A stretch of DNA of 64,000 nucleotides from a bacterium (GTDB lineage: Bacteria > Electryoneota > Electryoneia > Electryoneales > Electryoneaceae): contig JAHLLH010000003.1 in the NCBI GenBank assembly GCA_020444265.1, positions 124,001 to 188,000 of the forward strand, written 5' to 3'. The notes below the pieces were generated by a model that worked only from the letters and a program-made list of their open reading frames with translations, was not told where the DNA came from and did no database searches. Below, piece after piece: positions 1 to 64,000 of the stretch. A program made the position numbers and the translations under genes. How positions within the stretch are numbered: position 1 is the stretch's first letter; each line of letters starts with the position of its first letter.

Positions 1-290
1 TTTACCATGGTGTAAATCGTACCACCCACCAGACCTACCGTGCGGGCGCAGCCCTGTTTGACCTTGATGATCCCCAGAAATGCATCGGACGTACCCCGGA
101 ACCCCTCTTCGAGCCGGAGGAGGATTGGGAGATTGTGGGTGATGTCAATCATGTCGTCTTCCCGGAGGGAGTCTCGCAGCGTAATGGTGTACTGGACATC
201 TACTACGGTGGCGCGGATAAGGTGATCGGCTTGATTTCGGTCCGTATGGATGAACTGGTCGACTATTTGAAGAAGGTTGGCACGAAGTAG
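1..290 (+). CDS. GH130 glycoside phosphorylase, C-terminal end (5' truncated)
   Basis: Only the last ~95 codons are present. The reading frame starts at base 3 and ends at TAG 288-290. The visible residues YHGV, TYRAGAALFDLDDP, GRTPEPLFEPE, VVFPEG and IYYGGADKVIG match the C-terminal blades of the GH130 five-bladed propeller. This family phosphorolyses beta-1,4-mannosyl-glucose or beta-1,4-manno-oligosaccharides to mannose-1-phosphate in the cytoplasm. A sugar ABC importer follows 21 bp downstream and a GH2 beta-mannosidase lies about 15 kb further on, which supports mannoside use. The exact substrate cannot be told because the catalytic half is outside the window. Confidence 0.85.
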   Translation, partial: YHGVNRTTHQTYRAGAALFDLDDPQKCIGRTPEPLFEPEEDWEIVGDVNHVVFPEGVSQRNGVLDIYYGGADKVIGLISVRMDELVDYLKKVGTK

Positions 291-311
291 GTGCCGAACG
301 AACGAGGGCAG

Positions 312-1634
312 ATGAGACAAAAGGTCGCATACTGGGCAGTGATGTTGACGGCACTCCTTTTTGCCGCGATGCTGTCGCTTTCCTGCAGTGGAGCGAAGCG
401 TTCCACACGTGGGGAAGGTGTGCGCCTGACCTACTGGCCCTCGTCCAACCCACATGAGATCGATCTGGCACGTCGGCTTGTCGCTGAGTGGAATGAAGCT
501 CACCCGGATACGACTGTCGTACTGCAGCCGCTGCCGGAGGGACGTAGTGGGGAAGAGGTATTGATTATCTCTGCGGCTGGCGGAACCGCTCCGGACATCT
601 GCTCAAATGTTTCCCCGGTGATTACTCCCTTGCTCGCGAAAGCTGGTGTGCTGGTACCTCTGGATGATTTCCCGGATGGCCGCCAGGTGATGGATGAGCG
701 AATGCCGGACGGGATGCTGGACAATTTCATCGCCCCTGATGGCAAACTCTACCAGGTGCCCTGGAAGGGCAATCCGATCATGGTTGAGTACAATATGGGC
801 ATCCTCAAACGTGCCGGGGTGACCGATCTACCGCAAACGTGGTCCGAGTGGGATGAGGTAGCTGAAAAGGTTTGCCAGGATTGGAACGGAGATGGGCGAC
901 AGGATGTCTGGATGGCGGACATCAACATTATTGCGGAATGGCGTCAACGCCTTTTCGATTTTTACCCCCTCTACATCGCTGCAACCTCCGGTTCCACCCT
1001 GCTGACTCCCGACCACCAGATCGCCTTCGACAACCAAGCCACCCTGGAAGTTTTTAATTTCTTCGCCCGTGGGTTCCGTGAAAAGTGGTATGCACGGTCC
1101 GTTTACGTGGGCGATGTTTTTCTCAAGGGATACATGGCCGCGCATATCACCGGACCGTGGAACATCGCTCATACGGAACGATTCAAGCCAAAAGGGTTCG
1201 AGTACGCTTTCGGACCGATTCCAGTTCCGGATGATTACGAGGGCCCGGTATACACCTTCGGTGATCCGAAGAGCATCGGTATTTTCGCAACGAGCGAGCA
1301 TCCGGATGCCGCCTGGGCGTTTGTCCGTTTCCTTATCTCACGAGAAGCGGACCTTGGCCTGCTTGAAACCTGTACCCAGTTCCCCTTGCGCAAGGGTTTG
1401 CTGGAAGATTCGCTGTTCACGGACTATTTTGAGCAGAACCCGGTGATGGTGCAGTTTGCCGAACTGGTTCCGCAGACACGCGGCTTCGATCAAAATCCAG
1501 CCTTGCAGGAAGTGTTCGATGCGATAAACGCTCAGTTTGATGCCGCCTGCATCCAGGGCGCACGTGACCCGAAGCTGGCGATCGAAAAAGCTGTGAAGCG
1601 TTCGAAGAACATCCTAGACGCGAGGGGGTTCTGA
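312..1634 (+). CDS. ABC transporter sugar-binding lipoprotein (family 1 solute-binding protein)
   Basis: This 440-aa extracytoplasmic substrate-binding protein has a signal peptide ending in the lipobox LSLSC, followed by a family 1 (MalE/UgpB-like) domain with TYWPSSNPHEIDLA, VAEWNEAHPDT, GGTAPDI and GPWNIAH. I chose ATG 312 over the in-frame GTG at 291 because a GAGGG site sits just upstream and the signal peptide then starts normally (MRQKVAYW). It is the first gene of an importer whose two permeases follow within 1-2 bp. Substrate is inferred to be a manno-oligosaccharide from the neighbouring GH130 and GH2 genes. No sequence feature proves it. Confidence 0.88.
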   Translation: MRQKVAYWAVMLTALLFAAMLSLSCSGAKRSTRGEGVRLTYWPSSNPHEIDLARRLVAEWNEAHPDTTVVLQPLPEGRSGEEVLIISAAGGTAPDICSNVSPVITPLLAKAGVLVPLDDFPDGRQVMDERMPDGMLDNFIAPDGKLYQVPWKGNPIMVEYNMGILKRAGVTDLPQTWSEWDEVAEKVCQDWNGDGRQDVWMADINIIAEWRQRLFDFYPLYIAATSGSTLLTPDHQIAFDNQATLEVFNFFARGFREKWYARSVYVGDVFLKGYMAAHITGPWNIAHTERFKPKGFEYAFGPIPVPDDYEGPVYTFGDPKSIGIFATSEHPDAAWAFVRFLISREADLGLLETCTQFPLRKGLLEDSLFTDYFEQNPVMVQFAELVPQTRGFDQNPALQEVFDAINAQFDAACIQGARDPKLAIEKAVKRSKNILDARGF

Positions 1635-1635
1635 G

Positions 1636-2541
1636 ATGAACGCTGCCACTCAGAAAACTGGCAAGATGAAGGTCAGAGGTGCCAGCGCACGTGAAGCGCA
1701 AGCTGGGTTCTCGTTGACCACCCCCTATTTTATCTTCTTCGGTCTATTTGTCGCCTACCCCTTGATCTTCTCCTTCGTACTAGTGTTTCATCACTGGTCG
1801 ATTGTCGGCCCCCTCGAGTGGGCGGGGTTGAATAATTTCAAAGAGTTGATGGGAGATGGCCTCTTCTGGCGGTCGATCCTCAACACACTCTACTTCATCA
1901 TCATCCATGTGCCGTTGCAGGTAGCCGTGGCGCTGGTATTGGCATCCGTTCTGAACAGCAAAATACCCGCGCGTGGCTTCTTCCGTGCGGCCTTTTTCCT
2001 GCCGGTTGTAGTGTCCGGTGTGGCTGTGACCGTACTGTGGCGGCAGATGTTCAGCACGAACCTTGGCATTTTTAACCAGGTGCTTCAATTGGTCGGCCTT
2101 GGTCCGGTCCCCTGGATTACCGATGTCGGCTGGGCGATGCCCTCCATCGCGGTGATGGCGACCTGGAAGAACGTCGGTCTATATGTTGTCCTTTTCCTCG
2201 CTGGGTTACAGAGTGTCCCGCAGCAGCTTTACGAAGCGGCGGATATGGACGGCGCTACCTCAGTACAGAAATTCCTTTATATCACTGTTCCTGCAATCAA
2301 CCCCGTCGTGGTGATGGTGCTGATTCTCTCCACGCTGAACGGCTTCAGCCTTTTCATCGAACCCTATGTCCTCACTGGCGGCGGGCCGATGAATTCCACC
2401 TTGTCCGGGGTGCTTTATGTCTATCGTCAAGCCTTCCAGTTCTTCAGGATGGGCTACGCTGCAACCATCGGCTTCGCCCTGGCTGCGGTGGTGATGACGG
2501 TGATTCTCCTGCAACGTCGATTTGCCGAGCGGGAGGTGTAG
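1636..2541 (+). CDS. Sugar ABC transporter permease, MalF/UgpA type
   Basis: This 301-aa inner-membrane permease has six predicted hydrophobic segments and the cytoplasmic EAA loop YEAADMDGAT near residue 203, which docks onto the ATPase. It starts one base after the stop of the binding-protein gene and ends one base before the next permease ATG, so the three are co-transcribed. The N-terminal ~25 residues are charged and precede the first helix (TTPYFIFFGLFVAYPL). No MalK-type ATPase gene lies in the window. Such importers often share an ATPase encoded elsewhere (known for CUT1 systems), which I infer here. Confidence 0.9.
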   Translation: MNAATQKTGKMKVRGASAREAQAGFSLTTPYFIFFGLFVAYPLIFSFVLVFHHWSIVGPLEWAGLNNFKELMGDGLFWRSILNTLYFIIIHVPLQVAVALVLASVLNSKIPARGFFRAAFFLPVVVSGVAVTVLWRQMFSTNLGIFNQVLQLVGLGPVPWITDVGWAMPSIAVMATWKNVGLYVVLFLAGLQSVPQQLYEAADMDGATSVQKFLYITVPAINPVVVMVLILSTLNGFSLFIEPYVLTGGGPMNSTLSGVLYVYRQAFQFFRMGYAATIGFALAAVVMTVILLQRRFAEREV

Positions 2542-2542
2542 C

Positions 2543-3367
2543 ATGAAACGGTGGACGATCGGTAAGGTGATGTTGATCCTGCTGCTGACACTTGCGAGCA
2601 TCAGCTTCATCTATCCCTTCCTCTGGATGATGGGGGGTACGGTCAAGCCTGAAGCGGAAGTGATGAACTTCAGCCCGTTTGGGTCGACGTTCACCCTCGA
2701 CAGCTACAAGTCGATGATTGAGAAGATTCCGATCTTCCGCTCCCTCTTCAACAGCCTGCTCGTATCAGTGATTTCGACCGCCAGCGTATTGCTGCTTTGC
2801 TCGATGACTGGCTATGCGCTGGCTCGTCTGAAGTTCCGTGGGCGGAATACCATTTTTAACATCATTCTATTCACCATGGTGCTGCCTTTCCAGCTCACCC
2901 TTATTCCTCTGTACGTGCTGATGGTGAAAATGGGTTGGGTCGACAGTTATATGGCGTTGATCCTCCCCTATACGATGAGCCCCTTCGCGATCCTGCTCTT
3001 CCGTCAATACTTCATGGCGGTCCCGCAGGATCTGATCGATGCCGCCCGTCTGGATGGACTCAACGAATTCGGCATCCTCTTCCGCATCTTCTGGCCTCTG
3101 TCCAAGCCTGCGTTGATTACGGTTGGCATTATCCATTTCATGGGCATCTGGAACGAAGCGTTATGGCCGTTGATCGTCATCCGTCAGGAATCGATGATGC
3201 CGATGCCGCAGATGGTCACCCTCTTCGCGGTCGGTGGTCAGGCGGAATCCCAGGTGGGAACCCAACTCGCTGCCGCAGCGATCATGACCCTGCCGATTAT
3301 TGTGACCTACCTCTTCCTGCAGCGGCACTTTATCGCAAGCATGGCGACAAGCGGATTGAAGGGATAA
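2543..3367 (+). CDS. Sugar ABC transporter permease, MalG/UgpE type
   Basis: This 274-aa second permease partner has the EAA loop IDAARLDGLNEF and about six membrane segments. ATG 2543 (MKRWTIGKVM) is preferred to the upstream in-frame TTG at 2522 because GGGAGGTG lies just before it and because 2522 would overlap the previous gene by 20 bp. The next gene begins 5 bp after the stop, so the importer operon probably continues into the secreted protein at 3372. Confidence 0.9.
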   Translation: MKRWTIGKVMLILLLTLASISFIYPFLWMMGGTVKPEAEVMNFSPFGSTFTLDSYKSMIEKIPIFRSLFNSLLVSVISTASVLLLCSMTGYALARLKFRGRNTIFNIILFTMVLPFQLTLIPLYVLMVKMGWVDSYMALILPYTMSPFAILLFRQYFMAVPQDLIDAARLDGLNEFGILFRIFWPLSKPALITVGIIHFMGIWNEALWPLIVIRQESMMPMPQMVTLFAVGGQAESQVGTQLAAAAIMTLPIIVTYLFLQRHFIASMATSGLKG

Positions 3368-3371
3368 ACGC

Positions 3372-4793
3372 ATGAACGGACCTCGCATAAGACGTTTGCT
3401 GTTCTGGCCGATCCTGACCGGGGTCCTTCTACTGGGTCTCGCGGTCTCGTCCGCACAGGCGCAGGCAGTTAATCTCGACCACCTCCGTCACCTGGAACGT
3501 CCCATGGTGATCGAGGGACGGCAGGCGACGGCAGTCTGGATCTATTGCGAAGCGCCTGACTATCACCTCGTTGGTGACGATGACGAAGGTGTGGCCTGTG
3601 TGGATGATGTTGCACGGGCAGCGCGGGTTTATCTCGAGTTGTATCAACAGACGGGCGATGAAAAGCTTCTGGAGGATCTGGCCGGGCTCCTGAATTTCGT
3701 TCTCGCCCTGCAGGCGCCGGATGGCGAGTTCTGGAATTTTGTCTGGGAAGATGGATCGATCAACACAGAGCATCGCACCAGCCAGAAATCACTGGACTGG
3801 TGGGCCGCTCGTGGATTCCGTGCCCTTTCCCTCGCGATGGCGATTCTGCCTGAGGGGGACAATGCATTGTCACGAGATCTTCGCACTGCCACAGAACGGA
3901 CCGTCAATCGTCTGCTTGAGGTACATGGCGACAGCCTGAACACGACCCACATGGGCTATGACAAAGCTGCCGAGTGGATGCTCGGCCTGCTGGCTTGGCG
4001 TGAGGCGACAGGTAGCGACCGTGTGGACGGTCTACTTGGCGAGTACGGCAATTTTGTTGCATCTGGCTACTGGACCCCGAAAGAGAAAACTGACGGGATG
4101 TCCTATCCCCTTCACCGCAGTTGGCAGAACATCTGGCACTCGTGGGGCATGCTGCAGGTGGAAGCCCTGGCAAGAGCTGGAAAGGTGCTTGGACGCGACC
4201 AGTGGGTGCAACAGGCTGTGCGCGAAGGCAGCGGTTTCCAGCGCTGGCTGATTGCGGAAGGAATGTGGAATGAGTTTGAACTGGGCGAGTCCGACACTCT
4301 TTCCGCAAAGAAGTATTCAGTCATCGCCTACGGCGTTGGTTCGCTGGTCGCTTGCCAACTTGGCCTCTTTGAGGTTACCGGGGACACCCTCTTCTCAACG
4401 GGGGCCGCTCTGGCTGCCAAATGGTTTGAAGGGGATAATTCCGCTGATGCGGAGATGTATGACCCTGCAACAGGGCGTGGGTATGACGGCATTATTGGTC
4501 CTGGTGAGCGCAACCTGAATGCGGGTGCTGAATCGACGATCGAAGCGTTACTCGCGAAGGCCTATCTCGCAAGATACGCCTCTCTGGTTGCTCCACTCGA
4601 TCCGCTTAAACGGACTCAGGATGCAACAACAGGTACGGTACAATTCCAATCCAAAACAGAAACCATAACGCTCCGTGAAGTGGACGATTGCTGGACCATT
4701 GATACGGAGAAAACATCTGTAGAACAAGATGTTCAACAAGAGCTGAAACCAAACACCAAGGGTGGGGGGGAACCCCTGAATCGGCTTAGGTGA
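3372..4793 (+). CDS. Secreted alpha/alpha-barrel-like protein, possible carbohydrate-active enzyme
   Basis: This 473-aa protein has a signal peptide (hydrophobic core LLFWPILTGVLLLGLAV, probable cleavage after SAQA). The body is rich in helices with repeated Trp/Asp/Glu motifs such as DDDEGVACVDDVARAAR, WNFVWEDG, SLDWWAARGF and HRSWQNIWHSWGM, and late GYDGIIGPGERNLNAGAEST. This layout resembles (alpha/alpha)6 toroid glycosidases and related uncharacterised proteins. I do not recognise a named family. It is translationally close to the sugar importer (5-bp gap), so a periplasmic step in glycan breakdown is a reasonable inference. Confidence 0.6.
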   Translation: MNGPRIRRLLFWPILTGVLLLGLAVSSAQAQAVNLDHLRHLERPMVIEGRQATAVWIYCEAPDYHLVGDDDEGVACVDDVARAARVYLELYQQTGDEKLLEDLAGLLNFVLALQAPDGEFWNFVWEDGSINTEHRTSQKSLDWWAARGFRALSLAMAILPEGDNALSRDLRTATERTVNRLLEVHGDSLNTTHMGYDKAAEWMLGLLAWREATGSDRVDGLLGEYGNFVASGYWTPKEKTDGMSYPLHRSWQNIWHSWGMLQVEALARAGKVLGRDQWVQQAVREGSGFQRWLIAEGMWNEFELGESDTLSAKKYSVIAYGVGSLVACQLGLFEVTGDTLFSTGAALAAKWFEGDNSADAEMYDPATGRGYDGIIGPGERNLNAGAESTIEALLAKAYLARYASLVAPLDPLKRTQDATTGTVQFQSKTETITLREVDDCWTIDTEKTSVEQDVQQELKPNTKGGGEPLNRLR

Positions 4794-4810
4794 AGGCCAA
4801 GGAGGAAGTG

Positions 4811-7276
4811 ATGAATCGATGGCAAAGCGTACAAAAGTTTGCCCTGGCAGGGCTGCTGATGCTCTTTATGGTCGGCGGCGCCGCTGCGGAAAACAACATG
4901 ATCGCCAATCCAGGCGTGGAAGGCACCATGCCTTTCTTCTGGACCCACGGAAACACGGGTGGTGATCTGATCTGGGCGAGCGACGAATCCAACGATGGTA
5001 GCAAGTCGCTGAAAATTGTCAAGACTGCTACCGGTGAGGAAGCGTCCTGGATGACATGGAACCAGGCAAACACCTACTGGAACGGCATGTCGAACACCCT
5101 TTACACCATCACCTTCTATGCGAAGACCAGTGGTGTGAATACCGCTCCTTCCAACGATGACAGCAAGATTGGTCTCGTCTGGTACTTCAAGGATGCGAAT
5201 GGTGACGACATCGTCAACCCGGTCTACACATGGGTGGATCAGTCTGGTGCAGATGTTGACTGGACCGAGTACACCAATGAAGTAGCGCTCGACGAAGCCC
5301 CAGCCGAAGCCTATGCTGTGGCGATGATGGGTTCTGATGCGACTGGTACGGTCTGGTTTGACCAGTTCAATATCGGCAGCGATCCCTGGACGGCTGGCTT
5401 CTTCGGTGCGGATGTTGAAACCTCCAGTGGCTGGATGCACTGGTCGGATGGTGACAATGGTTTTGCAGAAGTTGTCGAGATGGAAGACGCGCACAGCGGC
5501 AACAAGGTCGTGAAGCTGGAAGAGCTTGATGATGGTGGCGACGAGATGGTGTTCTATTCAACACCGGCTCCAGCCGAGCCGAACACCATGTACCTCGTAG
5601 GCGTCTATGTCAAGACCGAAGGTATGAACACCAATGAAATGTATTGGCCGACCGATGCGATGGGCCAGAACATTGGTGACCGCGCAAACCTCTGCTTCTT
5701 CTTCCATCGTGGTGACATTAAAACATCCTGGGATCTGACCGGTGGTGACCAGTTTGTCTACTTCGATCAGACCGTTGAAGCATCTGAAGGATGGGTGCTT
5801 TACCGTGCATTAGTCGAATCCCCGGAAGATGCATCCGGTATCTCCATGCGTGCCCGTTTCAATAGTGCGACCATGGGTACAACCTACTACGATGACTTCT
5901 TCTGCTACGAGGTCGAACCGGGTGACAACCTGCTCGCCAATGGTGATCTCGAAACCAACACCCCCGCCTTCTGGAACATGGGCGAAGAGGGTGGCGACCT
6001 GACATGGGCCAACGACGAAGCGCACAACGGCGACATGTCGCTCAAGATTGATAAGTCTTCGACAGGAACAATGGCGAGCTGGTACACCGACAACCAGGCG
6101 AATACCTACTGGAACGGCATGACCAACACGCTCTACACTATCACCTACTGGGCGAAGACCAGTGGTGTGAACACCGCTCCGGCCAGCGACGATGATAAAG
6201 TCGGCCTCGTCTGGTATTTCAAGGACGATGCTGGCGATAACATCGTCGACCCGGTCTACACGTTTGTCGATCAGTCCAGTGCAGATGTTGACTGGACGGA
6301 GTACACAAATGAAGTCGCTCTCGACGAAGCCCCTGCCGAAGCCTATGCTGTGGCGATGATGGGTTCGGGTGCGACCGGTACGGTCTGGTTTGACCAGTTC
6401 AACATTGGTAGTGATCCCTGGACTGCAGGTTTCTTCGGTGATGACGTTGAACCATCCGCTGGCTGGCTGCACTGGGCTGACGGTGACAACGGTTATGCTG
6501 ATGTTGAGGATGTTGGTGATGAAGCCCACAGCGGTAGCCATGTTGTCAAGCTGATCGAAGCTGATGATGGTGGCGACGAGATGGTTTATTACTCGACGCC
6601 TACCGCATTGGATGCGAACTTCTGGTATGAATTCAGCGTCTGGGTCAAGCAGGTCGGGATGAGCCCGCTCAACGAGAACTACCTGCCAACCGGTCCGATT
6701 GGTGCAGGTATCGGTGAACGCGCGAACCTCTGCTTCTTCTTCCATCGCGGCGACATCGAGACCTCGTGGGATCTGACTGGCGGCGACCAGTTCATTTACT
6801 TCCAGCAGGTTGAAGCAGACTCTGGCTGGACCAAGTACAGCGGTGTTGTTAAGGCTCCGGAAGATGCGACTGGTGCATCGCTCCGTGCCCGCTTCAACAG
6901 TGCTGTGCAGGGTGAGACATGGTATGATGATTTTGTCATCCGCCGCATGGCTGTCCAGGAAGTGAGTGTGAATGTTGAGGAACCGATTGTTTCCGGTTCC
7001 GAAGCACTTCCGACCACCATCGTGCTGAACCAGAACTACCCGAATCCGTTCAACTCGATGACCAACATCAACTTCGCGCTGCCGCAGTCCGGTCGTGTCA
7101 GCCTGGTCGTCTTCGACCTGCTGGGCCGTGAAGTGGCACGTCTCGTGGATACGAACATGACGGCAGGACAGCACAACGTTGTCTTCCGCAGCTCGGATCT
7201 CAGCACGGGCGTCTACTTCTACCGTCTCTCTACTGAGAACGGTGCTGTTGTTCGCAAGATGATGTACCTGAAGTAA
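4811..7276 (+). CDS. Secreted duplicated CBM-like protein with type IX secretion-type C-terminal domain
   Basis: This 821-aa protein has a signal peptide ending near GGAAAE. ATG 4811 follows AGGAGG, so the in-frame GTG at 4790 was rejected. Two long repeats follow, starting NMIANPGVE (residue 29) and NLLANGDLE (residue 373). Each has two jelly-roll-like halves with WFDQFNIGSDPWTAGFFG and RANLCFFFHRGD, typical of carbohydrate-binding modules of the CBM4/9 class. The last ~80 residues carry LNQNYPNPFNS, FDLLGREVARLV and GVYFYRLST, the sorting domain common in FCB bacteria. It probably binds a polysaccharide at the cell surface. No catalytic domain is visible. Confidence 0.8.
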   Translation: MNRWQSVQKFALAGLLMLFMVGGAAAENNMIANPGVEGTMPFFWTHGNTGGDLIWASDESNDGSKSLKIVKTATGEEASWMTWNQANTYWNGMSNTLYTITFYAKTSGVNTAPSNDDSKIGLVWYFKDANGDDIVNPVYTWVDQSGADVDWTEYTNEVALDEAPAEAYAVAMMGSDATGTVWFDQFNIGSDPWTAGFFGADVETSSGWMHWSDGDNGFAEVVEMEDAHSGNKVVKLEELDDGGDEMVFYSTPAPAEPNTMYLVGVYVKTEGMNTNEMYWPTDAMGQNIGDRANLCFFFHRGDIKTSWDLTGGDQFVYFDQTVEASEGWVLYRALVESPEDASGISMRARFNSATMGTTYYDDFFCYEVEPGDNLLANGDLETNTPAFWNMGEEGGDLTWANDEAHNGDMSLKIDKSSTGTMASWYTDNQANTYWNGMTNTLYTITYWAKTSGVNTAPASDDDKVGLVWYFKDDAGDNIVDPVYTFVDQSSADVDWTEYTNEVALDEAPAEAYAVAMMGSGATGTVWFDQFNIGSDPWTAGFFGDDVEPSAGWLHWADGDNGYADVEDVGDEAHSGSHVVKLIEADDGGDEMVYYSTPTALDANFWYEFSVWVKQVGMSPLNENYLPTGPIGAGIGERANLCFFFHRGDIETSWDLTGGDQFIYFQQVEADSGWTKYSGVVKAPEDATGASLRARFNSAVQGETWYDDFVIRRMAVQEVSVNVEEPIVSGSEALPTTIVLNQNYPNPFNSMTNINFALPQSGRVSLVVFDLLGREVARLVDTNMTAGQHNVVFRSSDLSTGVYFYRLSTENGAVVRKMMYLK
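4895..6949 (+). repeat. Tandem intragenic duplication, two units of about 1.03 kb
   Basis: Unit 1 runs 4895-5926 and unit 2 runs 5927-~6949, offset 1032 bp. Large parts are close to identical at DNA level: the stretch from the GTCTGGTTTGACCAGTTCAA region (about 5351 and 6383) through the following GATCCCTGGAC can be aligned without gaps. Synonymous changes dominate in the aligned blocks, which suggests a fairly recent duplication or continuing gene conversion under protein-level selection. Confidence 0.85.
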
Positions 7277-7343
7277 AACCCACCCGGCTTGTACCAGGGT
7301 CCGAACTCAGCCCTGCGTACAGCCTATCTCGGACGACCGATCG

Positions 7344-7373
7344 CCCGGTGGAGATGCCACCGTCTCCACCGGG
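7344..7373. other. Strong intergenic hairpin without T-tract
   Basis: An 11-bp perfect stem CCCGGTGGAGA / TCTCCACCGGG with an 8-nt loop lies between the CBM-like gene and the TonB receptor gene. No run of T follows, so it is not a classic intrinsic terminator. It may stabilise the upstream mRNA or attenuate read-through into the receptor gene. Confidence 0.5.
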
Positions 7374-7475
7374 TGTGAGGCGTTGCGAGGGAGTTGTTTC
7401 GCGGTGTCAATCCCGGTTCAGGGAACCCGCAAACGTGTGACACTCCGAACCGTGCAAACGGTCCTGGGAGGCATT

Positions 7476-10343
7476 ATGAGAATCGGGAAACATCTTCCAT
7501 TTGCCACATTGATCCTGCTCCTGCTGCTCGTCTCCACTGCCTATGCGGGGACTACGGGCAAAATTGTTGGACAGGTTACGGATTCTGAAACCGGCGAACC
7601 ACTTGTCGGGGCAAATGTCGTACTGGAAGGAAGGTCCCGGGGTGCCGCCACCGATCTTGATGGTGAATACCTCATTCACAATGTGTCGCCCGGTTCCTAT
7701 ACCATGCTGGTGTCGAATCTCGGCTACCAGACGCTCCGCATCGAGGATGTGCGTGTCAGCATCGACAAGACTGCCACCATTGATGCGGAACTGAGCAGCG
7801 TGGTCCTCAACGCTGCACCGGAAGTGACTGTTACTGCTTCGCGCCCCGTTATCCGGAAGGATCTCACCTCGACAGAAGTGAATGTCGGACAGGAAGAGAT
7901 CCAGATGATGCCGGTAGAAAACTTCGGCGAAGTCGTCGGGTTGCAGGCGGGCGTGGTCAATGGCCATTTCCGTGGTGGACGATCCAACGAAGTCGTCTTC
8001 ATGATTGACGGTGTCATCGTCACCGACCCCTACAAGGCTTCCGATCCATTCGGGCGTGAGACGAGTAACCAGGTGGAAAACTCGGCCATTCAGGAAATCC
8101 AGGTGGTCAGTGGAACGTTCAACGCTGAGTATGGCCAGGCGATGAGCGGCATTGTGAATGTGGTGACACGAGAAGGGTCGCAAGAGGAATACACAGGGAA
8201 TTTATCGATCGGGTACGGCGATTATGTATCCAATCGTTCACTCAACATTGGGTACTATGATTCCGAGGGTGGTCTGAAGAGTTACATGGACAATGTCAAC
8301 CCGATGGAACTGCAGGATTACCAGTTCAGCCTCTCCGGCCCGGTTCCAGGCTTAGTTGGCGGGTTGACCTTCTTTGTGAATGGACGATACCTCGATGATA
8401 ATGGCAAGCTGTATGGTCAGCGCATCTTCTCGCCGTCCGATTCAAGCGATTTTTCCGCATCCAATCGTAACAACTGGTATATCGAACAAAGCGGGGATGG
8501 TGAGGATGTTACCCTCGACCCCTTCCGAAAATGGTCCGGCCAGTTCAAACTGACTCAACGATTTTCAAATGGGGCGAAGTTGTCCTACCAGATCATGCGC
8601 GACGATATGAAATACCGCAATCTGGATAATCTTGTCTACAAAGATGAAATTGAAGATCCTCGTAAATTCAAATACAACCCGGATGGTAACTACTGGCAAT
8701 ACGGAACCGGCCAGAATCACATTGTCAACTGGAACCAGGCCCTTTCCGATCGCACCTTCTACACAGCTGCCCTCTCCTATACCCACAACACATACAAGTT
8801 CTATGTGTACGAGGACCCGGACGATCCGCGTTATGTCAGCCCGGATCGATTGCAGGATGCGCAAAATTATGCCTTCTACACGGGTGGACAGGGGATGTGG
8901 CACCAGGAACGGTCCACGGACAAGGCGGGGGTCAAGCTTGATGTCACCACCCAGGTGAACAAACTTCACCAACTGAAGGGTGGAGTCGACCTGAATCAGT
9001 ATCGTCTCCAGCTTGAAGAATACCAGCTCGTTGTGGACAGCGAAACAAACGAACTGATCATCAATCCGCTGACTTCCTGGGATCATAACATCTACCCGGA
9101 ACGCGATGCGGAAAGCCCATTGAGTGGCCTGCCCTTTGGCGGTCCCGGCTTCCGACCGCTCAACTTTGCATCCTATTTACAGGACAAGATTGAATACGAC
9201 TTCATGATTGTGAACATTGGCGTCCGTCTCGACTATTTCCATCCGGATGGCGAGGTTCCTACTGACTTGCGTGACCCGGGGAATGATCGCTACAGCTACT
9301 TCAATTCAGCAACGGGCGAAACCATTCCTAACCTTGATCCAATTAACCCGGTCAACGAAGATGGGAGCTACAACCAATGGTACGATAAGTACCGTCCCGC
9401 AGAATCGCACACGCAATTCAGTCCACGCGTCGGGATCGCTTTCCCGCTGACTGAAGCTGGAGTGGTGCATTTCTCGTACGGGCACTTCTTCCAAATCCCC
9501 CCGTTCCAATACCTCTACGATAACCCGGAATTTGAGGTGTTATCGGGAAACCTGGCAAGTATCATCGGCAATGCGGAATTGAAACCTGAGAAGACGGTGA
9601 TGTACGAAATCGGTCTTCAACAGGAAATCGCACCCGGGTTGGGTATGAATGTCACCGGGTACTACAAGGATATTCGTAACCTGCTCGGCACCGAAATTCT
9701 TCGCACCTACGACAACCGCATGTACGCGCGGTATGTGAACCGTGACTATGGCAACGTGCGCGGGATCACTGTCGCACTCGACCGTCGCATGTCTAACATG
9801 GTTTCTGCTGCCTTTGATTACACCTTCCAGGTGGCGGAAGGCAACTCGAGCGACCCGCGTGATGTTTTCGAGAACAACCAGTCCGATCCACCGCGTGAAA
9901 CCGTCAAAAAGACCATCCCGCTCGATTGGGATCAGAGCCATACCGTTAATCTCTCTGTTAACATCGGTGAACCGGGCGAGTGGGGGATTGGGCTGATTGG
10001 ACGTGCCGGAACGGGCTTGCCCTACACTGCGACCCCGTTCCTTCAGCAAGAGGGACAGACCAATGGGTCACGGAAACCTGCACACTACAACCTCGATCTG
10101 AAGACCTACTACACATTGAATGTCAGCGGCTTGAGGCCGACGATCACGCTGAATGTCTACAACCTGTTCGATATCGCCAACGAGAACGACATCTTCACGG
10201 ATACAGGACGGGCGACCTACACGCTTCAGCGCAACCAGGCATTCAACGTCCAGGGATACAATTCATTGAATGATTTCTTCACTCATCCAGAGTTTTATAG
10301 CGCCCCGCGACAGGTCAAACTGACCCTGTCGGTCGGGTTCTGA
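7476..10343 (+). CDS. TonB-dependent outer-membrane receptor, SusC-like
   Basis: This 955-aa protein starts at ATG 7476, behind GGGAGG, with a clear signal peptide (LILLLLLVSTAYA). Upstream in-frame starts were rejected. The domain order is a carboxypeptidase-regulatory-like domain (GKIVGQVTDSETGEPLVGA..., about residues 26-110), a plug with VVFMIDGVIVTDP and YGQAMSGIVNVVTREG, and then a long beta-barrel ending RQVKLTLSVGF with a terminal Phe as expected for outer-membrane insertion. It would import glycans across the outer membrane with TonB energy. No SusD gene accompanies it, and secreted and PorV-like proteins follow instead. Confidence 0.9.
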   Translation: MRIGKHLPFATLILLLLLVSTAYAGTTGKIVGQVTDSETGEPLVGANVVLEGRSRGAATDLDGEYLIHNVSPGSYTMLVSNLGYQTLRIEDVRVSIDKTATIDAELSSVVLNAAPEVTVTASRPVIRKDLTSTEVNVGQEEIQMMPVENFGEVVGLQAGVVNGHFRGGRSNEVVFMIDGVIVTDPYKASDPFGRETSNQVENSAIQEIQVVSGTFNAEYGQAMSGIVNVVTREGSQEEYTGNLSIGYGDYVSNRSLNIGYYDSEGGLKSYMDNVNPMELQDYQFSLSGPVPGLVGGLTFFVNGRYLDDNGKLYGQRIFSPSDSSDFSASNRNNWYIEQSGDGEDVTLDPFRKWSGQFKLTQRFSNGAKLSYQIMRDDMKYRNLDNLVYKDEIEDPRKFKYNPDGNYWQYGTGQNHIVNWNQALSDRTFYTAALSYTHNTYKFYVYEDPDDPRYVSPDRLQDAQNYAFYTGGQGMWHQERSTDKAGVKLDVTTQVNKLHQLKGGVDLNQYRLQLEEYQLVVDSETNELIINPLTSWDHNIYPERDAESPLSGLPFGGPGFRPLNFASYLQDKIEYDFMIVNIGVRLDYFHPDGEVPTDLRDPGNDRYSYFNSATGETIPNLDPINPVNEDGSYNQWYDKYRPAESHTQFSPRVGIAFPLTEAGVVHFSYGHFFQIPPFQYLYDNPEFEVLSGNLASIIGNAELKPEKTVMYEIGLQQEIAPGLGMNVTGYYKDIRNLLGTEILRTYDNRMYARYVNRDYGNVRGITVALDRRMSNMVSAAFDYTFQVAEGNSSDPRDVFENNQSDPPRETVKKTIPLDWDQSHTVNLSVNIGEPGEWGIGLIGRAGTGLPYTATPFLQQEGQTNGSRKPAHYNLDLKTYYTLNVSGLRPTITLNVYNLFDIANENDIFTDTGRATYTLQRNQAFNVQGYNSLNDFFTHPEFYSAPRQVKLTLSVGF

Positions 10344-10375
10344 GCGAAAACATGAACCCGAAGGGGACGGAGGAG

Positions 10376-13300
10376 ATGATGAACAGGATTTTGCGAGGAA
10401 CACTGACGGTGGTACTGCTGGGCATCGGGATAGCCGCGATGGCGGCGGGTCCCTACGGCAGCCTGCGTTACACGAAGCTCGGTGTCATGAACGGCAACCA
10501 GGTGTCCACCCAGTTCTATAACCACGGGCAGATCGCCGACTGGCCCAATCAGCCAGCGGGTGTCTGGCCAAAAGGGACCAACCACTCCTACATCGATGGT
10601 GTGGCCCTGATTGTTGCCGCCGAAGTAGAGGATATCAATGGCAACACAATCCACCCGCTGTCCACCATGTACCGTGAGTTCATGGACACCGACCCTGTCA
10701 CCGGGGATCGGATCGGCTGGGCGCCGTTGCCAGGTTGGGCCAATCCCAACCAGGAAAAACCGGCTATGTCCAATGACTCCAACTCATGGCCCTGGACCTG
10801 GCCAGATCAACCCTCCTCCTGGGATGGCTACTGGAATGGCTATTTCGGAAAGGGGGTGACAAACGCCGACCTTGAAACTGTCTTCGCATTGGATGATGCG
10901 AGTGATAACGAGTACCAGTTCTATCCTGATCCGAGCGATTCACTCCGTCGAGGCCTTGGCTTGCGAGTAGAGGCGCGTGGCTTCCAGTGGAACCATGTTC
11001 TGGCGGAAGATTGCATCTTCTGGCATTATGAGATCGAGAATATCGGGCAAACCGCCTACGATGAGACGGTCTTCGGGATGTACATCGACTGGGGTGTCGG
11101 CGGAACGGATGATTCGGGCGACGATGCTGGTTCTTATGATACCGGGCTTGACCTTGCGTACGCATGGGATGGGAATGGCGTCGGTACCCCGGGTGGTTGG
11201 GGGCCGGTCGGTTTCGCCGGCTTTGCTTTCCTCGAGTCACCGGGTAAAGGTGATGACAACCTTGACAATGATGAAGATGGCCTTGTCGATGAACGTCGCG
11301 ACAGCGGTCCGGGGACCTATGTGTTCGGTCCAGTTGGGGACTACGGTCCGGCCATGAACCACTGGTCGGGTGATGAAGATGGCGACTGGGATAGCTATAC
11401 AGATTTGAACGAGAACGACACCTGGGACATTGGTGAACCACTGAATGATGATGTCGGTGAAGATGGTATCGGGCCGAATGATGGTGGTTATACCGGTCCC
11501 GACCTTGGCGAAGCGGATGGTGTGCCGACCGCTGGTGAACCCGACTTTGACCAGACGGACAAGGATGAGTCGGACCAGATCGGGTTGACAGCTTTTGTCA
11601 TTTTCCCGGTTCATTTCTATGAGTTGATAAACGAGGAGCAGAACTGGTCGGTCATGAGTCAGATCATTCCACCGACCGATGAACAGTTACTCGGTGTCAA
11701 CCTCGGGATGTACTTCTTCTCTGGTCCCTTCCCGCTTTCCTACACAGGCAATGCGGAAGGTGCATCCAGCGCAGAGAGATTCTCCATTGCTCTGCTGTTC
11801 GGAAACAACAAGGATGACCTCTTCCGTAACAAAACCACCGTCCAGGCGATTTACAACGCCAATTACAACTTCGCACAGCCTCCGGACAAGCCGGTGCTGA
11901 CCGCGATTCCAGGTGACCGGAAAGTTACCCTCTATTGGGATGACCTGGCGGAAGACTCCTACGATCGTTTCCTGCAAGAATATGATTTCGAGGGCTACCG
12001 GATCTACCGCTCCACGGACCCGACCTTTATCGATGCACGGTTGGTGACGGATGCCTACGGCAATCCTACCTACCGCAAACCGCTGGCACAGTATGACCTC
12101 CGGGATGGACGCTATGGTCCTCATCTCGTTGGGGTCTACGGCGCCCATTTTGACATGGGCGAGGATACTGGCCTGCGTCACCTTTATGTCGATACCGATG
12201 TAAACAATGGGGTGACCTACTACTACGCCGTCGTCTCCTATGACTATGGCTTTATCGACGGCCAGACGATGATCGACAGCCTGATCGCGGAGGATGGATC
12301 GGACAGTGTGGTCGTCCGCTTCATCCCGAACCTCGGGCCGGATGGCCAGGTCCTGGGTATCGCCCCGACCGAATGCACCAGCACCATTATTGGAGATGTC
12401 GGGCAGAATGTGCAGTTGGATGTGAACACGGCTGCCGTCACACCCAACGCTCCCGCTGCCGGATATGTCAGCCCTGACCTCGAGGATGGGGTAGAGCAGG
12501 TGACCGGCATTTCAAACAGTCGTATTGCCGTCAATCTGCTGGTCAGCGACAGCCTGCGTGAAGGAGGCACCTACGAGGTGCGCTTCAGTGAGGCACCGAC
12601 CTATGGGGAATTTCTCCACTACCCCGACCAGTATTTTGTGTTGAACGGTGCGGGGGATACCCTTTACGCCAGCGATACAACGGTCTTCGGGGAGTGGCTG
12701 CCATACCAGGATGGTGAGGATCCGATTTTCTGGGCGTCCGATCCGGTCGGGAGACGCCACCGCTACTTCATGCGTAATCCCAGCGATTCCATTCAGGTCT
12801 TCTGGCACCCGAAACCGATTACCGTTGAATCGCCGATCATTGATGGTATGTCGATCGAGTTGACAAACCAGTACATCGACTACCAGCCTGGACCGTACCA
12901 GGATATCGACTCCCTCTACTCGAGTATCGTTCACCACGACATCAACTACAGCGGAACAATCGGGACTCATCCTAACCTGATCAACCTGACTGTTGTCGCG
13001 CCTTACCAGTATGAAATCCGCTGGTTTGATGATGTCGCGGATACTTCGACCAGTGCGCTTGGATCTTTCCCAGAAACCGAAGTTAATTTCGAGGTCTGGA
13101 ACCTTAGTCTTGGTGAAAAGAGCGACTTCCTCTACAAGGAAGAAACTGCGATCGAGGATGGGGATACGGTAGTAACACGTGCCTATATCGCACCGAAGCT
13201 GCCGGTTGGTTCGCTGACCCGTGTTGCAAATACCTTCATCATGGAAGCACCACCCAACATCATTGATACCACCTTTGCGGGGGCAGATACGCTGTTCGAC

Positions 13301-13753
13301 ACAACCTTTGTCGAAAAGATCATGCCACGTGAAGGGGATATGGTCGGCTGGGTGCCGAGCATGCCATTCTCAGCGCGTGACAGCTACCGATTCGTCGTCC
13401 ACAAAGGCTACCTCGATTCAGGACGGCAAAAAGAAGATCTGAAACGAGTTGCTGTCGTACCCAACCCATATGTGGTGACCGCATCCTGGGAGCCGAAGGT
13501 GAACTTCACCAAGGGACGTGGGCCGCATAAGATTGACTTCATTCATCTGCCGAAGAAATGTACGATCCGGATTTATACCATCTCCGGCTTCCTTGTGGAC
13601 ACCCTCGAGCATGATTCCCCGGTGACAGATGGTAGTGAGTCCTGGGATCTCGTCTCGAAGGATGGGATGGACATCGCCTACGGGGTCTACGTTTTCCATG
13701 TAGATGCACCCGGTGTGGGTGAAAAGGTCGGCAGATTCGCCATCATCAAGTAG
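10376..13753 (+). CDS. Large secreted protein with FnIII-like domain and C-terminal sorting-type domain
   Basis: This 1125-aa protein has a signal peptide (LTVVLLGIGIAAMAAG). The start is taken at ATG 10376. ATG 10379 and 10352 are also in frame, and GGAGGAG sits right at this point. The middle has acidic Asp-rich loops (DNDEDGLVDE, DEDGDWDSYTDLNENDTW) that look calcium-binding. A fibronectin type III-like segment (PVLTAIPGDRKVTLYWDD ... YRIYRSTDPTF) follows near residue 510. The end has VAVVPNPYVV and GVYVFHVDAPG, like the sorting domains of FCB secreted proteins. It sits 32 bp after the TonB receptor and 11 bp before the PorV-like gene. The function is unknown. Confidence 0.7.
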   Translation: MMNRILRGTLTVVLLGIGIAAMAAGPYGSLRYTKLGVMNGNQVSTQFYNHGQIADWPNQPAGVWPKGTNHSYIDGVALIVAAEVEDINGNTIHPLSTMYREFMDTDPVTGDRIGWAPLPGWANPNQEKPAMSNDSNSWPWTWPDQPSSWDGYWNGYFGKGVTNADLETVFALDDASDNEYQFYPDPSDSLRRGLGLRVEARGFQWNHVLAEDCIFWHYEIENIGQTAYDETVFGMYIDWGVGGTDDSGDDAGSYDTGLDLAYAWDGNGVGTPGGWGPVGFAGFAFLESPGKGDDNLDNDEDGLVDERRDSGPGTYVFGPVGDYGPAMNHWSGDEDGDWDSYTDLNENDTWDIGEPLNDDVGEDGIGPNDGGYTGPDLGEADGVPTAGEPDFDQTDKDESDQIGLTAFVIFPVHFYELINEEQNWSVMSQIIPPTDEQLLGVNLGMYFFSGPFPLSYTGNAEGASSAERFSIALLFGNNKDDLFRNKTTVQAIYNANYNFAQPPDKPVLTAIPGDRKVTLYWDDLAEDSYDRFLQEYDFEGYRIYRSTDPTFIDARLVTDAYGNPTYRKPLAQYDLRDGRYGPHLVGVYGAHFDMGEDTGLRHLYVDTDVNNGVTYYYAVVSYDYGFIDGQTMIDSLIAEDGSDSVVVRFIPNLGPDGQVLGIAPTECTSTIIGDVGQNVQLDVNTAAVTPNAPAAGYVSPDLEDGVEQVTGISNSRIAVNLLVSDSLREGGTYEVRFSEAPTYGEFLHYPDQYFVLNGAGDTLYASDTTVFGEWLPYQDGEDPIFWASDPVGRRHRYFMRNPSDSIQVFWHPKPITVESPIIDGMSIELTNQYIDYQPGPYQDIDSLYSSIVHHDINYSGTIGTHPNLINLTVVAPYQYEIRWFDDVADTSTSALGSFPETEVNFEVWNLSLGEKSDFLYKEETAIEDGDTVVTRAYIAPKLPVGSLTRVANTFIMEAPPNIIDTTFAGADTLFDTTFVEKIMPREGDMVGWVPSMPFSARDSYRFVVHKGYLDSGRQKEDLKRVAVVPNPYVVTASWEPKVNFTKGRGPHKIDFIHLPKKCTIRIYTISGFLVDTLEHDSPVTDGSESWDLVSKDGMDIAYGVYVFHVDAPGVGEKVGRFAIIK

Positions 13754-13764
13754 GAGGTAGAACC

Positions 13765-14811
13765 ATGCGCGCTATATCCAGATTCATGGCTGGTCTGCTG
13801 ACCCTCCTCCTGCTTCTGATTACGGCAGGACCGGCCAACGCTCAATTTGTCAGCAACGTTTCCAAGGTGGGTACCACCGCTGCACCCTTTCTCGAGATCG
13901 GTGTTGGGGCACGGGCGATCGGGATGGGTGGTGCCTTCGTCGGGGTTGCGGATGATGTATCCGCCATTTACTGGAATCCAGCCGGTACCCCCCAGCTTAT
14001 CCAGGGGGAAATCGGATTCGTACACACCTCCTGGATTGCTGGTATCAGCTTCGATAACGTTGCTGCATCTTTCCCGATGGGCAACGGCATGACCTTCGGA
14101 GGTTTCCTGACCTCCCTTACCATGGATGAAATGCAGGTACGGACCATTGAGATGCCTGAGGGCACGGGTGAGCTCTTCCGTGCGTCGGATGTCGCCTTCG
14201 GACTCAGCTATGGTTGGCAGTTGACAGACCGTCTGTCTGTTGGTGCCAATGGGAAGTACATCCGTCAAGCTATCTGGAACTCGTCCGCCAGTGCGATCGC
14301 CGCTGACCTTGGCCTCTTGTTTAAAATGCCGTTCTACAACGGGGTCAATCTCGGCATGTCGGTCAGCAATTTCGGGCCAGATATGCAGATGACGGGTCGT
14401 GACACGCAGGTAACCCACGATATCGCCCCGAACAACCCGGGAAACAATGGTGATATTCTGGCTGACTTGAAGACAGATACCTGGTCGCTGCCGTTGCTCT
14501 TCCGTGTTGGCTTGGCATCAAATGTCTGGCAAGGGGTGAACAGCCGTCTCCTGCTCGCTTTGGATGCTGTCCATCCGAACGACAACTACGAGTATCTCAA
14601 TGTCGGTGCCGAATGGTCGTTCCGGGACTTCGTCTTCCTGCGTGGTGGCTACCGGACCCTCTTCCTCGAAGACAGTGAACAGGGGCTTACCCTGGGAGCG
14701 GGACTGCACTACCGGATGCCGGGCAATGTTATCTTCGTTGCCGATATGGCCTATGCCGACTTTGGACGACTGGACAACGTACTCCGTTACTCGCTGGGAG
14801 TAAGGTTCTAA
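13765..14811 (+). CDS. PorV/PorQ-like outer-membrane beta-barrel protein
   Basis: This 348-aa protein has a signal peptide ending at PANA and the family hallmark at the mature N-terminus: FLEIGVGARAIGMGGAFV followed by ADDVSAIYWNPAG. Such FadL-like barrels include PorV, which in Bacteroidota helps type IX substrates reach and attach to the cell surface (known for the family). The preceding two genes with sorting-type C-termini fit that role. The C-terminal strand ends YSLGVRF with a terminal Phe. It has a GGAGG site 7 bp upstream and is probably the last gene before a terminator. Confidence 0.8.
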   Translation: MRAISRFMAGLLTLLLLLITAGPANAQFVSNVSKVGTTAAPFLEIGVGARAIGMGGAFVGVADDVSAIYWNPAGTPQLIQGEIGFVHTSWIAGISFDNVAASFPMGNGMTFGGFLTSLTMDEMQVRTIEMPEGTGELFRASDVAFGLSYGWQLTDRLSVGANGKYIRQAIWNSSASAIAADLGLLFKMPFYNGVNLGMSVSNFGPDMQMTGRDTQVTHDIAPNNPGNNGDILADLKTDTWSLPLLFRVGLASNVWQGVNSRLLLALDAVHPNDNYEYLNVGAEWSFRDFVFLRGGYRTLFLEDSEQGLTLGAGLHYRMPGNVIFVADMAYADFGRLDNVLRYSLGVRF

Positions 14812-14875
14812 GAGAGTATGGTGGTCTGAGCTCGGTGATATCGCCTGGACAATGCATTTCATCAACGAAAAACCC

Positions 14876-14900
14876 ACACCCCGCCGATAGAGCGGGGTGT
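14876..14900 (+). terminator. Likely intrinsic terminator after the PorV-like gene
   Basis: A perfect 9-bp GC-rich stem ACACCCCGC / GCGGGGTGT with a 7-nt loop is followed by only TTT-like residues (TTAACG). It is preceded by an A-run (GAAAAACC). The stem is strong and the T-tract short, so termination may be partial. Confidence 0.6.
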
Positions 14901-14919
14901 TTAACGAGGGAGGCTGCAC

Positions 14920-17409
14920 GTGCCTCTTAACAGTTTTTTACACGATTCCCATGACAAACGAAACCTTCATGAGGGTTGGACTGTTTCCTTGATCGAGACG
15001 GATCGTAGCGAGCAAGTCCCGGTTTCTATTCCGAAGTTGCCGGCGCAGGTACCGGGCTGTATCCACCTCGACTTGATGGAAGCAAACCTGATACAAGATC
15101 CCTTCGTTGAAATGAACGAGAAGAAGGTCGGCTGGGTCGCGGAGCAGGACTGGTCATGGACAACAACCTTCACCATCGAGGATGGGGAATGCCCCACAGC
15201 AACAGGGGACCGTTTGCAGCTCGTCTTCGAAGGGATTGATACAGTCGCAGATATCCTGCTGGATGGCAATCTTCTCGCCTCTGTGGACAACATGTTTGTC
15301 GCCCAGCGTTTCGACCTGCCGCAAAACATCAAAGCTGGAGAACACACTCTTGAAGTGCGGATTGCATCCCCGATGGAGGTGATGCGTCAGCGAAAAGCTG
15401 TAGGCGGACCGGCACCCAGCTCGCTGGATGATGACCGTGGCTGGGTACGTAAAGAGCAATGCAGCTATGGCTGGGATTGGGGCCCCATCCTGCCCTCGTC
15501 CGGTCTCTATCGTCCGGTCTACCTACAAAAATGGACCGCTGGACGGATAGCCTGGTACAACACGCAATACGTGCAGCAGGGAAAAAAAGGACTGCTGACA
15601 GTCCAGTGTGTTGTCCAATTGGAGAAGGCTGGGAAGGGCACCTTGGCAGCGAAGCTGAAGCATGGAACATCGGAAGCAACAGCCGAAGCGATTGTCGAAG
15701 CGAATTCACCGGGTGAAGCGACAGTGAGCTTGCAGCTGGAGCTATCCGATCCGAAGCTCTGGTGGCCTGCCGGGCAGGGTGATCCTGTCTTGTACGATCT
15801 CGAACTATCCCTCTCGGTGAACGGGAAAATTGTACACGAGGCAGCCGATGAAGTTGGCTTACGGACGGTAGAATGGGTCCAGCAGAAGGATGCCTGGGGC
15901 GAAAGCTTCTTTCTTCGTCTGAATGGGCGCAACATCTTTGTGAAGGGTGCCAATTGGATTCCAACTGACTCTTTCCTACCACGGGCCGATGCGGCGCAGT
16001 ACGAACGTCAAGTTGCACTCGCTGTTGAATCCAACATGAACCTGTTGCGCGTCTGGGGCGGCGGGATGTATGAGGATCCCGCCTTTTACCGTGCCGTAGA
16101 CCGTCAGGGAATCATGCTCTGGCAGGACTTCCCCTATGCCTGCGCCTTCTACCCGGACACCCCCGAGTTCCTGATGGCTGCCCGCAAAGAGGCGGAGCAA
16201 GCTGTTGCACAGCTTAACCATCATCCTTCCATCGTCCTCTGGTGCGGAAACAACGAGATCGAACGAGATGCGGTCCGTTTCCAAAGAGAGTGGGGAGTTC
16301 GCTACCTCGGCGAAGTTATCTGGAAGGGTGTGCTGCCGGAAGTTGTCAACCGAATGGTGCCGGGAGCTTTTTACTGGCAATCGAGCCCCGATGGCGGCAG
16401 CGAACCAAACAGTGTGGACGGTGGCGACCGTCATGTCTGGTCCGTCTGGTCGGGATGGGGATCAGAAGATGCCTACCTCAGTGAAGAGGGGCGTTTCATC
16501 AGCGAATTTGGCTTCCAGGCACCACCGGATATCGAAACCCTGCGTGAAGTGGTTCCAAAGGAAGAGTGGTTTCCGCAGAGTGAAACAGTTGAATGGCACA
16601 ACAAACAGATTGAAGGTCCAGAACGGTTGCAGCGGTTCCTGGCAGCCCGTCACCGTATCACCGAGGAGATGGATCGTTTCGTCCGTTTGAGCCAGGAAGT
16701 GCAGGGATCGGCATTACGCAAGGCGCTGGAACACTGGCGCCGTCGTCGCCCGAGGACCATGGGTGGAATCATCTGGCAGCTCAACGATTGCTGGCAGGTA
16801 GCTTCCTGGGCGCTGATCGATTATCGCCTTCGTCCCAAAGCCTCTTTCTACCAGGTACAGCGTGCCTTTACTCCGCGTGGCCTGACACTCCTGCGCAATG
16901 GCGACCTTCTCGAGTTGTGGGCGATGAACGACACCACCGAGGAGTGGACCGATCCTGTTTCTGTCAAGTGCATCGGTTTTGATGGGGAAGTGGTTAAGGA
17001 AGAACACCACCTGCCGCATGTCCCAGCGGGGGATGTGCTGCTAGTCGATACGATTCAAGCGGATCAGTGGATCAATAATCCCCGTACCCAGGTGATTGTT
17101 GCAGATGCCCAGGGGGCCTATGAAACCCCGATCCGTTCGACCTACACACTGAATCCGCCCAAACATCTCGACCTGGATGGATCAGGTTTGTCCGTGATCG
17201 TCGAAAATCGACACGATGCTCCGGGTGTACGAGTTAAGGCACGATCCTTCATGCCGGCGATCTGGCTCAGCTGTCCCGATAATCCCGACATCTTTTTCGA
17301 TGACAACTCGATTGACCTTTTGCCTGGCGAGGAGCGTTGGATAGGGACAAGAAACGTGCAGACAGGAGAACCGGAAGCGATCCAGATCGTGACTGCCTGG
17401 ACAATTTAA
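14920..17409 (+). CDS. Beta-mannosidase, glycoside hydrolase family 2
   Basis: This 829-aa protein without signal peptide starts at GTG 14920 after CGAGGGAGG. The domains are an N-terminal sugar-binding beta-sandwich (LQLVFEGIDTVADILLDG, YGWDWGPILPSSG), an immunoglobulin-like domain, and a TIM barrel with NLLRVWGGGMYEDPAFY. The predicted acid/base is Glu446 in WCGNNE and the nucleophile is Glu529 in ISEFGFQ. YGWDWGP and VWGGGMYE separate mannosidases from GH2 galactosidases. It would release mannose from imported beta-mannosides in the cytoplasm, which fits the GH130 gene upstream. Its stop codon overlaps the stop of the convergent next gene. Confidence 0.92.
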   Translation: MPLNSFLHDSHDKRNLHEGWTVSLIETDRSEQVPVSIPKLPAQVPGCIHLDLMEANLIQDPFVEMNEKKVGWVAEQDWSWTTTFTIEDGECPTATGDRLQLVFEGIDTVADILLDGNLLASVDNMFVAQRFDLPQNIKAGEHTLEVRIASPMEVMRQRKAVGGPAPSSLDDDRGWVRKEQCSYGWDWGPILPSSGLYRPVYLQKWTAGRIAWYNTQYVQQGKKGLLTVQCVVQLEKAGKGTLAAKLKHGTSEATAEAIVEANSPGEATVSLQLELSDPKLWWPAGQGDPVLYDLELSLSVNGKIVHEAADEVGLRTVEWVQQKDAWGESFFLRLNGRNIFVKGANWIPTDSFLPRADAAQYERQVALAVESNMNLLRVWGGGMYEDPAFYRAVDRQGIMLWQDFPYACAFYPDTPEFLMAARKEAEQAVAQLNHHPSIVLWCGNNEIERDAVRFQREWGVRYLGEVIWKGVLPEVVNRMVPGAFYWQSSPDGGSEPNSVDGGDRHVWSVWSGWGSEDAYLSEEGRFISEFGFQAPPDIETLREVVPKEEWFPQSETVEWHNKQIEGPERLQRFLAARHRITEEMDRFVRLSQEVQGSALRKALEHWRRRRPRTMGGIIWQLNDCWQVASWALIDYRLRPKASFYQVQRAFTPRGLTLLRNGDLLELWAMNDTTEEWTDPVSVKCIGFDGEVVKEEHHLPHVPAGDVLLVDTIQADQWINNPRTQVIVADAQGAYETPIRSTYTLNPPKHLDLDGSGLSVIVENRHDAPGVRVKARSFMPAIWLSCPDNPDIFFDDNSIDLLPGEERWIGTRNVQTGEPEAIQIVTAWTI

Positions 17410-18899
17410 TCCTCGATCTGGCTCCATAGAACACCCCAACGGTACCCGACGGGCATGGGTGCCATGGGACGGTTCGGAAAGTGGGTTTTTCGCAGGATGA
17501 CTGGTTGTTCGCTCGTTGGGACACGGGTCAGGAGCGACCTGTTGATCCCTATACCGAGCGAATCGCCATAGCTGGACAGCAGGTTGACAATGAGGGTGTC
17601 CGTTTTCGCCATGCTCGCATCATCCCACTTTTCCGGGGTGTCAAAGGGGAGGACGGTTCCGACTCTTCGTGCCAGCAGACGCAGTCCGGCCTGAGCTTGA
17701 ATGTGGTCTCGCCACATGGCTGACTCACGTTCGACCGTGGCAGATTGAACAACATCGGATTTTGCAGCAACCTGGTAAAGTGTTTCAAATTCGGCGAGGA
17801 AGAGAATCTCGTTGCGGAGTCGTCTCGCCAGCACTGGTTCGGGTGCATTGACCAGGGGGCGTGGTGAGACAGCAAGTTTTGTGACGACCTCCCCAACTGT
17901 CCACATATCAATATCGAACCCTGAAAGGTGAACGAGGGGACGGTCATCGGCATGAAGCGAACCCTCGGCCATTTCTGCTGCGGGGATAGCAAGATTAAAT
18001 TGGGCAGTTAGAGGGGCATCATCCTGTGAGGTGGATGGAAGTAGCGCTCTAAGTTCCTGAGTGAGAGTAAAGAAGGGGGCCTCTTCAATGTCAATAGATC
18101 GTCCTCGCATAGCCCGGGCAACCAACGCATCCTGGAGGGCCTGACGCTGCCGTTTCTCGATTACTCCTCGCACGTTGTTCACCTTGTCCGACAAACGGAG
18201 CGAGTCGGCAGCGGCTGATCTTCTGGACTCCACTTTCTGCACGAGCCACCATGATCCATCGAGAAAGAGCGGTATGCCGACTTCGCCCGGGCGAAGGTTG
18301 TAGCAATGTTGTTCAAAAAGGGGTGAAGATTGGTTGTAGCTGAGCGCTTGATGTTCGATGAAACGGACACCGTTTGGCGATGGATTTGAAACATGGCTGA
18401 ACGGGATACTCTGGGCTGATTTATGGAATGCCTCGGCAGCGTTGAGAGTATCAGGGAATATCCAGGCATTCAACAAGAGATCCTGATCAAGTCGGTCGAG
18501 GTGGACACGAATCAGGGAATCGCCGACAGGGGGCAGAGTGGCGAGCTCACGCTCGAGGTAGGCTTCGACCACCGCCTCACGATGCAGCTGATCGACTAGA
18601 TCCTTGATTCCCGGCGCAGAAGCCATACCTTCTTCACGGGTCATCTCGGCCAGCAGCTTTTCTGTGAGCATGGCCTGAAGGTAGCCTTCCGCAGCAGAAA
18701 GACCCTGCCCCACATGAGGCGTGCTGCGGAAGCGATTGCTGAATTCTGACATGCGGATTGTATCATCCGCAACCCAGGCGAGAGCTGGATCATCGGGGGA
18801 GTAGGTAGCCTTTTTCTCATCTTGGTTGCCACACCCTGCAAAGGCGAAAAGCAGAGGAAGAAAACAGGCAGCCGATGCAGGTTTGAGGCGGAATTTCAT
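17406..18899 (-). CDS. SurA-like lipoprotein (parvulin-type chaperone/isomerase)
   Basis: This 497-aa protein has a lipobox FAFAGC (Cys near residue 23). The N-terminal ~100 residues match SurA_N-type helices (WVADDTIRMSEFSNRF, GYLQAMLTEKLLAEMTREEG). A degenerate parvulin-like region with SPLFEQHCYNLRPGEVG and WWLVQKVESRR spans about residues 170-230. The C-terminal half is helical and not recognised. It probably assists folding of outer-membrane or secreted proteins in the periplasm. Isomerase activity is not certain. It is convergent with the beta-mannosidase and divergent from the oxidoreductase at 19019. Confidence 0.65.
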   Translation of the reverse strand: MKFRLKPASAACFLPLLFAFAGCGNQDEKKATYSPDDPALAWVADDTIRMSEFSNRFRSTPHVGQGLSAAEGYLQAMLTEKLLAEMTREEGMASAPGIKDLVDQLHREAVVEAYLERELATLPPVGDSLIRVHLDRLDQDLLLNAWIFPDTLNAAEAFHKSAQSIPFSHVSNPSPNGVRFIEHQALSYNQSSPLFEQHCYNLRPGEVGIPLFLDGSWWLVQKVESRRSAAADSLRLSDKVNNVRGVIEKRQRQALQDALVARAMRGRSIDIEEAPFFTLTQELRALLPSTSQDDAPLTAQFNLAIPAAEMAEGSLHADDRPLVHLSGFDIDMWTVGEVVTKLAVSPRPLVNAPEPVLARRLRNEILFLAEFETLYQVAAKSDVVQSATVERESAMWRDHIQAQAGLRLLARRVGTVLPFDTPEKWDDASMAKTDTLIVNLLSSYGDSLGIGINRSLLTRVPTSEQPVILRKTHFPNRPMAPMPVGYRWGVLWSQIED

Positions 18900-19018
18900 C
18901 GCGTTACCAGGGATTTGTTGTCATCTTTCGTGGAAGCTACGATGGCCGTGCACGACACACAAGAAGATAAGCAGGTTGGACCAGTGATCAGGGCGGGCTG
19001 TCAGCATTTGGAGGACGT

Positions 19019-20116
19019 ATGAAAAAGGGAATCGGCATCATCGGGTATGGCGGATTTGGCCGTTTTCTCCACGAACAGTGGAACCGGATGGACAATGCGC
19101 GGGTTGTTGCCGTTGCGGACGAGAACCCTGATCGCAACCCGGGTGGTGAAGTCCAATTCTTCACCGACTGGCGGGAGATGATCCAGCAGGACGAGGTGGA
19201 GATCGTGTCTATCTGCACTCCCCCATCCACCCATGCAGAACTCGCTATCGCCGCGATGGAAGCAGGCAATCATGTCTTGGTCGAAAAGCCCCTGGCGACT
19301 ACGGTCGAGGATGCAAAAGCGATTGTTGAAGCACGGGAACGGACCGGTAAAGTGGCCGCGGTCAACTATATGCTTCGCTTCAATCCCATCATTGAACAAA
19401 TCACCGAGTGGGCTGGCAACAAAATGTTCGGTCCCCTGCGTCGCGCGGTGGTCGAAAACTACGCGCAGGATGAAACCCTTCCTCCAAACCACTGGTTCTG
19501 GAATGAAGCGATTTCCGGTGGCATTCTGGTTGAACACTCAGTTCATTTCCTTGATATCGTCGATCAGCTCGCCGGTTCACCGGTGCGACGTGTGCAGGGT
19601 GCGGCCAGCAATCGTAACGAGCAACAGCAAGACCAGGTAATGGCATTGGTTGAGTATGAGGATGGCCTGATCGCCAGTCATTACCACGAGTTCGCACGCC
19701 CTGCCATTTTTGAGCGAACCACCATTCGACTCTTGTTTGATGCCGCCGAGTTTGAGCTGTATGGTTGGATTCCAACCGAAGGTTGGGCTCATGCGCTCGC
19801 CGCCCCGGAAACCGAACAAGAACTTTATCGGCTGCCGAACTACCAGTCCGATGCACGACAACCACTTCATGGTGGTCGTCGGCTTCGTGTCCTTTGCGGG
19901 GGACGGCCCTACGAGGCGACCTCTAGGACGACTGGACGGTTCCGTCTGGAGGACGCCAAGTTGAAGGTTTATGCAGACAGCCTGCGGGCCATGATGAACG
20001 ATATCATCCTGGCCATCAGCGATTCGAGCCATCAGCTACGTAGCCCGCTGGAGGCGGGTGTTCAAGGCCTCAGGGTTGCCCTCGATGCACGCGCAAAAGG
20101 GCAGCATGAAGAATAG
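19019..20116 (+). CDS. Gfo/Idh/MocA family NAD(P)-dependent oxidoreductase
   Basis: This 365-aa cytoplasmic dehydrogenase has the N-terminal Rossmann motif GIIGYGGFGRF (residues 4-14), the SICTPPSTHAELAIAAMEAG block, and the family signature EKPLATTVEDA. The Gfo/Idh C-terminal domain follows (ISGGILVEHSVHFLDIVDQL). The family oxidises or epimerises sugars and inositols, and the substrate here is unknown. The start lies behind GGAGG. It is a single gene closed by a strong terminator. The odd basic stretch around residues 280-305 reads through into a normal C-terminus, so I see no frameshift. Confidence 0.85.
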   Translation: MKKGIGIIGYGGFGRFLHEQWNRMDNARVVAVADENPDRNPGGEVQFFTDWREMIQQDEVEIVSICTPPSTHAELAIAAMEAGNHVLVEKPLATTVEDAKAIVEARERTGKVAAVNYMLRFNPIIEQITEWAGNKMFGPLRRAVVENYAQDETLPPNHWFWNEAISGGILVEHSVHFLDIVDQLAGSPVRRVQGAASNRNEQQQDQVMALVEYEDGLIASHYHEFARPAIFERTTIRLLFDAAEFELYGWIPTEGWAHALAAPETEQELYRLPNYQSDARQPLHGGRRLRVLCGGRPYEATSRTTGRFRLEDAKLKVYADSLRAMMNDIILAISDSSHQLRSPLEAGVQGLRVALDARAKGQHEE

Positions 20117-20122
20117 TTGGAA

Positions 20123-20157
20123 GGCCCCGTCACTAATCCTGACGGGGCCATTTTTTT
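20123..20157 (+). terminator. Intrinsic terminator
   Basis: A 9-bp perfect stem GGCCCCGTC / GACGGGGCC with a 9-nt loop is followed, after one A, by seven T residues. It ends the oxidoreductase transcript. Confidence 0.92.
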
Positions 20158-20190
20158 GGTCGCAGGGATTGTTCACCAGTGGGGAGTAGC

Positions 20191-22749
20191 ATGAAACGTT
20201 CATTCATGGTTTTCCGGTTTATTCTCCTGCTTTCAGCCTCCCTCGTTGCCAGCTCCTGCACAATCAAGGCTCCGCAGAAGCGTGATCCTCAGTTTGCCCA
20301 CTCTTATTCTGGGGACAATGGTACTCTGGAAATCGGAGGACCATACATCGGGGCGGAGTTTCATCGGTCGCGAGCGGTACCCTCTCGAGTTTCCTTCTAC
20401 AAACCTGTCGCCAACAGTCTTGACCCGAGCACGGACTACTGGAAGCGGGATCAGTTTGTCGCACTGCATCTTGAAGTTGCACGTGAAGGTAGTGGCGAAT
20501 CCGTGACAAGTCTGCTGGATACTCTCGCATTTGACTACACCTGGACCCCAGCCGATGCACGATTTAACGGTGTTGCGGCAGGACTGCCAATGGACGTGTC
20601 CTATGCCTTTGGCGATTCACTTCCCTTCATGGAACTATCTATCCGGCTGGTCAACACGAAGCCGGACACCCAGTCTATCCGTTTGGATCTTTCCTTTGAC
20701 CCTACACTTAAGACCAGCCATACCTATGCGTCCGTCATGCCGGATTACCGTGTCGATCATGTGCCGATGAGCCGCGATGTTTATCTCCCCTACAGAAGCG
20801 ATGAAGCTGGGTATGCGGTCCTGATGGTCGCGGACCTGGAGCGACGGGTTGGGGGAGATGGATTTGTCTTCTCGTACGGGGAGGGTCGTCCCGTTCAGGG
20901 TTGGCTCGAACGAGAGATTGCCCCCGGAGATACCCTGTCAACCAGTCTGCTTATCGGTACTGATATTCAGGAATGGATGGACCTCTATCGACGTGATTGG
21001 TTTGAGGGGTGGGAGGAGGATCGGGAAGAGTACGCGGCGAGGATCAGTCGAGTTGCGACTCATGATCCAGCTTACCTGCATCGCAGGGAAAGCTATTCTC
21101 AGACCTTCTTCTTGAGTGATCCGGACCTGATCGAAACCCTTTACTGGTCACGTGGGGTGATCGAAGCAACCCAGCATTATCTCGATGGCGAGATTGTCCC
21201 CATGCCATGCCCGGCTCAATACAATTTCTACTTCGCTCATGATGTGCTGGTGACCGACTTGGGGGTTGTCCGTTACGATGTCGAACGTGTCGAAAAGGAC
21301 CTGCGCTTCCTGCAAAAGATCAGCAGTGACACCTTGCTGGCACATGCCTACTACTGGAAAGATGACCGTTATGTGACCGAATTTTGCCAGCACGACAGCT
21401 GGAATCATTTCTGGTTCATCCAGTTGGCTGCGAGCTTCTTACGTCATGGAGGTGATCCTGAGCTGATCAGGTCGATGGTTCCACTTCTCGAAGCGAGCCA
21501 CCGTGCGATTGAATCCCAGCTTGGCAGTGAGGATAACCTCGCCTATGGCATCCGTCCTGACTGGTGGGACCTGGGAACCGTTCCAGGCGCTCGTGCCTAT
21601 TTGACGAGTCACCTGGTTCGAGCGGAACAGGAGTTTGAGGCGATCCAGTTCATGCTGGGAGAACCCATCTCCCCACCGAAGCGTCGGTTGTCCGCCATTC
21701 GTCACGATCTCGCGAACAAGCTGTGGAGCGAGGAAAACGGCTACCTGATGAACACCATCGAGGACACCATCGACCACCACCTCTACTCGGGGTCCCTGCT
21801 TGCGGTTGCCTACGGGTTGCTCGACAGTGCCAAAGCAAATCGTCTGGTAGATACCGCAGCTGATGTGCTATTGGACGAGCAGCTAGGCATCCGGAATGCC
21901 ATGCCGCCTGATTTTCACTTGCTCGAGAAAGAGTATCGCTTCAATGGACCTGAGGCGGGTGGTCCCTGGCTCTATATGAATGGTGCGGTCTGGCCGCAAG
22001 GCAATGCCTGGTATGCCCTTGCGCAATTGGCGGTAAATCGTCCAGATGACGCACTGACGACCCTCAGGAGATACCTCACCCTTGCCGGGATTGCGGCGAG
22101 CCCAAATGGTTTACCTGCCTTCTACGAGTTCCGTCATACGGATGCCAGCGCCCCCGAATATGGCCGTATCGAAAAGCCGACCTTCCTTTGGCATGGCGGC
22201 TGGTACATCCATTGTCTCTATGCGCTGGCTGGCTTGCGAGAAACACCCTGGAACCTGGCACTTTCAACTGACCTGCCAAAAGTGTTGCAAAATGGTGGGT
22301 TTGAGGTGACGACCGATGGGCTGACCAAAGTGAGCTATCGTGGTGAGGGGAAAACCGCATCCAAGATACTCTGGAACGGCCAGCCAGCCCATGCACTTGT
22401 GATTTACGGTACCCCGGGCAGCATCGATGTGGAACTTGGACCACCCACTGAACCTTATCTCGAATCGATCGATGGGATGGTCCGTTCTCTACGTTTGGAA
22501 GAGGATGGAATCACGCTTCGCGCTGCAGTTCAGTTCATCGCGCAGGATCGTGAAGCGAAGGCAACCTATGTATCCCCGACTCATTGTTTGAGCACTGAGT
22601 TGGATGGGGTGGAGCTGCGGTTTTCGAGCGAAGTGATACCGGGTGGTTTCCGAACAACGGTTGCACTGGGCGAGATCGACATGAAGGCCCTGCGTGAGCT
22701 GACCCCCGCTGGGGCATGGGCGCTGGAGTTAAATTTCGCTGGAAGGTAG
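20191..22749 (+). CDS. Lipoprotein of the six-hairpin glycosidase type
   Basis: This 852-aa protein has a lipobox LVASSC. ATG 20191 follows GGGGAG, so the in-frame GTG at 20179 is rejected. A beta-rich N-terminal ~300 residues is followed by a helical (alpha/alpha)-barrel-like region with ESYSQTFFLSDPDLIETLYW, FCQHDSWNHFWFIQLAASF, YGIRPDWWDLG and MNGAVWPQGNAWYALAQLA. The architecture resembles glycogen-debranching, GH63 or GH65-like enzymes. No family is certain and I cannot assign the catalytic acids. It probably acts in the periplasm or on the surface in glycan hydrolysis. It stands alone between a terminator and a regulator gene. Confidence 0.6.
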   Translation: MKRSFMVFRFILLLSASLVASSCTIKAPQKRDPQFAHSYSGDNGTLEIGGPYIGAEFHRSRAVPSRVSFYKPVANSLDPSTDYWKRDQFVALHLEVAREGSGESVTSLLDTLAFDYTWTPADARFNGVAAGLPMDVSYAFGDSLPFMELSIRLVNTKPDTQSIRLDLSFDPTLKTSHTYASVMPDYRVDHVPMSRDVYLPYRSDEAGYAVLMVADLERRVGGDGFVFSYGEGRPVQGWLEREIAPGDTLSTSLLIGTDIQEWMDLYRRDWFEGWEEDREEYAARISRVATHDPAYLHRRESYSQTFFLSDPDLIETLYWSRGVIEATQHYLDGEIVPMPCPAQYNFYFAHDVLVTDLGVVRYDVERVEKDLRFLQKISSDTLLAHAYYWKDDRYVTEFCQHDSWNHFWFIQLAASFLRHGGDPELIRSMVPLLEASHRAIESQLGSEDNLAYGIRPDWWDLGTVPGARAYLTSHLVRAEQEFEAIQFMLGEPISPPKRRLSAIRHDLANKLWSEENGYLMNTIEDTIDHHLYSGSLLAVAYGLLDSAKANRLVDTAADVLLDEQLGIRNAMPPDFHLLEKEYRFNGPEAGGPWLYMNGAVWPQGNAWYALAQLAVNRPDDALTTLRRYLTLAGIAASPNGLPAFYEFRHTDASAPEYGRIEKPTFLWHGGWYIHCLYALAGLRETPWNLALSTDLPKVLQNGGFEVTTDGLTKVSYRGEGKTASKILWNGQPAHALVIYGTPGSIDVELGPPTEPYLESIDGMVRSLRLEEDGITLRAAVQFIAQDREAKATYVSPTHCLSTELDGVELRFSSEVIPGGFRTTVALGEIDMKALRELTPAGAWALELNFAGR

Positions 22750-22895
22750 GGAGGTACGGGCGGTCTTCTTTCCGGGTTTCACGCCCCGCCTAAGCCAGCC
22801 TTACCTCATTTTTTCTTTAGATCGACTTGCAGACTGTCTGGACCTGTCCCATTCTGCGAGTATACTTGCATGCAACAACAGCGGATGATTGGAAT

Positions 22896-23600
22896 ATGGA
22901 TTCCGAAACCTACTGGCATTTGAAAAACTTTAACCTGTTGCAAGCGCTTTCAGATGAGGAACTGAAACGTTTACAGGATATGGTCAACACGGACTGGATT
23001 CGTCGGAAGGATCCGGTCTATCTCCCTGGTGATCCTACTGAATGGGTTTACTTCCTGAAAAAGGGATTGGTCAAACTGTCAATGACGGCAGAGAGTGGAA
23101 AGTCTGCTACGGTAGCTTTGCTGAAGCCGGGGGAAGTCTTCGGTGAATTATCACAGGATGAGTCTCAGCGTTCCAGTATGGAAGCGATCACCCTGAAGAA
23201 CAGTTACCTTTGCCGAATATCCCGGACTGGATTTAATGATTTTGCAAGGAGGAACAAGGATTTGATCCTTTCGGTCAACAAGCTGTTGGGCCTACGCCTT
23301 CGAAAAATTGAAACGGCTGTCTACGACATGCTCTTCCTCGATGTCCCTTCAAGATTGGCGAAGCTACTCTACCAACTCAGCCTTTCTGATTCTATAGAAA
23401 TTAAAAATGGTCGTCTAATCACAATGCCTCTAACTCATCAGGAACTGGGAAACTTGGTTGGAGCGACTCGTGAGATGGTCACTAATGTTCTTGGACGAAT
23501 GGAAGTAGAGGGGCTGATCGGTAAGGATGGAAGAAAGCTGATCATACGTGATATTCGTCGACTGGAAGCCATGAGCCATGGGAAAGGGTTCCAAGCCTGA
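22896..23600 (+). CDS. Crp/Fnr family transcriptional regulator
   Basis: This 234-aa protein has a cyclic-nucleotide-binding-type beta-roll (YLPGDPTEWVYFLKKGLVKL ... LLKPGEVFGEL, residues ~40-105), a long dimer helix, and a C-terminal winged helix with recognition helix LTHQELGNLVGATREMVTNVLGRM. ATG 22896 is chosen. The longer reading frame from 22827 has no ribosome-binding site. No N-terminal cysteine cluster is present, so it is not a [4Fe-4S] FNR, and the classical cAMP-binding Arg-Ser motif is not seen. The effector is unknown. Downstream metal/redox genes, and possibly the TTGAT-type site at 42551, are candidate targets. Confidence 0.88.
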   Translation: MDSETYWHLKNFNLLQALSDEELKRLQDMVNTDWIRRKDPVYLPGDPTEWVYFLKKGLVKLSMTAESGKSATVALLKPGEVFGELSQDESQRSSMEAITLKNSYLCRISRTGFNDFARRNKDLILSVNKLLGLRLRKIETAVYDMLFLDVPSRLAKLLYQLSLSDSIEIKNGRLITMPLTHQELGNLVGATREMVTNVLGRMEVEGLIGKDGRKLIIRDIRRLEAMSHGKGFQA

Positions 23601-23851
23601 TATTCGCTTACCACGGAGCTACTGTAGTCTCCCTCTTTCAGCATCTGGTAGACCTCAAAACTATGTTCCTTCCTGCTGACCTTTTTCGTTCCACCCTGGT
23701 ATTTCTGATTTCGATGGTCGGCTATCTCTTGTCTGCGAAATGAGATCCCCGTCGGAGTCTGGAATTGTAAACCAGTTCACAGAAGTTCTCCTTGTTGTTG
23801 GCTACTCTGTCAGCGTACAGATTGTCAAACATTTCCCTAAAGGAGGACATC
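23601..23851. other. Intergenic region upstream of the membrane protein gene
   Basis: These 250 bp hold no supportable gene. They end in a strong AAAGGAGG site at about 23840. I see no clear promoter, palindrome or terminator. Confidence 0.4.
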
Positions 23852-24322
23852 GTGAAACGTTTTAATCTTATCTCTGCTTTGCTTGCCGGTTTCGCAGGAA
23901 CCGCTGTCATGACTGTGATGATGAAATTAGCTCCCATGATGGGCATGCCAAAGATGAATGTTCCAGGGATGCTGGCTGGATTCATGCACGTTCCCCTATT
24001 TGTCGGCTGGTTGGCTCACTTCATGATTGGTACGACACTCGCATTTCTGTACGCGATACTCTGGGCAACCCGTGGTTCGATTACTGGCTGGCTGAAAGGT
24101 TCCCTGTTTGGCCTGATCCCTTGGCTAATGGCCCAGATCATTGTGATGCCTATGATGGGTGCGCCATTATTTAGTGGTTCAGTCATGATGGCGGCAGGAA
24201 GTCTTGTTGGTCACCTTCTCTATGGTGCGGTAGTTGGATTGATTTACACGCCGCTCCCTTGCCTGGAGGGTATGGATTGCGGTGAACACACGTTAGTCGA
24301 AAAGGGTACTGCAGTCGCATAG
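23852..24322 (+). CDS. Small Met-rich inner-membrane protein
   Basis: This 156-aa protein has four hydrophobic segments (LLAGFAGTAVMTVMMKL, FVGWLAHFMIGTTLAFLY, LFGLIPWLMAQIIVMPMM, MAAGSLVGHLLYGAVVGLIY) and many methionines (MMKLAPMMGMPKMNVPGM). The start is GTG 23852 behind AGGAGG. It resembles uncharacterised small membrane proteins (DUF6789-like) but I cannot name a function. Methionine clusters inside and between helices could bind soft metals such as copper, which would fit the flavoprotein and Cys/His-rich protein that follow. That is inference. Confidence 0.65.
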   Translation: MKRFNLISALLAGFAGTAVMTVMMKLAPMMGMPKMNVPGMLAGFMHVPLFVGWLAHFMIGTTLAFLYAILWATRGSITGWLKGSLFGLIPWLMAQIIVMPMMGAPLFSGSVMMAAGSLVGHLLYGAVVGLIYTPLPCLEGMDCGEHTLVEKGTAVA

Positions 24323-24372
24323 CTTGAACGTTAGCACGCGCCAAAATTGCCAAAACCTTAAGAGCAAATCTG

Positions 24373-24406
24373 GGGAATCCCCTGACCCATTTTTCAGGGG
24401 ATTCCC
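24373..24406. other. 13-bp-stem hairpin before the flavoprotein gene
   Basis: GGGAATCCCCTGA (24373-24385) pairs perfectly with TCAGGGGATTCCC (24394-24406), with the loop CCCATTTT. The left arm contains the shorter palindrome GGGGAATCCCC. No T-run follows the right arm. It may be a terminator for the membrane-protein gene, an attenuator, or a regulator site for the flavoprotein gene that starts 34 bp later. Confidence 0.55.
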
Positions 24407-24439
24407 GGATCAACACAGTCTAGCCACAGGAGTTCCACT

Positions 24440-25834
24440 ATGGAACGCGAACATTTTGATGACATCGTCATTGGGACAGGTCAAGCCGGAAAACCATTGG
24501 CGATAGAGTTGGCAGGTAAAGGTCGACACACAGCGATCATCGAAAAAGGAGCTGTAGGTGGGACATGTGTCAATGTCGGATGTACTCCCACTAAAACCAT
24601 GGTGGCCAGCGCTCGAAATGCGTGGCTTGCCAGGCGTGGTGCTGAGTTCGGCGTGAAGACAGGTGATGTGACTGTCAGTATGGAACAGGTACGGGCGAGG
24701 AAACGGGCTATCGTACACAGCTTCAGTGCGGGTGGGAAGAAGAGTCTAGAAACGACGAAAAACCTAGAGCTGATCCGAGGTACTGCTCGATTCCTCGAGG
24801 CGCGTACGCTTCAAATTGAGTTGCAAGATGGTTCGATCCGCGAACTCGTTGCTAAGCGGATTTTCATCAATACGGGTAACAAGACATTAATCCCCCCGAT
24901 TCCCGGCCTGAACAAGATTCGCTACCTCGATTCAACATCGATTATGGAGCTAGAGGAGGTTCCTGAACGATTGGTTGTTTTGGGTGGAGGATACATCGGT
25001 TTGGAATTCGGTCAAATGTTCCGTCGCTTTGGCAGTGAAGTTGTGATTTTACAGCGTGGCTCCCAACTCCTTATGCGGGAAGACGAAGATATTGCCGAGG
25101 AAGTGACCAGCATTTTACGAGAAGATGGTCTCGACGTGCGGCTAAATAGCGATGTAAAGGCGGTGGAACAATCTGACGAAGGGGGCATTCGGGTATTATT
25201 TGTCAAGGATGGAATAAACCATTTTGTCGAGGGAAGCCATCTGCTTGTGGCGGTTGGACGAACTCCGAACACAAAGGAGCTTGATCTGCCATCAGCAGGT
25301 ATCGTGACCGATTCTCGCGGTGCGATTAGGGTGAATGAGCAACTCGAAACGAGCGTTGCTGGTGTCTATGCATTGGGCGATGTTAAGGGCGGGCCAGCCT
25401 TTACGCATATCGCCTACGATGACTACCGGATCCTAAGGAGCAATCTGCTCGAGGGTGGCCGAAGGACAACAAACGATCGCGTACTGCCATATACCGTCTT
25501 CATTGATCCACAACTGGCGAGGGTTGGTATCAGTGAACGAGAAGCACTTGCCAGCAACCTCCCTGTTCGGATACAGCGAATGAAGATGAGCCATGTCGCG
25601 ATGGCCTTGGAAAGGGATGAAGCACGCGGATTGATGAAAGTTATCGTGCATAAGGAAACGGGGCATATCCTCGGTTTTGCTGTTGTTGGTGCAGAAGGTG
25701 GTGAGCTGATGTCAACTGTTCAGGTTGCCATGATGGGAAACTTACCCTACACAACTTTACGCGATGCTGTTTTTACGCACCCAAGTTTTGCAGAATCCCT
25801 GAACAACATCTTTACACTGCTGGATGCAGCCTAG
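24440..25834 (+). CDS. Pyridine nucleotide-disulfide oxidoreductase, MerA/Lpd-like
   Basis: This 464-aa class I flavoprotein has the FAD motif IVIGTGQAGKPLAIEL at the N-terminus, the redox-active pair in GGTCVNVGCTPTK (residues ~40-52), the NAD(P) motif VVLGGGYIGLEFGQMF, and the dimerisation domain with AFTHIAYDDYRIL and FTHPSFAESLNN. It lacks the N-terminal heavy-metal domain and the C-terminal Cys pair of true MerA, so mercury reduction is not supported. It may be a MerA-like thiol or metal-stress reductase. The replacement of the usual helix ...HP(T)..E by HPSFAESLN is normal for this subgroup. Confidence 0.85.
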   Translation: MEREHFDDIVIGTGQAGKPLAIELAGKGRHTAIIEKGAVGGTCVNVGCTPTKTMVASARNAWLARRGAEFGVKTGDVTVSMEQVRARKRAIVHSFSAGGKKSLETTKNLELIRGTARFLEARTLQIELQDGSIRELVAKRIFINTGNKTLIPPIPGLNKIRYLDSTSIMELEEVPERLVVLGGGYIGLEFGQMFRRFGSEVVILQRGSQLLMREDEDIAEEVTSILREDGLDVRLNSDVKAVEQSDEGGIRVLFVKDGINHFVEGSHLLVAVGRTPNTKELDLPSAGIVTDSRGAIRVNEQLETSVAGVYALGDVKGGPAFTHIAYDDYRILRSNLLEGGRRTTNDRVLPYTVFIDPQLARVGISEREALASNLPVRIQRMKMSHVAMALERDEARGLMKVIVHKETGHILGFAVVGAEGGELMSTVQVAMMGNLPYTTLRDAVFTHPSFAESLNNIFTLLDAA

Positions 25835-25914
25835 ATCATTCTCGAAAGCCATGAACGACTGGCTTTGGCTCAGATACAGTTGAACAGGACCAAACTGATA
25901 CGAAAGGATAGACC

Positions 25915-26337
25915 ATGATGCTGATAAAAAACCTTCTCGTCGCTGCTGTTCTGGGAACCATTGTTGCGGCAATGGCGAGTTTCGCTGAAGAACCAACGCC
26001 AATGAAGCCTATGAATGGGGAGATAGAAAAAGGCAGCCTTGCTTGGGTATACAGTGCTGATACGCTCTATGCCTGCTCACATCATCCCTCGATGGTGACA
26101 AACATGGAGCATCGAACATGTACGGCTGCAGGATGCTCGATGGAGATGATTGCCATGTCCAAGGAGGCTGTTGAGGCATTCAGGGAAACAAAACCGGTTG
26201 GCTGTGCCCATTGTTCACTAGCTGTCGCAGGTTCTACCGAAGCAACAGAATGCCCCTTTTGTAAAATGGCCCTCATGAAGGCAGAAAAGGGTGAAGAACA
26301 TGGACATGAACACAAGGTGATGAGTGCGGATGAGTAA
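25915..26337 (+). CDS. Exported Cys/His/Met-rich metal-binding-like protein
   Basis: This 140-aa protein has a signal peptide (LLVAAVLGTIVAAMASFAEE). The mature part contains YACSHHPSM, TCTAAGCSMEM, CAHCSLAV and CPFCKMALMK. The pattern resembles the heavy-metal-binding domain found in CusB/CopA-like proteins (CPMHP...CPxCGM), but the arrangement is unusual. The C-terminal tail is His/Glu-rich (EEHGHEHK). A periplasmic or membrane-anchored metal scavenger is likely. The start ATG 25915 follows AAGGA, and ATG 25918 is an equal alternative. It sits 80 bp downstream of the flavoprotein and is probably co-regulated with it. Confidence 0.65.
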   Translation: MMLIKNLLVAAVLGTIVAAMASFAEEPTPMKPMNGEIEKGSLAWVYSADTLYACSHHPSMVTNMEHRTCTAAGCSMEMIAMSKEAVEAFRETKPVGCAHCSLAVAGSTEATECPFCKMALMKAEKGEEHGHEHKVMSADE

Positions 26338-26426
26338 TACAGCCGCTTGTATCATTCAGTCATGTTTTCTAAAGGATACCGCTCTTCGTTCTCCCAGCAA
26401 GAGTCAGGTTGGGGGATGGAGAGCGG

Positions 26427-27485
26427 TTAGCATATCCGTGGGAGTTGCTCGCCGCTGATCATCGGCAGGATGCGTGAGGGTCCGAAGCGGCTTTTGAGCG
26501 AGACACGCCCTTCGCCATCCTCAAGCACCGTACCAACCCTTACCGATCCTTCGCCCTTCGGGTGCTTGTTCATGATGGCAAGCGCCTTGTCAACGTCGGC
26601 ATCGGGCAGGAAGAGGGCGAAACGGCCCTCGTTGGCGACATACATCGGATCAATCCCGAGTACCTCGGCCAGTGCCGCGACATCTGGCTGGACACGGATG
26701 CCTGCTTCCTGAACTTCGATGGAACGCTTGGCGCTGCCAGCGATTTCGTTGAGTGCGCTGACCAACCCGCCTCGTGTCAGATCGCGCATGCAGTGGATCT
26801 CGATCCCGGAATCCATCAATTCGCCGATCAGACTGTTTAACGCCGCCGAGTCACTTGTGATTGTCGCCTCGAAACCGAGGGATTCTCGGGCTGCCATGAT
26901 TGCCATGCCGTGACGGCCCAAATCGCCATTCACCAGGATTGCATCACCGGGACGCACCAGGTCAGGCGCGATACGTCGTCCATCAGGAATGACTCCCACG
27001 CCAGCCGTGTTGATAAAAATCCCGTCGCCTTTGCCTCGATCCACGACCTTTGTATCGCCAGTAACGATCTGGACTCCGGCTTCGTCCGCCGCAGCTTTCA
27101 TCGACTTGGCGACGGCATAGAGCGTTTCCATCTCGAGACCTTCCTCGATGATGAAGCCGCAGCTCAGGTAACGCGGAGTGGCGCCTGCCATGCAGAGGTC
27201 ATTGACGGTTCCGTGGACAGCCAGCGATCCGATGTCACCACCGGGAAAGAAGAGGGGGTGGACGACAAAAGAGTCCGTGGTAAACGCGATTGTGCCGCCT
27301 TCAAGGTCGAGACGGGCTGCATCGTGATCCGCCTCTTGCTGTTCGCTGCGAAAGGTTTCCGCGAATATGTTCTGGATCAGCGTGTGCATCAGCGTACCGC
27401 CGCCGCCGTGTGCGAGCAAGACACGTGGGTAGTTCTGCAAAGGCAGCGGGCAGGAAAGAATGCCAGCCTGCGGAGTGTCACTCAT
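26427..27485 (-). CDS. hypE: Hydrogenase maturation protein HypE
   Basis: This 352-aa protein carries the N-terminal LLAHGGGGTLMHTLI of PurM-like HypE and ends in the conserved PRIC, whose C-terminal Cys is carbamoylated and dehydrated to a thiocyanate that becomes the active-site cyanide. Further motifs are FTTDSFVVHPLFFPGGDIG and ITGDTKVVDRG-type (VTGDTKVVDRGKGDG). It is the last gene of the hypABFCDE run and starts 9 bp after hypD. Confidence 0.97.
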   Translation of the reverse strand: MSDTPQAGILSCPLPLQNYPRVLLAHGGGGTLMHTLIQNIFAETFRSEQQEADHDAARLDLEGGTIAFTTDSFVVHPLFFPGGDIGSLAVHGTVNDLCMAGATPRYLSCGFIIEEGLEMETLYAVAKSMKAAADEAGVQIVTGDTKVVDRGKGDGIFINTAGVGVIPDGRRIAPDLVRPGDAILVNGDLGRHGMAIMAARESLGFEATITSDSAALNSLIGELMDSGIEIHCMRDLTRGGLVSALNEIAGSAKRSIEVQEAGIRVQPDVAALAEVLGIDPMYVANEGRFALFLPDADVDKALAIMNKHPKGEGSVRVGTVLEDGEGRVSLKSRFGPSRILPMISGEQLPRIC

Positions 27486-27494
27486 CGAAATCCC

Positions 27495-28595
27495 TCACGC
27501 GGTTGTACTCGTTTGCCGGCGGTACTTGTAGTACGCGGCGCAGGCACCCTCGGATGAAACCATGGTGGCGCCGAGCGGGTGCTCCGGGGTACAGAGAGTA
27601 CCGAACGCGGGGCACTCGTGCGGTTTGGTAATACCCTGCAAAATCTGGCCGGAGAGGCAGATCGGGTTTTCCTTTGCCACCTGTTGCCCAAGGTTGAATT
27701 TGCGTTCGGCATCGAAGGAGTGGTACTCCTCACGTAACCCCCATCCACTGGCAGCGATTTCACCAATGCCTCGCCAACTGCGGTCTACAACGTCGAATAC
27801 CGAACCAATCAGCTTCATCGCTGCCAGGTTGCCTTCGGGGCGCACGATTCGGCTGTACGTGTTTTCGACTTCGTTGCGACCCGCCTCCAACTGACGGATC
27901 GTGTAGAGCATACCCTGCAAAATATCCACAGGTTCGAACCCGGTGACCACAATCGGGATAGCATACTTTTCCGAGATCGGGTGGTACTCCTCGTAGCCTG
28001 TCACCGCACAGACATGTCCTGCGGCGAGGAAACCCTGTACTTGGGTACCCGGCATGGAAAGAATCGCCTCCATTGCTGGTGGAACCAGCACGTGGGCAAC
28101 CAGCAGGGAGAAGTTGTGGATCCCTTTTTCCTTCGCTTGAGCAACCGTCATCGCGGTGGCTGGAGCGGTCGTCTCAAATCCGACCGCGAAAAAGAGGACC
28201 TCCTTGTCCGGATTGTCTTCGGCGATCTGGAGGGCGTCCATTGGGGAGTAGACCATCCGGACATCTCCGCCTTCTGCCTTAACTGCCAGCAGGTCGACGT
28301 CGCTGCCAGGGACACGCATCATATCACCAAAGGAGCAGAAAATGAGCTCAGGATTACGTGCCAGTTCAATCGCCTTGTCGATCAAGCCAACACCGGTAAC
28401 GCAGACCGGGCAGCCGGGGCCATGGACCAGGGTGATCTCGTCAGGTAGCAATTCATCTATTCCGAAGCGAACGATCGAATGAGTCTGCCCCCCACAGATT
28501 TCCATGATCGTCCAGGGCTTCGTCGTGATCCGTTTGATCTCCTTCGCGAGGGCGAGGACAGCCTCCGGGTCACGGTATTCCTCGACATGCTTCAT
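27495..28595 (-). CDS. hypD: Hydrogenase maturation protein HypD
   Basis: This 366-aa iron-sulfur protein forms the scaffold, with HypC, on which Fe(CN)2CO is assembled. The visible motifs are [32 protein letters not shown] and [10 protein letters not shown], with the C-terminal CLSGQILQG and CPAFGTLC cluster cysteines. The ATG overlaps the hypC stop by 4 bp (ATGA), which indicates coupled translation. Confidence 0.97.
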
Positions 28596-28873
28596 GATAC
28601 AGGTCCGTCTTCACGGTCACTCTCGTCCCCGATCAATCCGCCACCGACATCGGCGAGACGCTTCATCTCCTCAAGAGTAAGCGCTGCTTCCTCCTCGTCC
28701 ACGGTGCTGATTGCAAACCCGGCGTGGATCAAGACCCAATCGCCTGTGTCTGCTTCAGGTACGTATGCAAGGTTGACATCACGCAACACACCACCAAACT
28801 CGACTTTGCCGGTGCGGTTCAAGGGTCCTTCACCAGTGACCGTCATAATTTTTCCTGGTACGGCTAAACACAT
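28592..28873 (-). CDS. hypC: Hydrogenase maturation chaperone HypC
   Basis: This 93-aa protein starts MCLAVPGKI with the essential Cys2, which binds the iron centre during transfer to the large-subunit precursor. [23 protein letters not shown] is the usual OB-fold core. The acidic C-terminus (EDGPVS) overlaps hypD. It starts 11 bp after hypF. Confidence 0.96.
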
Positions 28874-28884
28874 GGGAACCTCCG

Positions 28885-31185
28885 CTACACTTCTCCGCCC
28901 AGAGCTCCAATGAGCTGGCCGAAAGCGATCCCGCCATCGTTCGGGGGAACCTGGCGATGGATCAGGGGGATAAATCCAGCGCTACGCAGCAATGCTGCAC
29001 TTCGTTCTGACAAGGTACGGTTTTGGAAGCAGCCGCCGGTCAGGACGACATGTTTAACCCCGGCTTTACGAGCGATCTCAACCGTTGTTTCCGCAAGAGT
29101 ACTGTGGAAGAGATTGGATAGCTTCTCGACGTTGCGGTGATCTGTCTCGCAGATTAATGTCTTGACCCACGGTTGCCAATCGATCCACCACTCGGGCGAG
29201 TATTCCCCGGGATCTGCTTTTATCAGGGGCATGGGGGAGGTTTCAACCGGTGGTACATCACCGATCACCCACTCCAATTCCATCGCAGCCTGCCCCTCAA
29301 AGCTCATCACCTGACGCACATCGAGCATGGAAGCGATGGCATCAAAAAGACGGCCCATACTACTGGTTCTGGGTGTATTAACCCTGTTCGCCAAGACGGT
29401 TTTCAGCAGGTCCAGCTCACGGCGGTCGCCGCTGCGATCCCACCCTTTAAGGGCATGATAATCGAACACGGCAGGGCCAAGTAACTCATAAAGAAGTCCA
29501 AGAGCTGATCGTCTTGGCTCGCGAACCGCTCGTTCTCCCCCTGGCAAAGGGAAGGGACGAAGCGCGGCAAATCGCTGCCAAGATGCCCCTTCTACGAGCA
29601 AACACTCACCACCCCAAACGGTTCCATCCGGCCCGAATCCGGTTCCATCCCAGGACAAACCGAGCACCGGTTCTGTCCCCTGGTGCTCACCCATGCATGC
29701 GTAAACATGTGCGAGGTGATGCTGCATGCTGGTCGTTTCGACTCCCTGCTGCTGGGCGAATCGGGTCGAAAGGTAGTCCGGGTGTAAGTCGTGGATAATT
29801 CGTTCCGGGGGTGATTCATAAAGCCCTTCGAACTGGCCGATCACCTCACGGAATGAATCGTAGGATAGATCGTTCTCAAGGTCGCCGATGTGCTGGCTGA
29901 TAAAGATGTTGTTCCCTACCGACAGCGCCACACTGTTCTTCAGATGCCCACCTACTGCGAGTAAGGTGGGGGCTGGGTTGGAAAGTTGGATGGGAAGGGG
30001 TGCATAACCACGGGCTCGACGCAGGATCTGTGGCTCACCATCAACAAGCTGAACGACGGAATCATCGACCGGACGGACAATCGGTCGGTTGTGCACGAGG
30101 AACGTGCTGCTGATACCTCCGAGTCGACGGATTGCTTCTTCTTCATCGATGCAGATTGGTTCGTCTGTCAGGTTGCCGCTTGTTGCAACAACCGGGAAGC
30201 CAAGTCCCTGCATTACAAGGTGATGCAAAGGGGTTGTTGGTAGCATGACCCCAAGACGAGGGTTGCCGGGGGCAACGTAATCGGAAATTCGGATAGAGGC
30301 ATCCGATTTAACCTTGTCGAGTAGAACAATCGGTGCTGCCTGGCTGCACAACACCTCAGCGGCAGCATCTGAAATCTCAACAACGTCACGTGCTGCCTCA
30401 AGGGATGGAACCATCACCGCGAAAGGTTTTTCCTCGCGCTGTTTCCGTCTACGCAGTTCACGCACTGCAACATCATCCCGGGCATCCACCATTAGTTGGA
30501 ATCCACCCAGCCCTTTCAGCGCAATGATCTCGCCTTGACGCAATCTGTCAATCGCCAGCGAGAGTGCTTCGTCATGGTAGGCAAGAACACTGCCCCCCTG
30601 GTCCCACACCTCGAGATGAGGGCCGCAGATAGGGCAAGCATTCGGCTGGGCATGAAACCGCCGATCTAGCGGATTTGTGTATTCCTTTCGGCAGGCAGGG
30701 CAGAGGGTAAAACCCTTCATGGTGGTGTTGGGTCGATCATAGGGCAACTGCTCGATGATGCTGAATCGCGGTCCGCAATTGGTGCAATTGGTGAATGGGT
30801 AGCGGTACCGTCGGTTTTCCGGATCGTTCAGATCGACAAGGCAATCGGGGCAGGTGGCAAGGTCCGGCAGGATCAGTGTTGTCTTGGTACCACCTTCACT
30901 TTGCAGAATTTTAAACGTGGTCTCGCCAATCGGATCGCAAGCGACTGTGTTGATGGACTGCAGGACAGCGTTGGATGGTTTCTCATGGTCAAGGCGGGAA
31001 CGAAACAGCTCCAACTCTTCCTCGTCCCCTTCCAGCTCGATGACGACACCCTGCGCACTGTTCAGGACATGTCCGCCAAGATGGAGCTCATGGGCGAGAC
31101 GGTAAACAAAGGGGCGAAAACCGACCCCCTGCACCGCGCCCTGGACGGTGATCCTCAAACGGGTTGCCGAGCCTGGACTACTCAT
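28885..31185 (-). CDS. hypF: Carbamoyltransferase HypF
   Basis: This 766-aa protein makes the carbamoyl group that becomes the CN ligand. The domain order is acylphosphatase (ITVQGAVQGVGFRPFVYRL, residues ~10-95), two zinc fingers (CPDC ... CTNC; CPAC ... CPIC), YrdC-like (GEIIALKGLGGFQLMVDA), and a Kae1-like C-terminal domain (QHHLAHVYACMGEH, ALTGGCFQN-type VVLTGGCFQN). ATG 31185 is right behind AAGGAGG. The reading frame stays open to 31362, but that extension overlaps hypB and has no homology, so it was dropped. Confidence 0.96.
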   Translation of the reverse strand: MSSPGSATRLRITVQGAVQGVGFRPFVYRLAHELHLGGHVLNSAQGVVIELEGDEEELELFRSRLDHEKPSNAVLQSINTVACDPIGETTFKILQSEGGTKTTLILPDLATCPDCLVDLNDPENRRYRYPFTNCTNCGPRFSIIEQLPYDRPNTTMKGFTLCPACRKEYTNPLDRRFHAQPNACPICGPHLEVWDQGGSVLAYHDEALSLAIDRLRQGEIIALKGLGGFQLMVDARDDVAVRELRRRKQREEKPFAVMVPSLEAARDVVEISDAAAEVLCSQAAPIVLLDKVKSDASIRISDYVAPGNPRLGVMLPTTPLHHLVMQGLGFPVVATSGNLTDEPICIDEEEAIRRLGGISSTFLVHNRPIVRPVDDSVVQLVDGEPQILRRARGYAPLPIQLSNPAPTLLAVGGHLKNSVALSVGNNIFISQHIGDLENDLSYDSFREVIGQFEGLYESPPERIIHDLHPDYLSTRFAQQQGVETTSMQHHLAHVYACMGEHQGTEPVLGLSWDGTGFGPDGTVWGGECLLVEGASWQRFAALRPFPLPGGERAVREPRRSALGLLYELLGPAVFDYHALKGWDRSGDRRELDLLKTVLANRVNTPRTSSMGRLFDAIASMLDVRQVMSFEGQAAMELEWVIGDVPPVETSPMPLIKADPGEYSPEWWIDWQPWVKTLICETDHRNVEKLSNLFHSTLAETTVEIARKAGVKHVVLTGGCFQNRTLSERSAALLRSAGFIPLIHRQVPPNDGGIAFGQLIGALGGEV

Positions 31186-31216
31186 CTTTCCGGCCTCCTT
31201 GATGCCGGGACCCGCA

Positions 31217-31879
31217 TCAGCGGCTTGCGAACCAGGTCTCACGCTTGGCGACCAGCCAATCAGCCACTTCCGCGATGCCTTCCCCGGTTCTCGCTGATAC
31301 CTTGAAGATCTCGACATCGGGGTTGAGGCGACGGGCATCTTCTTCCATCCGGTCAACATCAAAGTCGGTGTAAGGAAGCAGGTCGGCTTTGTTCATGATC
31401 AGCGCGTTGGTCTTCTGAAACATCGGGGGATATTTCGACACCTTGTCGTCGCCCTCAGTAGCGCTGAGTACGACAATCCGCAAGCGTTCCCCCAGCTTGT
31501 GGCTGGCGGTACAGACCAAGTTGCCGACGTTCTCGATGAAGAGGAGATTGGAGGTGTCCAATGGGAGGTTTTTCATCGCACTGGAGACCATGTTTGCTTC
31601 AAGATGGCAGCCGCCGCCAGTATTAATCTGAATCGTCGGCCATCCCAACTTCTCGATACGTTCCGCATCCTTCGATGTTGCCAGATCTCCTTCGATCACC
31701 GCAGCTTTCACACGGTTGTTCAGCTTTTCGGCGAGCTTTTCGAGCAACGTTGTTTTGCCGGACCCGGGGGAACCGAGGACGTTGACGGTATAGACACCGG
31801 CTTCGTCGAATGCTGCTAAATTCTGTTCGGCGATCGAGTCATTCGCTTTAAGAATGTCTTGAGTGACAACGACTTCCAT
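31217..31879 (-). CDS. hypB: Hydrogenase nickel-insertion GTPase HypB
   Basis: This 220-aa SIMIBI GTPase delivers nickel to the hydrogenase large subunit with HypA. It shows a P-loop GSPGSGKTTLLEK, the nickel/zinc-site residues GGGCHLEANM, the DLLFIENVGNLVC-like block and the NKADLLPY base motif. There is no N-terminal His-rich or CxxCGC nickel-store segment. ATG 31879 follows AAAGGTGG, and the in-frame GTG/ATG nine bases upstream is less well placed. It starts 12 bp after hypA. Confidence 0.96.
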   Translation of the reverse strand: MEVVVTQDILKANDSIAEQNLAAFDEAGVYTVNVLGSPGSGKTTLLEKLAEKLNNRVKAAVIEGDLATSKDAERIEKLGWPTIQINTGGGCHLEANMVSSAMKNLPLDTSNLLFIENVGNLVCTASHKLGERLRIVVLSATEGDDKVSKYPPMFQKTNALIMNKADLLPYTDFDVDRMEEDARRLNPDVEIFKVSARTGEGIAEVADWLVAKRETWFASR

Positions 31880-31891
31880 GTTGACCACCTT

Positions 31892-32242
31892 TCAGGAATC
31901 TTCCACTTCCAATGATGCCAACTGCAGCTCCGATCCCCCCTCAATGGCAATCTGGCCACTGTCGCACGATGGGCAGGCGAAGGTGTAGCCGTCTACCTCG
32001 GAAGTTGCTCCACATTCGAGGCAACGGCAAGTGGCGGGGGGCTCATCGATGAGCAATTCCGCCCCTTTAAGCCTGGTGTTGGGTACAACAACTTCCCAAG
32101 CGGTTCGCAAGGCTTCCGGGCTGGCACCGGACATTACTCCGACACGCAGGTTGACCGAACTGACCGGTCCTTCTGCCCCCGCTTTTTCCAGCTCATCCAC
32201 AGCAATTCGGACCAACTGTTCAACAATACCCAGCTCGTGCAT
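31892..32242 (-). CDS. hypA: Hydrogenase nickel metallochaperone HypA
   Basis: This 116-aa protein starts MHELGIVEQLV, where His2 contributes to nickel binding, and has the zinc site CRCLECG ... CPSCDSG. It is the first gene of the hyp operon. A promoter (GTGACA-17-TATTTT) lies just upstream on the same strand. Divergent from nikR. Confidence 0.96.
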   Translation of the reverse strand: MHELGIVEQLVRIAVDELEKAGAEGPVSSVNLRVGVMSGASPEALRTAWEVVVPNTRLKGAELLIDEPPATCRCLECGATSEVDGYTFACPSCDSGQIAIEGGSELQLASLEVEDS

Positions 32243-32267
32243 GGAGATTGCCTCGTGCTTGCACTAA

Positions 32268-32296
32268 AAAATACAGACTTGTCTCATCCGTGTCAC
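32268..32296 (-). promoter_or_regulatory. Sigma-70-type promoter of the hyp operon
   Basis: On the minus strand, GTGACA (32291-32296) and TATTTT (32268-32273) are separated by exactly 17 bp. The start of hypA lies about 25 bp after the -10 box. No NikR-like repeat overlaps it, so the hyp genes may not be nickel-repressed. Confidence 0.55.
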
Positions 32297-32450
32297 TTGA
32301 AAGGTACGAAAAAGAGGTCACCCGCCCTAGAAAGTGTGCTGAAAAAGCTGTGGAAGATCAACCCATATTTTCAATTCAGAGCAGTGTTAGACTCCCTTTA
32401 CTTACCCTTTTACAGCGGTTTACGATTTGCACCCGTTGCGTCCACTCCCG

Positions 32451-32479
32451 CTGACAAGTACCTTTCAGACAGTTAGTAT
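32451..32479 (+). promoter_or_regulatory. Sigma-70-type promoter of nikR
   Basis: CTGACA (32451-32456) and TAGTAT (32474-32479) are separated by 17 bp. The -10 box overlaps the left half of the NikR operator, so bound NikR would block RNA polymerase. The leader would be under 30 nt. Confidence 0.65.
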
Positions 32480-32502
32480 TACAGATTCGAGTTTTGTAAT
32501 AC
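32476..32502. promoter_or_regulatory. NikR operator
   Basis: A perfect inverted repeat GTATTAC - 13 bp - GTAATAC sits directly in front of nikR. Known NikR sites have this form: two 6-7 bp arms 13-16 bp apart, with GTRTTAC-like arms in several non-enteric groups. It overlaps the -10 box and ends 10 bp before the nikR ATG, which implies nickel-dependent autorepression of nikR and the importer genes behind it. Confidence 0.85.
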
Positions 32503-32512
32503 AGAGGGTAAG

Positions 32513-32929
32513 ATGTCGGATTTGGTGAGGATGAGCATTACGATGGACCGTGACCTCTCGGATCGTCTCGATTCGCTACTTGAAGGAGGGCGAAATGAGA
32601 ACCGTTCCGAGTTTATTCGCGATATGATTCGATGCCGTCTTGTTGAACGGGAATGGGAGCAGGATCAGGAGGTTCTGGGCACAATTACCATCGTATACGA
32701 TCACCATTCCAGCGATGTGAATCGCCGTCTCACCCACCTGCAGCACGAGATTCATGATAACATTCTCGCCACAACTCATGTGCATTTAACCCATGAGCTA
32801 TGCGCGGAAGTGATAATTGCGCGGGGGAAAGCATCTGGCATTAAGAAGTTCGCCGATGCAGTCCGTCAGCAGAAAGGCATTCTGCATACGGCTTTTTCGC
32901 CGAGCACGCTGGGCAAGGTTGAGAGTTGA
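32513..32929 (+). CDS. nikR: Nickel-responsive regulator NikR
   Basis: This 138-aa protein has an N-terminal ribbon-helix-helix (VRMSITMDRDLSDRLDSLL, residues 5-45) and a C-terminal ACT-like domain. The nickel ligands His78, His89, His91 and Cys97 are all present with the spacing of E. coli NikR (H76, H87, H89, C95). It represses nickel uptake when nickel is bound. It is the first gene of a nikRMNQO unit, 27 bp before nikM, and carries its own operator. Confidence 0.96.
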   Translation: MSDLVRMSITMDRDLSDRLDSLLEGGRNENRSEFIRDMIRCRLVEREWEQDQEVLGTITIVYDHHSSDVNRRLTHLQHEIHDNILATTHVHLTHELCAEVIIARGKASGIKKFADAVRQQKGILHTAFSPSTLGKVES

Positions 32930-32956
32930 CCTCTTTCCTGGGACGAAGGAGTTTGC

Positions 32957-33619
32957 ATGCACATCCCGGATGGTTTTGTTTCGGCAACGGTGAATCTGTC
33001 TACCGGAGCGGCGTGCGCTGCGCTGGTCGGTGTGGCGGTTGCCCGCGCCAACCGTAACCTCGAAGCCCAGACTGTCCCCCTCTTGAGTGTTACCGCCGCC
33101 TTCATCTTCGCAGCCCAGATGGTCAACTTTCCTGTCGCAGCCGGCACCAGTGGTCACTTCATGGGAGCCCTGCTGGCAGCACTGCTGCTCGGACCGTGGA
33201 ATGCCTTGATCGTGATGACTGTCGTGTTGGTTCTGCAAGCGTTGCTCTTCGCCGATGGGGGCATCCTCGCCCTTGGGTCGAATCTCTTTAATATGGGAGT
33301 GGTTGGTGGGTTGGCTGGCTATGCCATCTTTCTTGGCCTCACCTTCCTGTTGCCAAAGACTCGAACGGGTTTTCTCACCTCTGGTGCAGTTGCGGCATGG
33401 TTCTCGATCGTCCTGGCTTCCCTCTTTGCGTCTGCTGAGCTTGCGCTGTCCGGCACGATTCCCTTTGCAGTAGTCGCACCGGCGATGGCAGGAGTTCACT
33501 CGATAATTGGTGTCGGGGAGGCGTTAATCACCTCGACAGCGCTGGCGCTTGTTATTTCGGCACGTCCCGACCTGGTCCAGGCTGCACCACGGAACACGAT
33601 GCTCAGGAGGAGCCTGTGA
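32957..33619 (+). CDS. nikM: ECF nickel transporter substrate-binding membrane subunit NikM (CbiM-like)
   Basis: This 220-aa membrane protein starts MHIPDGF. The N-terminal Met-His supplies the metal site typical of CbiM/NikM. Further conserved blocks are NFPVAAGTSGHFMGALLAALLLGP and ALLFADGGILALGSNLFNMG. Nickel rather than cobalt is inferred from the adjacent nikR with its operator and the hydrogenase genes. It starts behind GAAGGAG and overlaps nikN by 4 bp. Confidence 0.92.
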   Translation: MHIPDGFVSATVNLSTGAACAALVGVAVARANRNLEAQTVPLLSVTAAFIFAAQMVNFPVAAGTSGHFMGALLAALLLGPWNALIVMTVVLVLQALLFADGGILALGSNLFNMGVVGGLAGYAIFLGLTFLLPKTRTGFLTSGAVAAWFSIVLASLFASAELALSGTIPFAVVAPAMAGVHSIIGVGEALITSTALALVISARPDLVQAAPRNTMLRRSL

Positions 33620-33927
33620 AACGTTCCTTCCGTTTCTTCCTTGTCGCTGGAGTAGTCAGTCTGCTGATCGGGATCGCAGTATCACCTTTCGCCTCATCTA
33701 ACCCGGATGGCCTCGAACGAGTAGCCGAAGAGAAGGGCTTTATCGAGAACGCGGAAAGTGCGGAACTCTGGAGCTCCAGCCCTCTTCCTGACTATGGTGT
33801 CGATGGGGTCGAATCGGAGCACATCTCCACATCACTCGCCGGGCTGATAGGCACCATGGCCACCCTCATAGTCGGGTTTGGAGTGGGGAGGATGTTGATG
33901 AAGAGACGTGACGAGGGCAAGTCCTAG
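33616..33927 (+). CDS. nikN: ECF nickel transporter accessory subunit with PDGLE motif
   Basis: This 103-aa protein has one N-terminal and one C-terminal membrane helix and the motif NPDGLERVAEEKGF after the first helix, as in the PDGLE family that accompanies NikM/CbiM. The start is ATG-less GTG/ATG context at 33616, overlapping the nikM stop by 4 bp (GTGA). The role is to complete the metal-binding core subunit. Confidence 0.88.
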   Translation: MKRSFRFFLVAGVVSLLIGIAVSPFASSNPDGLERVAEEKGFIENAESAELWSSSPLPDYGVDGVESEHISTSLAGLIGTMATLIVGFGVGRMLMKRRDEGKS

Positions 33928-33928
33928 C

Positions 33929-34699
33929 ATGCCCCATGTCTCCTTGCTTACCGACCCGGATTTTCATGGTCCTCTGCATGAACTCGATGCACGATCCAAG
34001 ATCCTGATCTTTTTCGGCATCCTCCTTTCTGCTGTCCTGGTACCCAACGGTCACTGGCTACTTTTCGCCATCCACCTTATCCTGATCGTCCTTTTCCTGA
34101 TTCTTTCGAGGATGCCGGTCTCTCATTTTCTGACTCACCTGGGAGTGATTCTCCCGATTCTCGCAATGGTCCTTTTCGCCTCACCGTTCCTAGCATCCAA
34201 CTCTCGTGCCCCGGTGGTTCTCGACTTGGGCTGGATTGGAACAATCACCGAGGCCGGACTGATTCATCTGATCTCGTTAGCCTGTAAAGCTCTTCTGGCG
34301 ATCAGTTCCGTTATCCTGCTGATTCATACAGCAAAATTTCATGAACTGCTGCGAGGCTTTGAGCAGATTCGTGTCCCGGTCCTCTTGATCCAGGTGACTG
34401 CGATGGCATCCCGTTATCTGCTGTTGTTGGTAGAAGATGTCACCACACTGCGTAACAGCATGGTCAACCGCGGGTATCGTGGCAGGTGGATCGGCCAGGC
34501 GAGGCTGATCGGTAGGCTTGTCGGTGTCTTGTTTCTTCGCAGCATCGAACGAAGTGAACGTATTTCCCATGCGATGTTATCACGCGGCTGGCGTGGCGGC
34601 GCACGGCGGGTGCCGTGGACCCCCCTCGCCTGGGTGGATTTCGGAACAAGCGGGGTGGTTGTGATCCTGCTCGTGGTGATACAGGTGGGATTGCGATGA
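33929..34699 (+). CDS. nikQ: ECF nickel transporter transmembrane subunit NikQ (CbiQ-like)
   Basis: This 256-aa T-component has four or five helices and the cytoplasmic coupling helices containing SRYLLLLVEDVTTLRNSMVNRG and ERISHAMLSRGWRGG, the two Ala/Arg-Gly motifs that bind the ATPase. ATG 33929 lies one base after the nikN stop. The in-frame GTG at 33908 lies inside nikN and was not used. The stop overlaps the nikO ATG. Confidence 0.92.
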   Translation: MPHVSLLTDPDFHGPLHELDARSKILIFFGILLSAVLVPNGHWLLFAIHLILIVLFLILSRMPVSHFLTHLGVILPILAMVLFASPFLASNSRAPVVLDLGWIGTITEAGLIHLISLACKALLAISSVILLIHTAKFHELLRGFEQIRVPVLLIQVTAMASRYLLLLVEDVTTLRNSMVNRGYRGRWIGQARLIGRLVGVLFLRSIERSERISHAMLSRGWRGGARRVPWTPLAWVDFGTSGVVVILLVVIQVGLR

Positions 34700-35400
34700 A
34701 GAACGCCCTCGCGATTCGTGATCTCCGGTACCATTATCCGGATGGCACCCCTGCGCTTCACGGGATCGATCTCGAGGCATCAGTGGGGGAACGTCTCGGA
34801 CTCATCGGGGCGAACGGGGCGGGAAAATCGACCCTCTTGCTCCATCTGAACGGTATCCTTCGTGGCGAGGGCGACATCGAGATAGCCGGGTTGGCACTGT
34901 CGAAAAAGAACCTTCCCGATATCCGTGCGAGGGTGGGTCTTGTCTTCCAGAACCCGGACGATCAGCTCTTTTCACCAACTGTCTTCGATGATGTCGCGTT
35001 TGGTCCGCTTCAGAACGGGGTCGCCGAAGATGAGTTGGAACCGTTGGTGCAGGAGGCTCTTGAGCTGGTCGGTTTGAAAGGTTTCGAGCATCGCAACCCA
35101 CACCACTTGAGCCTGGGGGAGAAGAAACGTGTAGCCTTGGCAAGCATTCTGGTGTTGCAGCCTTCCCTGCTCGTGCTGGATGAACCGACCAATGGTCTTG
35201 ACCCTCGCGGCCGTCGTGAGCTGATCGCCCTGCTTGGAACCCTTCCGACCACCCAACTGGTCGCCTCTCATGATCTCGACCTCATCGGCTCACACTGCAC
35301 ACGAGTTGTTGTACTCGATGATGGCGAGATCGTGGGGGACGGGAAGCCGGCAGAGATCTTGGGTGAAAGGGAGTTCCTGCTGAGGCATGGACTGGCGTAG
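34696..35400 (+). CDS. nikO: ECF nickel transporter ATPase NikO (CbiO-like)
   Basis: This 234-aa ABC ATPase has Walker A GANGAGKST, Q-loop VFQNPDDQLF, signature LSLGEKKRVALA, Walker B LLVLDEPTNGLDP and switch His ASHDLDL. ATG 34696 overlaps the nikQ stop (ATGA). The longer reading frame from 34615 is only overlap with nikQ. It closes the nickel-uptake unit, with a convergent gene 19 bp downstream. Confidence 0.94.
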   Translation: MKNALAIRDLRYHYPDGTPALHGIDLEASVGERLGLIGANGAGKSTLLLHLNGILRGEGDIEIAGLALSKKNLPDIRARVGLVFQNPDDQLFSPTVFDDVAFGPLQNGVAEDELEPLVQEALELVGLKGFEHRNPHHLSLGEKKRVALASILVLQPSLLVLDEPTNGLDPRGRRELIALLGTLPTTQLVASHDLDLIGSHCTRVVVLDDGEIVGDGKPAEILGEREFLLRHGLA

Positions 35401-35419
35401 GGTATGATACCCGCGCCAC

Positions 35420-36871
35420 CTAGGCCCCTGTTTCAATCCCCAACAGATCTTGGGTCCACCAGTTCAATCGTTCACGCAGCCCAAAGTGGAAACCATCCTC
35501 TCGATATCGGATGATCCCTTCACGGTCAAGCACCACCAACACGGGAATCGAGGTGATTCCGTATGCGCGTTTTGTCTCCTCATCACTGAAGAGAAGGGTG
35601 GTTTTGTACCGTCGCTTGTCGAGAAAGGCCCGGGCATAAGCAGGATTTTCATTACGCACGTTCACCGAGTAGACAAGCACATCCGGGTGGGCATCGTGAC
35701 GAATGTATTCGCTCAGCTCCGGCATACCACGACGGCAGGGGGCACAGTGGGTCGCCCAGAAGTCAAGGATGACAATCTGCCCGCGCAGATCACTCAGGCG
35801 TACCTTGTTGCCCTGATCGTCCGGTAGCAGGAAATCAGGTGCGAGCTGGTTCATCTTTTTTGAAAGCGCAGCCTCCCGGCGTTCACGGACTCCACGTAAC
35901 CAGTTTTCACGAACCTCAAACAGAATATTTTCCCAGCGTGGGTCCTCGTAAAGTGGACTCAAGCAGCTATGCCGTTCGATTCGTTCCACGCTGTCAAATC
36001 CTGCTGCCACAGCACGAAAGAGCGCCGCGAAAGCTCGTTCTTCCTGACTCAGCAAGCTGTTAAAACGGGCAATGTCGAAGAAAATGGGACCATGCTTCTC
36101 CTTGGGAGTGGTCCGCAACTGTTGCTCGCACAGCGCCAGGCCATTTTCGTAGGCGTGCCCCATGCGGTAGTAATAAACGAGCTGGTCCATCAGGGATTCT
36201 TCAAAAAGACGTTTCTCAAGGTAGCCCTGCGACACCTTCCATTTGAGTACGTCACCCAAGTATCGTTTCAACCACTTGTGGTCGCCTCGATTGGCACGGA
36301 CAAGCAGCATTGCATCCTGATCAATCGCCCAATCCTGTTTCAACTTCTTTGCTTTTTTAATGACCGCCTGGGCTTCCTTCGGGCGGTGGGTAAAGAGGTA
36401 ATACTCAAAAACATAGCCAAGCAGGCTGCCCTCTTCAGGAGTAGCTTCAAATACATGTTCGAACAGCTCTTTGTCCTTGGGCAATTCTTTTGCGAGGTGA
36501 ACCTGAACCTCTCGGGCGCACTCCTGGTGAAAGAGACAGCCGGCATAGATGTTCATCAGGAGGCGGTAGCCATACGACCAGTCGGGGGCCAGTTCGATGG
36601 CACGGCGAGCGTGATCGAGGGCACTTTTGTCCCTCTTGATCAGACGACCATAGAGGTAGTGGTGTGCGGCGGATTCTGAGTGACGATCCAGAAGGGCCTT
36701 GAAAAATGTACGAACCCCCGCCTCATCCACAGCCTGCCAATCGTTCTGGGCCAGACGCAAAGCTTCGATCTCCTCGGCGGCATCGCCCAGGGACTCACAA
36801 ATGCTTCGGTACTGTTCCGGATTCGTTCCCTGCTCGAACGAATCATCACTCGTGTGGTCGCGAAGGTCCAC
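35420..36871 (-). CDS. TPR-containing thioredoxin-fold (TlpA-like) protein
   Basis: This 483-aa protein has no signal peptide. Residues ~1-320 are helical and TPR-like (SAAHHYLYGRLIKRDKSALDHARRAIELAPDWSYGY). Residues ~340-480 form an AhpC/TSA-TlpA-type thioredoxin domain (APDFLLPDDQGNKVRLSDLRG, FWATHCAPCRRGMPEL, cis-Pro TSIPVLVVLDREG). The CAPC active site is intact. It lies downstream of the hydrogenase operon on the same strand but behind a terminator, so it is probably its own unit. Cytoplasmic placement of a TlpA-type domain is unusual. The partner is unknown. Confidence 0.75.
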   Translation of the reverse strand: MDLRDHTSDDSFEQGTNPEQYRSICESLGDAAEEIEALRLAQNDWQAVDEAGVRTFFKALLDRHSESAAHHYLYGRLIKRDKSALDHARRAIELAPDWSYGYRLLMNIYAGCLFHQECAREVQVHLAKELPKDKELFEHVFEATPEEGSLLGYVFEYYLFTHRPKEAQAVIKKAKKLKQDWAIDQDAMLLVRANRGDHKWLKRYLGDVLKWKVSQGYLEKRLFEESLMDQLVYYYRMGHAYENGLALCEQQLRTTPKEKHGPIFFDIARFNSLLSQEERAFAALFRAVAAGFDSVERIERHSCLSPLYEDPRWENILFEVRENWLRGVRERREAALSKKMNQLAPDFLLPDDQGNKVRLSDLRGQIVILDFWATHCAPCRRGMPELSEYIRHDAHPDVLVYSVNVRNENPAYARAFLDKRRYKTTLLFSDEETKRAYGITSIPVLVVLDREGIIRYREDGFHFGLRERLNWWTQDLLGIETGA

Positions 36872-36916
36872 AGTCCCTCCGTGGGATTGGGATGGAACGA
36901 TTTGAAGAATATCACC

Positions 36917-36954
36917 AAAAGGCCCCGGTCACAGAAAGATACCGTGCCGGGGCC
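36917..36954 (-). terminator. Intrinsic terminator of the hydrogenase operon
   Basis: Read on the minus strand, GGCCCCGG (36947-36954) pairs with CCGGGGCC (36921-36928) across an 18-nt loop with a further CGGT/ACCG pairing, and is followed by TTTT (36917-36920). It lies 22 bp after the HybB-like stop. Confidence 0.85.
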
Positions 36955-36975
36955 CTGATTGTCGTCTCGTTTGTG

Positions 36976-38238
36976 CTACTTCGCTGGTTGCAACTTCTCC
37001 TCGCGCATTAGCACAGGGAAGTAGTTGGCGAAGAGTTTGTACCCAACCATAATGATCGACACCATCATCGCAGAGACCAGGATCTCACCAATACTTGGGA
37101 AATAGGACCAGCCGGGTGTCGCCGAGAATGCAAACAGGAAGACGTTTGCCCGGCTCAACATCAGTCCGATGATTACCATCCACGAGGTCCAGTAGAGCAT
37201 CCTCGGGTCTCGTCGGATCCATGGTGTCGCCAGCAGCCAGCCTGGGACAATTCCGAACAGGGCCACCTCCGCGAACCAGAGAAGCCCATACCAGCTCTGG
37301 AAAAGCAGGTGGAACTCATCGTAAAAGATCAAATCATAGAACTTGACCATTACGTAGAGTCCCAGGAAGATGATGGTGCGTTTCGCCAATCCCGCCAGCA
37401 AAGGCATTTCGATCTTGCGTCCGAAGGATTTTGAGGAGATGAAACTTTCCACAATCACCACATGCCATCCAACTGCAATCGAAGAGAGCAGGAAGAAGGC
37501 GGGCAGCCAGGGGGAGAACCAGAGGGGATGCAGACGATGCGGGGCCAGCAGCATGATCGACCCGAGCGACGACTGGTGCAGGGTCGAAATGACAATACCG
37601 GTCAGGATGAAGAGGATCATCACTTTGTCGAGCCAGCGACGGATATTCATTGCCCGCCTTGCTGCGACCGGTTTTCCGCTCTGGATCCAACGGTCCGTAA
37701 GGGTTGGCAGGTACTCAATCACAAGAACGGTCAAGTACGCCATAACACAGATCGAGACCTCAAACAGAGCCGAGCCACCGTGCCAATTGTCCGGTAGCAA
37801 CGGGTTGTAGATCTGCCACCACCGGCCTACATCAACCACAACTCCAAACGCTGCCATTGCGTAGCCCAGCATCGCGGTTGTAATAGCGGGGCGGATCAGG
37901 GGTGAAAATCTGGCGTCATTAAAGACATAAATCAACGCCGCAGTGGTGTAGCCGCCCGAGGCTAGGGCGATCCCGATGACAACGTCAAACGTGATCCACA
38001 AGCCCCAGGGGAAGCCGTCGGAGAGGTTGGTCACCGCACCCAGGCCGAAGATGAAACGAACAAGGGTGATGATCGCACCGACGGCGATTATTGCAACTCC
38101 CAGCGTGAACAACGGTGTCCAGAGTTTGGCCCGCTGCGGTTCACGCGGAAAGCGCTCCATGACATCTTCGTACTCTTCGATCTCCTCGCGAGTAGGAAGA
38201 TGCGCTTTCTTCTGGCGGAATCTTTCCTCTGCAGTCAT
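36976..38238 (-). CDS. hybB: Hydrogenase integral membrane subunit, HybB/NrfD-like
   Basis: This 420-aa protein has about ten membrane segments and the NrfD/HybB pattern (FPWGLWITFDVVIGIALASGGY, GYAMAAFGVVVDVGRWW, GSALFEVSICVMAYLTVL). It anchors the periplasmic hydrogenase and passes electrons from the iron-sulfur subunit to the quinone pool. It starts 3 bp after the HybA-like gene. The length fits HybB (~390-420 aa). Confidence 0.92.
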   Translation of the reverse strand: MTAEERFRQKKAHLPTREEIEEYEDVMERFPREPQRAKLWTPLFTLGVAIIAVGAIITLVRFIFGLGAVTNLSDGFPWGLWITFDVVIGIALASGGYTTAALIYVFNDARFSPLIRPAITTAMLGYAMAAFGVVVDVGRWWQIYNPLLPDNWHGGSALFEVSICVMAYLTVLVIEYLPTLTDRWIQSGKPVAARRAMNIRRWLDKVMILFILTGIVISTLHQSSLGSIMLLAPHRLHPLWFSPWLPAFFLLSSIAVGWHVVIVESFISSKSFGRKIEMPLLAGLAKRTIIFLGLYVMVKFYDLIFYDEFHLLFQSWYGLLWFAEVALFGIVPGWLLATPWIRRDPRMLYWTSWMVIIGLMLSRANVFLFAFSATPGWSYFPSIGEILVSAMMVSIIMVGYKLFANYFPVLMREEKLQPAK

Positions 38239-38241
38239 GGC

Positions 38242-39132
38242 CTACTCCTCGATGCAATCCTCATCGGATACCGGGTCGCATTTCATGGTGGAACCGCGGG
38301 TAACGGCAAGCATGCCGAACAGCGCCAGCGGGGTGACGAAGTATTTGAAGATGCCGTGCTGAATGCTCTCTGGCAGGGCGGGAAGCGGTGCCTCCTGCAA
38401 GTCCTTGAAGCCGATTTTGTCAAAATCCACACCGGCCAGGTAGAGGACCGCGCTACCACCTACTTCGTGTTCACCATAGACATGATGGACGTACTGGTCG
38501 GGCTTCGCTTCGATGCGACGCCACGCTTCCTTGATCAAGTCTTTGCGTCGTCCGGTGATAATCGCACCCGTCGGGCAGACCTGCGAACAAACGGTCGGTT
38601 TCCCTTGCGCCAATTCGTCATAGCAAAGGTCGCACTTTCGGATTTCCGGGGTCGCACTCTCATACTCAAAGGTGGGCACGTTGTACGGGCAGGCGACCAT
38701 GCAGTACCTACAGCCAATGCACTTGCCCGCATCGTACATCACCGGACCGTCAGGATTCTTAATCAACGCACGTACCGGGCAGGCGGATACACACGCCGGC
38801 TCATTGCAGTGCATGCACTGCTTTTTGACGTAGGAGTGCTCCTTTTTAACGTCGTCCCGGTACATCTTGACGATGGTGTGGTTCCGGGAATTCAGGTCAC
38901 GCGGGTTGTCATACATCGGCAGGTCACCCGCTGCCTCAAACCCAGCACGTTTCTTGCAGACGTACTGACAGGTTTTGCAGCCCGTACAGACCGTCTCGTC
39001 GTTCAGCATGCCCCAGTCATCGTCGAAGCTGTCCATCCCGGCGGAAGGATTCGCCAGCAATTGTGGTGCGAGCAGGCAGGATCCCGCAGCGGCGCCGGTG
39101 AATTTCAGGAAATCACGCCGACGTATCGCCAT
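38242..39132 (-). CDS. hybA: Hydrogenase iron-sulfur subunit, HybA-like, Tat-exported
   Basis: This 296-aa protein begins with a twin-arginine signal (RRRDFLKFTGAAAGSCLL). Four cysteine groups for [4Fe-4S] clusters are visible: CTGCKTCQYVC, CMHCNEPACVSACP, CIGCRYCMVACP and CDLCYDELAQGKPTVCSQVCP. A C-terminal hydrophobic helix (YFVTPLALFGMLAVT) may anchor it. ATG 39132 has AGGAGG at the right distance, with ATG 39135 directly before it. It overlaps the small-subunit gene by 20 bp. Role: electron transfer from the hydrogenase heterodimer to HybB. Confidence 0.93.
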   Translation of the reverse strand: MAIRRRDFLKFTGAAAGSCLLAPQLLANPSAGMDSFDDDWGMLNDETVCTGCKTCQYVCKKRAGFEAAGDLPMYDNPRDLNSRNHTIVKMYRDDVKKEHSYVKKQCMHCNEPACVSACPVRALIKNPDGPVMYDAGKCIGCRYCMVACPYNVPTFEYESATPEIRKCDLCYDELAQGKPTVCSQVCPTGAIITGRRKDLIKEAWRRIEAKPDQYVHHVYGEHEVGGSAVLYLAGVDFDKIGFKDLQEAPLPALPESIQHGIFKYFVTPLALFGMLAVTRGSTMKCDPVSDEDCIEE

Positions 39133-40270
39133 CATTTCCCTCCTTTCCTGCAGCGGGTGCCGGGGAACCGTTTTTCTTTGCACGACTGGCAGCGATGCCT
39201 GCTCCGGCCACCGCTCCTACCGCAACCCCCAGCGCACCCGTGGTGGTTACTGCAATCCCGTTGCCCTGTTGAGAGACGATGGGCGGATAATTATCCGGCG
39301 GAGTCGCCTCATGGATGTGGACAAGGTCATACATCGAGTTCTCGTACGGGAAATCCGGTTCAACACAGCCAATACAGGGGCTGCCGCTTCCGATACACCA
39401 GTTGGTGCCAGAGTTCCAGCGACGATGTGGGCAATCCGCCGAGGTGGCTGGACCCTTACAGCCGAGCTTGTACAGGCATTTTTTCTCGCCCAGATGCTGC
39501 GCGAACATGCCCTTGTCAAACTGGCCGCGGAAGGGGCAGTTGTCATGTATCAGGCCGCCGAAGAAGGCGAGCGGACGGCCATGCTGGTCCACCGCGAGGG
39601 CTTCCAACCCGCCGATAAGGACTGTCGCGATGGTGCCAACGAACCAATCTGGATGAGGTGGGCAGCCAGGTACATTGACCACTGGGGTTTTGATCCCTTC
39701 CTGTTTGAGGAAATCAGAAACAGGCATGATACCGGTCGGATTTGGAGGCGCGCCCGGGATACCGCCATAGGATGAGCATGTTCCGATATTGACAACTGCC
39801 ATCGCCTTCGGAGCCAGTTCACGGACATGCTGCATCATTGTGATCGGCTTGCCTTTGATTTCACCGACTTCGCAATAGACGCCGTGATCCTTTGTGGACA
39901 GTGCACCTTCCACAACAAGGACGAACGACCCGGGATCTTTTTTCTTGTAATCCTGAAGGACCTGAATGACATCATGCCCCTGCCCCGCCATGACAGTGGG
40001 GTGGAAAGCGAGGCTGACATGTTTGCCGGGAATAACCTCTCCCAACAGCAGGTCCTGAATGGTTGGGCTGAGTGAATTGAGTGCCGATACGGAACAGCCG
40101 GTGCAGCTACCCGCATGCACCCAGAGGACGGGTACTTCCGCAATGGCCTGCGCGAAGAGCTTGTTGAATCCCGGCAGGCCCAGCACACTGGCACCCGCAA
40201 GCGCAGTTCCCCCGACACCGATGGCGTTGAGGAAACTCCGCCGGGTCATCTCATGCGTTTGTTCTCCCAC
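39113..40270 (-). CDS. hybO: [NiFe] hydrogenase small subunit, Tat-exported, membrane-anchored
   Basis: This 385-aa protein starts at GTG 40270 behind AGGAGGG and has a Tat signal TRRSFLNAIGVGG. The proximal cluster motifs are GSCTGCSVSAL, NIGTCSSYGG and PGCPPHPDW. The distal cluster motifs are HDNC ... KKCLYKLGC. The medial cluster region reads ADCPHRRWNSGTNWCIGSG and then PCIGC. The usual Pro of NWP is Cys here (codon 39395-39397), which predicts a four-Cys medial cluster. A C-terminal hydrophobic helix (TTTGALGVAVGAVAGAGIAA) anchors it in the membrane. It is the uptake-type (group 1) electron-transfer subunit. Confidence 0.95.
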   Translation of the reverse strand: MGEQTHEMTRRSFLNAIGVGGTALAGASVLGLPGFNKLFAQAIAEVPVLWVHAGSCTGCSVSALNSLSPTIQDLLLGEVIPGKHVSLAFHPTVMAGQGHDVIQVLQDYKKKDPGSFVLVVEGALSTKDHGVYCEVGEIKGKPITMMQHVRELAPKAMAVVNIGTCSSYGGIPGAPPNPTGIMPVSDFLKQEGIKTPVVNVPGCPPHPDWFVGTIATVLIGGLEALAVDQHGRPLAFFGGLIHDNCPFRGQFDKGMFAQHLGEKKCLYKLGCKGPATSADCPHRRWNSGTNWCIGSGSPCIGCVEPDFPYENSMYDLVHIHEATPPDNYPPIVSQQGNGIAVTTTGALGVAVGAVAGAGIAASRAKKNGSPAPAAGKEGNDGDTSA

Positions 40271-40283
40271 GATACCCTCCTGC

Positions 40284-40802
40284 CTATGAATGCTGGCAAT
40301 TATTCTTTTGTTGATGCTGCACCGCTTCCCACACTTCCTTGAGCACCAGCTCAATGATGCGCGGAATGCTCTTTTGCAGCGTCTCGGACAGCTCTTCACC
40401 CCAGTCGATCACTCCAGGCTGAACTCCGATGATGACCGCACGTTCCGGTTCGGTCCCCAGCAGGCCAGCCATGCGAATGGTTTCGAGCAGTCCGAGCTGG
40501 TGAAGCGAATCGTAGTGTTGACGTTTGGCGGCGATGTCTTCCGGGGTAAAGCGGAAGAGGGTGCCCGCCTCCATGCCCGCATCAACCGCGTCGATCACAA
40601 TGACTGTGTGACGGTTCTGCAGATAGGGAAGCAGGTCCAACCCGGCGGTGCCACCATCAAAGAGTTCCACACTGTCCGGCAGGGGATGGCCTTCCAGTGC
40701 CTGAAGCACGTGCATGCCGATCCCATCATCCATCTGGATGCTGTTTCCGACACCGATCACCAGGATCGGTTTGACCGTTGGTGTGGAAATCTCGTTGACC
40801 AT
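40284..40802 (-). CDS. hybD: Hydrogenase maturation endopeptidase, HybD/HyaD-like
   Basis: This 172-aa protease trims the large-subunit C-terminus after nickel insertion. It shows VIGVGNSIQMDDGIG, where Asp replaces the more common Glu nickel ligand of DEGxG, then VIDAVDAG and a later His in SLHQLGLLE. The ATG overlaps the large-subunit stop by 4 bp (ATGA). The position between large and small subunit genes is atypical. Confidence 0.93.
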   Translation of the reverse strand: MVNEISTPTVKPILVIGVGNSIQMDDGIGMHVLQALEGHPLPDSVELFDGGTAGLDLLPYLQNRHTVIVIDAVDAGMEAGTLFRFTPEDIAAKRQHYDSLHQLGLLETIRMAGLLGTEPERAVIIGVQPGVIDWGEELSETLQKSIPRIIELVLKEVWEAVQHQQKNNCQHS

Positions 40803-42361
40803 CAGCTCACCACGAATTTGCCCATGTCGTTGTCATGCGCATCCACAACATGAATCGCGCAGGCAAGGCACGGGTCGAACGAACGGACGATACGGACCAG
40901 TTCGAAGGGGTTCTTTGCGTCACGAACCTTCGTTCCTTCGAGCGCCTGCTCGAAAGGACCAGGCTGTCCCTTGTCATCTCGCGGACCACCGTTCCAGGTC
41001 GTTGGTACTACGGCCTGGTAGTTGTCGATCTTGTGGTCCTTGATCGTGATCCAATGACCCAACGAACCGCGCGGTGCATCGGTTATACCCATGCCCATCC
41101 CAGATTCGGGGATGTCATAGACTGCCATCGTCGGTTCGCCCGGTGCCAGTTCCAGCACCCACTTGGCCATCTCGTCCGCAACAATCTTTGCCTCAATGGC
41201 ACGGGCCGCGTGACGTCCCAACGTCGACTTCAACGCACTTGCATCGGCCTTGAAATGACCAAGCACACTATTGACGAGGGTGACTGTCGGCTCTTCACCG
41301 CGCACATACGCATTGACCTGACGTGCCAACGGACCAACTTCATAGACCTCGTTGTCGTAGCGCGGCGACTTCATCCAGGAATACGCTCCCCGTTTGTCGT
41401 GCGCTGCTTCAGTCTTGCCAACACTAGGATGGAGTTTCGAGTCGGACTTGTACCAGGAATGGCTGACGTGCTCGGTGATCCTGTTGGGATCGAGCTTCAT
41501 CGGCTTGAGGTCGCTCATCTTGACACGACCGCCGGGGAAGAATCGTTTACGTTTTGTCAGATCCGGCTCCTGGTCCATCTCGAAGACACCGTAGGCCATG
41601 TAGTTGCCGACTCCGCCGCCGATGCCGAAGTAGTCATCGTAGACACCGGCCACCGCGAGGACATCAGGGATGTAGACATTATCGATGAAGTGACGGACCT
41701 TTTCGAGGCGCCAACGGAAATCGGCGATCTTGTCCACACTCACCTGTTCGGTCACCCCCCCAGGCATGATCGACATGTTATGTGGCATGTGACCGCCGAA
41801 AATGGCCAGCATCTCCTGGGTCAGGCGACGCATGTTCAATGCTTCGACATAGTGCTTGGTCGCCGCAATGTTAACCTTTTTCGGCAGACGGTAATCGCCC
41901 TCATAGCGTGGGACGAAGGGGGCGAGGTTGCCGTTTGAAATGAAGTTGGCGACCTGGTTCAGATCGGGATCGGTCCCACGATACCCCGCAACCGCAGTGA
42001 CATCGACATAGTCGAGTGCGGTCAGATGATAGAAGTGGAGAATGTGGGACTGGAGGAAGTTTGATCCGAAGATCAGGTTGCGCAACACCCGTCCGTTGTT
42101 GGGGACCTTGTCGGCAATACCAAAAGCCGAGTCAAGGTTTAGGGTGGATGCGGTGGAATGGGCTGTGGGACAGACACCGCAGATGCGCTGTGTAATCCGC
42201 TGCGCGTCCAACGGGTTGCGTCCCTCGAGAATCTGTTCAAAGCCGCGCCAGAGAGTCCCCGAACTGCGAGCCTCTTTCACGACTCCGTCATCAACAACCG
42301 CCTCGATTTTGAGGTGGCCCTCGATGCGTGTGACAGGATCGATGACAATGGTCGTTGCCAT
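40802..42361 (-). CDS. hybC: [NiFe] hydrogenase large subunit
   Basis: This 519-aa catalytic subunit has the L1 motif RICGVCPTAH and the L2 motif DPCLACAIHVV, which together supply the four Cys ligands of the Ni-Fe site. EGHLKIE near the N-terminus is also diagnostic. Cleavage by the adjacent protease after His of L2 would remove a 15-residue tail (VVDAHDNDMGKFVVS). No selenocysteine codon is present at L2. The start is ATG 42361, with ATG 42367 also in frame. It is the first gene of the hydrogenase operon and oxidises H2 in the periplasm after Tat co-export with the small subunit. Confidence 0.96.
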   Translation of the reverse strand: MATTIVIDPVTRIEGHLKIEAVVDDGVVKEARSSGTLWRGFEQILEGRNPLDAQRITQRICGVCPTAHSTASTLNLDSAFGIADKVPNNGRVLRNLIFGSNFLQSHILHFYHLTALDYVDVTAVAGYRGTDPDLNQVANFISNGNLAPFVPRYEGDYRLPKKVNIAATKHYVEALNMRRLTQEMLAIFGGHMPHNMSIMPGGVTEQVSVDKIADFRWRLEKVRHFIDNVYIPDVLAVAGVYDDYFGIGGGVGNYMAYGVFEMDQEPDLTKRKRFFPGGRVKMSDLKPMKLDPNRITEHVSHSWYKSDSKLHPSVGKTEAAHDKRGAYSWMKSPRYDNEVYEVGPLARQVNAYVRGEEPTVTLVNSVLGHFKADASALKSTLGRHAARAIEAKIVADEMAKWVLELAPGEPTMAVYDIPESGMGMGITDAPRGSLGHWITIKDHKIDNYQAVVPTTWNGGPRDDKGQPGPFEQALEGTKVRDAKNPFELVRIVRSFDPCLACAIHVVDAHDNDMGKFVVS

Positions 42362-42550
42362 GGGCATACCCCCACGTGAATTGGGTGAGGTCTATTTCTT
42401 TTATCTTGCAATCGTCGGTCAGCACGGCAGATGCACGCTTTCAGAGAGCCGTTGTTCGCTTTCGCACACTCAAATTACCCTGCACTTTAAAGAGCACAAA
42501 GCGTTAGGCATTCTTAACACCAAAAAACATAGATACTTAGCATCTAGAAT

Positions 42551-42564
42551 TTGATCCAGGTCAA
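42551..42564. promoter_or_regulatory. FNR/CRP-family-type binding site
   Basis: TTGATCCAGGTCAA matches the FNR consensus TTGAT-N4-ATCAA with one mismatch and is nearly symmetric. It lies about 190 bp upstream of the hydrogenase large subunit and 335 bp before the Rieske gene. Control by an oxygen- or redox-sensing Crp/Fnr protein would suit a hydrogenase. Confidence 0.5.
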
Positions 42565-42732
42565 AAAGTTCAAGCCTGGATTGCACATACGATGGTGTTA
42601 GGGTATTTTAACTCGGTATTAAAAAGTTGCTCCCAGAGACACACTACTTGCATTTTGTCGGGGGCTCTCAAAATTGGCGGCTGAAAGTGATAGTCCTTTT
42701 TCGTGATTCATGATAACCCTCTATCAACAGGC

Positions 42733-42779
42733 TTGTGAAATTCTGCTCTATATGCAGGGTTTGTAAGATTATTTCACAA
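42733..42779. repeat. Inverted repeat with 9-bp arms
   Basis: TTGTGAAAT (42733-42741) and ATTTCACAA (42771-42779) are perfect inverted arms separated by 29 nt. The spacer contains a smaller CTGC/GCAG stem. The arms contain TGTGA/TCACA, the half-site type of CRP-like proteins. It could be an RNA structure or a looped regulator site. Confidence 0.4.
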
Positions 42780-42898
42780 AGGTTATTTTGATTCGGCAAT
42801 AACTTCTCGGCCCCTTCTCGCGTGCAAAGCAGGGAGGTGAGGTTGTAGATTGGAGCCAATGTGTCGAAGGGACTTGTTTTGCAAAAGGGGGACGAGGG

Positions 42899-43360
42899 AT
42901 GCTACAGCACCAGGTTCGAAAGGTATCAGAGATATTGCTGGCTAGTACGCTGGTATGGATGATCATTGGCTGCAAGAGCAAAGTCGAACCTCAGTTCCCA
43001 CCGGAAGCAGAGGGAACGACGGTGGTCTTGCTGTCCGACCACTGGAAACTCGAACAGCCAGGCGCAGCCATTTCGGTGAAGGACACCGTTTTACACCGTC
43101 CCCTGATCATCACCCACACCAGGGATGGCAAGTATCACGCATTCGATGCCTGGTGTCCCCACACCGGCTGCCCGGTCTCGACCAGTCCGGCACCCGGAGT
43201 CGAGAACCTCGAATGCCCCTGCCACAGCAGCAGCTTCGACCTCGAAGGAACGGTCCAAAAAGGTCCTTCCCCGGCATCCCTTGTTGAGTTCGCCCTCGAA
43301 GTTCGTGGCGACAGCCTTGTCATAGACTTGTCGAACAGAACGGTGCGAAAAGGTGGCTGA
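42899..43360 (+). CDS. Rieske [2Fe-2S] lipoprotein
   Basis: This 153-aa protein has an N-terminal hydrophobic stretch with lipobox MIIGC. The Rieske cluster motifs are WCPHTGC (Cys and His ligands) and CPCHSSSFD (Cys and His ligands, with the disulfide-forming Cys of each motif also present). No cytochrome b gene is adjacent. It may be a soluble-domain electron carrier tethered to the membrane facing the periplasm. It is divergent from the hydrogenase operon and closed by its own terminator. Confidence 0.88.
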   Translation: MLQHQVRKVSEILLASTLVWMIIGCKSKVEPQFPPEAEGTTVVLLSDHWKLEQPGAAISVKDTVLHRPLIITHTRDGKYHAFDAWCPHTGCPVSTSPAPGVENLECPCHSSSFDLEGTVQKGPSPASLVEFALEVRGDSLVIDLSNRTVRKGG

Positions 43361-43387
43361 TACCTGATAGAACAGAACCGTCTCGTG

Positions 43388-43415
43388 GCCCGGTGAGTTC
43401 TCTTGCCGGGCTTTT
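43388..43415 (+). terminator. Intrinsic terminator of the Rieske gene
   Basis: GCCCGG (43388-43393) and CCGGGC (43406-43411) form a stem with a 12-nt loop and are followed by TTTT. Located 28 bp after the stop. Confidence 0.8.
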
Positions 43416-43557
43416 CATTGTAGAAAGTGAATTGAGAGGAGGGGGGCGATTTGGGTTAAGGATTCTAGCTGGGTACAGTTGCACACCCTATCGAAGGCGG
43501 CCCATCATGTTTTTCTGTTCCCTTCAATATGGGGAGTCAAGATTTGGAGGACGGGTC

Positions 43558-45366
43558 ATGCGAAAGAGGCAGATGAGGGCAGGTCGTTGGTTTATACTCC
43601 TGGCAAGTCTGGTAGCGGGTATAGGCATAATGCTCAACCAGGCACATGCATGGGATGACCTGCCATCGAACTGGGCACGGGACATGGAAACAGCAGATCC
43701 GGAGCGAATCACCCTCCACCAGATCGGCACATCCTACGGTGATCGCCCTATTCAACTCCTCCAGATTGGGCAGAGCGCTCAGGTCAAACCAGCAATCCTC
43801 GTCGCCGCCAACATGGATGGAAACAGCATCCAATCAGCCAGTGCAATCATGCGTTTCGCCGCCAAGCTGGCAGCCGATCCCCACTCAACGGATCGTGCGA
43901 ACTGGTACCTCCTGCTGAATGGAAATCCTGATGGTATGGAACACTTTATGGACGTCCCACACGCTGCCCGCAACACCAATGACCGTCCGGTCAATGATGA
44001 TATGGACGATGCGGTGGATGAGGATGGACCGGATGACCTGAACAAAGACATGTACATTTCCCAGATGCGTCAACGTCATCCAGAAGGGGAGTGGCTGCCT
44101 GTTGAAGGGCATCCGATGCTGATGCGTCGCGCCGACCCCGCGAATGGCGAACGTGGGATCTATCGCATCTTCGAGGAGGGTATCGACAATGATGGCGATG
44201 GCCAGCTGAATGAGGACCCGCCAGGCGGAGTCATCATCGGGCGTAACTTTCCCCACCGTTTCGAACACTATGTCCCGGAGCACGGTCTCTTCGCCGCCAG
44301 CGAACCCGAAACTCGTGCGATTCTCGAATTCGCCTTCGATCATCCCGAAATCGCGATGGTCATCGCCTTCGGCAACTCAAACACCCTGCGCACCTTGCCG
44401 ATGCAGGATCGCGATGCTGGCAACCCGAATGCGACCTATGAGCTGCCCAACTGGTTTGCGAACCGTATCGGGCAGGATGAAGGCACCAAACTTCCCTTCG
44501 ATGAGATTCTGAAGCTCGCACGTCAGGTCTTCGCCAATCCGCAACTGAGCGAGGATCGTGTCATGCGTTGGCTCAGCGCTGGCGCGAAGGTCAATCCCGA
44601 CAGACGTGACAAGGTCTGGTGGGAGGCGTTGATCGAACGGTATTCCGCGGCGATGGATTCCGCCGGGATGCCACTTGAGAATCGTCTCCCCTCCGAGGAC
44701 CCTGCCCCCGGTTCCTTCGAGGAGTGGGCCTACTACCAATATGGCGTCCCTTCCTTTGCCCTCGATTTCTGGACTTTGCCGGTACCGGAAGAAGCGGACA
44801 GCGGATCGACAGAGATTCCGTATCCCGAAGATTTGTCCGATGAGCTGATCGCCCTTTCGCACTATCCCGATACGAAAGTGAAACCCTTTTCCGCCTGGAC
44901 CGCCTACGATCACCCCACATTAGGACCGGTCGAGATCGGTGGGAAGGTGAAAAATGTGGAGCAGTTGCTTGGCGATACAGATTTTGAGCCGACGTTCGAC
45001 TTTATCACCAGCCTCGCTGACGATCTCCCGTCGCTCGCCATCGATTCTGTGGCTGTGACCCGCACGGCTACCGATGTCTACCGGGTCGATGCCTGGGTGG
45101 TGAACAATGGCTTCCTGCCCTACCCAACCTACCAGGGACGGCGCACAGAACGGCCCGCACCTGCCTCTCTGACACTCGAATCGAACGGGACACTGCTCGA
45201 GGGGCGATCCCGTCGCGTGCTGGGGCTGCTCGAGGGGTCCGGCGGGGTCGAGAAGATGAGCTGGCTGGTGAACGGGGCGGAGGGAAGGACGATTACCTTG
45301 ACCCTCGCGTCGCCCTCTGCGGGGTGGGAAACGCGAACGGTGACACTGTTGGGAGGTGGACAATGA
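43558..45366 (+). CDS. M14 carboxypeptidase-like protein lacking zinc ligands (probable pseudo-enzyme)
   Basis: This 602-aa protein has a signal peptide ending QAHA. ATG 43558 follows GGAGG, and the longer reading frame from 43393 overlaps the terminator. It aligns along its length with the next gene's M14 domain (GNPDGMEHF, GIDNDGDGQLNEDP, IIGRNFPHRF). The zinc-site H-x-x-E of the partner (TIHGNE) is NMDGNS here (Asp87, Ser90). The third ligand His is Gly (IAFGNSN against FAFHNYG), and the catalytic Glu region reads FALDFW instead of FVGELF. It is translationally coupled to the intact paralogue (ATGA overlap). A regulatory or binding role is inferred. Confidence 0.8.
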   Translation: MRKRQMRAGRWFILLASLVAGIGIMLNQAHAWDDLPSNWARDMETADPERITLHQIGTSYGDRPIQLLQIGQSAQVKPAILVAANMDGNSIQSASAIMRFAAKLAADPHSTDRANWYLLLNGNPDGMEHFMDVPHAARNTNDRPVNDDMDDAVDEDGPDDLNKDMYISQMRQRHPEGEWLPVEGHPMLMRRADPANGERGIYRIFEEGIDNDGDGQLNEDPPGGVIIGRNFPHRFEHYVPEHGLFAASEPETRAILEFAFDHPEIAMVIAFGNSNTLRTLPMQDRDAGNPNATYELPNWFANRIGQDEGTKLPFDEILKLARQVFANPQLSEDRVMRWLSAGAKVNPDRRDKVWWEALIERYSAAMDSAGMPLENRLPSEDPAPGSFEEWAYYQYGVPSFALDFWTLPVPEEADSGSTEIPYPEDLSDELIALSHYPDTKVKPFSAWTAYDHPTLGPVEIGGKVKNVEQLLGDTDFEPTFDFITSLADDLPSLAIDSVAVTRTATDVYRVDAWVVNNGFLPYPTYQGRRTERPAPASLTLESNGTLLEGRSRRVLGLLEGSGGVEKMSWLVNGAEGRTITLTLASPSAGWETRTVTLLGGGQ

Positions 45367-47060
45367 GGACGCGAATCGCAACCCTGATGCTTCTCAGCCT
45401 CCTTGCCCTACCTGTCGCTTCGCAGGCAAAAAAGGTCAACTTGAACTGGGATCACTACTACAGTGGTCCACAAGTCGTCGCCACCCTCAATGCACTGCAC
45501 AACGCCTACCCGGAGCTGACAGATCTCACCTCGCTGGGCAAAAGCGAGGAGGGGCGTGACATCTGGTTGCTGACCATCAACAACCCATCCACCGGGAGCG
45601 ACACCGATAAGCCGGGCATCTATGTGGATGGCACCATCCACGGCAACGAAATTCAGGCAACCGAAGTGGTCCTCTACACCGCCTGGTACCTGCTCGAGAA
45701 CTACGAGTCCATCCCGCGCGTTCAGGAGCTGGTCGACAGCCGTGCTTTCTATATGGTACCGGTGGTCAATGTCGACAGCCGTTGGCGCTTCTTTGAGGAT
45801 CCCTCTTATTACAACCGCGGACGGACCGCGCGGGTCGGGTATGACGATGACCGTGACGGCCTCATTGACGAGGACGACTACGAGGACCTCGACGGTGATG
45901 GAGAAATCCTCCAGATGCGTATCAAGGATCCCTTTGGACGTTATCGCAGCCACCCGGATGATCCACGGATCATGGAACGTGTCGAGTCCGGCGAGCAGGG
46001 TGAGTGGACGATCCTCGGGCGTGAAGGGATTGACAATGATGGCGATGGCGAGCTGAACGAGGACCCGGTCGGCTACCTCGACATGAACCGGAACTTCGGC
46101 TTCAAATGGCAACCGCCTTACGTGCAGGGTGGAGCGGGCGATTTTCCGCTGTCAGCATTGCCGACACGTGCTGTTACAAAGTTCATCCTGACCAAGCCGA
46201 ACATCGTCTTCAATTTTGCATTCCACAACTATGGCGGCCTCTGGGTACGTGGGCCGGGGTCCGATTTGGCAGGCTTCTATTCACCACGTGATGTCGAGGT
46301 CTACGATTTTCTCGGCGAGATGGGGGAGAAGATTGTCCCCGGCTACAAGTACATCATCGGTGGCCAGGACATGTACACGACGCACGGTGATTTCGATGAG
46401 TTCCTCTACTCGAACTTCGGCATCTACGGCTTCGTCGGCGAACTTTTCACCGGCAGCCAGATCACGTTCGACAAGGATGGCGAACGCGCCAACGCTGTCG
46501 AACAGCAGAAATTCAACGATGCGCTGCAACAGGGCGAGATGTTCCGTGATTGGAAACCCTTCACCCACCCCGACTACGGCGAGATCGAGCTCGGCGGCTG
46601 GCGGACCTTCACCAGACGTATCCCGCCTGCCTTCATGATTCAGGAGATGGTGCACCGCAACGCCTCAATGGTCCTCTTTACTGCCGGCCAGGCCCCCGAG
46701 ATCGAGCTGGAGCTGCTGGACACGACGCCCATTGGCAACGGCCTGACACGCATCCGTGTCCGTGCTTCCAATAAAAATGCCATCCCCTCGTTGTCTGACA
46801 AAGCGGTCCGTGAAAAGATCATCCGCAAGGACATCCTCTCCATCGAGGGTGACAGCCTCGAGGTCCTTTCCGGCGCCATCATCAACGACCTCCACCTGAA
46901 CAACACCACTCCCGTCGAGCACAACCCCGACAAGATATTCGTTCGAGTACCGAGTTTCGGGAAGGTGGATGTGCAGTGGGTTGTGAGGGGGGCAGGAACA
47001 GCGCGGGTAAGCTTCGATGCGAAGAAGGCAGGCAATTCCTTCCTCGATGCGAAGCTGTAA
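45363..47060 (+). CDS. Secreted M14 family zinc carboxypeptidase
   Basis: This 565-aa protein has a signal peptide (LMLLSLLALPVASQA). ATG 45363 follows GGGAGG and overlaps the upstream stop. The zinc ligands are His93 and Glu96 (VDGTIHGNEIQ) and the His in FNFAFHNYGG. The substrate-binding residues lie in LDMNRNF, and the catalytic Glu in YGFVGELF. An acidic loop GIDNDGDGELNEDP (DxDxDG type) interrupts the domain and is shared with the paralogue. A C-terminal beta-sandwich-like region follows from about residue 440. It is predicted to remove C-terminal residues from proteins or peptides outside the cytoplasm. Confidence 0.9.
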   Translation: MRTRIATLMLLSLLALPVASQAKKVNLNWDHYYSGPQVVATLNALHNAYPELTDLTSLGKSEEGRDIWLLTINNPSTGSDTDKPGIYVDGTIHGNEIQATEVVLYTAWYLLENYESIPRVQELVDSRAFYMVPVVNVDSRWRFFEDPSYYNRGRTARVGYDDDRDGLIDEDDYEDLDGDGEILQMRIKDPFGRYRSHPDDPRIMERVESGEQGEWTILGREGIDNDGDGELNEDPVGYLDMNRNFGFKWQPPYVQGGAGDFPLSALPTRAVTKFILTKPNIVFNFAFHNYGGLWVRGPGSDLAGFYSPRDVEVYDFLGEMGEKIVPGYKYIIGGQDMYTTHGDFDEFLYSNFGIYGFVGELFTGSQITFDKDGERANAVEQQKFNDALQQGEMFRDWKPFTHPDYGEIELGGWRTFTRRIPPAFMIQEMVHRNASMVLFTAGQAPEIELELLDTTPIGNGLTRIRVRASNKNAIPSLSDKAVREKIIRKDILSIEGDSLEVLSGAIINDLHLNNTTPVEHNPDKIFVRVPSFGKVDVQWVVRGAGTARVSFDAKKAGNSFLDAKL

Positions 47061-47078
47061 ATGTGAATCTGTTCAAAA

Positions 47079-47110
47079 AGAAAACGCGACCTGGAGAGGT
47101 CGCGTTTTCT
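47079..47110. terminator. Bidirectional intrinsic terminator
   Basis: A 14-bp perfect stem AGAAAACGCGACCT / AGGTCGCGTTTTCT with the tetraloop GGAG lies between the convergent M14 and chemoreceptor genes. The A/T arms supply a U-tract in both directions. Confidence 0.93.
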
Positions 47111-47127
47111 GTTCTGAATGAATGGGT

Positions 47128-48918
47128 CTAGAAATCCCCGAAATCAATATCATCCATGCTGCTGATCGCACTGGATTGTTTCTGGCCACCATTGCTCGGG
47201 GCTGCCAATTTCCTTTGGGGGCGACGGGGGGCGTTGCGGACCTGTCCGGTCAAGGCGCGATTCGAGACGCCCTGGATCTTGAAGGCGGAGATCATCTCGC
47301 GTAGCTGACGGGCTTCGGCGGAAAGTTGTTCGGAGACTGATGCGCTCTCCTCGGCGTTTGCCGCAGTGTGCTGGGTGACATTCTCGATCTGGCCGAGGGC
47401 ATCGTTGACCTGTTCAATCGCCTGGGTCTGCTCGACCGAAGCCGTGGCGATCTCACGGATCACCGTTGAGACCTCGTTCACCGTGGTAACAATCTCACCC
47501 AGCGCATCGGACGTCGTATGCGCGATCTGGGCGCCGTTTTTGACACGATCCACGGTCCCCTTGATCAGATCGTTCGTTTCCTTCGCCGCCTTGGCGGATC
47601 GTTGCGCCAAGGTCCGCACCTCATCGGCGACAACAGCAAAGCCCTTGCCGTGCACCCCGGCTCGCGCCGCTTCAACTGCCGCATTCAGCGAAAGCAGGTT
47701 GGTCTGGAAAGCAATCTCCTCGATCACCTTGATGATGCGGCTGATCTGGCCGCTCGAATCCTCGATGGCTTCCATCGCCTCGACCATCTTGCCCATCTCG
47801 GCCGACCCGCTGTCGGCGTGTTGACGAGCATTTTCGGCCAACTGGCTCGCCTTTTCGGCACCTTCCGAATTGCTGCGATTCTGCGAGGTTACCTGGTCGA
47901 CGGTTGCTCGAATTTCTTCCAGTGAACTCGCCTGCTCGGTGGCTCCGCTGGAAAGCGAACCGCTGGTATCTGCCAGTTTCGCCGCACCCTGTTCCACTTC
48001 AACAATCGAATTGACAACCTGGCTCAGTGCTTCGTTCAAATGGTCGAGTGCAGGATTGAGAGCGTTGGGGATCAGGTGATGGTCACCAGAGTATTCCCCG
48101 AGAATACGCATGGTGAGGTCACGGTTTTTTACATGCTGGAGGACATCGATTGCTTCACGCAATGGGTTCAGGATCGAGTCGAGAAGCTCGTTCATCGCCT
48201 GAACCAGATCCCGGTACTCCTCTGGGAACTGGTGTAGATCCGAACGGCTGGTCAAGTCACCGATGGAGGCCGCTTCACGTATGGCACTACAGAGGTTCGA
48301 GATAAACTCGTTCCGTTCTTTCTCAAATTGACGCAGTTGCTCGCTGGCCTGTTGTTTCAGCGTGTGTTCATGACCCTGCATCACGATGGAGGCCTCGAAG
48401 CTCAGGCGATTACCGAGCTGTTCGGTGAAGACAAGCTGGTCTTCGGGAGCAATGTTTGCCTTTTTCAGGCAATCGAGGCAGAGGAATTGCAGGTAGCCGG
48501 AAAGTCCGGTAAACCACATCGGGTCAATGTCGTGCTGTGCGAGGGTGCTGCCGATTGAGGTGGCCCGAGTGACCGCAAGATTGTCAAGCGGACCGGTTAG
48601 TAAACCCTTCAGGTAACTCGCCGCAATAGAGTCAAGTTTGGTCGCCTGGGGGAGTTTCTCGACGGAGGCCCAGATCGCTGGACGGCTGCGAACCTTGTCA
48701 ATCAACGCACGTGCCATCTTCGGGATGGAGTCCGAAAGATGAGGACCTGCGGCAACGAGGTAGCCGAGGGTATCCGCGCGCAGACCGTGATAACGGACCT
48801 GTGTCTGCAAATCCCTGTCAGACAGGTCAACCGTACCTTCGCGGTCGGTGGGGAGGTGGGCAAAGGATCCGTTGTTCATCTCATCAGTCGTCGCGGATTC
48901 TTTCCGGTTCCAGAACAA
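47128..48918 (-). CDS. Soluble globin-coupled methyl-accepting chemotaxis protein
   Basis: This 596-aa protein has no membrane segment. The start is TTG 48918, seven bases after AGGAGG, because no ATG in this frame has a usable site. Residues ~30-190 match protoglobin sensor domains ([48 protein letters not shown]). The proximal heme His of HemAT (IASVHLRIG) aligns with Leu126 (IGSTLAQHD), and a His stands three positions later. The signalling tip [20 protein letters not shown] is canonical. The C-terminus ends MDDIDFGDF. It would signal to CheA. Heme binding is doubtful. Confidence 0.88.
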
Positions 48919-49116
48919 GGCACACCTCCTGCGGTTGGGACGGGCGCGAAGCCCCCATGACATTCCACCATCTTCGCAACTCCAATTCACAAAGTAGTGT
49001 ACGAAGGGTCGGAAGAAAAGAGGGAGGGAGGGTTCAAACTGATAAAGATGTAAATACGGCGAGAATCACGAGAGTTCGTTGTAAGTATTCGTTGATCGAC
49101 GCGAAAGGGAAAATAG

Positions 49117-49144
49117 TAAAACGCCCGGAGGGCAGTCCGGGCGT
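49117..49144 (-). terminator. Intrinsic terminator after the VNCP lipoprotein gene
   Basis: On the minus strand, ACGCCCGGA (49136-49144) pairs with TCCGGGCGT (49121-49129) around a 6-nt loop and is followed by TTTTAC. It lies about 40 bp past the stop. Confidence 0.88.
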
Positions 49145-49179
49145 TCGGGCAAGCAACCGTAACGACGTGGTTGCAGGAA

Positions 49180-50133
49180 TTATTCGACAGATACAACCGG
49201 GCAGTTCACCGTGGCAATACCGGGGGCCAGCACTTCGGCCTGCGCAGCGGTTTCCCAATCCATGACCGAGTCGAAGTCCGCGTTGTTGTAGGCGCTGACA
49301 AGCCAGAGTGGTGAGTAGTTCGCGCTGGAGGGGATGGTCGCCACGACGTTATGCGTCTGGCTGGTACCATCTTCGACCACAAAGCCGGAGGCAGGACCGC
49401 CGCCCTCTTCGTCGACGTTGATGTTGAAGGTGACATAGATCGGCGAGACCGGCACCATGTTGTTGGATGCCATCAGGGCTGCTTCCTCAAAGGTGAAGTA
49501 GTAGACGACCATATCGTTATACCAGCCACGATGCAGGTCAGCACTCTCCGAACCACCACGCATGCTGGCGGTGGAGCCATCGGGGACGATGGGGCAGTTG
49601 ACGATGGTGGTCGTTGTCTCCATCTCGAAGCCCATCTCCATGATCTCATCGTAGGACGTGATCGTATTGGCGACATAGTCCGAGGGGACCGTCACCTTCG
49701 TGACCAGCCAGAAATCATTGTAGCCAGCATCACCGGGGATCACATCAACAATGTTGAGCTGTCCGTCGACCGGGGCGTCTGCTCCTTCACGGAACAGGGC
49801 ATAGATTGGCGCCGGAGTGGTGGACTGGACATCAAAGTTGTAGTACTGCACATGCTCGCCGTTGGGACCGAGTCCCATCGTGATGAACGGCGCGCCGGAG
49901 TCGAAGTCAATCGCTTCGTTCGCGCCGGGCAGGCCATTGCTGTCGGTACGAACCATCAGGGTACCGGCATCACCGCTGAAACGGTCAACCGATGCTTTGG
50001 GAGAGGTGTCCGGGTCGTGCACGGTTGGGTTGACCGGACCGGCCGGATCATCATCTTCGTCGCAGCCCATGGTGAATGACATCAGTCCTAAGATCAGGAC
50101 CAGAAGCAGTGTGTACGTAAGATTCTTCTTCAT
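49180..50133 (-). CDS. Lipoprotein of unknown function with two related halves
   Basis: This 317-aa protein has a lipobox FTMGC followed by an acidic linker (DEDDDPAGPVNPT). ATG 50133 follows GAGGAACGC, and the upstream in-frame start at 50154 was not used. Two segments of about 100 residues show the same plan: YYNFDVQ or VYYFTFE at the start, PIYALF or PIYVTF, NDFWLVT or SPLWLVS, and an end in IVNCPIV or TVNCPVV. I do not recognise a family. Similar WLV...NCP segments suggest a beta-sandwich repeat. It is probably attached to the outer or inner membrane. It is transcribed alone. Confidence 0.65.
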   Translation of the reverse strand: MKKNLTYTLLLVLILGLMSFTMGCDEDDDPAGPVNPTVHDPDTSPKASVDRFSGDAGTLMVRTDSNGLPGANEAIDFDSGAPFITMGLGPNGEHVQYYNFDVQSTTPAPIYALFREGADAPVDGQLNIVDVIPGDAGYNDFWLVTKVTVPSDYVANTITSYDEIMEMGFEMETTTTIVNCPIVPDGSTASMRGGSESADLHRGWYNDMVVYYFTFEEAALMASNNMVPVSPIYVTFNINVDEEGGGPASGFVVEDGTSQTHNVVATIPSSANYSPLWLVSAYNNADFDSVMDWETAAQAEVLAPGIATVNCPVVSVE

Positions 50134-50271
50134 GCGTTCCTCGTGTTGATCCACTTTGTGACCCGGGGCGGGGAGCCCAAGCCACCTCTTCGTCGTTCTG
50201 AAACAGGTCGAAACCAGCTCGCAAAGTTTTCAGATTACTCCAACGTTTTTCGTCAACTTGCCTGCAGTGAT

Positions 50272-50814
50272 TCAACCCGCTAAAGGGGTGACAGGTGCAA
50301 AGTCGATCTCGGTTTCTGCGATGTTGCTGACAACATTTACATGGGTCGTTTGCACAACCACACTGATAATCTCAAGAATTTCGCCGTTCCCGAATCCAGC
50401 TCGACGGATTGCCTTTAAATCACCATCGGTGATGTCGCGAAACCTGAGCGACACCGCTCGGGCAAACGTCAGCATGGCATCGACCCGGCTTTCCGGCGAT
50501 TCTCCGCGACGGGCATCCAGAATGTCACGGTCGCTAAGGCCCGCTGCACGGCTGTAGGCGGCGAAGGATGCCAGGCAGTAGGGGCTTTCATTGAGCTCGC
50601 TGACGGTCAACGCGATCCTGTACCGCAGTTTTTCGTCCAGGCTGCTGCGGTTCATCGAATCACTCGCACCCAACAGCGATTCAAGTACGGCGGGCGAGTG
50701 GGCGAAGGTCTGCACCAGGTTGGTGACCATTCCCTCGTTCTCCTCGAACTGCCGAATGAGTTCCCGGGCGCGCTGGGATGTTTTCCCTGGATCAATCGTC
50801 GGAATGCGCGGCAT
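50272..50814 (-). CDS. Carboxymuconolactone decarboxylase/AhpD-like protein
   Basis: This 180-aa alpha-helical protein starts at ATG 50814 behind AGGAG. The CMD/AhpD core is RYRIALTVSELNESPYCLASFAAY followed by LSDRDILDARRG and FTD-like ITDGDLKAIRRAGFGNGEILEII. The active-site CxxCxxH of AhpD reads SPYCLASF, so only one Cys remains and the His is replaced. Peroxidase activity of the AhpD type is therefore uncertain. A sigma-54-like promoter lies 47 bp upstream and a sigma-54 activator gene is divergent, so the gene is probably induced by that activator. Confidence 0.8.
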   Translation of the reverse strand: MPRIPTIDPGKTSQRARELIRQFEENEGMVTNLVQTFAHSPAVLESLLGASDSMNRSSLDEKLRYRIALTVSELNESPYCLASFAAYSRAAGLSDRDILDARRGESPESRVDAMLTFARAVSLRFRDITDGDLKAIRRAGFGNGEILEIISVVVQTTHVNVVSNIAETEIDFAPVTPLAG

Positions 50815-50860
50815 CGGGTCTCCTGCTGGATCATTGGTTGACGGCAACACGCTCCAATAG

Positions 50861-50876
50861 GACAATCCGCGTGCCA
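50861..50876 (-). promoter_or_regulatory. Sigma-54-type (-24/-12) promoter of the CMD gene
   Basis: On the minus strand the sequence reads TGGCACG-CGGA-TTGTC. The -24 element is a perfect TGGCACG and the -12 element differs from TTGCA (GT in place of the invariant GC). Spacing between the G pairs is the required 10 bp. It would start transcription about 35 nt before the CMD start codon. Confidence 0.6.
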
Positions 50877-50952
50877 GTTTTCACCGTTCCCTGAAAAACC
50901 GCTCTGAAAAAGGAGATCGGGGGATAATGAATGTTTGGAGGACCGAACGATT

Positions 50953-50982
50953 TCTCGTAGATTACGAGATCTCGTAACGAGA
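50953..50982. promoter_or_regulatory. Palindrome array, probable activator-binding sites
   Basis: Four half-sites TCTCGT, ACGAGA, TCTCGT, ACGAGA lie at 50953, 50964, 50970 and 50977. The middle contains a perfect 16-bp palindrome TTACGAGATCTCGTAA (50962-50977). It stands about 100 bp upstream of the predicted sigma-54 transcription start, the normal place for enhancer sites, and 33 bp before the activator gene. Confidence 0.7.
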
Positions 50983-51014
50983 GCCGGAGAATGTCGTAGC
51001 TGGGGTAGACGAGG

Positions 51015-52616
51015 ATGCCTGACATGGAGACACTGCACTGGGAGAAGGGGGAACCCTATGTGGCCGAGTTCGAATCTCTGAAGGATGTTTTACTCGAATT
51101 GGCACGAGAACGCTCGCTCGATTCCCTCTTCCACAAGCTGATCGAGTCGAACATGGCACGGCCCCATGTGGCCCATTTCGGTATCTGGTTAGTCGATCAC
51201 CAACCTGACGGCACTCCCTTTCTCAAGCTGGAAGCCTCCGGTGGACGGACCGCCACGGGCTTGGCAGACTGGCGTCACAAGGATGGGGACTATCGTACCG
51301 TCCCCTTCGATGAGCCGATCATCGGCGCGGCTGCAGCGGAACGTCACGATGTCCACAGCTTTCTCGAGGATGGCTGGGATCGTCCCGACTGGGCGGAAAA
51401 GGAAGGTATTCTCGCGGTCGGATCGACACCGATCATTCACCAGGATGAATTACTCGGCGTGCTGGCCGCCTTCATCGACCGGCCGATCTACGAGCAGATT
51501 CGTACCGATGGTCAGACCTGGCGACGGATTTTCACCGACCAGCTTGCCTCGACGATTGTCAACGTGCGTGCCTTTGAGGAAATCGATCACCTGCGCAGTC
51601 AGCTCGAACTCGAAAACGAGTACCTGCGCGAAGAGGTGAAAATCGCCCGCAAGTTCGGGCAGATTGTCGGCAGCAGCCGTGCCCTGGCACGTGTCCTTGA
51701 CCAGGTCGAACTGGTCGCCCCGACCGAGGCCTCCGTGCTCATCCTCGGCGAATCCGGCACAGGCAAGGAGTTGATTGCACAGGCGATCCACGAGAACAGC
51801 ACTCGTCAGAAAAAACCGCTGATCCGTGTCAACTGTCCTTCGGTCCCGCGTGAACTGTTCGAAAGCGAGTTTTTTGGTCACATACGGGGTGCTTTCACCG
51901 GCGCGGTCAAGGACAGGGAGGGCCGTTTCCAGCTCGCCAATGGCGGCACCCTCTTTCTCGACGAGATCGCCGAAATCCCCTTCGAATTACAATCGAAGTT
52001 GTTGCGTGTGCTCCAAGAGGGGACCTTGGAACGGATCGGGGAGGACCGGACCCGGAAAGTCGATGTGCGGATCATCGCCGCGACGAATCGTGACCTTAAA
52101 AAGGAGGTGGAGGCGGGACGGTTCCGTGAGGACCTCTTCTTCCGCCTGAGTGTCTTCCCAATCGAAGTGCCCGCCCTGAAAGACCGTCTCGAGGACATCC
52201 CCGACCTGACCCGTCACTTCATCGCCGACACCAGCCGACGCCTTGGCCTGCCGCAACCGACCCTGAAGCAACGGCACATCCTCCAGCTCCAATCCTACTC
52301 CTGGCCGGGGAACGTTCGCGAGCTGCAAAACGTGATCGAGCGCGCCGTCATCCTCGCCCGTGGCGAGACCTTGACCTTCGACTTCCTGCCCGACATCGGC
52401 CTGCCGAAACGAGTCCCCGTCCAGCCGGTCGAGGTAGCGAGTGACGAGGTGGTGACAGAGGAGGAGTGGAACAACCGCCAACGCGACAACATCCGTCACG
52501 CCCTCGAACTATCCGATTGGAAAATCCAGGGCCGCGACGGCGCCGCCGAACTGCTGGGCATCAAACCGACAACCCTGCGGTCACGGATGAAGGCGCTGGG
52601 GATTGAGAAGGGGTAG
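51015..52616 (+). CDS. Sigma-54-dependent activator with N-terminal GAF domain (NorR-like layout)
   Basis: This 533-aa protein has a GAF-like sensor at residues ~15-190 ([23 protein letters not shown]-type), a linker coiled coil, an AAA+ domain with Walker A GESGTGKE (residues 245-252), GAFTGA loop (residues 292-297), Walker [10 protein letters not shown] and R-finger region, and a C-terminal Fis-type helix-turn-helix ([20 protein letters not shown]). It remodels sigma-54 polymerase at enhancer-controlled promoters. The signal is unknown. The start is ATG 51015, with ATG 51024 possible. It is divergent from the CMD gene with shared regulatory DNA. Confidence 0.93.
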
Positions 52617-52910
52617 GGTGGGATCAGAGGGTTACCACAGCTCTCCGTTCGAGATAATCGAGCTGTACTTAGGTATACAGAAGAACTTAGGTCAATTATA
52701 TTTAAGGGATTTTGTATTCTCTATAGTTTTGTGTTAATTCTAGCTTTCTAGAAACTGTCACAATTTCTCTTTCGAATGTGTGATCTCGGCGAATCGAAGG
52801 TAACACATCGATAATGATTATTTGGATCAGGATAGGGATATCACGTACATTGAGGCCTTAGGAAAAGAACGCTGAGATTGAAAGCATAGTATCACGATTC
52901 GGAGAGAGAA
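52617..52910. other. AT-rich upstream flank of the cassette
   Basis: These 294 bp have no gene. A 7-bp inverted repeat ACAGCTC/GAGCTGT (52637-52666) may terminate the activator gene. Base composition falls sharply after about 52660. I see no tRNA, att-like direct repeat or integrase. Confidence 0.4.
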
Positions 52911-54440
52911 ATGGAAAGTGAAAAGAAATTTTCGGCTCTTCAAGTAAAACAATGGCTACCCGAGTGGGATGATTTAAAATGGAATCCAGCGGAACACCGT
53001 GCAACTCCTCCTAGCCACTTCTATCAGTTTAGTATGCCTGCGAGTTTGCTAAAACGACTTAGCGGAATCTATCCAAGGACAACTGATCGAAAGAGGTCTG
53101 CAGAGGATCTTGGGATTCAACGGCGTCATGATCCGCGTAGATCTGAGGAAATAAGTAGATTTGTAAAATATGGGTATCCATGGTCTGACCTTAGTGACGC
53201 AAAAAGGAATTCAAAGGATTTTTTAGATTTAAGACAACCTGGGTGGTTACCTACCGCGATAGTAATAAATATTTTGACATCCGGGGATAAAAGGAAGGGG
53301 AAATCAATTGATCCTTCTGACACGCTTTCTGTTGTAGACGAGAATAATAGAATTGCGTCAGTAAGTCTTCCAGAGTCTTATAAAGGTCTTGAATGGGTGC
53401 CAAAAGAAATTGCTCCCATTGAGGTAATTGATGGGCAGCATAGATTATGGGCTTTCAATGGAGATGAGCTGGAGGGTGAATATGAATTACCTGTAATTGC
53501 ATTTGTTGGGCTTGATCTAAGTTGGCAAGCTTATCTCTTTTACACAATCAATATCAAGCCGAAGAAAATCAATGCTAGTCTCGCTTTTGATCTTTATCCT
53601 TTATTGAGAACAGAGGATTGGCTGAATAAAACTGAAGGTCATGTGATTTACAGAGAAACAAGAGCCCAAGAACTTGTTGATCTACTATGGTCTCATGAAA
53701 ATAGTCCATGGTACCACAGGATCAACATGCTTGGTGAACCAGGTTACAAAGGACTACATGTTTCACAATCAGCATGGGTTAGATCGCTAGTCGCTTCTTT
53801 TATTAAAAGCTGGGAGGGTCGAGGAGTTCAGATAGGTGGTCTATTCGGGTCGAAAGTGGGCGAGCATCATGCTGTATTGCCATGGGCAAGGGCAGATCAG
53901 GCTGCATTTCTAATTGTCTTAGGTCAACAGCTAGAAAACGCCATTTCATCATCAAGTGGATCATGGGCAGATGATTTAAGAAGTATCGATGCTGATGGTC
54001 AACTAGATTTACAGGAACGAGACTTGGCATTTGTAAGTCAGTATTGTTTACTAAATCAAGATCAAGGTATAAGATCGATTCTTCATATTTATAATGACTA
54101 TTTCTATTTAATGGCTGATAACCTTCATTTAGATGGTTGGGGAAGTGAAAACCCAACAGTAAATGATATAGAGCAGTTGTCATATAGCATAGAGACACTA
54201 AAGAATGACAAAAGAATACTTAATTTCATTTGTGAGCTTTCTGAGTCTCTTGCAACATTTGACTGGAGGTCAGCTAGTGTCCCTGGATTAGCGCAGGATG
54301 AACGGACATACAAGTCCGCTTACCGCGGGAGTGGTGGATACAGAATGTTGCGGGAGCATGTATTGAGTCATCTATCAAGATCGAGTAAAGGAAAAGTTTC
54401 TGATACAGCAAAACAGATAATTGAAATATTAGGGTACTGA
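52911..54440 (+). CDS. DGQHR-domain protein (DndB/ParB-like)
   Basis: This 509-aa cytoplasmic protein has the signature IEVIDGQHRLWAF at residues 170-182, then LPVIAFVGLDLSWQAYLFYTINIKPKKIN, as in DGQHR-domain proteins. That family includes DndB of the phosphorothioation systems and is related to the ParB/Srx fold. The N-terminal ~100 residues and the C-terminal half are not recognised. The start ATG 52911 has GGAGAGAG upstream. It is the first gene of a three-gene unit, with the next ATG two bases after its stop. The role in DNA modification, its regulation, or nucleotide hydrolysis is inferred. Confidence 0.8.
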   Translation: MESEKKFSALQVKQWLPEWDDLKWNPAEHRATPPSHFYQFSMPASLLKRLSGIYPRTTDRKRSAEDLGIQRRHDPRRSEEISRFVKYGYPWSDLSDAKRNSKDFLDLRQPGWLPTAIVINILTSGDKRKGKSIDPSDTLSVVDENNRIASVSLPESYKGLEWVPKEIAPIEVIDGQHRLWAFNGDELEGEYELPVIAFVGLDLSWQAYLFYTINIKPKKINASLAFDLYPLLRTEDWLNKTEGHVIYRETRAQELVDLLWSHENSPWYHRINMLGEPGYKGLHVSQSAWVRSLVASFIKSWEGRGVQIGGLFGSKVGEHHAVLPWARADQAAFLIVLGQQLENAISSSSGSWADDLRSIDADGQLDLQERDLAFVSQYCLLNQDQGIRSILHIYNDYFYLMADNLHLDGWGSENPTVNDIEQLSYSIETLKNDKRILNFICELSESLATFDWRSASVPGLAQDERTYKSAYRGSGGYRMLREHVLSHLSRSSKGKVSDTAKQIIEILGY

Positions 54441-54442
54441 AT

Positions 54443-55810
54443 ATGCCAACGAGTTATGGGAATCTGTCGCAGTTGGGTAAAACGGCAATTCAAAATGCTG
54501 ATATAGACAGGGTAGAACCTTCCGCCACGCGACTACAGAATAACTGGCAGAATGGGAGCTGGTTGTCCTCTGGAAATATTTACGCGAAGGATGTGGTAGC
54601 AAAAATTGAGAATGGAAACCGTAGATATAATACTGGGAACCGAAAAGCTGATAGGCAATGGCAATTGTCTGAATACGTCGCAGCTTCGACTGTCTTACAT
54701 TGTATGGATGGTTGGAGTTATTTAGGAAAAGCCATCTTATCTGATTTAAGGAATGATGCAGGAACTTCTAGTCATTTAGCTTACTATGCTGAACTTCGAG
54801 CAGTTATGTCATTATTGGCTTCAGTTGGTATTGGTGTTTTTAATAAGTGTCATGCATCTTTAATAGGTCATGAAAAATGTGAGCATTTTAATGATGGACC
54901 TACTCATCGTTTCGCTTGGCTTGCGTTTGAAGAATGGGTGAAGTCAAATCAAGCTAAACAAATTCTATTTGATGTGTTGACAGTAGGTGGGAAGCCGGCC
55001 TCAATTTGGTTATCCCATAGTGGGCTTAGCTATGGTTTTCTTGCGCATAGATGGTTAAACCATTGGGGGATAGATATAAAACGATTTAGTGAGGATCGTG
55101 ATGCTCGAAATGAGTTTAGTTATAGACCTAATACGATGAATAGGATAAGCATCGGAGACGCTATTAGTAGCATAGAATCTCTTTCAAATTATTGGGAGTC
55201 ATGCGAGCCGTTTGGAGCATATAGCTTTGAGATGATAGACAGGTCTTTACTTAGAACAGCTATTCGGCATGTGTTCAAGGATGCAAATGGTCGAACTTAT
55301 AAGCAGGCGAAGAATATTTACAGGAAATATATAGAAAGAATGCTTCATGCTGTCAGTCCGACTGGGATGACTGAGCAGAGATGGTTGAACTTCTTTAGTG
55401 CCGAAGAGACAAGTTTCTATATTTATGATTTAGCCGCAAAAAATGAGCATCATTCAGCTCCTGGGTACCCAAAACAGATTATTTCTAGGGCGTTACTTCT
55501 TTTAAGGATAGCAACTGGTTTGACACGAAATTTGTTGTCACGAGTTCCGTCTTACAATAGAACAGAGTTGGAGTTCTGGTGGGGTAAAATTGGAGAAGCA
55601 AGAGGATTATGGAGGCCCGCGGAACCTCCGGAGGATTTTATTGATTTGTGGCAAGATGTGCAAGAAGCTATGGATCAGCTCAATGAGTGGAAGGAGAACA
55701 CTTCTGAGAATAAATCCGTATGGGATCTTTGGTCCTCGCCGGATTGTGCTAGAAGTTTACATTGTCTAAGCGGTACTGAGAGAATTGCCCTTTGGGGGTT
55801 GGGATTGTGA
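54443..55810 (+). CDS. Uncharacterised protein between DGQHR and methyltransferase genes
   Basis: This 455-aa protein is not recognised. It is mostly helical with conspicuous blocks STVLHCMDGWSYLGKAIL, HLAYYAELRAVMSLLASVGIG, HRFAWLAFEEWV, LSYGFLAHRWLNHWGID and LLRIATGLTRNLL. There is no signal peptide, membrane helix, Walker motif or obvious nuclease motif (no PD-(D/E)xK or HNH seen). It is locked into the operon: 2 bp after the DGQHR gene, with its stop overlapping the methyltransferase start (GTGA). It could be the effector or a specificity factor of the system. That is inference from context. Confidence 0.75.
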   Translation: MPTSYGNLSQLGKTAIQNADIDRVEPSATRLQNNWQNGSWLSSGNIYAKDVVAKIENGNRRYNTGNRKADRQWQLSEYVAASTVLHCMDGWSYLGKAILSDLRNDAGTSSHLAYYAELRAVMSLLASVGIGVFNKCHASLIGHEKCEHFNDGPTHRFAWLAFEEWVKSNQAKQILFDVLTVGGKPASIWLSHSGLSYGFLAHRWLNHWGIDIKRFSEDRDARNEFSYRPNTMNRISIGDAISSIESLSNYWESCEPFGAYSFEMIDRSLLRTAIRHVFKDANGRTYKQAKNIYRKYIERMLHAVSPTGMTEQRWLNFFSAEETSFYIYDLAAKNEHHSAPGYPKQIISRALLLLRIATGLTRNLLSRVPSYNRTELEFWWGKIGEARGLWRPAEPPEDFIDLWQDVQEAMDQLNEWKENTSENKSVWDLWSSPDCARSLHCLSGTERIALWGLGL

Positions 55811-56940
55811 AGTATATGGGATCAAAGCGTGCAATGCTCATGAATGGTTTGGGCAGTGTATTACGCGAGGAGTCGAAGAATACAACTCGTTTTGTAGACC
55901 TGTTTTCTGGATCTGGATCGGTAGCTTGGTTTGCAGCTACAGACCTAAAAATGGAAGTTTTATCACTAGATTTACAGAAGTATTCTTGCATCCTAGCAAA
56001 ATCTGTTATTGAAAGAACAAAGGCATTTGATAGTACTGCCACATATGAGAAATGGGCAGAAAGGGCTAAAATATTTCGTGAAGGAATTGCCATATGGAAA
56101 GAGGCAAAAAAGTTAGATCAAAGTGATATTTCAATTGACAAATGGCAAGCGGAAGCACAGGCTATTTGTTTGGAAGAGTATGAAGGAAACATTGTGTCAA
56201 GAGCCTATGGCGGTTTCTACTTCAGTCCGACACAAGCAATCACTTTTGATTCCCTATTACATACTATGCCGACGAACACAGATCAAATGTCGGAATGTTT
56301 AGCAGCATTGATAATATCTGCTAGTCAATGTGCTGCAGCGCCAGGCCATACGGCCCAAGCCTTTAAGGCGAATAGTACTGCAGGTCCCTTTTTAAAAGAA
56401 GCTTGGCATAGAGAACCTCTTAATTACGTATGTAGAGGACTAAACAAACTATCGGCATTGTATGCTTACAAAAAAGGTAAAGCAAAAGTTGGTGATGCAA
56501 ATCTTTATTCAAAAGAATTGAATAAAAGTGATTTAGTATTTATTGATCCTCCGTATTCTGGTGTTCACTACAGTAGGTTTTACCATGTACTTGAAACAAT
56601 AGCAAAAAGAAAGCGAGTCGCTGTTGCCGGTATCGGAAGGTATCCACCACTTGATCAGAGACCAAGGTCCGAATACAGCATGAGAAGTACTTCGGAAGGG
56701 GCAATTAGAAATCTGTTGTCTAATATATCGAGCCGAGGTGCAAAAGTCGTCATGACTTACCCAATGGATAAAAGTAGTAATGGATTATCTGGTCAACTAG
56801 TTGAGGAAATCGCCTCAGAGCATTTTAGTGTCGAAAAGAAATTAGTTAAGTCCCGCTTTAGTACCATGGGTGGTAATAGTAAAAATCGAGATGCGCGATC
56901 AAACACGGATGAGTTAATTATAGTATTAAATAAGCGGTAA
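55807..56940 (+). CDS. D12-class DNA adenine-N6 methyltransferase
   Basis: This 377-aa protein starts at GTG 55807, overlapping the upstream stop. MKYMGSKRAM is the usual N-terminal substrate/SAM entry of Dam-like enzymes. Motif I is FVDLFSGSGSVAWF (residues 29-42), and the catalytic motif IV is DPPY in VFIDPPYSGVHYSRF (residues 247-250). A middle segment with YGGFYFSPTQAITFDSLL is typical of the subgroup. It would methylate adenine N6 at an unknown site. No cognate restriction enzyme is recognisable nearby. Confidence 0.9.
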   Translation: MKYMGSKRAMLMNGLGSVLREESKNTTRFVDLFSGSGSVAWFAATDLKMEVLSLDLQKYSCILAKSVIERTKAFDSTATYEKWAERAKIFREGIAIWKEAKKLDQSDISIDKWQAEAQAICLEEYEGNIVSRAYGGFYFSPTQAITFDSLLHTMPTNTDQMSECLAALIISASQCAAAPGHTAQAFKANSTAGPFLKEAWHREPLNYVCRGLNKLSALYAYKKGKAKVGDANLYSKELNKSDLVFIDPPYSGVHYSRFYHVLETIAKRKRVAVAGIGRYPPLDQRPRSEYSMRSTSEGAIRNLLSNISSRGAKVVMTYPMDKSSNGLSGQLVEEIASEHFSVEKKLVKSRFSTMGGNSKNRDARSNTDELIIVLNKR

Positions 56941-57039
56941 TTTTAGATAATATGGCTCATGCGAACTTCCAGCAGTAAAGCTATAGTGTTTAGTGTAGTA
57001 GAATATTGACTATTAGAACTAAGATTCGATGCTGTGAGG

Positions 57040-60000
57040 CTAACTAATCGGCCCAGCCTCCACCTTCTTCCTCTCGCCCTTCCGCTCGAACAACGCATAC
57101 ACCACCGGCACCAGTACGAGGGTAATCAGGGTGGAGCTGGTGAGGCCGCCGATGACGACTCGCGCTAAGGGGGCTTGGGTTTCGCCGCCTTCGCCGAGGC
57201 CGAAGGAGAGGGGGAGCAGGCCGAGGATAGTCGTCAGGGTGGTCATCAGGATGGGGCGGAGTCGTCGCTGGCCCGCCAGTTCAATCGCCTCGTAGAGGGG
57301 CATGCCGTCACGCCGTCGCAGCAGGTTGGTGTAGTCCACCAGCAGGATGGCGTTGTTGACGATGATCCCGCCGAGCATAATGCACCCGATGTAGGCGTTT
57401 AAACTGAAACTGGTGTCGGTCAGGATCATGGTGAGCACGACCCCGATCACCGCCATCGGGACGGCAAACAACACCACCAGCGGGTGACGGAAACTTTCAA
57501 ACTGGCCCGCCATCACCATGTAAACCAGCACAATCGCGAGGATCAGGCCGAGCATCAGCTCGCTGAAGGCTTCCTGCTGCTCCTCATAATCCCCGCCGAT
57601 GATGATCGCGAAATCCTTCGGAACAGGAATGCCGCGCAGCTTCTCACGGACATCGGTAACGACCGACCCCATGTCACGGCCCGTGAAGTTGGCGTAGACA
57701 AAAACCGTCCGCTCCTGGTCCTTCCGTTCGATCCGGACCGGGCCCTCCATCTGGGCGGTCTGGACAACATTCCGCAGCACGATTTGCTGACCACGGTCAT
57801 TGGTCACGGTCAAGTCGAGCAGGTTGCGCAGGTTTTGACGGTCCTCTTCGGACAGGCGCACCAGAATACGGTACTCCTTCCCGCCCTCGCGGAAATTGGA
57901 GGCGTAGGTGCCGCCGATGGCGGTTTGCAGCGCTTCACCGATACGCGCGATGCTGAGGCCCAGGTCGGCCGCTTTGGCGCGGTCGATACGGATCACCTGC
58001 TCGGGTCGTCCCTCCTCACGGCTGATCCGTGTGTCGGTAATCCCTTCGACCTGTTTGACCGCCTCGTCCACCTTCATCGCCAGTTCACGGCTGGTTTCAA
58101 GGTTATAGCCGCGCACTTCGAGGGTCACACTTTCGCCACCGCCGCCAGACATCATCCGCAGCAGCCAGAAGCCCTGGCCGGGTCGGACACGGATGGTTGC
58201 TCCGGGCAGTTTGGAGAGCACCGGGCGTAGCGCATTGGCCACCTCCTCGCTGCTGCGAATCCGTTTCGCCAGCGGCACGAGGGTCAGACGCATGTCCGCC
58301 GTATGCCCACCCGCCGCACGCCATCCGCCACCGCCGACACTGACCAATAGCGATTCGAGTTCCGGGACTTGCTCGCTGATGATCCGTTCCACGTCGCGGG
58401 TTAGACGGTCCATCACCTCGAGGCGAGTTCCGACCGCCATCTCGACATCGACTCGTACCTCGCCCTCGTCGGATGCAGGCATGAAATCGACCCCCATGAA
58501 GCGGATCAGGAAGATGGACAGAACGAAGAGGGCAACCGTTCCGGCACCAATCCAACGTTTGTGCCCCAGCGCCCAACGAAGCAGCAGGGCATACCGCCCT
58601 TCCACCGCTCGGAAGGAGCGTTCACTCGCCTCGTAAATCCGTCCGAAAAGCTTGCCCGAACCGCTGTGTTTGTCGCTGCGATAATGCAGGAAACGGCTGG
58701 ACAACATCGGCACCAGGGTCAGCGCCACAATCAGCGAACAGAGCAGGGAAAAGGCGACCACATAGGCGAGCTGCTGGAAGTAGATGCCCGACAGGCCGCG
58801 CATGAAGACGACGGGGAGGAAGACGACAAGCGTGGTGGTTGTCGAAGCGATAATTGCGCTGCCCACTTCGGAGGTGCCAAGCAGGGCCGCTTCAACCGCA
58901 CTCTTGCCCGATTCACGCAGACGATAGATGTTTTCGAGCACCACGATGGAGCTGTCCACCAGCATCCCGATGCCGAGCGCAAGACCACCGAAGGTCATCA
59001 GGTTGAGGGTGAAGCCGCCGAAATAGATCAGGCCGAAAGTGGCGATAATCGAGACCGGGATCGCCGTGGCGATGATCGCCGTCGAGGAGACATTGCGCAG
59101 GAAGAGGAAGAGGATGAGGACGGCGAGGATGCCGCCGACCAGCGTCGAACGGCCCACGTTATTGATCGAGTTGCGGATGTAAACCGAGGTGTCACGGATC
59201 GGGACCATGCGAATCTGCGGGATGTCCTGATTGATCCGTTCCATTTCCTCCTTGACCGCGTCCACCACATCGACCGTATTCGCGCCCGACTGCTTGTTGA
59301 TCGACAAGCGAACACTCGGCTCGCCATCGACACGTACCAGCCTGGTGATCTCCTGCCAGGAGTCCTCGACGGTCGCAAAGTCGGAAATGTGGATGGGGGC
59401 ACCGTTCCGCACCGCGACCACGGTTGAACGGATTTCATCGAGGTTGTGGTACTCGCCCTGGGTGCGTACGAGGATTTCAAAGTTGCCAGTTTTGTAGGTG
59501 CCTGCCGGGATGTTGCGGTTTTCGTTTCGCAAGGCGCTGAGAATACCGCTGGTGGAAAGACCGAGGGCCTTCACCTTGTCGGCATCGAGGTTGACATGGA
59601 TCTCGCGGCTCAGTCCGCCCCAAATGTCTACGGCAGCAACACCATTGACTCGCTCCAGGCGGTATTTCACCTGGTCGTCGATGATTTGGCGAAGGTCGAG
59701 CGGGTTGAGGTCGCTGGCGACACCGAGGATGGCGACGGGAAACTGCGAGAGGTCAAACTTGCGGATCATCGGACGGTCGATGTCCTCGGGCAGACGGCCC
59801 AGAACACGGTCGATCCGGTCACGGATATCGTTCGCCGCCGCTTCGAGGTCATAGCCCCAGGTGAAGGAGACACGCACGGAGCTGTTGCCTTCGGTCGAGG
59901 TCGAGGTGATCTCCTCAACCCCCTGAACCGCCGCAATGGCCTCCTCGATGGGACGAGTGACCAGCTCCTCCATCTCTTCCGGGCCAACGTTCTCGTAGCT

Positions 60001-60147
60001 GGTGGAAACAGAAATTGTCGGGAAGGAGATCTCCGGCATCAAGTCGATGGAAAGGCGGAAGAAGGATACCACACCGACGACGATGACGATCAGGTAAACC
60101 ATCGTCGTCAGAATCGGCCGTTTCACCGGCCCCTGGGCGAGATTCAT
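57040..60147 (-). CDS. RND efflux transporter, HAE1 family (AcrB-like)
   Basis: This 1035-aa inner-membrane transporter has the expected duplicated layout: 12 helices and two large periplasmic loops. It starts [39 protein letters not shown] is the porter-domain signature. The proton-relay helix 4 reads [15 protein letters not shown], with the first Asp kept and the second position Ser. It extrudes hydrophobic compounds with an adaptor and a TolC-type channel. The channel gene is not in the window. The ATG overlaps the adaptor stop by 4 bp. Confidence 0.94.
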
Positions 60148-61322
60148 CGGGTTGTCTCCCCGCTCCCCCCGTTGCTGTCAGCCTGCGGCAGCAGGATGGC
60201 ACCACCATCATCGAGCAGATGCTGCCCGAGGGTGATTACCGCGCCGCTGAGGGTCGCTGGTTCGAGCACCTCGATTACCTCAGCAGATTGAATCCCGGGC
60301 ACGATCGCGACCCATTTCGCAGTGGGGGACTCGCCCTCTGCCACAAGGAAGATGCCGTCGATCCCATCCCTGCGAACCATCGCCTTGCGTGGCACCAGCA
60401 GGGCATTTTCCTTCGCCTCCAGTACCACATGAATCTTGGCGAACATGCCCGGCTTCAGTTCGAGGTCGGTGTTGGGGACGATCACTTCCATCTCGGCGAC
60501 ACGTGATTCCTCACGCAACATCGGCGCGATCCGGCTGACGGTGCCCGCGAAGGTCCGTCCCGGCCAGGCATCCACACTCACTTCTGCCTGCTGCCCGACT
60601 TGGATTTTGCCGTAATCCCGTTCAATGATCGAACTGCGTACGTAAACAGTATCAATTCCCAGAACCGAAGCGACCGCCGAGTTGACATTCAGCAGCGCGC
60701 CCTCGTCCACCAGACGCTCCCCGATATACCCCGGTTCGCTGGCACGCAGGACGGTGTACTGCAAACGAATGCGAGCTGATTCGAGCGCCGCTTCTCGTTG
60801 CTGGACCTGCGCTTCTGCGACAGCGACTCGTGCTTGCTGGGCATCGAAACGAGACTGAGCGGTATCCATATCCGAGGAGGAAGCCAAGCCCTGGTCACGC
60901 AAGGACTGGGCACGTTCAAACTCCTTCCGCGCCAGCTCGAGCTGAGCTTTCGCTTCGTTGAGCGAAGCGCGTGCGATCTTGAGGTTGGCATCGGCTTCGA
61001 TCACCGTCTGCTGGTATTCGGCATCGTCGATACGAGCGATGACCTCGTTACGGTCAACATAGTCGCCAATGCGACGGTCAAAGCGGGTGACTCTTCCCGG
61101 TACCTTCGGGGCGACCAGGTAGCGGTAGAGGGGATGGATCGATCCGGTGAACAAACGGATATCCTCAATCGGTCCTGCATGGACCGAATCAACCTCGACC
61201 GCCACTCCAGGTCGTCCATACCCATACCCGCCGCCCTCCCCCGGGCGGACCATCTCCACAATCCGCCACACGAGCAACGCGAGAAACACCACCCCCGCAA
61301 CCAGCCAGAAATGTTTCTTCAT
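60144..61322 (-). CDS. RND efflux periplasmic adaptor (membrane fusion protein)
   Basis: This 392-aa protein has one N-terminal membrane helix (FWLVAGVVFLALLVWRIV), a lipoyl-type half-motif (VAPKVPGRVTRFDRRIGDYVDRNEVIARID), a long helical hairpin (about residues 85-170), a beta-barrel domain (VGQQAEVSVDAWPGRTFAGTVSRIAP) and a membrane-proximal domain. It connects the RND pump to the outer-membrane channel. It is co-transcribed with the pump gene. Confidence 0.93.
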   Translation of the reverse strand: MKKHFWLVAGVVFLALLVWRIVEMVRPGEGGGYGYGRPGVAVEVDSVHAGPIEDIRLFTGSIHPLYRYLVAPKVPGRVTRFDRRIGDYVDRNEVIARIDDAEYQQTVIEADANLKIARASLNEAKAQLELARKEFERAQSLRDQGLASSSDMDTAQSRFDAQQARVAVAEAQVQQREAALESARIRLQYTVLRASEPGYIGERLVDEGALLNVNSAVASVLGIDTVYVRSSIIERDYGKIQVGQQAEVSVDAWPGRTFAGTVSRIAPMLREESRVAEMEVIVPNTDLELKPGMFAKIHVVLEAKENALLVPRKAMVRRDGIDGIFLVAEGESPTAKWVAIVPGIQSAEVIEVLEPATLSGAVITLGQHLLDDGGAILLPQADSNGGSGETTR

Positions 61323-61397
61323 GCCAAGACCAATTCTATGTATGCCTGATGACAGTGAACCATGCGGCTCGCTGCCCAGACTGGTTGCGGGTGCGGG

Positions 61398-62390
61398 TTA
61401 GTTCTTGCTGTTTGCTTCCTTGAGTCCCTTCCAATCCACCTGCAAAGGGGGAGCGGAATGATCCTTGTCCTCGCCCCAGTAGAGGGTCTGGTGCGGGAAG
61501 GGGATCTCGATGCCGTCCCGGTCGAAGCGACGCTTGACACGGAGACGGAAGGCACGTGCCACGCCCCATTGTTCAATCGGCTGGGTGGTGAAACGGACCT
61601 TGAAGAGAACGTCGGAACTGTTGAAGGCATCGATGCCCATCACTTCCGGATCGGCCGTGATTTTGTCTTTGAAATCCGGGTCCTCGCGAAGGGCATTTGC
61701 TTCTTCCTTCAGGACATCGAGGATGTGATCGGGATCCTCACGGTAGGCAACGCCGATTTCAACGACAGAACGCGAGAAGCCCTTCGTCATGTTGGTGACG
61801 GTTGTGATTTCGCCGTGCGGGATGACATGAACATTGCCGCCAAAATCACGCAAGGTCAGGGTGCGGATGCTGATCGCCTCAACCAATCCCGCCTTACCAC
61901 CTGCTTCGACTACATCTCCAACACGAACCTGCCCTTCAAAGAGGAAGAAGAAGCCGTTCAGGAAATCTTTGACCAATGATTGGGAACCAAAACCGATGGC
62001 GACACCAAGTACACCGGCTGCGGCGAGAATGGGGCCAAGATTGACTCCGAATTCCCCGAGGACCATCGTGACCACCACCGCGAAAAGGATCGCGCCGGTT
62101 GCCGAATTCAGCACGGCGGAGAGAGTCTGGATCCGTTTCCCGCTCGCCGGGTCGCTTTTCTCGATGGCACGAGTCGTCACCCGTCGAATCGAACTGCGCA
62201 GGATTCGTCCAAGGATATAAGCCGCGACAAGGATGATGACAATGCGCGAAAGCCCCGGCAACCATGTGATCACCTGGCTATAAAAATTCTGTACGCTGAA
62301 GATTGTCCGGGCCGCGAGGGAATCCCCGGCCACAGTCAGCGAATCGGCCGCGGTGGTCATGGTATCGACAACTGAAGATTGGAGTAGCAT
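61398..62390 (-). CDS. mscS: MscS-type mechanosensitive channel
   Basis: This 330-aa protein has three N-terminal membrane helices, the last being pore-lining with AVVVTMVLGEFGVNLGPILAAAGVLGVAIGFGSQ-type small residues (FAVVVTMVLGEFGVNL visible). The beta domain follows (GQVRVGDVVEAGGKAGLVEAI, IPHGEITTVTNMT), then the C-terminal alpha/beta domain (PFPHQTLYWGED). It releases solutes on hypo-osmotic shock. It stands 75 bp upstream of the adaptor gene on the same strand and may be read with it. Confidence 0.92.
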   Translation of the reverse strand: MLLQSSVVDTMTTAADSLTVAGDSLAARTIFSVQNFYSQVITWLPGLSRIVIILVAAYILGRILRSSIRRVTTRAIEKSDPASGKRIQTLSAVLNSATGAILFAVVVTMVLGEFGVNLGPILAAAGVLGVAIGFGSQSLVKDFLNGFFFLFEGQVRVGDVVEAGGKAGLVEAISIRTLTLRDFGGNVHVIPHGEITTVTNMTKGFSRSVVEIGVAYREDPDHILDVLKEEANALREDPDFKDKITADPEVMGIDAFNSSDVLFKVRFTTQPIEQWGVARAFRLRVKRRFDRDGIEIPFPHQTLYWGEDKDHSAPPLQVDWKGLKEANSKN

Positions 62391-62884
62391 AGTCGTCCTG
62401 TAAAGTGAACATCGGAAAAAAGCTCAACCGGAAATTGATGGAAAGAAGGTCAGATTGCAAGCTGTACTGCCGCACTTCCCTCAGGAGTGGGGACGATGGC
62501 GGCTATTCCATCCACGAAGTAAAAGCCTTCTATCATTCCACCACATGAACGATGGATTTCTGACTCGTTCAGGGTTCGTGCAGAGCCACTGATTGCTGCT
62601 GCAGGGAGCACTAACATTTCCCTGACATTTTGCGATTTCGCATGTGGTAACCTTACCCCTGTCAGACAAACCCATGATAGAACAAGGTTCTGGTTGCCCG
62701 GGTGCCGCTCTTGAGGAGGGGCGGAATCCGGGCAACACTGGTTTCTGGCCCTCCCTTAACGTCGATACTGTGTTTCAGGAACCCTACTTTACGGATGATG
62801 CAAGGGGCGAGCCATGCGACAGCAGTGTGATCATCGTATACTTCATCAGGTTCATTTCGCAGCCATCTCAGTCGAGGAACATCC
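62391..62884. other. Divergent intergenic region between MscS and histidine kinase genes
   Basis: These 494 bp contain no convincing gene. An 85-codon reading frame on the minus strand (62481-62738) lacks a ribosome-binding site and any recognised motif. A hairpin GTTGCCCGG/CCGGGCAAC (62693-62736) is the only strong structure. The kinase ATG follows GAGGAACATCC. Confidence 0.45.
62693..62736. repeat. Intergenic inverted repeat
   Basis: GTTGCCCGG (62693-62701) and CCGGGCAAC (62728-62736) are perfect 9-bp arms. The 26-nt loop contains a further GC-rich pairing CCGC...GCGG. It is not followed by a T-tract. The function is unknown, with a REP-like or RNA-structural element possible. Confidence 0.4.
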
Positions 62885-64000
62885 ATGGAGAAGGGTCTGA
62901 ATCGCAGGCAAAATCGTGTGGCTGGGCTCGGTGTGCCGAAGCGTCACATGGTCATCTTTATCCTTCTCTCCATCTTTGCCGTCGCCCAGGTGACCTGGTG
63001 GGTCATCTTCCAGGTCAATATCAGCGACCGGGAAGAAATGGGCCAGATGAAACTCTGGCATCAGCAGATTCAGACTGCGAATCACTATGTTCATGACCAT
63101 TTCGAGAGCACCGCTCAGCTTGAAACATGGTTAAAAGCGAACTTCCCCGACCTCGAACTATCCGATAGCAGGCATGGGATTGTGGTTACCGACGAAGCAC
63201 GTCAACGCCTGCACGAACGCACCCATAACACGCGCAACATGTTCATCCACGAGGGCATTGTTTTCACGCTGCTGTTGATGGCGGGGATTTTGTACCTCTA
63301 CCGAACGTTGCGCAAAGAAGTTGCGATAGAACGTCACCAGGCGAATTTTCTCGCCGCCATCTCCCACGAGTTGAAAACCCCGATTACCGCATTGCGTCTC
63401 TACCTCGACACCCTGATTGACCGTGACCTGCCGAAAGAACGTGAAACTGAGATAAAGGGGGTCATGCGTGAGAATCTGGACCGCCTGCAAAATCTGATCG
63501 AGAAGCTGCTTCAGGCGCGTGCGATGGTCAACGTCAAGGGGCAGCATCAGCTCGAAATAACCGAACTGGGGGGTGAAACGGAACATGTTGTCACCACTTT
63601 TCGCGAGGAGCGTCACGACCTTGCGAAGTTTGATCTTACTCTCTCCTTGCCAGACTACCCCCTTTTCGTACGACTGGACAGCGAGCAGTGGCGTCAGGTG
63701 TTGCTCAACCTGCTCGACAATGCAGTGAAGTATTCGAAGGGGCACGCGAACATCGAAGTGACTCTCCGCCAGGTAAAAAAACGAGCCATCCTCACCGTTC
63801 GGGATCAGGGGATCGGTTTCGCATCCTCGGAGCGGAAGCATATCTTCGTACGGTTCTACCGTGCGGGCAATGAGGACACACGCTTGGCGGAAGGATCGGG
63901 AGTTGGTCTTTACCTTGTCAGTGAGATCGCCAAGAACCATCGCGGCAAGGCGTACGCTTTCAGCGAAGGACAGGGGAAGGGTGCCACATTCACCGTGGAA
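62885..64000 (+). CDS. Sensor histidine kinase (3' end cut by window)
   Basis: At least 372 codons are visible with no stop. It has two membrane helices (residues 22-42 and 125-139) around a short, ~80-residue periplasmic segment. HisKA has the phospho-acceptor His161 in AAISHELKTPI. The ATPase domain has N-box LLNLLDNAVKYSK (Asn279), G1 VRDQGIGF, F-box FVRFYRAGNE and G2 GSGVGLYLV. The response regulator is not present and may follow beyond the window. The start ATG 62885 has GAGGA upstream. Confidence 0.93.
   Translation, partial: MEKGLNRRQNRVAGLGVPKRHMVIFILLSIFAVAQVTWWVIFQVNISDREEMGQMKLWHQQIQTANHYVHDHFESTAQLETWLKANFPDLELSDSRHGIVVTDEARQRLHERTHNTRNMFIHEGIVFTLLLMAGILYLYRTLRKEVAIERHQANFLAAISHELKTPITALRLYLDTLIDRDLPKERETEIKGVMRENLDRLQNLIEKLLQARAMVNVKGQHQLEITELGGETEHVVTTFREERHDLAKFDLTLSLPDYPLFVRLDSEQWRQVLLNLLDNAVKYSKGHANIEVTLRQVKKRAILTVRDQGIGFASSERKHIFVRFYRAGNEDTRLAEGSGVGLYLVSEIAKNHRGKAYAFSEGQGKGATFTVE

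Follow-up and report, generated by a model that had tools for sequence, protein, structure and literature searches.

The window analysed here, a stretch of 64,000 nucleotides, contains a divergent gene pair: a sigma-54 activator gene on the plus strand (51015–52616) and a CMD gene on the minus strand (50272–50814). Between the two lie a sigma-54 promoter facing the CMD gene and an array of predicted operator dyads. The features of the locus are the following:

51015–52616, plus strand: sigma-54 activator gene, 533 aa (PF00158, 239.8 bits; AAA_lid_14; HTH_8)
51057–51578, plus strand: GAF sensor domain, about aa 15–188 (AlphaFold model, structure matches and motif count)
51663–52394, plus strand: AAA+ domain with lid, aa 217–460 (PF00158)
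51888–51905, plus strand: GAFTGA motif, aa 292–297 (sequence)
52491–52604, plus strand: Fis/FhlA-type HTH (HTH_8, 24.8 bits; operator covariation)
from 52563, plus strand: recognition helix K517-P-T-T-L-R-S-R, within the HTH
50272–50814, minus strand: CMD/peroxidase-related gene, 180 aa, proposed target (PF02627, 33.2 bits; TIGR01926, 57.1 bits)
50814, minus strand: ATG start codon of CMD (sequence)
50820–50824, minus strand: Shine-Dalgarno AGGAG of CMD (sequence)
50563–50586, minus strand: CMD active-site segment S77-P-Y-C80-L-A-S-F84 (alignment of 28 CMD proteins)
50861–50876, minus strand: sigma-54 promoter TGGCACG-N4-TTGTC toward CMD (top intergenic site; 0 of 200 shuffles as good)
50947–50958, no strand: predicted operator dyad 1, ACGATTTCTCGT, a perfect ACGA-N4-TCGT
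50964–50975, no strand: predicted operator dyad 2, ACGAGATCTCGT, a perfect ACGA-N4-TCGT 17 bp past dyad 1 and the core of the palindrome at 50962–50977
50977–50982, no strand: extra half-site ACGAGA (as TCGT-A-ACGA), also present in the Halodesulfovibrio loci L055 and L056
50986–50997, no strand: degenerate third dyad, GGAGAATGTCGT, 22 bp past dyad 2 at the third-dyad position of relatives

The activator and its CMD partner

The activator belongs to the bacterial enhancer-binding proteins, as judged by its PF00158 AAA+ domain with a GAFTGA motif. By sequence, the GAF domain scores 18.8 bits, which is under the Pfam cut-off; 58 of 60 relatives, however, match GAF. An AlphaFold model built from 42 relatives has a pLDDT of 88 and matches GAF structures with a best Z of 18.8 and an rmsd of 2.3 over 153 residues, which supports the assignment of the sensor as a GAF domain. 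The divergent GAF–AAA–HTH activator described in the first-pass annotation is present with all of its domains, the GAF domain being recognised via the relatives and the model. A genome search yielded a single sigma-54 gene (rpoN; PF04552, 174.7 bits, at G000:C9). The activator has 27 matches there, and sigma-54 control is therefore common in the source organism.

In 48 of 67 relatives, the motif C-x2-C-x5-C-x5-C is found within the GAF domain; all four of its cysteines are absent from the window activator. The stress- or ligand-sensing role proposed in the first-pass annotation is thus a candidate role for a copy that lacks this motif. This four-cysteine motif (loci L049–L128) is a candidate metal or redox site, and we know of no described role for it. 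The window activator falls into a sub-clade without the GAF cysteines, together with L017 (genome G005), Desulfovibrionaceae and Desulfobacteraceae (support 99–100). A CMD partner is found in this sub-clade in the window only: the nearest relatives of the activator (L017, L051, L055, L056 and L063) have partners other than CMD. L017 features a recognisable 18 + 21 array with another divergent gene, and a search of 39 genomes within the phylum found a related sensor domain only in G005, again with another partner gene. The loci L055 and L056 carry two dyads and a -24/-12 element directed away from the activator at about 3600–3730; no divergent gene is listed there, and a small RNA or small gene is a possible target.

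Directly behind the activator, at 52617–57000, lies a block of approximately 40% G+C amid 57–60%. It encodes a DndB-like protein slightly below the Pfam cut-off (52911–54440), an unknown protein of 455 aa (54443–55810) and a D12-class adenine methyltransferase (55792–56940), which is a type II MTase according to PADLOC. The block probably represents an insert for DNA modification or defence that was acquired recently.

The CMD protein belongs to the superfamily PF02627 (gathering score 23), and the domain covers most of its length, as in the AhpD/CMD peroxidase-related enzymes (PF02627, TIGR01926). It differs from these enzymes in its TIGR01926 score, which stays under the curated cut-off of 81.8, and in its active site. 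The usual motif in the 27 relatives is C-x-Y-C-x-x-A-H, with few exceptions, whereas the window protein has S-P-Y-C-L-A-S-F. It lacks the AhpD-type combination of CxxC and His and carries SxxC in place of CxxC and Phe in place of His—therefore, an AhpD-like CxxC peroxidase cycle is impossible in its usual form. Genes downstream of CMD in other genomes encode PNPOx, isochorismatase, alpha/beta hydrolase, DUF1348, MOSC, DsrE and zinc dehydrogenase proteins; these neighbours hint at chemical or oxidant defence. The CMD gene of the window stands alone. A rule linking the loss of the GAF cysteines to the loss of the CMD catalytic residues was considered and rejected because L097 has an intact CMD motif without the GAF cysteine motif.

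Cysteine-based sensing of reactive sulfur, oxidants or electrophiles, similar to that of FisR, would agree with the four-cysteine motif in the GAF domain of the relatives and with the composition of the CMD operons elsewhere. However, with all four cysteines missing from the window copy, the FisR-like form cannot apply here as such, and the function is guessed from gene neighbours. For the window, we regard such sensing as unlikely. The FisR of Acinetobacter baumannii is without the Cupriavidus cysteines and still responds to sulfide (PMC7315123).

Operator array and sigma-54 promoter

The array had been described as four TCTCGT/ACGAGA half-sites within 30 bp, and all four are found: TCTCGT at 50953–50958 and 50970–50975, and ACGAGA at 50964–50969 and 50977–50982, together located 78–107 bp upstream of the -24 GG. 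The half-sites are real, but the better unit is the 12-bp dyad ACGA-N4-TCGT. Because this dyad is the natural unit, the earlier description missed an outer half-site at 50947. Read as dyads, the array features two perfect copies at a distance of 17 bp, which places it among the ACGA arrays (dyads at 17–18 bp), and a third dyad of which only the TCGT half is retained, at 50994. The 16-bp palindrome TTACGAGATCTCGTAA at 50962–50977 has a single occurrence in the window and a single one in the whole 4.33-Mb genome; three-mismatch neighbours of it are no commoner than those of a reversed control. The 29-bp exact tandem array is likewise a single occurrence in this 94%-complete genome; near-matches to it genome-wide equal the reversed control in number, with no excess. 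This uniqueness lends computational support to the earlier proposal of a single target gene.

The promoter reads TGGCACG-CGGA-TTGTC on the minus strand from 50876 to 50861, as the first-pass annotation had it—with TGGCACG at 50876–50870 and TTGTC at 50865–50861, 47 bp ahead of the CMD start codon. By the usual numbering, the predicted transcription start lies near 50850. The scoring of promoters used a consensus set beforehand from general knowledge and took the best site per sequence, real and shuffled alike. In related pairs, the -24/-12 element facing CMD reaches a mean score of 6.96, compared with 5.44 (sd 0.54) for shuffles and 5.63 for the opposite direction. The element keeps its position and direction in these pairs, and the GG and G are invariant across all 24 scored family promoters. 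The -12 part of the window promoter, TTGTC, has a T where C is usual (C in 16 and T in 2 of the 24 aligned family promoters, the window included).

The pair could also be a family relic, decaying or repurposed, in which some parts are nonfunctional: half of the third dyad is lost, the -12 C has become T, the GAF cysteine motif is absent and the CMD protein has neither the first Cys of CxxC nor the His. Yet both reading frames are open, GAFTGA and the AAA+ motifs are intact, two dyads are perfect, and an entire sub-clade without GAF cysteines has kept its arrays—the last of which speaks for a change of input and not for decay. A relic is, on this evidence, quite unlikely.

Conservation and operator specificity

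A scan of species genomes yielded 80 activator relatives, mostly aligned nearly full length at 41–53% identity. At 27 relative loci, a related CMD protein is encoded on the opposite strand, mostly by the immediate divergent neighbour; these pairs occur in Nitrospinota, Myxococcota, Thermodesulfobacteriota, Acidobacteriota, Planctomycetota, Verrucomicrobiota, Nitrospirota and Zixiibacteriota. Among 25 sequences—24 intergenic regions and the window—17 contain a total of 29 exact ACGA-N4-TCGT dyads, where dinucleotide shuffles predict 0.23. The usual architecture in the relatives is three dyads with a spacing of 17–18 and then 20–23 bp. Several CMD pairs without an ACGA array have an ATGA-type array instead. 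The first-pass annotation had named the absence of the palindrome from orthologous divergent pairs as a refutation; the array is kept in most related CMD pairs, and the proposal passes this check. The site is, however, not private to the pair in the window: it also precedes the activators of a broad clade with other targets, among them the CynF-matching and NitA-matching loci of Pseudomonas.

In the Verrucomicrobia loci L052, L054, L057, L062, L064, L068 and L070, the activators adjoin RND-type efflux genes, and the upstream dyads are only single or weak. In the activator tree, L060 clusters firmly with Acidobacteriota; its record, a metagenome-assembled genome labelled Bordetella parapertussis, has probably been misassigned.

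The letter of the operator varies with the recognition helix. Regulators with the helix [HN]-P-[AG]-T have ATGA-N4-TCAT at the same spacing in 10 of 10 cases with a callable array, whereas ACGA arrays accompany a K/R/P-P-T-T helix and a few variants. The window activator, with K517-P-T-T, features the FhlA-type [KRP]-P-T-T helix of the ACGA-array clade, a grouping proposed here that takes in CynF, NitA and the GAF/CMD relatives. Exceptions are L071 and L095, which have K-P-T-T and are scored ATGA, both at the noise level of 16. T519 versus other residues, set against operator type, gives a Fisher p of 9.5e-6. This value and a further p-value of 1.8e-4 are optimistic, since the test followed the observation of the pattern and related sequences lack independence. 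Repeated change is the better argument: when the HTH is left out of the tree, at least five changes of helix type are seen, and as many of operator type. This covariation, although post hoc, supports a direct reading of the dyads by the activator.

The nearest described regulators include CynF, NitA and FhlA. CynF, the regulator of cynABDS in Pseudomonas, is approximately 55% identical in the AAA+ domain and HTH over aa 137–531 and has the helix K-P-T-T; CynF-matching loci carry an ACGA-N4-TCGT array at 17 + 23 and a divergent target with a sigma-54 element. It differs in its sensor, which looks PAS-like (the alignment begins at aa 137), and in its target, which is cyanate uptake and cyanase. 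In a cynF mutant of P. pseudoalcaligenes, the divergent cynABDS operon is not expressed, and a sigma-54 promoter has been reported before cynA, the main text naming no activator site (PMC6627978). NitA of the nit1C cluster for nitrile/cyanide assimilation is a Fis-family sigma-54 regulator with no site reported in the text searched (PMC11049912). It shares the HTH and the array type (18 + 23), with divergent nit genes and a TGGCACG element, and differs in sensor, target and a degenerate first dyad. FhlA was compared alongside NorR, both from E. coli, and has the closer HTH, matching in GAA-x-LG-x-K-x-TTL-x-SRMK-x-LGI, and is 46% identical over 397 aa; it differs by having two GAF domains. The upstream regions of E. 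coli hyc/hyp, hydN and fdhF contain no ACGA-N4-TCGT dyad within one mismatch.

The Pseudomonas loci feature triple dyad arrays at 3156–3207 (L125, L127 and L128), 3173–3225 (L110) and 670–722 (L126). The intergenic regions that hold them resemble cynF–cynA and nitA–nitB, and the papers' main text does not name these arrays as sites for an activator. The activators form one group next to an NMT1-like ABC gene, in a CynF-like arrangement, and another next to a nitrilase cluster, as is the case for NitA. L125, L127 and L128 were putatively assigned to CynF by the NMT1-like ABC neighbour, gene order and similarity. Just past the array, at 3212, these three loci have a second -24/-12-like site, TGGCACG-N4-TTGGA, directed toward the cynF-like gene, which makes sigma-54 autoregulation of that gene possible.

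NorR of E. coli, which controls norVW, shares with the window activator the GAF–AAA+–HTH order, a divergent target and enhancer dyads before a -24/-12 promoter; E. coli norR–norV has three such dyads. A NorR-like geometry with a non-NorR half-site had been noted before; the local sigma-54 circuit is supported, and the half-site does differ, NorR sites being GT-N7-AC at 21 + 24 bp. A nitric oxide switch in which non-haem iron in the GAF domain binds NO and the CMD protein serves nitrosative stress would account for the shared layout, and NorR is also the best NCBIfam model for the activator (374.6 bits). This score, however, is well below the NorR equivalog cut-off of 476; E. coli NorR is alignable only from aa 211, its HTH is unlike, and its non-haem iron ligands H111, C113 and D131 align with L136, V138 and F153. 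NorR membership was rejected because score, operator and iron ligands all disagree, and a nitric oxide switch at this locus is very improbable. R75 of NorR is confirmed in PMC2941729, which also reports that three sites are needed for ring assembly and ATPase activity; by analogy, this mechanism of ring assembly may extend to the window activator.

A probable one-component sigma-54 switch and its meaning

Computation shows which parts are present and conserved, that operator and helix covary, that the array is unique in the genome and that rpoN is there. These observations point to a one-component sigma-54 switch with a mode of action like those of NorR and CynF: we consider it probable, with good confidence, that the adjoining activator turns on the CMD gene via the dyad array. 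Dimers of the activator would bind the ACGA-N4-TCGT dyads at 50947–50997 by their FhlA-type HTH, and the AAA+ ring would assemble on the DNA at the array. The GAF domain would restrain the ATPase until a signal arrives and then release it, whereupon the activator would remodel sigma-54 RNA polymerase at the -24/-12 element (50876–50861) and start CMD transcription. Because it sits 18–68 bp before the activator start codon, the array probably also limits transcription of the activator itself, as NorR sites do. Binding, ring assembly, GAF repression, the direction of control and this autoregulation we infer. With only two complete dyads, the response may be lowered, or the extra half-site may take part.

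That the array serves autoregulation only, with CMD a mere neighbour, is very improbable: the array is closer to the activator start than to CMD and is found without a CMD neighbour in some relatives, but the sigma-54 element of CMD pairs points at CMD and away from the activator, the activator/CMD pairing recurs across phyla, and without functional CynF the divergent operon is not expressed (PMC6627978). Counted against activation of CMD through the array are the lost half of the third dyad, the -12 T instead of the usual C, the nearest activator relatives without a CMD partner and a covariation that was noticed before it was tested.

Beyond the window, we lean, by a modest measure, toward one operator code common to a phylum-spanning clade of one-component sigma-54 activators: ACGA-N4-TCGT at 17–18 + 20–23 bp, which would become ATGA-N4-TCAT when the helix [KRP]-P-T-T becomes [HN]-P-[AG]-T. 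Sensors (GAF with four cysteines, GAF without them or PAS-like) and targets would be interchangeable in this clade, and the window would be a variant in which sensor and CMD protein have both lost cysteines and which would, therefore, respond to another signal.

The dyad sequence as one string was not found in the main text of the open papers searched, nor was a description of a sigma-54 activator with a CMD target; the papers on the Desulfovibrio and Clostridiales regulons show no ACGA or TCGT strings in their main text. To our knowledge, binding sites or targets are known for few sigma-54 activators outside Pseudomonadota. If an operator can be read by a rule of two specificity residues, sequence alone would be enough to assign targets to many orphan activators. 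Such an operator would also fill in the activator site that is missing from the cyanate (CynF) and nitrile (NitA) systems, and it points to a widespread, unstudied GAF/CMD switch.

Follow-up and report, generated by a model that had tools for sequence, protein, structure and literature searches.

Relatives of the DGQHR protein described here are found in DNA-modification modules. DpdB, which carries a DGQHR domain, serves 7-deazaguanine insertion. In Dnd systems, DndB has been described as a regulator that limits phosphorothioate (PT) modification (PMC10853773), and in haloarchaea the PT site has been identified as G(PS)ATC (PMC6459918). SspE carries an equivalent D-G-Q-Q-R motif that is required for GTP hydrolysis (PMC9646914). 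Within the 64-kb stretch of bacterial DNA that we analysed (hereafter the window), a DGQHR protein is encoded together with a helical protein of no known family, called MID, and an adenine methyltransferase. This trio is a real, widespread and unnamed system, and the cassette is not described in the literature that we searched. The locus has the following features.

51015-52616: NtrC-type sigma-54 activator, flanking the trio upstream
52617-52910, plus strand: AT-rich intergenic region upstream of gene 1, the expected promoter site
52911-54440, plus strand: gene 1, DGQHR-domain protein related to DndB and DpdB, 509 aa (TIGR03187 and fold match)
53430-53444, plus strand: DGQHR motif of gene 1, D174-R178 (sequence and alignment of 57 members)
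54443-55810, plus strand: gene 2, MID, all-helical protein, 455 aa (AF2 model; no known family)
55106-55123, plus strand: MID motif R222-N-x-x-S-Y227 (alignment of 58 members)
55807-56940, plus strand: gene 3, D12-class N6-adenine DNA methyltransferase, 377 aa (PF02086, PADLOC)
56545-56556, plus strand: invariant DPPY catalytic motif IV of gene 3 (sequence and alignment of relatives)
57040-61322, strand opposite to the trio: RND efflux operon, flanking the trio downstream

The initial annotation had proposed three tightly coupled genes in an AT-rich insert between GC-richer genes, and this description is confirmed in each respect. The trio occupies positions 52911-56940 in the order DGQHR, MID, methyltransferase, with a 2-nt gap between genes 1 and 2 and a GTGA overlap between genes 2 and 3 (55807-55810). 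The GC content is 39-42% across the insert at 53-57 kb versus 54-60% on either side. As had also been noted, no defence or dnd gene adjoins the trio; PADLOC models match nothing in the flanks except the sigma-54 activator, through its shared AAA domain. A promoter consensus scan of the intergenic region upstream of gene 1 scored no better than shuffled sequence, the window has no tRNA genes, and a search for flanking repeats that might mark mobile-element boundaries around the insert gave none that were convincing. An empty insertion site was not demonstrated because the flanking genes are non-syntenic in related genomes.

The identities first assigned to genes 1 and 3 hold, as both proteins exceed the cut-offs of the relevant families. 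Gene 1 matches NCBIfam TIGR03187 (DGQHR) at 1.5e-19 with 70.8 bits (curated cut-off 58.85), and its DGQHR motif is invariant among the 57 aligned members. It is marginally short of the 29.1-bit cut-off of Pfam DndB PF14072 (8e-7, 28.9 bits) and scores below those of the dnd-associated DGQHR equivalog TIGR04172 (58 bits, cut-off 450) and the NCBIfam DpdB equivalog (22.8 bits, cut-off 300). For the AF2 model of this protein (pLDDT 89.5), the top VIA matches are ParB N-domains, some of them nucleotide-bound, with Z scores of 6.3-5.9 over 95-122 aligned residues (rmsd 2.7-5.2), compared with a Z of 3.6 for unrelated entries. Judged from this model, the N-terminal domain is a ParB/Srx-type NTP-binding fold, with Z scores that are moderate only. 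Weak structural matches include SspE (Z 3.4) and BrxU (Z 2.9), and a Foldseek search of the model against the PDB returned nothing significant. Neither gene 1 nor MID found a match in PDB sequence-profile searches or, up to an E value of 1, among the PADLOC (2023) models, and both lack a C-terminal HNH (DUF1524) nuclease domain by Pfam and NCBIfam.

The proposal of a distinct system was open to the objection that the middle gene might belong to a housekeeping family. MID, however, has no significant match to any family in Pfam, NCBIfam, PADLOC or PHROGs, and its confidently modelled structure (pLDDT 92, pTM 0.93) has no significant Foldseek match in the PDB or among viral models. Its 58 aligned members share an invariant or near-invariant polar set (H111, Y114-Y115, R119, T154-H155, D211, R222-N-x-x-S-Y227 and R349) that is a candidate active or binding site. 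The only non-generic structural matches are weak, namely the Roquin-2 ROQ region (Z 5.1) and Csm6 (Z 4.5). HEPN ribonucleases are defined by the HEPN fold and an R-x4-6-H active site, and the order of motifs in MID (YYA..., TH, RNxxSY), along with these weak structural matches, prompted consideration of a HEPN identity. The MID motif carries Y where the HEPN motif has H, comparison of the MID profile with two HEPN sets gave nothing, and Pfam HEPN models matched 0 of the 58 members; we did not adopt this assignment other than as a hypothesis.

Gene 3 is a match to Pfam MethyltransfD12 PF02086 (2e-16, 60.9 bits, cut-off 22) and to PADLOC MTase_II (6e-26), and it has both the DPPY and the FxGxG motif of this class. 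Although its mechanical open reading frame begins at TTG 55792, GTG 55807 is the likely start, which we prefer because of the GTGA overlap and the predicted ‘MKYMGSK’ N terminus that is conserved in 30 aligned relatives.

The initial annotation had made its proposal depend on the three genes being found together, and dozens of unrelated genomes from different phyla do indeed carry the trio with its gene order unchanged. In the 72 loci that we retrieved, which span many bacterial phyla and include the archaeon Methanoregula, MID follows this DGQHR subfamily, lying directly behind it in 56 of the 58 loci measured. Searches started separately from each gene reach the same cassette. DGQHR lies directly upstream in 8/8 viral-contig loci seeded with MID, and methyltransferases of the window type (at least 39% identity) lie directly behind DGQHR-MID in 8/8. 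In a sample of 385 alphaproteobacterial genomes, 2 encode MID, and these are also the only 2 with this DGQHR subfamily; a search of alphaproteobacteria for the window-type methyltransferase gave no match, and as it had no positive control no rate was drawn from it. The cassette is rare, at ~0.3% of sampled genomes. The distance correlation for DGQHR-MID is 0.89 versus 0.59 for DGQHR and methyltransferase, and the partial correlations are 0.83 and 0.21, respectively. At the level of sequence comparison, these data show that DGQHR-MID is an obligate pair whose members co-evolve, that it has been dispersed by horizontal transfer and that it is linked to an enzyme of self-DNA modification.

From the same loci, DGQHR-MID is seen to be the constant core, and the methyltransferase a partner that can be exchanged, with at least four enzyme groups represented. 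A methyltransferase adjoins the pair in 65 of the 72 loci: a dedicated D12 enzyme of the window type in 45, a DpnM/Dam-like enzyme in 15, a beta-class enzyme in 3 and an MT-A70 enzyme in 2. The remaining 7 pairs include two or three in or beside Dnd/Pbe islands, two at a contig edge, and two (L016 and L028) with no modification module beside them. A Dam/DpnM-like methyltransferase is encoded elsewhere in 4 of 5 genomes whose pair has no adjacent methyltransferase. On the DGQHR tree we count at least 13 partner changes, of which at least 8 are between window-type and Dam-type enzymes. Where specificity can be guessed, the recognised site probably contains GATC; for a BglII-type enzyme near one locus (L057), the site is inferred from its family only because there is no close solved relative. 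Plasmids of Rhizobium and Zymomonas carry the trio in identical order, and Zymomonas mobilis CP4, which belongs to a species amenable to laboratory work, is a natural carrier of a cassette copy. The methylome of strain ZM4 has no GATC methylation (PMC8432527). We dropped this as evidence against an active Dam-type partner, since plasmid pZZM405 derives from CP4 (PMC5930841).

The best-supported reading of these patterns is still the DNA-modification or anti-phage system outside the named systems that was proposed at the outset, now refined by an exchangeable methyltransferase. Specifically, we consider it reasonably probable that the cassette is an immune system resembling restriction-modification, with DGQHR-MID acting as effector and self DNA protected by an exchangeable mark. 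Host copies of a short site, probably one containing GATC, would be marked by the methyltransferase or by some other modification module. The DGQHR protein, a ParB-like NTPase whose fold is related to that of the SspE and DndI sensors, would scan DNA, and its binding or hydrolysis of nucleotide would release marked sites. Where invading DNA is unmarked, the complex of DGQHR and MID would remain engaged, and the DNA might then be nicked or cleaved by MID or by the ParB-like domain. Alternatively, should MID prove to be a divergent protein of the HEPN kind, RNA cleavage might stop the cell. The assignment of MID as the effector is the least certain step. A more far-reaching version, which we regard as doubtful, is that DGQHR-MID could be a plug-in effector that recognises a single DNA word, either GATC or a site that includes it, regardless of mark chemistry, be it m6A deposited by D12, Dam, MT-A70 or a resident host Dam, or phosphorothioate, such that the interface is the mark and not a cognate enzyme. 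Against the restriction-like reading we count the small number of Dnd/Pbe cases, and the fact that such islands are already complete systems on their own.

That DGQHR and MID have no recognisable nuclease domain also counts against this reading, and would suit an epigenetic or DNA-modification cassette in which both serve as auxiliary or regulatory subunits, controlling or extending modification without attacking foreign DNA. DndB and DpdB, to which the DGQHR protein is related, both come from modification modules. However, partner swaps among unrelated enzymes (several m6A families and possibly PT) would be odd for a dedicated subunit, DGQHR and MID co-evolve tightly whereas the methyltransferase is loose, and each methyltransferase is a complete enzyme of a type that functions alone. 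We view this explanation as unlikely. Somewhat less probable still is an SspE-like arrangement, distinct from classical restriction-modification, in which the pair is active only when self DNA carries the mark and is otherwise harmless. SspE shares the NTPase fold and, like the Pbe module, needs the mark for activity (PMC9646914, PMC6459918), yet DndI, another protein of this fold, acts against unmarked DNA and is harmful to cells in which the mark is absent (PMC11662687). The near-constant neighbouring marking enzyme is compatible with both models. The pairs at L016 and L028 would fit a mark-licensed effector, and because of them lethality without the mark is not established for the restriction-like system.

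The expectation that the trio lies in defence islands is borne out in part. First neighbours match 78 PADLOC families and distant genes from these loci match 5, but only part of the loci are in obvious defence islands. Many are flanked by ordinary genes, which we likewise count against a restriction-like function. Several loci adjoin recombinases, integrases or transposases and some are on plasmids, as might be expected if the trio mainly stabilised its carrier elements through post-segregational killing; most loci are nonetheless chromosomal fragments, and stabilisation would be compatible with, and secondary to, restriction-like behaviour. We regard this account as highly improbable. A chance gathering of unrelated genes in a horizontally acquired AT-rich segment has nothing beyond low GC in its favour, and is refuted by the order kept in dozens of loci across phyla and the convergence of reciprocal seeding.

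If the restriction-like reading is true, a compact three-gene immune system based on modification, with an effector of no known family, would be added to those known, and a constant sensor/effector pair would have repeatedly changed its marking enzyme. The cassette would also offer a minimal setting for studying the DGQHR/DndB branch of ParB-like NTPases, on whose function there is disagreement even for Dnd systems. It further raises the question of whether a single restriction module can operate with marks of different chemistry placed on one DNA word.

Like type II restriction-modification systems, the cassette is a compact, mobile and phylogenetically scattered operon in which an adenine methyltransferase of the solitary type is linked to genes that might act on unmarked DNA. 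Unlike them, it has no recognisable endonuclease, and a ParB-like NTPase and MID stay constant while the methyltransferase is exchanged. Gene 1 resembles SspE, DndI and GmrSD/BrxU (DUF262 + HNH) in having a ParB/Srx-type NTPase with a DGQxR motif that might read a mark; in contrast to those proteins, the cassette has no HNH domain, its second component is a separate all-helical protein, and its linked mark is usually a methyl group added by a dedicated enzyme. With the DndB/DGQHR proteins of Dnd systems (PF14072, TIGR03187, TIGR04172), gene 1 has the domain and DGQHR motif in common, and two or three relatives of the cassette lie in or beside Dnd/Pbe islands. However, gene 1 is longer, has MID as an obligate partner, and is usually found without dnd genes, as here, where none adjoins the trio. 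Dpd likewise places a DGQHR NTPase (DpdB) within a DNA-modification locus, but no further dpd gene accompanies the trio. Finally, although no PbeABCD protein is DGQHR or MID and the pair is an extra element in Pbe islands, PbeABCD / CxC-DndE offers a parallel to DGQHR-MID as a module found with either PT or methyltransferases.

The cassette consists of three closely spaced genes:

52911-54440, same strand as genes 2 and 3: gene 1, DGQHR protein
54443-55810, same strand, 2 nt after gene 1: gene 2, the middle protein (MID)
55807-56940, same strand, 4-nt GTGA overlap with gene 2: gene 3, adenine methyltransferase of the D12 class

The trio has a GC content of 39-42% versus 54-60% for the surrounding region of the window, and is flanked by a sigma-54 activator on one side and an RND efflux operon on the other, with no recognised defence gene adjoining it in these flanks. 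The RND operon is present in one related genome (68% identity), where the sequence beyond it differs, and searches of 38 further genomes of the phylum did not find MID. The low GC content of the insert, the conserved operon with different sequence beyond, and the absence of MID from these genomes fit horizontal acquisition. The window also encodes a globin-coupled sensor (47128-48990), a chemotaxis protein whose N-terminus carries a protoglobin domain.

Relatives of the trio occur elsewhere. A tblastn search of plasmids matched MID on Rhizobium tumorigenes pRt932 and Zymomonas pZZM405, both with the gene order DGQHR, MID, DNA adenine methylase. When the DGQHR alignment was scanned against approximately 85,000 species genomes, 58 loci emerged, and viral contigs yielded eight. 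In six-frame profile searches, MID follows DGQHR at every locus except where the contig stops or the genes are remnants. Of 58 spacings measured, 56 fall between -32 and +13 nt; the exceptions are a miscalled start (L035, where the two are adjacent in six frames) and a single intervening gene (L068). Searches seeded with MID (8/8 loci carry DGQHR) and with the window-type methyltransferase (8/8 close members lie behind DGQHR-MID) converge on one and the same cassette. Two of 385 alphaproteobacterial genomes (the seed and one other) encode MID, and the DGQHR subfamily is confined to these same two; sampling 394 genomes of the class to which Pontibacter (L018) belongs added one match. The cassette is rare and widely scattered. 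No enterobacterial carrier was found among the collected loci and no cassette in phage records, which may be why E. coli-centred screens missed it.

Counting families rather than proteins, first neighbours match 78 PADLOC families versus 5 for genes more than 6.5 kb away at the same loci; many neighbours are ordinary genes. On pRt932, the trio region adjoins Mu/TniB transposition genes, and a 503-aa gene without a Pfam match follows the trio (L002:10493-12004). Just downstream of the cassette on pZZM405 (L003, NC_013788.1) are genes for DUF4433 and macro-domain proteins, a DarT/DarG-like pair. This record names Z. mobilis ZM4 as its source, but pZZM401-405 are reported to originate from strain CP4 (PMC5930841), and ZM4 methylome data are therefore uninformative on this cassette.

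The marking enzyme is the variable part. Among 72 loci having both DGQHR and MID, 45 carry the window-type D12 methyltransferase, 15 a Dam/DpnM-like methyltransferase (downstream, convergent or upstream), three an upstream beta-class enzyme and two an MT-A70 enzyme; a Dnd/Pbe island surrounds the pair in two, a DndA-like gene adjoins it at a contig end in one, two show no mark module and two stop at a contig edge. Partners switch at least 13 times on the DGQHR tree, versus 15-21 (mean 19.6) with shuffled labels, including at least eight switches between the two D12 types. Pairwise distances correlate at 0.89 for DGQHR-MID and 0.59 for DGQHR-methyltransferase (partial correlations, 0.83 and 0.21). 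The tally, switches and correlations together indicate that the DGQHR-MID pair forms the evolutionary core, to which a marking enzyme is recruited. A pair with no visible methyltransferase is directly preceded, at L028:790-3395, by genes for PRTase-CE and for a reverse transcriptase that PADLOC classes as retron-like. At L040:13654-16026, a second DGQHR/DndB-type protein (790 aa; weak N-terminal Hjc-like match) directly follows a Dam-type methyltransferase.

Gene 1 scores above the TIGR03187 cut-off and, by family models, is related to DndB and DpdB yet falls outside both families. ParB N-domains, nucleotide-bound ones included, are the best matches to its AF2 model (pLDDT 89.5) at Z 6.3-5.9; SspE and BrxU score lower. 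All 57 relatives retain the DGQHR motif unchanged, and the corresponding SspE motif is required for GTP hydrolysis (PMC9646914). One N-terminal DGQHR fragment, fused in frame to an HsdS-like C-terminal sequence (L058:9992-10669) and adjoining a type I restriction gene, is a remnant or recombination product.

MID has no significant match in Pfam, NCBIfam, PADLOC or PHROGs, and its 58 relatives, scanned individually, have no common Pfam family. Its confident AF2 model (pLDDT 92, pTM 0.93) is almost entirely helical, and structure and PDB sequence-profile searches found no solved relative. Alignment reveals invariant polar residues (Y114, Y115, T154, H155, D211, R222, S226, Y227 and R349) and near-invariant H111, R119 and N223.

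Judged from the alignments and loci, the pair is obligate, the DGQHR motif intact and the marking enzyme linked. SspE and DndI, NTPases with a ParB fold, recognise a mark on DNA and release self DNA that carries it (PMC9646914, PMC11662687). By analogy, the mechanism proposed as most likely is attack on unmarked DNA: the DGQHR protein would scan DNA, the mark set by gene 3 would stop its engagement on self DNA, and the DGQHR-MID complex would damage unmarked targets. MID may be the nuclease; alternatively, DNA may be nicked by the ParB-like domain itself. In structure, MID weakly resembles the HEPN regions of Csm6 and Roquin, a likeness that would make it an RNase and the outcome abortive infection.

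Several weak hints point in the same direction for the recognised word, which may contain GATC. Dam-type partners have DpnM (E 2.5e-54) and E. coli Dam as nearest relatives, sharing an NGLxRxN...FNVPxG region, and both of these enzymes methylate GATC. In five genomes the pair has no methyltransferase beside it; four of these encode a Dam/DpnM-like enzyme elsewhere. Adjacent MT-A70 methyltransferase and BglII-family endonuclease genes (L057:588-1918) immediately precede a frameshifted DGQHR gene and an intact MID; cut sites of known BglII-family members contain GATC. The haloarchaeal Dnd-Pbe modification site is G(PS)ATC (PMC6459918). Each hint is weak on its own, and they bear on the Dam/DpnM-like, MT-A70 and Dnd-Pbe marks.

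Such a system is not described in the 2023 PADLOC models, NCBIfam 2026 or the searched literature (which excluded preprints and most subscription papers). Among published themes, Dnd, Pbe, Ssp, Dpd and GmrSD come nearest; for each, either a defining feature is missing from the cassette or membership is still putative. We file the cassette alongside them as a putative modification-linked immune system in which the candidate effector protein, MID, is the new element.
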